From the NCBI GenBank assembly GCA_027604185.1, contig JADGKB010000214.1, positions 1 to 10,721 of the forward strand: a stretch of DNA of 10,721 nucleotides, given 5' to 3'. The stretch's first letter is position 1. The number at the start of each line of letters is the position of its first letter. Source of the stretch: Boothiomyces macroporosus (lineage: Eukaryota; Chytridiomycota; Chytridiomycetes; Rhizophydiales; Terramycetaceae). This document shows positions 1 to 10,721 of the stretch, in pieces. Below the pieces are notes generated by a model. The model was not told the DNA's origin, ran no database searches, and was given only the letters and a program-made list of their open reading frames with translations. A program made the translations under genes and the position numbers.

Positions 1-179
1 ATTCCGCCGCAAAAGGAAGAACTACGATTGCCATTGCCCACAGACTATCTACAATCCAACATGCAGATGTCATCTATGTGCTCAAGGATGGAGTGGTAAA
101 AGAGAAAGGTACTCATATGGAATTGTATGCTAAAAAGGGTATTTACTATGAACTTGCTATATCACAAAATCTTTCTTAA
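1..179 (+). CDS. ABCB-type (MDR/P-glycoprotein-like) ABC exporter, 3' end only (partial)
   Basis: Reading from base 3, 58 codons run to a TAA at 177-179. They encode the end of a second nucleotide-binding domain: the region just after Walker B, the H-loop ([13 protein letters not shown], switch His in AHRLST) and the closing beta strands (VLKDG, EKGTH, ELY). The protein ends ELAISQNLS. It matches the C-terminus of the complete ABC transporter at 480-4438 at 48 of 58 positions by hand count, and bases 1-25 are identical to 4242-4266, so the two are tandem paralogues. By family it should be a full-length plasma- or vacuolar-membrane exporter driven by ATP hydrolysis; the substrate cannot be read from this part. 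The rest of the gene lies to the left of the window. It ends about six residues shorter than its neighbour. Confidence 0.93.
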
Positions 180-479
180 TATATTATCGATGTATTTTTG
201 CAATTTGAACTAGTGGAATCACCAGATATCTCTCCCATCTAAAATCCTTGATACACAGCATTTCCAAGTGGGATATGTCTACACACATCAAGACACCAGT
301 TTATAGTATACAGAAATGTCCAGCGGAATCCACTCGCCTGGTATCCACATACTCTCTGCACTACCAATTTCCAATCAGGGGTTACACATCAGCAACGGCC
401 GAGAGTTATCGCCGGATTCTAAGCCACGTTAGAATTTATGCTTGAAAACACGCTCTCGGATTTCACTTGAAAATATTAT
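180..479. other. Spacer between tandem ABC transporter genes
   Basis: This 300-bp stretch separates the stop codon of the upstream ABC gene from the ATG of the next. It must hold the 3' end of the first transcript and the promoter and 5' UTR of the second. A 65-codon open stretch at 248-445 has no recognisable motif, no clear start context and no hydrophobic or domain-like pattern, so I do not call it a gene. An in-frame TGA at 468-470 lies just before the ATG at 480, so no further N-terminal coding sequence continues directly upstream. No AATAAA lies near the upstream stop codon. Confidence 0.7.
364..375 (+). promoter_or_regulatory. Paired CCAAT boxes upstream of the ABC transporter
   Basis: Two CCAAT motifs lie at 364-368 and 371-375, about 105 bp before the ATG at 480. 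The second reads CCAATCA, the form favoured by the Hap2/3/5 (NF-Y) complex. Position and orientation suit a promoter element for the downstream gene. This is a short motif match only and could be chance. Confidence 0.4.
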
Positions 480-3400
480 ATGGCAAAAAAAGAAAAGGGG
501 CCGCCATCCGATATCCCTCCTATTAAATATACGGTAAGTTCAAGTTGATCCAGACTCTGTATACATATGCTACGGGAGGAGAGTTATTCGCAAACTTTTT
601 GGGCATTCTTTTCGCGGTAGTGTCAGGCGGGGCATTTCCTGCAACTACGTACAAATATTTTTAAATATAGAATCGTATTTGGAGACTTGATTGATACATT
701 TGGAAAATGGGAATTGCAACAAATGCCTGGGTATCCTCAGTTGATTACTGCTGAAGAATTCACGTCCAATGTTAGCTCTAGCACCCTTTACTTTCTTTAC
801 TTGGCTGGTAAACTTGAATTGATTTTAGTCTTGTCGTTTGTCTCTACTTACATCTCGATGGCTGCTTTCGTTTATACCGCGGAAGCCTCAACCAGTAGAA
901 TCAGAGACCAGTATTTGAAAGCTGTGTTAAGACAGAATGTTGCTTGGTTTGATAAAGTTGGTGCTGGTGAAGGTAAAATTGGTTAATCTCCAGTCGCTAC
1001 CAGAATCATCAGCGACACGCTATTGATTCAAGACGGCATCGGTGAAAAGGTGCCGTTAGCCTTTTCATCCGTTGCGACATTTATTGCTGGTTTTGTCATT
1101 GCCTTTATCAAATCATGGAAACTAACCCTTGTATTGATTTGTGTAGTGCCTCTTGTCGCGATCTCTGGTGCCGTGATGAACGTGATTAATGGTAAATTCC
1201 AAACAAGAATTCTAGCTTTGTATTCCCAATCTGGAAATATTGCTGAAGAAAGTATTGCTGCCATCAGAACTGTGACTGCGTTCAACTCCCAAAAGAAAGT
1301 AAGCAAACTCTATGATGAAAGTCTAGCAGGAGCAAGAAAGGAAGGAATCAAAAAATGTATCTCTACTGGTGTTGGTCTTGGATCTTTGTTCTTCTTTATT
1401 TACAATGCCTATGCCTTGGCGTTTTGGTATGGACATATTCTCTTACAAAATGGCGAAATTAAAGCTGGTTCAGTTGTAAACGTTTTCTTTGCGGTATTGA
1501 TTGGTGCTTTCTCTCTTGGTCAACTTGCCCCTGATCTCCAGGCATTTGCTTTTGGTATTGGTGCTGGTGCTAAAATCTTTGACACCATCAATAGAGTTCC
1601 TCCAATCGACCCTTATGATGAAGGAGGAGAAAGGATTAAACCAGAAGAGACTAAGGGCCGAATTGTTCTCAAAGACATTGATGTAAAGCAGTTTTAACGT
1701 TAGTTCACCTATCCGTCAAGACCTGACGTACCAATTTTGAAAAAATACAATCTAACAATTGAGCCTGGAACAACTGTTGCACTCGTTGGGCAATCTGGTA
1801 GCGGAAAGGTAATATTGGACTGAATTAAGAGTACAATTATTCAACTGCTTGAGAGATTCTACGATCCAGATGCTGGGGTTGTTGAATTAGATGGACGGCC
1901 TCTTAAATCAATCAATTTGAACTCTCTTCGTCAAGTCGTCGGACTTGTTTCCCAAGAACCAGTGCTTTTTGAAGGAACTGTTTTTGAAAATGTTGCTAAT
2001 GGTCTAGTCGGTACTCCCCATGAACATGCCAGTGATGATGAGAAAATGAAACTAGTTCAAGAGGCTTGTAAGCAAGCAAATGCACATGATTTCATTTTGA
2101 AGTTGCAAAACGGTTATAACACTCAAGTCGGAGAAAGAGGCATGCTTCTTTCAGGTGGTCAAAAACAGCGAGTTGCAATTGCCAGAGCTATCATCAAGAA
2201 TCCAAAGATTTTACTACTTGGTAATTTACTTTAACCCAAGATGAAGCAACTTCAGCTTTGGATACCACCTCCGAAAGGGTTGTGCAGGCTGCCTTGGACA
2301 ATGTCTCTAAATCTAGAACTACAATTACCATTGCGCACCGACTTAGCACAATCAAGAATGCTGACAAGATTGTTGTAATGGTTAGAGGTGAAATCATTGA
2401 AATGGGCAACCATGACACTTTGGTCAAGAATGGCGGACTGTACGCAAATTTAGTTAATGCACAAACACTGAAATCTGCAAACGACGCTGAAAAAGAAAAA
2501 GGACCTGAAATTGATCCAGATGAAATTCCACCTTCCCCCGTTGAGCCACCAAAGCGTGTGTCTGAGCCAATTGCCCCTGTAGTGGAGAGTTTGCATGATC
2601 TAGAAAAAATGGGAGATGATGTCAAACTATCCACATCATTTGTCATCAGGGAGATTTTCCGGTACAATATGCCAGAGTTAAAGTATACAATTCCAGGTCT
2701 AGTTGGTGCTGTTGGAAGTGGTTTAATTTGTAATCTATACTTGATCTAGATCCATTCTTTGCAATTTCCTTTGCTAGTATCATTGGGGTTTTCTCTGATA
2801 AAGGCAGCGATTTAGAGACGCAAGCCGATTTCTGGGCAATTATTTTTGTCATTATTTCTGTTGTCTACTTTATATTCACATTCTTGCAAAACGCTCTTTT
2901 TGGGTTTGCTTCTGAACTTCTGACAGAAAGACTCCGTAAATGGACTTTTGCTGCTATTCTCAGACAAGACATTGCCTTCTTTGATGACGAAAAAAATTCA
3001 ACTGGCGCACTAACTTCGAACTTGTCGTCTGACGCACAAAAAGTACAGGGTGCCTCTGGTGTTACTCTTGGAACAATTTTGCAGATTTTGGTCAACTTGA
3101 TTGGAAATATTACTGTTGCCCTTATCTATGGATGGAAGCTTGCTTTAGTTGCCACTGCAACTTTGCCAATATTGGTTGGTACTTCAATGTTTAGGATGAT
3201 GATCTTTACTTTCTTTGCAAACAAGAGCAAAGAGGCATACGAAAAGTCAGCTCAAGTTGCCTGTGAATCAGTTGCTGCTATTAAAACAGTTCAATCATTG
3301 ACCAGAGAAAAAACAGTCCACCAGAGATACAAAGATCAGTTAGTTGCTCCACTACGAGCCGGCTTGAAATCTGCAATTCTCAACACTCCATTCTACGCGT

Positions 3401-4438
3401 TCAGTAACTGTGCAAACTTTTTGATCAACGCGCTAGTTTTCTGGTACGGAGGACAACTGATTGCTTATGAAGGGTATACTATTCAACGCTTTTTCACTGT
3501 CTTTGTTGCAATCATCTTTGGCGCTCAAGGTGTCGGCCGTGTGTTTGCTTATGCACCAGGTATTTTGGTTTATAACATTAGATTTGACAAAAGCTAAAGA
3601 CTCTGGTGAAAACATTATTAAATTATTAAACAGAAGACCAAAAATCGATTCAGCGCAAGAAGGAGGAAAGATTGAAAATCCATCTGGTCATGTAAAACTA
3701 CAGAATGTAAAGTTCCACTATCCTCACCGAGCTGAAGTAAAAGTTTTAAAAGGACTTGATATTGAAGTTAAACCAGGTCAATTTGCAGCTTTGGTAGGGC
3801 CTAGCGGTTGTGGTAAGAGTACTACTATTGGTCTCTTGGAACGATTTTATGATCCAATTGGTGGCCAAGTTATTGTTGATGGACAGGACATTTCAAAACT
3901 AAATGTTGCTGCATACAGAAATATCATTGGTCTAGTATCTCAAGAACCAAACTTGTTTGACATGACAATCAAGGAAAACATTATGTTTGGATGCGATTTT
4001 ATTCCTACACAAGAAGAAATTGAAGAAGCTTGCAAATCGGCTAATATCCATGATTTTATCATGGGATTACCAGACAACTACAACACCAGAGTAGGTGCTA
4101 AAGGCGGACAAATGTCTGGCGGTCAAAAACAACGTATTGCGATTGCGAGAGCTCTTATCAAGAATCCAAAGATTCTGTTGCTTGATGAAGCTACTTCGGC
4201 GCTTGATGCAGAATCAGAAAAAGTCGTCCAAGAAGCTTTAGATTCCGCCGCAAAAGGAAGAACTACAATCTCCATTGCCCACAGACTGTCTACAATTCAG
4301 CATGCCGATGTAATTTTCGTATTGAAAGATGGGGTACTTGAAGAAAAAGGTACGCATTCCGAACTGTACAAGAAGGGGGGTGTGTACTATGAACTTGCTG
4401 TCCAACAAAATCTTTCAGTTTCAGACGATTCAAAATAA
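480..4438 (+). CDS. Full-size ABCB (MDR/P-glycoprotein-like) ABC exporter, nine exons, 1263 aa
   Basis: ATP-driven membrane exporter with the TMD1-NBD1-TMD2-NBD2 plan of P-glycoprotein, Pmd1 and Ste6; the substrate (drugs, lipids or a lipopeptide pheromone) cannot be told from sequence. Exons: 480-533, 554-648, 671-972, 994-1682, 1704-1808, 1830-2220, 2241-2729, 2750-3559, 3582-4438. The eight introns are 20-22 nt and the joined frame is open throughout. Hydrophobic segments sit near residues 30-50, 88-118, 172-212, 277-298 and 307-329 in TMD1, and 695-758, 818-852, 923-943 and 955-975 in TMD2. NBD1 has Walker A GQSGSGK ending at K415, signature LSGGQ 522-526 and Walker B with D546/E547. NBD2 has Walker A GPSGCGK ending at K1057, signature MSGGQ 1156-1160, Walker B D1180/E1181 and an AHRLST H-loop. 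An acidic, proline-rich linker (about 630-685) joins the halves. Length fits the family (about 1280 aa). The ATG at 480 is preceded in frame by TGA. Splice sites are inferred from homology, not transcripts. Confidence 0.95.
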
Positions 4439-4439
4439 A
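4434..4439 (+). terminator. AATAAA poly(A)-signal-like motif over the ABC stop codon
   Basis: AATAAA at 4434-4439 contains the TAA stop codon (4436-4438). A second AATAAA at 4454-4459 runs into the A of the next gene's ATG. With only 20 bp to the RAD30 start, one of these, or a signal inside the next gene, must direct 3' end formation. The motif is seen; its function is inferred. Confidence 0.35.
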
Positions 4440-4458
4440 TTATTGTTTACAACAATAA

Positions 4459-6028
4459 ATGTCCAGTTCGGACAAATCCATTTTTCCCTTTTTTGAAATG
4501 AAATCTTTGCAGACCAGAGCCATTATCCATTTGGATCTGGTAGATGTTTCTAATACAAGGATGCCTTTTATGCGCAAGTAGAGCAAGTTAGACTTGGGCT
4601 GGATGCGTCGGTTCCGTTGTGTGTACAACAATGGACCGCTGTAATAGCTGTGAACTATGCTGCAAGAAAATTTGGCATAAAGCGAAGTCACTCGGCAAAG
4701 GAATGCGTAGATTTATGTCCCGATGTCGTTCTCGTACATGTACCGACGATGAAGGAAGGTGATGTTACTCCAGTCCACAGGCAGTTATCGGCAAAGGATA
4801 AGCATACGCACAAAGTATCTTTACAGCCATATCAAGATGCGAGTTTGAAGATAATGAAGATTATTGAATCGCATTTTCCAGATTTTCAAAAGGCTTCTGT
4901 CGATGAAGCTTACATTGATGTGACTTTAAAAGTTGCAGAATTAATGGAAGAGTATGATCCGGACGTTGAACCGATTGTCGACTGGAGTGGGAGAGGAAAT
5001 ATGATTGGTGGAGAGGTATCGGTCACGAAAGGATGGGAGGACTTGCAACTGGCACTAGCAGCGGATATTAGTGCGCAGATTAGAGCAGAGATCTTTGATA
5101 CATTGGGATATACCTCAAGCACAGGAATCGCGCATAATAAAACCCTAGCAAAGTTGATATCTTCGGAAAATAAACCAAATAAACAGTCAATTTTAAGGGG
5201 AGAAATGGTTTCTGAGTACATGAAAGGAGTCCAGTTTTCAAAAATCAAAGGACTTGGAGGGAATTTTGGAGAGCTGGTAAATCAGCATTTTCCAGTTGAT
5301 AAAGCTACGGAACTTTGGAAATATGACATTGACGAGATGAAATCCAAACTGGGAAACGAAGATGGACAGTGGGTCTATGATATTTGCCGTGGGATATGCC
5401 ACGATCCAGGTATTTAATAATTAATCTAGTCGTCAAAGCGAAGCCTCCTGCATCGTATGGTGCGTTTAAGCTCTTTAACTGGTCTGTAAAAACGGTCCCT
5501 GAATTACACCGTTGGATTGGAATCCTATCAGTAGAGTGCCAAATCAAGCTGGATAACGATTTTCACGAATATAAGCGGTGGCCAAAAACACTAACTGTGC
5601 ATTACAGACAGCCAAACTTCTCAAAAACCATCAACTTTCCTCACAGAGATGACTTTAAAGATATCCAAAGTTTGGTACTGCCAATATTGCCGACTGATGT
5701 TGAGCTACAGATTAGGAATATTTCCATCACGTTAAACAGCCCAGTAAAGATTTCCACAAATACAATTAGTAAATGGCTTAAAGTGGAAGATAGCACAGTT
5801 AACGAAGATTCAGAATACCGTTGTACAGAGTGCCTAAAGATCATACAAAAAATCAATCAACAGGAACATCAAGACTACCATCTCGCATTAGAATTATCGA
5901 GAAGCTCTGATAAACCAGCAGTAGATACCAAACCAAAGCAGACCGACAAGCAGAAAAAGAATCAAAAGAAAGACCCGGTAAAAAAGAAGACGATTGCAGA
6001 GTTCTTTAAACCAAAATCTAGTCGTTAA
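4459..6028 (+). CDS. RAD30: DNA polymerase eta (Rad30/POLH-like Y-family translesion polymerase), three exons, 509 aa
   Basis: Y-family polymerase that copies past UV photoproducts such as cyclobutane dimers, recruited to stalled forks by PCNA and ubiquitin. Exons 4459-4539, 4560-5409 and 5430-6028, with two 20-nt introns. Motif I reads HLDLDAFYAQVEQ with metal-binding D26; the second site SVDEAYID supplies D142 and E143. IAVNYAARKFGIKR matches the Rad30 fingers region, GIAHNKTLAKLISSENKP (216-233) the thumb/palm motif, and KGLGGNFG (257-264) the hairpin. RWPKTLTV lies in the little-finger domain. The tail has a UBZ3 zinc finger (C442-x2-C445-x11-H457-x3-H461, the spacing of human Pol eta), a Lys-rich stretch, and TIAEFFKP near the end, a PCNA-binding motif like the TLESFFKP of human Pol eta. 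The start at 4459 is the first ATG; M14 (4498) is an alternative. It begins 20 bp after the ABC stop and ends 6 bp from the convergent methyltransferase. Confidence 0.95.
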
Positions 6029-6033
6029 ATATA

Positions 6034-6039
6034 TTTATT
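6034..6039 (-). terminator. AATAAA motif over the methyltransferase stop codon
   Basis: On the minus strand AATAAA covers 6039-6034 and contains the TAA stop (6037-6035). Any transcript ending past this point runs into the 3' end of RAD30, because the convergent stop codons are only 6 bp apart. Motif seen, function inferred. Confidence 0.35.
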
Positions 6040-7402
6040 GTGGTGCAACTTGCTCCTTTAATTGTTTAATTGCTTCATTCACCCTTTCAACCCCTTGAAT
6101 GATTTCCGCCGGAACATTACGGCGACATTTGTTGCAGATGGATCTTTTTCTACAGTTGAAACAGACGCGATCAAATTTACCAAGCATCATTTGCTCCAAT
6201 ATTATACGCTGCTGCCTCCACATGTCCACTTGAGCAGCTTTAATAGTTTGTCCATATTGCTTTAATATTTCGTTCACTGGTTCTGTTATAAGTATTGGGT
6301 TTAGCAGCTGTGCCTTTCGAAGTGTATCTTTTTGCGATAGTTTCTCTTGCGAAATGGATAGCTTTGACACTTCAAGCAAGTCATAGTCAATCTCGTAGGG
6401 GTTCTTTGGGGATCTAACAAGTGTTTCTAGACGGTCGATAATACCTTGATCTCGACTATACCCTTCGCAATATACCCAATATGTTTTGCGCATGGCAAAT
6501 TCCGTCATTGGTTTGTAGCTTTTCAACGATTTAAAGCACTTTGCCAATACTGTCATCAAATGTAAATCCACCAATCGTAAACCAAGATGCATGCGAACTA
6601 ATAGCGATCCATTTTCTTTGAGTGATTTTAGAGACACCAAAAATTGCGAAAAGTACAGCATGTTTTTCAATTCCAGTTCATCTTGAGCCTCTTTCTTTTG
6701 TTGTGATCCTGATGTGGTGATCCCAATGATGCACAGGTTAAACTGAGGTGTATTGAAATCTATCCCAGCATCTAAATTCTGTCTAGCGATATCAATAATA
6801 TCCCCAATAACCACATTATACCGATCCATATGATTGAAATTATCAGGGTAGACATTACCGCCTTTTTCAACGTTCAAATTGATCCCTACTCCTCTGCAAT
6901 TATCCAGCTTCAAGAGCAAGTAGCTCATTCCACCAGGTGCAAAGCCGATATCCAGGAACTGGAAATTTTCAATTCCTTTGGCTTTTTCAACATAATTCAG
7001 CCCAAGATCAATATCAACCGCATAGCGCAAGAACCTTTCGAATAGATCTCCAATCGCTTTGGTTTGTGAATGGTATCGTTCTGATTTGGTATCAACATTC
7101 TTTTTTTTGAACACTGCTGAGATGAATCGATTTTCTTGCGGTAGCCTTTTCACACGAAGCCATTTGAGAAATTCATCGTCATCCGGTTCGTTCAAGGTGT
7201 CGTTACTGCTGTTATGTAACTGTGATGAGGAATAATACTTTGCGATTTCCATTGTATCATTCATGTAAAAGAAGGCATGGTGCTTGCAAATGATTTCGTC
7301 TTCCTGCATCCATTCCCGACACCGATTCAAGCAAGGATATCCCAGAATATCCTCCACCGTCGTTGGTTTTATTCGCTTCTGTGGTGGAACATATTTCGAC
7401 AT
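6035..7402 (-). CDS. FtsJ-like SAM-dependent methyltransferase with C-terminal zinc-knuckle-like motif, 455 aa
   Basis: Probable S-adenosylmethionine-dependent methyltransferase of the Rossmann/FtsJ type; the substrate is unknown. Motif I reads FLDIGFAPGG (149-158), typical of FtsJ/RrmJ-like enzymes, followed by RGVGINL (motif II region), VIGDIID near 200 and a late ENGSLLVRMH strand (264-272). AMRKTYWVYCEGY (303-315) resembles the last FtsJ strand. The canonical FtsJ K-D-K-E tetrad is not clearly kept: the strand expected to carry the Asp reads CIIGITTSG, and the later Lys position appears to be Arg in LVRMH. The C-terminus has C414-x2-C417-x5-C423-x2-C426, a possible zinc-binding site, in a basic context, then a helical tail. 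The N-terminus (EDILGYPCLNRCREW) has two further Cys. ATG at 7402 is chosen; nine extra open codons upstream start only with GTG. Intronless. Resembles uncharacterised fungal FtsJ-like proteins rather than a named enzyme. Confidence 0.8.
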   Translation of the reverse strand: MSKYVPPQKRIKPTTVEDILGYPCLNRCREWMQEDEIICKHHAFFYMNDTMEIAKYYSSSQLHNSSNDTLNEPDDDEFLKWLRVKRLPQENRFISAVFKKKNVDTKSERYHSQTKAIGDLFERFLRYAVDIDLGLNYVEKAKGIENFQFLDIGFAPGGMSYLLLKLDNCRGVGINLNVEKGGNVYPDNFNHMDRYNVVIGDIIDIARQNLDAGIDFNTPQFNLCIIGITTSGSQQKKEAQDELELKNMLYFSQFLVSLKSLKENGSLLVRMHLGLRLVDLHLMTVLAKCFKSLKSYKPMTEFAMRKTYWVYCEGYSRDQGIIDRLETLVRSPKNPYEIDYDLLEVSKLSISQEKLSQKDTLRKAQLLNPILITEPVNEILKQYGQTIKAAQVDMWRQQRIILEQMMLGKFDRVCFNCRKRSICNKCRRNVPAEIIQGVERVNEAIKQLKEQVAPQ

Positions 7403-7455
7403 TTGAAAAAAAGCAAAAATAAAAACCACACCAAACTGCGTTTGCCCAGCCGCAT

Positions 7456-7461
7456 TTTATT
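7456..7461 (-). terminator. AATAAA motif overlapping the transcription factor stop codon
   Basis: On the minus strand the stop codon TAA (7462-7460) is followed directly by TAAAA, so AATAAA spans 7461-7456 and shares two bases with the stop. The next gene on the same strand starts 57 bp downstream (ATG at 7402), so the mRNA must be cleaved close by or run into that gene. Confidence 0.35.
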
Positions 7462-9085
7462 AGTAATCTTGGGAACTGTCGAAATGAGTGGGAGTTTGCT
7501 TTTCCAGAGTTTCATCCATGTTCCGGCGCTTGAAGATTCCGTAAAATATGATGGAATTAAGCAGAGTCATCTTTTCCATATACACCAGAATGTTGTGCAA
7601 TCGGCTGTATTTCTGGAAAGCGACGCCAAATATTTTGAGCGCATGCAAATGCGAATTGAACGCATTTTCGATCTGGTAATTGGGTATAAACTTTGTGCAA
7701 CAGAGGAGGAAAAAAGCACACGGAAACAGCGAGATTAGGGTATGTGGCCCCAAATAATCAAAGTTTGGGTTAGTTTTTATGATGATGTTCATCAAGTACG
7801 CATTCTGCATCGCAGCGTCAAGGGCTTCCTTGAAATATAGCTGACCTAGAAGCCTTTTTCCTTTAATGACATTCTTGACAAACTTGGGGAGAACGAGATT
7901 GACACGGTTTCCATTATAAACGATGGAAATGTAGATTGCAAGCCATGTTTTAGAATAATCGGTTTCCATTCGGTTTTTAATGTAAAACAAGTGCATTTTA
8001 AGGATTGGCTGGTACAACTGGTTCCACTCATACAGAGAAGCGGCGATTGACCCTTGGACGTAATTTGACTGCGGAGCATTGCTAAATTCAAGTTTTACAT
8101 ATCGCTGTATATGCAGCTGCATTCTACTTATTAGTATTCTATATGCTTGAAGAGAGTCGCAAGCTAGAGCCGGTGTAAACCACTCTTTGCTGGACATGAT
8201 TTCTATACCATAATAGTCTTTACCCGAAGCTGCTTCAAAGTAAAAGTTTTCCGACGGTAAGAACACATTGTGATCAGTATCATTGATCTTGCCAACTCCG
8301 ACTGAATTCGGTACGGAACAAAAGGCAGAAAACAATAACCACCATATGCGCCTAATGTTTTCTCTTTCATAGTCGAAATGAGATAGTTTTGCAATTCCTA
8401 CCTCTGTATTTAGACCAATAGTTTTAGAGATGTCGATCGCATGCTTCAAGTGAACCAGCATGGCATCCTTTTCGTCCAAATCTACCTTTAGACTAAAGTT
8501 ACTGAAAAGCACACTGCTGATGCAATAAAGAGTAAGAACACTTACATGATCACAGTTGCTTAGAAAATCGTAGGTTTGGGCTTGATACAGGTATAATTTG
8601 GCCAATTCTATTCTATCCGTTAGTTGATCTGGTATAACTGTTGGTTTAAGAAAGAGTGCCCCAGTTGCACATATTGCTAGTTTCAACGGCCAAAAAATAT
8701 CTGCTGTAGCTCTGAAAAAAGTGTCTTGTATTAACGACAAGGGAAACGAAAACCTTTTCAGCCCCAGTTCATATATATAATTGAGATTTGACTTTACGAG
8801 CTTTGCTGCCATATCAAAAGGGAAAACAACCCTTAAGGGTTGAACTGGTACTTTTTTATCTTTGTGGTTGTAAGACGCTACCAGATTCAACTCTAGTTCT
8901 TGAATACGGGCTTCAACAGTATTCAAAGTACTCTCCAACTGTTCTAATTCAGAGTAAGCACAAGGTATTTTCTTTGTCGAGCATAACCCACAAGGAGATT
9001 TTTTGTCACACTTGCGTTTCTAGATTAGAGTTATTAGTACCATTTTAACGCAGTAATCGCAAGAATATCTCATTTTTTTGCCCAT
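7460..9085 (-). CDS. Zn2Cys6 fungal-specific transcription factor, two exons, 534 aa
   Basis: Nuclear DNA-binding regulator of the Gal4-like class; target genes unknown. Exon 1 is 9085-9041 and exon 2 is 9019-7460, with a 21-nt intron (9040-9020) inside the zinc cluster. Splicing gives C9-x2-C12-x6-C19-x5-C25-x2-C28-x6-C35, a complete binuclear zinc cluster with the usual basic stretch KMKRKC. A short heptad-like region (about 39-60, ELEQLES then RIQELEL) fits a dimerisation coiled coil. The middle is helical and matches the fungal_trans middle homology region: AKLYLYQAQ near 155, then RRIWWLLFSAF (238-248) and GKINDTDHNVFLP (258-270), the common RR.WW...D.D..LP pattern. The C-terminal part is hydrophobic and unassigned. 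ATG at 9085 is the first in frame near the cluster; M5 is an alternative. A model starting in exon 2 would lose the first two zinc-binding cysteines, so the tiny intron decides the call. Confidence 0.9.
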
Positions 9086-10083
9086 TTGGTATAGAAAGTT
9101 GAATATTTTTTGGGACTCGTAAAAAATATCTTCGCGTGCCGTCATTAGCGCTTGTCATTTACTATCAATTGATGACAGGTTTCGATTTGTGGCTACTTAT
9201 ACACTAGGGCTATGTACATTTATTCATGGGACTTGTTTGCCGCTTACTTTCAATTGGTTTAATAGCAAAACGAGGGACTATTTAAAGTGATCTAAATTGT
9301 CTCTATCAACCAATAAGTTTATATTTGGTAGCTGATGTATCGCAGATCCAAACACACTATCGATGGAGATTCTATTATTTTGGTGGAAATCACCGGAAAC
9401 TGGTGGAAGGATTATTTTACCAATGAATGGGTACTTTAGTACATTGATCTATAACACAAACAGATATTTGAAGTTTGGTATTTTTCTTTAGGTATGTGTC
9501 ATTATTAATCCTTTTGCTGACATCCGGCCAATAGTTCCGCTTTGTCCGCTATATTAGCCAATTTGGGAAAATCAAGGGAAAACTCCGGCCAACTAATAAA
9601 AGATGGAATACTATTTGGGACGGCTGCGGCATTATTATCTACCCTATATGTATCAAGTGATCTAATAGATGTCGAAAAAGCGGTTAAATTTCAAATATAG
9701 TCAATGCAACCAATAAATTGATAAAAGGATGCGCTGTGAGCGGTAAACCATGCTGCAATACCCAAATTGGACTATGCATTTTCTTACTTGCCGAAGGCAA
9801 TCAATGGGATTACAACGCATTGATAGGAGATGAACCGTAATTGACAAGTTCATTTACCTTTTTGAAATGGATATGCATCTGATTTGAACAACCAAAATAA
9901 TGAAAAACAAGGGAAAATGGTGGTTAATCAGAGGGAAAGCAGAGATGTGATTGCGATAATCAGCTCAAGTCTATCACATTGATATTCGAGTATATTCACT
10001 AGTAGTCGATCGAATATAGACTCGGGAAATCAAGATATCCAGAGAAATAATGGCCAATCTATAAACAAGTGAATATGACATTT
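9086..10083. other. About 1 kb without an assignable gene
   Basis: This stretch lies between the 5' end of the transcription factor and the 3' end of the SPF30-like gene, so it should hold the TF promoter and the SPF30 3' region. The longest gap here, it contrasts with spacers of 6-57 bp elsewhere. CCAAT occurs on the plus strand at 9310, 9420, 9528, 9558, 9710 and 10054, and as ATTGG at 9253 and 9766. Three short open stretches follow one another on the plus strand in different frames: 9363-9491 (ATG start, 42 codons), 9521-9700 (59 codons, no ATG near its start, includes LIKDGILFGTAAALLSTL) and 9688-9840 (50 codons, Cys-rich, includes KGCAVSGKPCC). None matches a family I recognise and no intron of the local type joins them cleanly. 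They could be a decayed gene or chance. I saw no tRNA or rRNA here. Confidence 0.6.
9987..10024. repeat. Imperfect inverted repeat (potential hairpin)
   Basis: CGAGTATATTC (9987-9997) is complementary to GAATATAGACTCG (10012-10024) with a two-base bulge: 11 base pairs in two blocks (CGAGT/ACTCG and ATATTC/GAATAT) around a 14-base loop. An overlapping alternative pairs ATATTCGA (9982-9989) with TCGAATAT (10010-10017). It sits 60-97 bp past the SPF30 stop codon, so it could be in that gene's 3' UTR. Function unknown. Confidence 0.45.
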
Positions 10084-10088
10084 TTATT
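10083..10088 (-). terminator. AATAAA motif over the SPF30-like stop codon
   Basis: On the minus strand AATAAA spans 10088-10083 and contains the TAA stop (10086-10084), within an A-rich run. Same arrangement as at the ABC and methyltransferase genes. Motif seen, function inferred. Confidence 0.35.
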
Positions 10089-10620
10089 TCCTTTTCTTTT
10101 GCTTTTCAAGAAACGCTTTCCACTTTTCTTGCTTTTCAGTCTGCTCTACATCATCCTTTCTCTTCTTTTTCTTTTTCTGCACTTTTTGTATTTTCGCATT
10201 TGGTTTTTCCTTGATATCTCCCACCACGATGTCTTTGGACGAAAGCAGTGTAGGATTCTTGCCTTCTTTTCCTTCTTTAACCAGATGCTTTTCAATTTCT
10301 ACTATCGTGTCATAGCCAGTGAATATTAACTCGTAGTGTGTTTCTGATACACCCACAATGAGTGCTTCATAGTAATTTGAATCAGAGTAACGCGCTAGAA
10401 TGGTTTCTCCGATTTCGTATTCCTTTAGTGGTTTCTTTACAATCTTTTTTTGTTGTTCTTTTTGTACAGGCTCTTCTTTTTTAGTTTCAATCGATCGATA
10501 TAAATCTATTAATTCTGTTAATTCGCTCTTTAATTTCTCTAGTTTTTCATTTCCAGGGTCTTTTTGTAGTGCATCCTCCACTTGGGAAAGCTGAAATTCG
10601 TAATTCTCCAATTCTGCCAT
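10084..10620 (-). CDS. SPF30: SPF30/SMNDC1-like Tudor-domain splicing factor, 178 aa
   Basis: Nuclear pre-mRNA splicing factor of the SMN-related SPF30 family, which in human cells helps join the tri-snRNP to the prespliceosome and binds symmetrically dimethylated arginine on Sm proteins. The N-terminus (ENYEFQLSQVEDALQKDPGN, then KLKSELTELIDLY) matches the family's leading helical region. A Tudor domain covers about 66-115: GETILARYSDSNYYEALI, then YELIFTGYDTIVEI. Likely aromatic-cage residues are Y77, Y84, F100 and Y103; the first is Trp in the human protein. A Lys-rich stretch (about 145-155) and EKWKAFLEKQKKRK end the protein, like the basic, W-containing tail of the family. At 178 aa it is shorter than human SPF30 (238 aa), mainly at the C-terminus. 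Intronless. ATG at 10620 is the natural start. The family is also related to SMN itself, but the N-terminal helices favour SPF30. Confidence 0.88.
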   Translation of the reverse strand: MAELENYEFQLSQVEDALQKDPGNEKLEKLKSELTELIDLYRSIETKKEEPVQKEQQKKIVKKPLKEYEIGETILARYSDSNYYEALIVGVSETHYELIFTGYDTIVEIEKHLVKEGKEGKNPTLLSSKDIVVGDIKEKPNAKIQKVQKKKKKRKDDVEQTEKQEKWKAFLEKQKKRK

Positions 10621-10680
10621 TAGATTTTTTTCAAAGAATTCACGAGTGGCTTTGACTAAAGTTATTCCCAGTCTGGATGA

Positions 10681-10721
10681 GAGTAATTCTGGATGAGAGT
10701 GACAAGAGTAATTCTGGATGA
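10681..10721. repeat. 16-bp direct repeat upstream of the SPF30-like gene
   Basis: GAGTAATTCTGGATGA occurs at 10681-10696 and again at 10706-10721, 25 bp apart; its 3' half, TCTGGATGA, occurs a third time at 10672-10680. The window ends exactly at the last copy, so the array may go on. It lies 50-100 bp upstream of the SPF30-like ATG, in its promoter or 5' UTR, or is the edge of a minisatellite. Confidence 0.75.

Follow-up and report, generated by a model that had tools for sequence, protein, structure and literature searches.

How short an intron can be and still be spliced is a question that has mostly been studied in hard-to-grow or genome-reduced lineages. In the cited parts of the literature, many introns of 18 to 21 nt are described for chlorarachniophyte nucleomorphs (PMC10245619), introns of 15 to 16 nt for the heterotrich ciliate Stentor (PMC10245619, PMC9505925), and introns of 16 to 17 nt for mikrocytids, which are obligate parasites with a reduced spliceosome (17 to 19 proteins; U2, U4, and U6 found) and, in M. 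mackini, only 224 introns (PMC10245619). The intron set of the chytrid Boothiomyces macroporosus (Chytridiomycota, Rhizophydiales) belongs to this same ultra-short class, as it occupies a narrow genome-wide range near 15 to 25 nt. The nucleomorph introns have almost the same length, an equally narrow range, and are likewise numerous, but the nucleomorph is what remains of an endosymbiont's nucleus, and its genome is extremely reduced (PMC10245619), whereas B. macroporosus has an ordinary fungal genome of 15.2 Mb. Tiny uniform introns, the presence of snRNAs, and a tiny lariat, predicted in the case of the chytrid, link the heterotrichs to it; they are ciliates, however, their introns are shorter, and the consulted portions of the two sources make no mention of concatenated introns (PMC10245619, PMC9505925). 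The branching factors Yju2, Cwc25, and Isy1 are reported to be divergent in Stentor (PMC9505925). The mikrocytid introns, too, fall into a narrow range of sizes close to the minimum, but the mikrocytids differ in being parasites with a reduced spliceosome and few introns (PMC10245619). Short introns also occur genome-wide in the free-living Paramecium, but in a ciliate and over a wider range (P. bursaria: median 24 nt, range 15 to 100 nt; PMC12862383), and the fungus C. neoformans has some introns of 20 to 40 nt, a bin within its "ultra-short" category of <60 nt, in a broad distribution centered far above 22 nt (average 56 nt; PMC11913375).

The window, which is contig C214 and comprises the whole stretch of 10,721 nt that was analyzed, carries three genes interrupted by such introns. 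An initial annotation had listed eleven introns of 20 to 22 nt starting with GTA and ending with AG; all eleven are present at the coordinates given below, but the total is at least twelve. The largest gene (480 to 4438, plus strand) encodes a full-size ABCB (P-glycoprotein-type) transporter of 1,256 amino acids once all nine introns are removed, and residues 6 to 1254 of the product align to P-glycoprotein-type PDB chains. Eight of its introns had been listed, located at 534 to 553 (20 nt), 649 to 670 (22 nt), 973 to 993, 1683 to 1703, and 1809 to 1829 (21 nt each), 2221 to 2240 and 2730 to 2749 (20 nt each), and 3560 to 3581 (22 nt). As had been claimed, their excision restores open frame and motifs: all eight junctions lie within gap-free blocks of the Globomyces protein P0124, at least 11 residues from any gap, the first being gap-free in P0123 as well and those at 973 to 993 and 1683 to 1703 being the same in the deposited NCBI protein P0121. 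Excision of 2221 to 2240 restores an 11-residue protein stretch, and the intron at 1809 to 1829 interrupts the coding sequence of the Walker A region (GSGK|ST). The overlooked intron (808 to 828, 21 nt) is in frame, contains no stop codon, and is translated in P0121, corresponding to seven residues absent from both relatives, P0123 and P0124; its excision raises the Pfam ABC_membrane score from 208.4 to 217.2 bits, and the top PDB score likewise increases, from 315.8 to 333.2 bits. When the plus strand of the ABC and RAD30 genes was scanned by motif alone (score ≥2), 9 of the 10 listed introns plus 808 to 828 were recovered and no others, the intron at 1809 to 1829 scoring 0.6. Directly after the latter, P0121 lacks eight residues (STIIQLLE) that P0122 and P0124 retain. 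Gene predictions for the genus are wrong at many sites, as exemplified by this deposited ABC protein, which translates 808 to 828 and loses part of the Walker A region.

The RAD30 (DNA polymerase eta) gene (4498 to 6028, plus strand) has two introns of 20 nt (4540 to 4559 and 5410 to 5429), and its product matches P0001, a deposited protein of B. macroporosus, with 100% identity over 496 amino acids. At the site of the second intron, the deposited RAD30 proteins of two relatives have seven extra residues, which, back-decoded from protein, would fit a retained 21-nt intron of the form GT..YTNAY..AG. This matching segment speaks against the idea that assembly or sequencing errors produce the interruptions. 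In favor of that idea are the small size of the contig (10.7 kb) and an assembly of 216 contigs in which some large stretches are repeated, but errors would not bring together, at a constant spacing and in numerous genes, the motifs for donor, branch, and acceptor, and we regard the idea as practically negligible. Explanations by the ribosome or by assembly error were discarded on the basis of the genome-wide motif spacing. The third gene (7460 to 9085, minus strand) encodes a Zn2Cys6 transcription factor; the junction of its 21-nt intron (9020 to 9040, minus strand) lies within the Zn2Cys6 cluster, and its frame is open after excision. A possible further in-frame 21-nt intron lies in this gene (8482 to 8502, minus strand), for which the Fungal_trans score is 24.5 bits if kept and 24.3 bits if removed. 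A "full-size SPF30-like factor" had also been proposed; this identity is not supported, the Tudor_2 match being below threshold (21.5 versus 31.4 bits) and the best PDB match being a PHF20-type Tudor domain (E value, 0.0038).

Intron length beyond the window was assessed in a nonrandom 200-kb sample of 20 B. macroporosus contigs. The spacing of GTA, branch motif, and AG peaked at 19 to 21 nt, and lengths up to 80 nt showed no further peak; a maximum well beyond 25 nt, which the initial annotation had named as the sign of an atypical window, was thus looked for in this range and not seen. In the count that combined the branch motif with a flat length, the values relative to the control were 73 versus 30 at 19 nt, 100 versus 37 at 20 nt, and 61 versus 36 at 21 nt, and 22 nt showed no excess in this count (31 versus 41). 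Gene models restricted to introns of 15 to 26 nt with 4 to 8 nt after the branch A, requiring GT and AG and relying on a motif score for which the 11 listed introns served as the seed and this very sample as the training set, placed 190 of 203 introns at 19 to 22 nt. The narrow class of about 20 nt is genome-wide, and outside the window it includes introns of 19 nt (52 of the 203), a length not represented in the window. Of the 35 introns in eight sample proteins, 22 lie inside displayed Pfam matches above the cutoff, and the pattern GTAN7TTTAACNNTAG has 81 matches in the genome compared to 7 for its reversed form. Extrapolated from 203 per 200 kb, the genome would contain approximately 15,000 introns. 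No identical pair was found among the 19- to 22-nt introns of the sample, and the class of introner elements was rejected for these 200 kb.

Models with flat length (12 to 150 nt) placed 95 of 133 introns at 18 to 23 nt; a length-flat model without the motif score was abandoned as too weak, several window introns being skipped or misplaced. Longer introns were proposed too (38 of the 133, and 42 beside 205 short ones in another model set), as would be expected if the window were atypical, with most introns of normal fungal size and tiny ones confined to these genes. We consider this very unlikely: the longer candidates share no common length, no length peak occurs between 23 and 80 nt in the sample, and at a motif score of ≥5 spacings of 31 to 80 nt yielded 59 matches versus 111 in the control. 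A point against the gene models is that 40 to 51 "introns" were still placed per 12-nt window when other length windows were forced on them, though most of those at 38 nt (11 of 13) and at 44 nt (10 of 12) overlapped a short intron. Across the whole genome, the pattern with free spacing of 20 to 50 nt gave 147 matches versus 90 in the control; among the 100 listed of these 147, 79 measured 20 to 23 nt, and each length above 23 nt was represented by 0 to 3 matches.

The modeled introns have the donor consensus GTAAWT, the branch motif YTRAY, and the acceptor HAG, and 92% of the 203 start with GTA. The 12 window introns and the 203 modeled ones have GT-AG ends and an upstream branch motif and are classed as U2-type. 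Minor (U12-type) introns have an RTATCCTT donor and a TTCCTTAAC branch site; this class was rejected based on the modeled donor and branch motifs. The branch A lies at intron position 14 to 16 in 191 of 203 modeled introns and is followed by 5 or 6 nt in 178; its placement 6 to 8 nt from the 3′ end (inclusive count), as previously noted, holds in the window and genome-wide. Position and tail length are independent of each other (chi-square P = 0.76; 203 modeled introns). The U1, U2, and U6 RNAs have canonical pairing regions complementary to these motifs: the U1 RNA gene carries AUACUUACCUG (68.8 bits, just below the cutoff of 69.5), two U2 RNA genes both carry GUGUAGUA, and U6 RNA carries ACAGAGA. 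An SF1 gene is present (SF1-HH match), and U2AF65-like exons were found, the pieces scoring 230.7 bits, which is below the cutoff of 310.3. A RED_N search, aimed at a human short-intron factor, gave no match, a result that does not show absence. Removal of the segments without a spliceosome (DNA elimination, tRNA-type splicing, or ribosomal bypass) might be suggested by a length of 20 nt, far below the usual fungal intron size; the match of the motifs to canonical U1, U2, and U6 and the presence of the splicing factor genes make it scarcely credible, and DNA elimination would need to be stage-specific, as the segments are present in the assembled genome.

We are highly confident that these sequences represent U2-type spliceosomal introns of ordinary chemistry, probably shrunk genome-wide to about the smallest size that holds donor, branch site, and acceptor; splicing itself and the order of assembly we infer from sequence. 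The core reading of the initial annotation, fungal spliceosomal introns of about 20 nt with a narrow distribution, is supported. Length would be set by two short rulers, one of 14 to 15 nt (sometimes 16) from the donor G to the branch A and one of 5 to 6 nt after it, whose independent variation results in introns of 19 to 22 nt. U1 would pair with positions +1 to +6 and U2 with approximately positions 9 to 15; given these and U6, the predicted pairing sites adjoin without overlap, and no space is left for a polypyrimidine tract. Recognition may rely on intron definition over a short range, U1/U6 and U2 acting in close succession and SF1/U2 pairing substituting for tract recognition. B. macroporosus could thus show the smallest intron that a normal splicing machine removes, the limit being displayed across thousands of introns in a 15.2-Mb fungus with canonical snRNAs and SF1/U2AF genes, and two independent rulers with 1 nt of slack would allow the geometry of spliceosome structures to be tested precisely.

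Complete units of 19 to 22 nt also abut as AG|GTA with no exon in between. The pattern for such concatemers had 25 matches (19 distinct arrays) compared to none in the control, which places them with the juxtaposed AG|GT sites (zero-length exons) of recursive splicing; an array in an ING gene (L044) comprises five units, and other arrays lie in a proteasome alpha gene (L036) and a BRE-like gene (L034). The literature searched contained no earlier report of concatenated introns. Acceptor and donor are likewise juxtaposed at the ratchet points of Drosophila, but those sit in long introns, whereas the chytrid arrays consist of complete mini-introns every 19 to 22 nt (PMC8605326). Fungal stwintrons similarly place two U2 introns at one site and require consecutive reactions; in these, a splicing element of one intron is disrupted by the insertion of the second (PMC7138796, PMC9024468). 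The arrays were not assigned to the stwintron class, as their units are complete, abut exactly, and split no splicing element.

With a somewhat less than even chance in our estimate, the spliceosome might be locked to one geometry (14 to 16 nt from donor to branch A, then 5 to 6 nt), longer spans not being readily usable, so that extra intronic DNA would survive only as concatemers of complete 19- to 22-nt introns with zero-length exons, excised singly; some arrays would lengthen when an entire intron is duplicated in tandem, a direct route of intron gain. If true, unit-by-unit splicing, which we likewise infer from sequence, and intron gain by duplication would be seen within one genome. A serious contender, though in our estimate less likely than not, is the excision of each array at once, as a single intron of 38 to 101 nt whose donor is the first GT and whose acceptor is the last AG: the final mRNA would be the same, such sizes are normal among introns of the S. 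pombe and Cryptococcus type (average of 56 nt in C. neoformans; PMC11913375), and some inner units of the C24 array (L040) have poor donors (score, −5.4), as if unselected. However, no independent class of single 38- to 101-nt introns was detected in the 200-kb sample, and in arrays other than C24 the inner units are mostly complete, including ones that the pattern did not demand (units 1 and 5 of L044; the second array of L034). The C24 array is a chain of eight GT..AG units, partly a 42-bp repeat and some of them weak, and is counted as proven for the first two units only, as judged from its sequence. The view that every array arose by tandem duplication is not supported: in a comparison that left out four of the arrays, only 5 of the 30 adjacent unit pairs tested were more alike than random introns (P < 0.05). 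When whole arrays were excised, Pfam domains spanned six arrays in five genes, L041, for which there is no gene model, being left out of this scoring. In the OGG1 gene (L038), the gene model picked one unit only, and a version joined by hand from the open frame with the whole array removed gave an OGG_N match.

The eleven introns proposed by the initial annotation were all confirmed at their positions and lengths, each starting with GTA and ending with AG, and their removal restores the reading frames of ABC (480-4438), RAD30 (4498-6028), and, on the minus strand, TF. Once its introns are removed, RAD30 encodes a protein identical to the deposited entry "DNA-directed DNA polymerase eta rad30 [Boothiomyces macroporosus]". 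The ABC product can be aligned to P-glycoprotein-type structures over residues 6 to 1254; its eight proposed junctions all lie in gap-free blocks of two homologs, P0124 of Globomyces pollinis-pini and P0123 of a further relative, at least 11 residues from any gap, and P0122 of Boothiomyces sp. JEL0866, which starts at residue 113 of the spliced product, covers six of the eight. At the TF junction, intron removal restores a Zn2Cys6 cluster (Pfam Zn_clus, 29.8 bits; cut-off, 21).

The count of eleven proved one short, as a further ABC intron at 808-828 (plus strand; GTAAACTTGAATTGATTTTAG; 21 nt, branch site TTGAT with the A at position 15, followed by 6 nt) had been overlooked; being in frame and stop-free, it is invisible from the frame. 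The seven residues that it would encode, GKLELIL, are absent from both P0123 and P0124 in the alignment, and its removal raised two scores, that of Pfam ABC_membrane (208.4 to 217.2 bits) and, for the N-terminal part of ABC, that of the best PDB match (315.8 to 333.2 bits). The deposited B. macroporosus ABC protein (P0121), annotated as "GTPase-activating protein", retains GKLELIL, i.e., translates this intron. It also lacks the first 67 residues and, at the 1809 site, the eight residues STIIQLLE directly after the Walker A GK, and is consistent with five of the eight proposed ABC introns. For a candidate TF intron at 8482-8502, Pfam scores were 24.5 bits with the in-frame segment kept and 24.3 bits with it removed.

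Intron length was surveyed in a nonrandom 200-kb sample comprising bases 20,001 to 30,000 of the 20 largest contigs (C1 to C20). When matches to GTA...[CT]T[AG]A[CT]...AG were tallied for each total length and compared with reversed sequence as the control, an excess appeared at 19 nt (73 versus 30), 20 nt (100 versus 37), and 21 nt (61 versus 36), and none from 22 to 80 nt (22 nt, 31 versus 41). The genome-wide length plot proposed in the initial annotation thus has, for this sample, its only peak up to 80 nt at 19 to 21 nt. A stricter motif score yielded 26/5 (observed/control), 23/0, 19/1, and 6/1 at 19, 20, 21, and 22 nt, respectively, and 59 versus 111 at 31 to 80 nt. Gene models built without length preference (12 to 150 nt) contained 133 introns, 95 of them of 18 to 23 nt; the remaining 38 (25 to 149 nt) had no common length. 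When introns were limited to 15 to 26 nt, 203 were placed in 70 of 99 gene models, with 52, 82, 39, and 17 at 19, 20, 21, and 22 nt, respectively. Models forced to other 12-nt length windows as a control still placed 40 to 51 introns, but of the 13 with 38 nt and the 12 with 44 nt, 11 and 10, respectively, overlap a short intron and share its remainder on division by three. Models allowing up to 300 nt placed 205 short introns and proposed 42 long candidates. Across the whole genome, GTAN7TTTAACNNTAG matched 81 times (control, 7) and GTAAN{5,35}TTTAACNNTAG 147 times (control, 90); among the 100 matches listed for the latter, 79 measured 20 to 23 nt and 21 were scattered over 26 to 50 nt. Outside the window, 33 sample models had at least three introns; eight of these (one trimmed to 347 residues) were submitted to Pfam, and 22 of their 35 introns fell inside listed matches passing the family cut-off, namely, DUF4436, ankyrin, MDM10/porin, kinase, Brix, PAS, WD40-type, and bestrophin domains.

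The 203 modelled introns share a compact anatomy. Their donor reads GTA in 92%, followed by A in 60%, with T at +5 in 43% and at +6 in 61%, so that most donors have lost the usual +5 G; the branch site is YTRAY-like, and the acceptor is TAG (68%), CAG (20%), or AAG (11%). The branch A occupies positions 14 to 16 in 191 introns, and the tail after it measures 4 to 7 nt in 201 and 5 or 6 nt in 178 (the model allowed 4 to 8). With just 3 or 4 nt between branch A and AG, a polypyrimidine tract has no place. Branch position and tail length are independent (chi-square, P = 0.76) among introns in which the A falls at 14 or 15 and is followed by 5 or 6 nt.

A search for U1, U2, and U6 snRNAs identified two U2 genes (loci L009 and L010; 142.2 and 135.4 bits) carrying GUGUAGUAUCUG, identical in the branch-pairing region and different in their 3' parts, one U1 candidate (68.8 bits; cut-off, 69.5) starting with AUACUUACCUG, and one U6 gene (62.2 bits) containing ACAGAGA. 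An SF1-HH domain was also found (114.6 bits), and a U2AF65-like gene (C2:122543-123575) matched in pieces with 230.7 bits, below the cut-off of 310.3, with internal stops as expected of introns. A search with RED_N returned no match, which does not show absence. U1 would be able to cover +1 to +6 and U2 approximately 9 to 15, so that the pairing sites abut. In the simplest reading, the introns are probably removed by a normal spliceosome at its geometric limit, with two rulers fixing their length.

The first array of concatenated introns was recognized in a 57-nt intron modelled without length preference, which consists of three consecutive 19-nt introns. Whole-genome patterns for two complete units joined AG|GTA gave 13, 8, and 4 matches (25; control, 0 each), and merging of overlaps and identical duplicated copies left 9 + 6 + 4 = 19 distinct arrays with up to five units (loci L032 to L044; contigs C6, C8, C18, C20, C24, C30, C41, C49, C60, C90, C92, C145, C1, C9, C47, and C50 of genome G000). 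A pattern that allowed an exon of 0 to 30 nt after a TTAAY tail and before the next intron matched 40 times (control, 8); among 37 distinct strings, an exon length of 0 nt occurred eight times and any other at most three times. Of the 133 pairs of neighbouring introns in the models of the 200-kb sample, 3 enclosed a zero-length exon. Seven array-gene products were submitted to Pfam with whole arrays removed beforehand, and in five of them domains spanned the sites of six arrays (Proteasome_A_N, OGG_N, ING, BRE with two triple arrays, and Vac_ImportDeg); in a methyltransferase and a HEAT-repeat protein, presumably MOT1-like, the site lies outside the listed matches. The longest homology-backed array, in the ING gene (L044), has five units in 101 nt. 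As longer single introns were not seen to form a class of their own, we favour removal unit by unit; excision of an array in one step would produce the same mRNA and is only somewhat less likely.

On C8, two adjacent units have identical sequences; greater similarity than between random introns was seen for two pairs in L044 and for one on C30. With 5 of 30 tested pairs more similar than random introns at P < 0.05, duplication accounts for some arrays and not all; others may have arisen by successive insertions at the TAG|G junction that an earlier intron had left. At L040 (C24, near 126788-126827, minus strand), eight abutting GT..AG units lie in a likely gene, and the chain is partly a 42-bp tandem repeat (2.5 copies), whose unit comprises two intron-like halves.

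Exactly at the site of RAD30 intron 5410-5429, the deposited proteins of Boothiomyces sp. JEL0866 and Terramyces sp. JEL0728 contain GILILNI and GNIQLIL, respectively. Read in reverse from protein rather than from the relatives' DNA, each is compatible with a 21-nt GT...YTNAY...AG intron kept by the gene predictor, which points to ultra-short introns as a putative family-wide trait. Among comparable known classes, intron lengths are 18 to 21 nt for nucleomorphs (PMC10245619), 15 to 16 nt for heterotrichs (PMC10245619, PMC9505925), 16 to 17 nt for mikrocytids (PMC10245619), and a median of 24 nt for Paramecium bursaria (PMC12862383); Cryptococcus neoformans has some introns in a 20- to 40-nt bin and an average of 56 nt (PMC11913375). 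A literature search from which subscription journals were mostly absent revealed no published study of intron length in either Boothiomyces or Terramyces and no report of concatenated ultra-short introns.

The source is a chytrid (Chytridiomycota, Rhizophydiales, Terramycetaceae), and its assembly comprises 216 contigs and 15,203,306 bases, the window being contig C214. Between RAD30 and TF lies an intronless FtsJ-type methyltransferase gene (6035-7402, minus strand; 41.6 bits). The label "SPF30-like" for the protein at 10084-10620 (minus strand) was not upheld, its Tudor match being weak (21.5 bits; cut-off, 31.4) and its best PDB E value 0.0038. Upstream of the ABC gene, positions 1-180 encode the C terminus of a second transporter of this type, truncated by the contig end, with final residues similar to those of P0123. 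At the other contig end (10670-10721), a short direct repeat (GAGTAATTCTGGATGAGAGT...) marks a possible assembly break point. Identical matches recur within C2, C10, C18, and C20 at spacings of 42.6, 53.7, 47.6, and 45.1 kb, respectively, and may reflect either large repeats or a serial joining of the two haplotypes.
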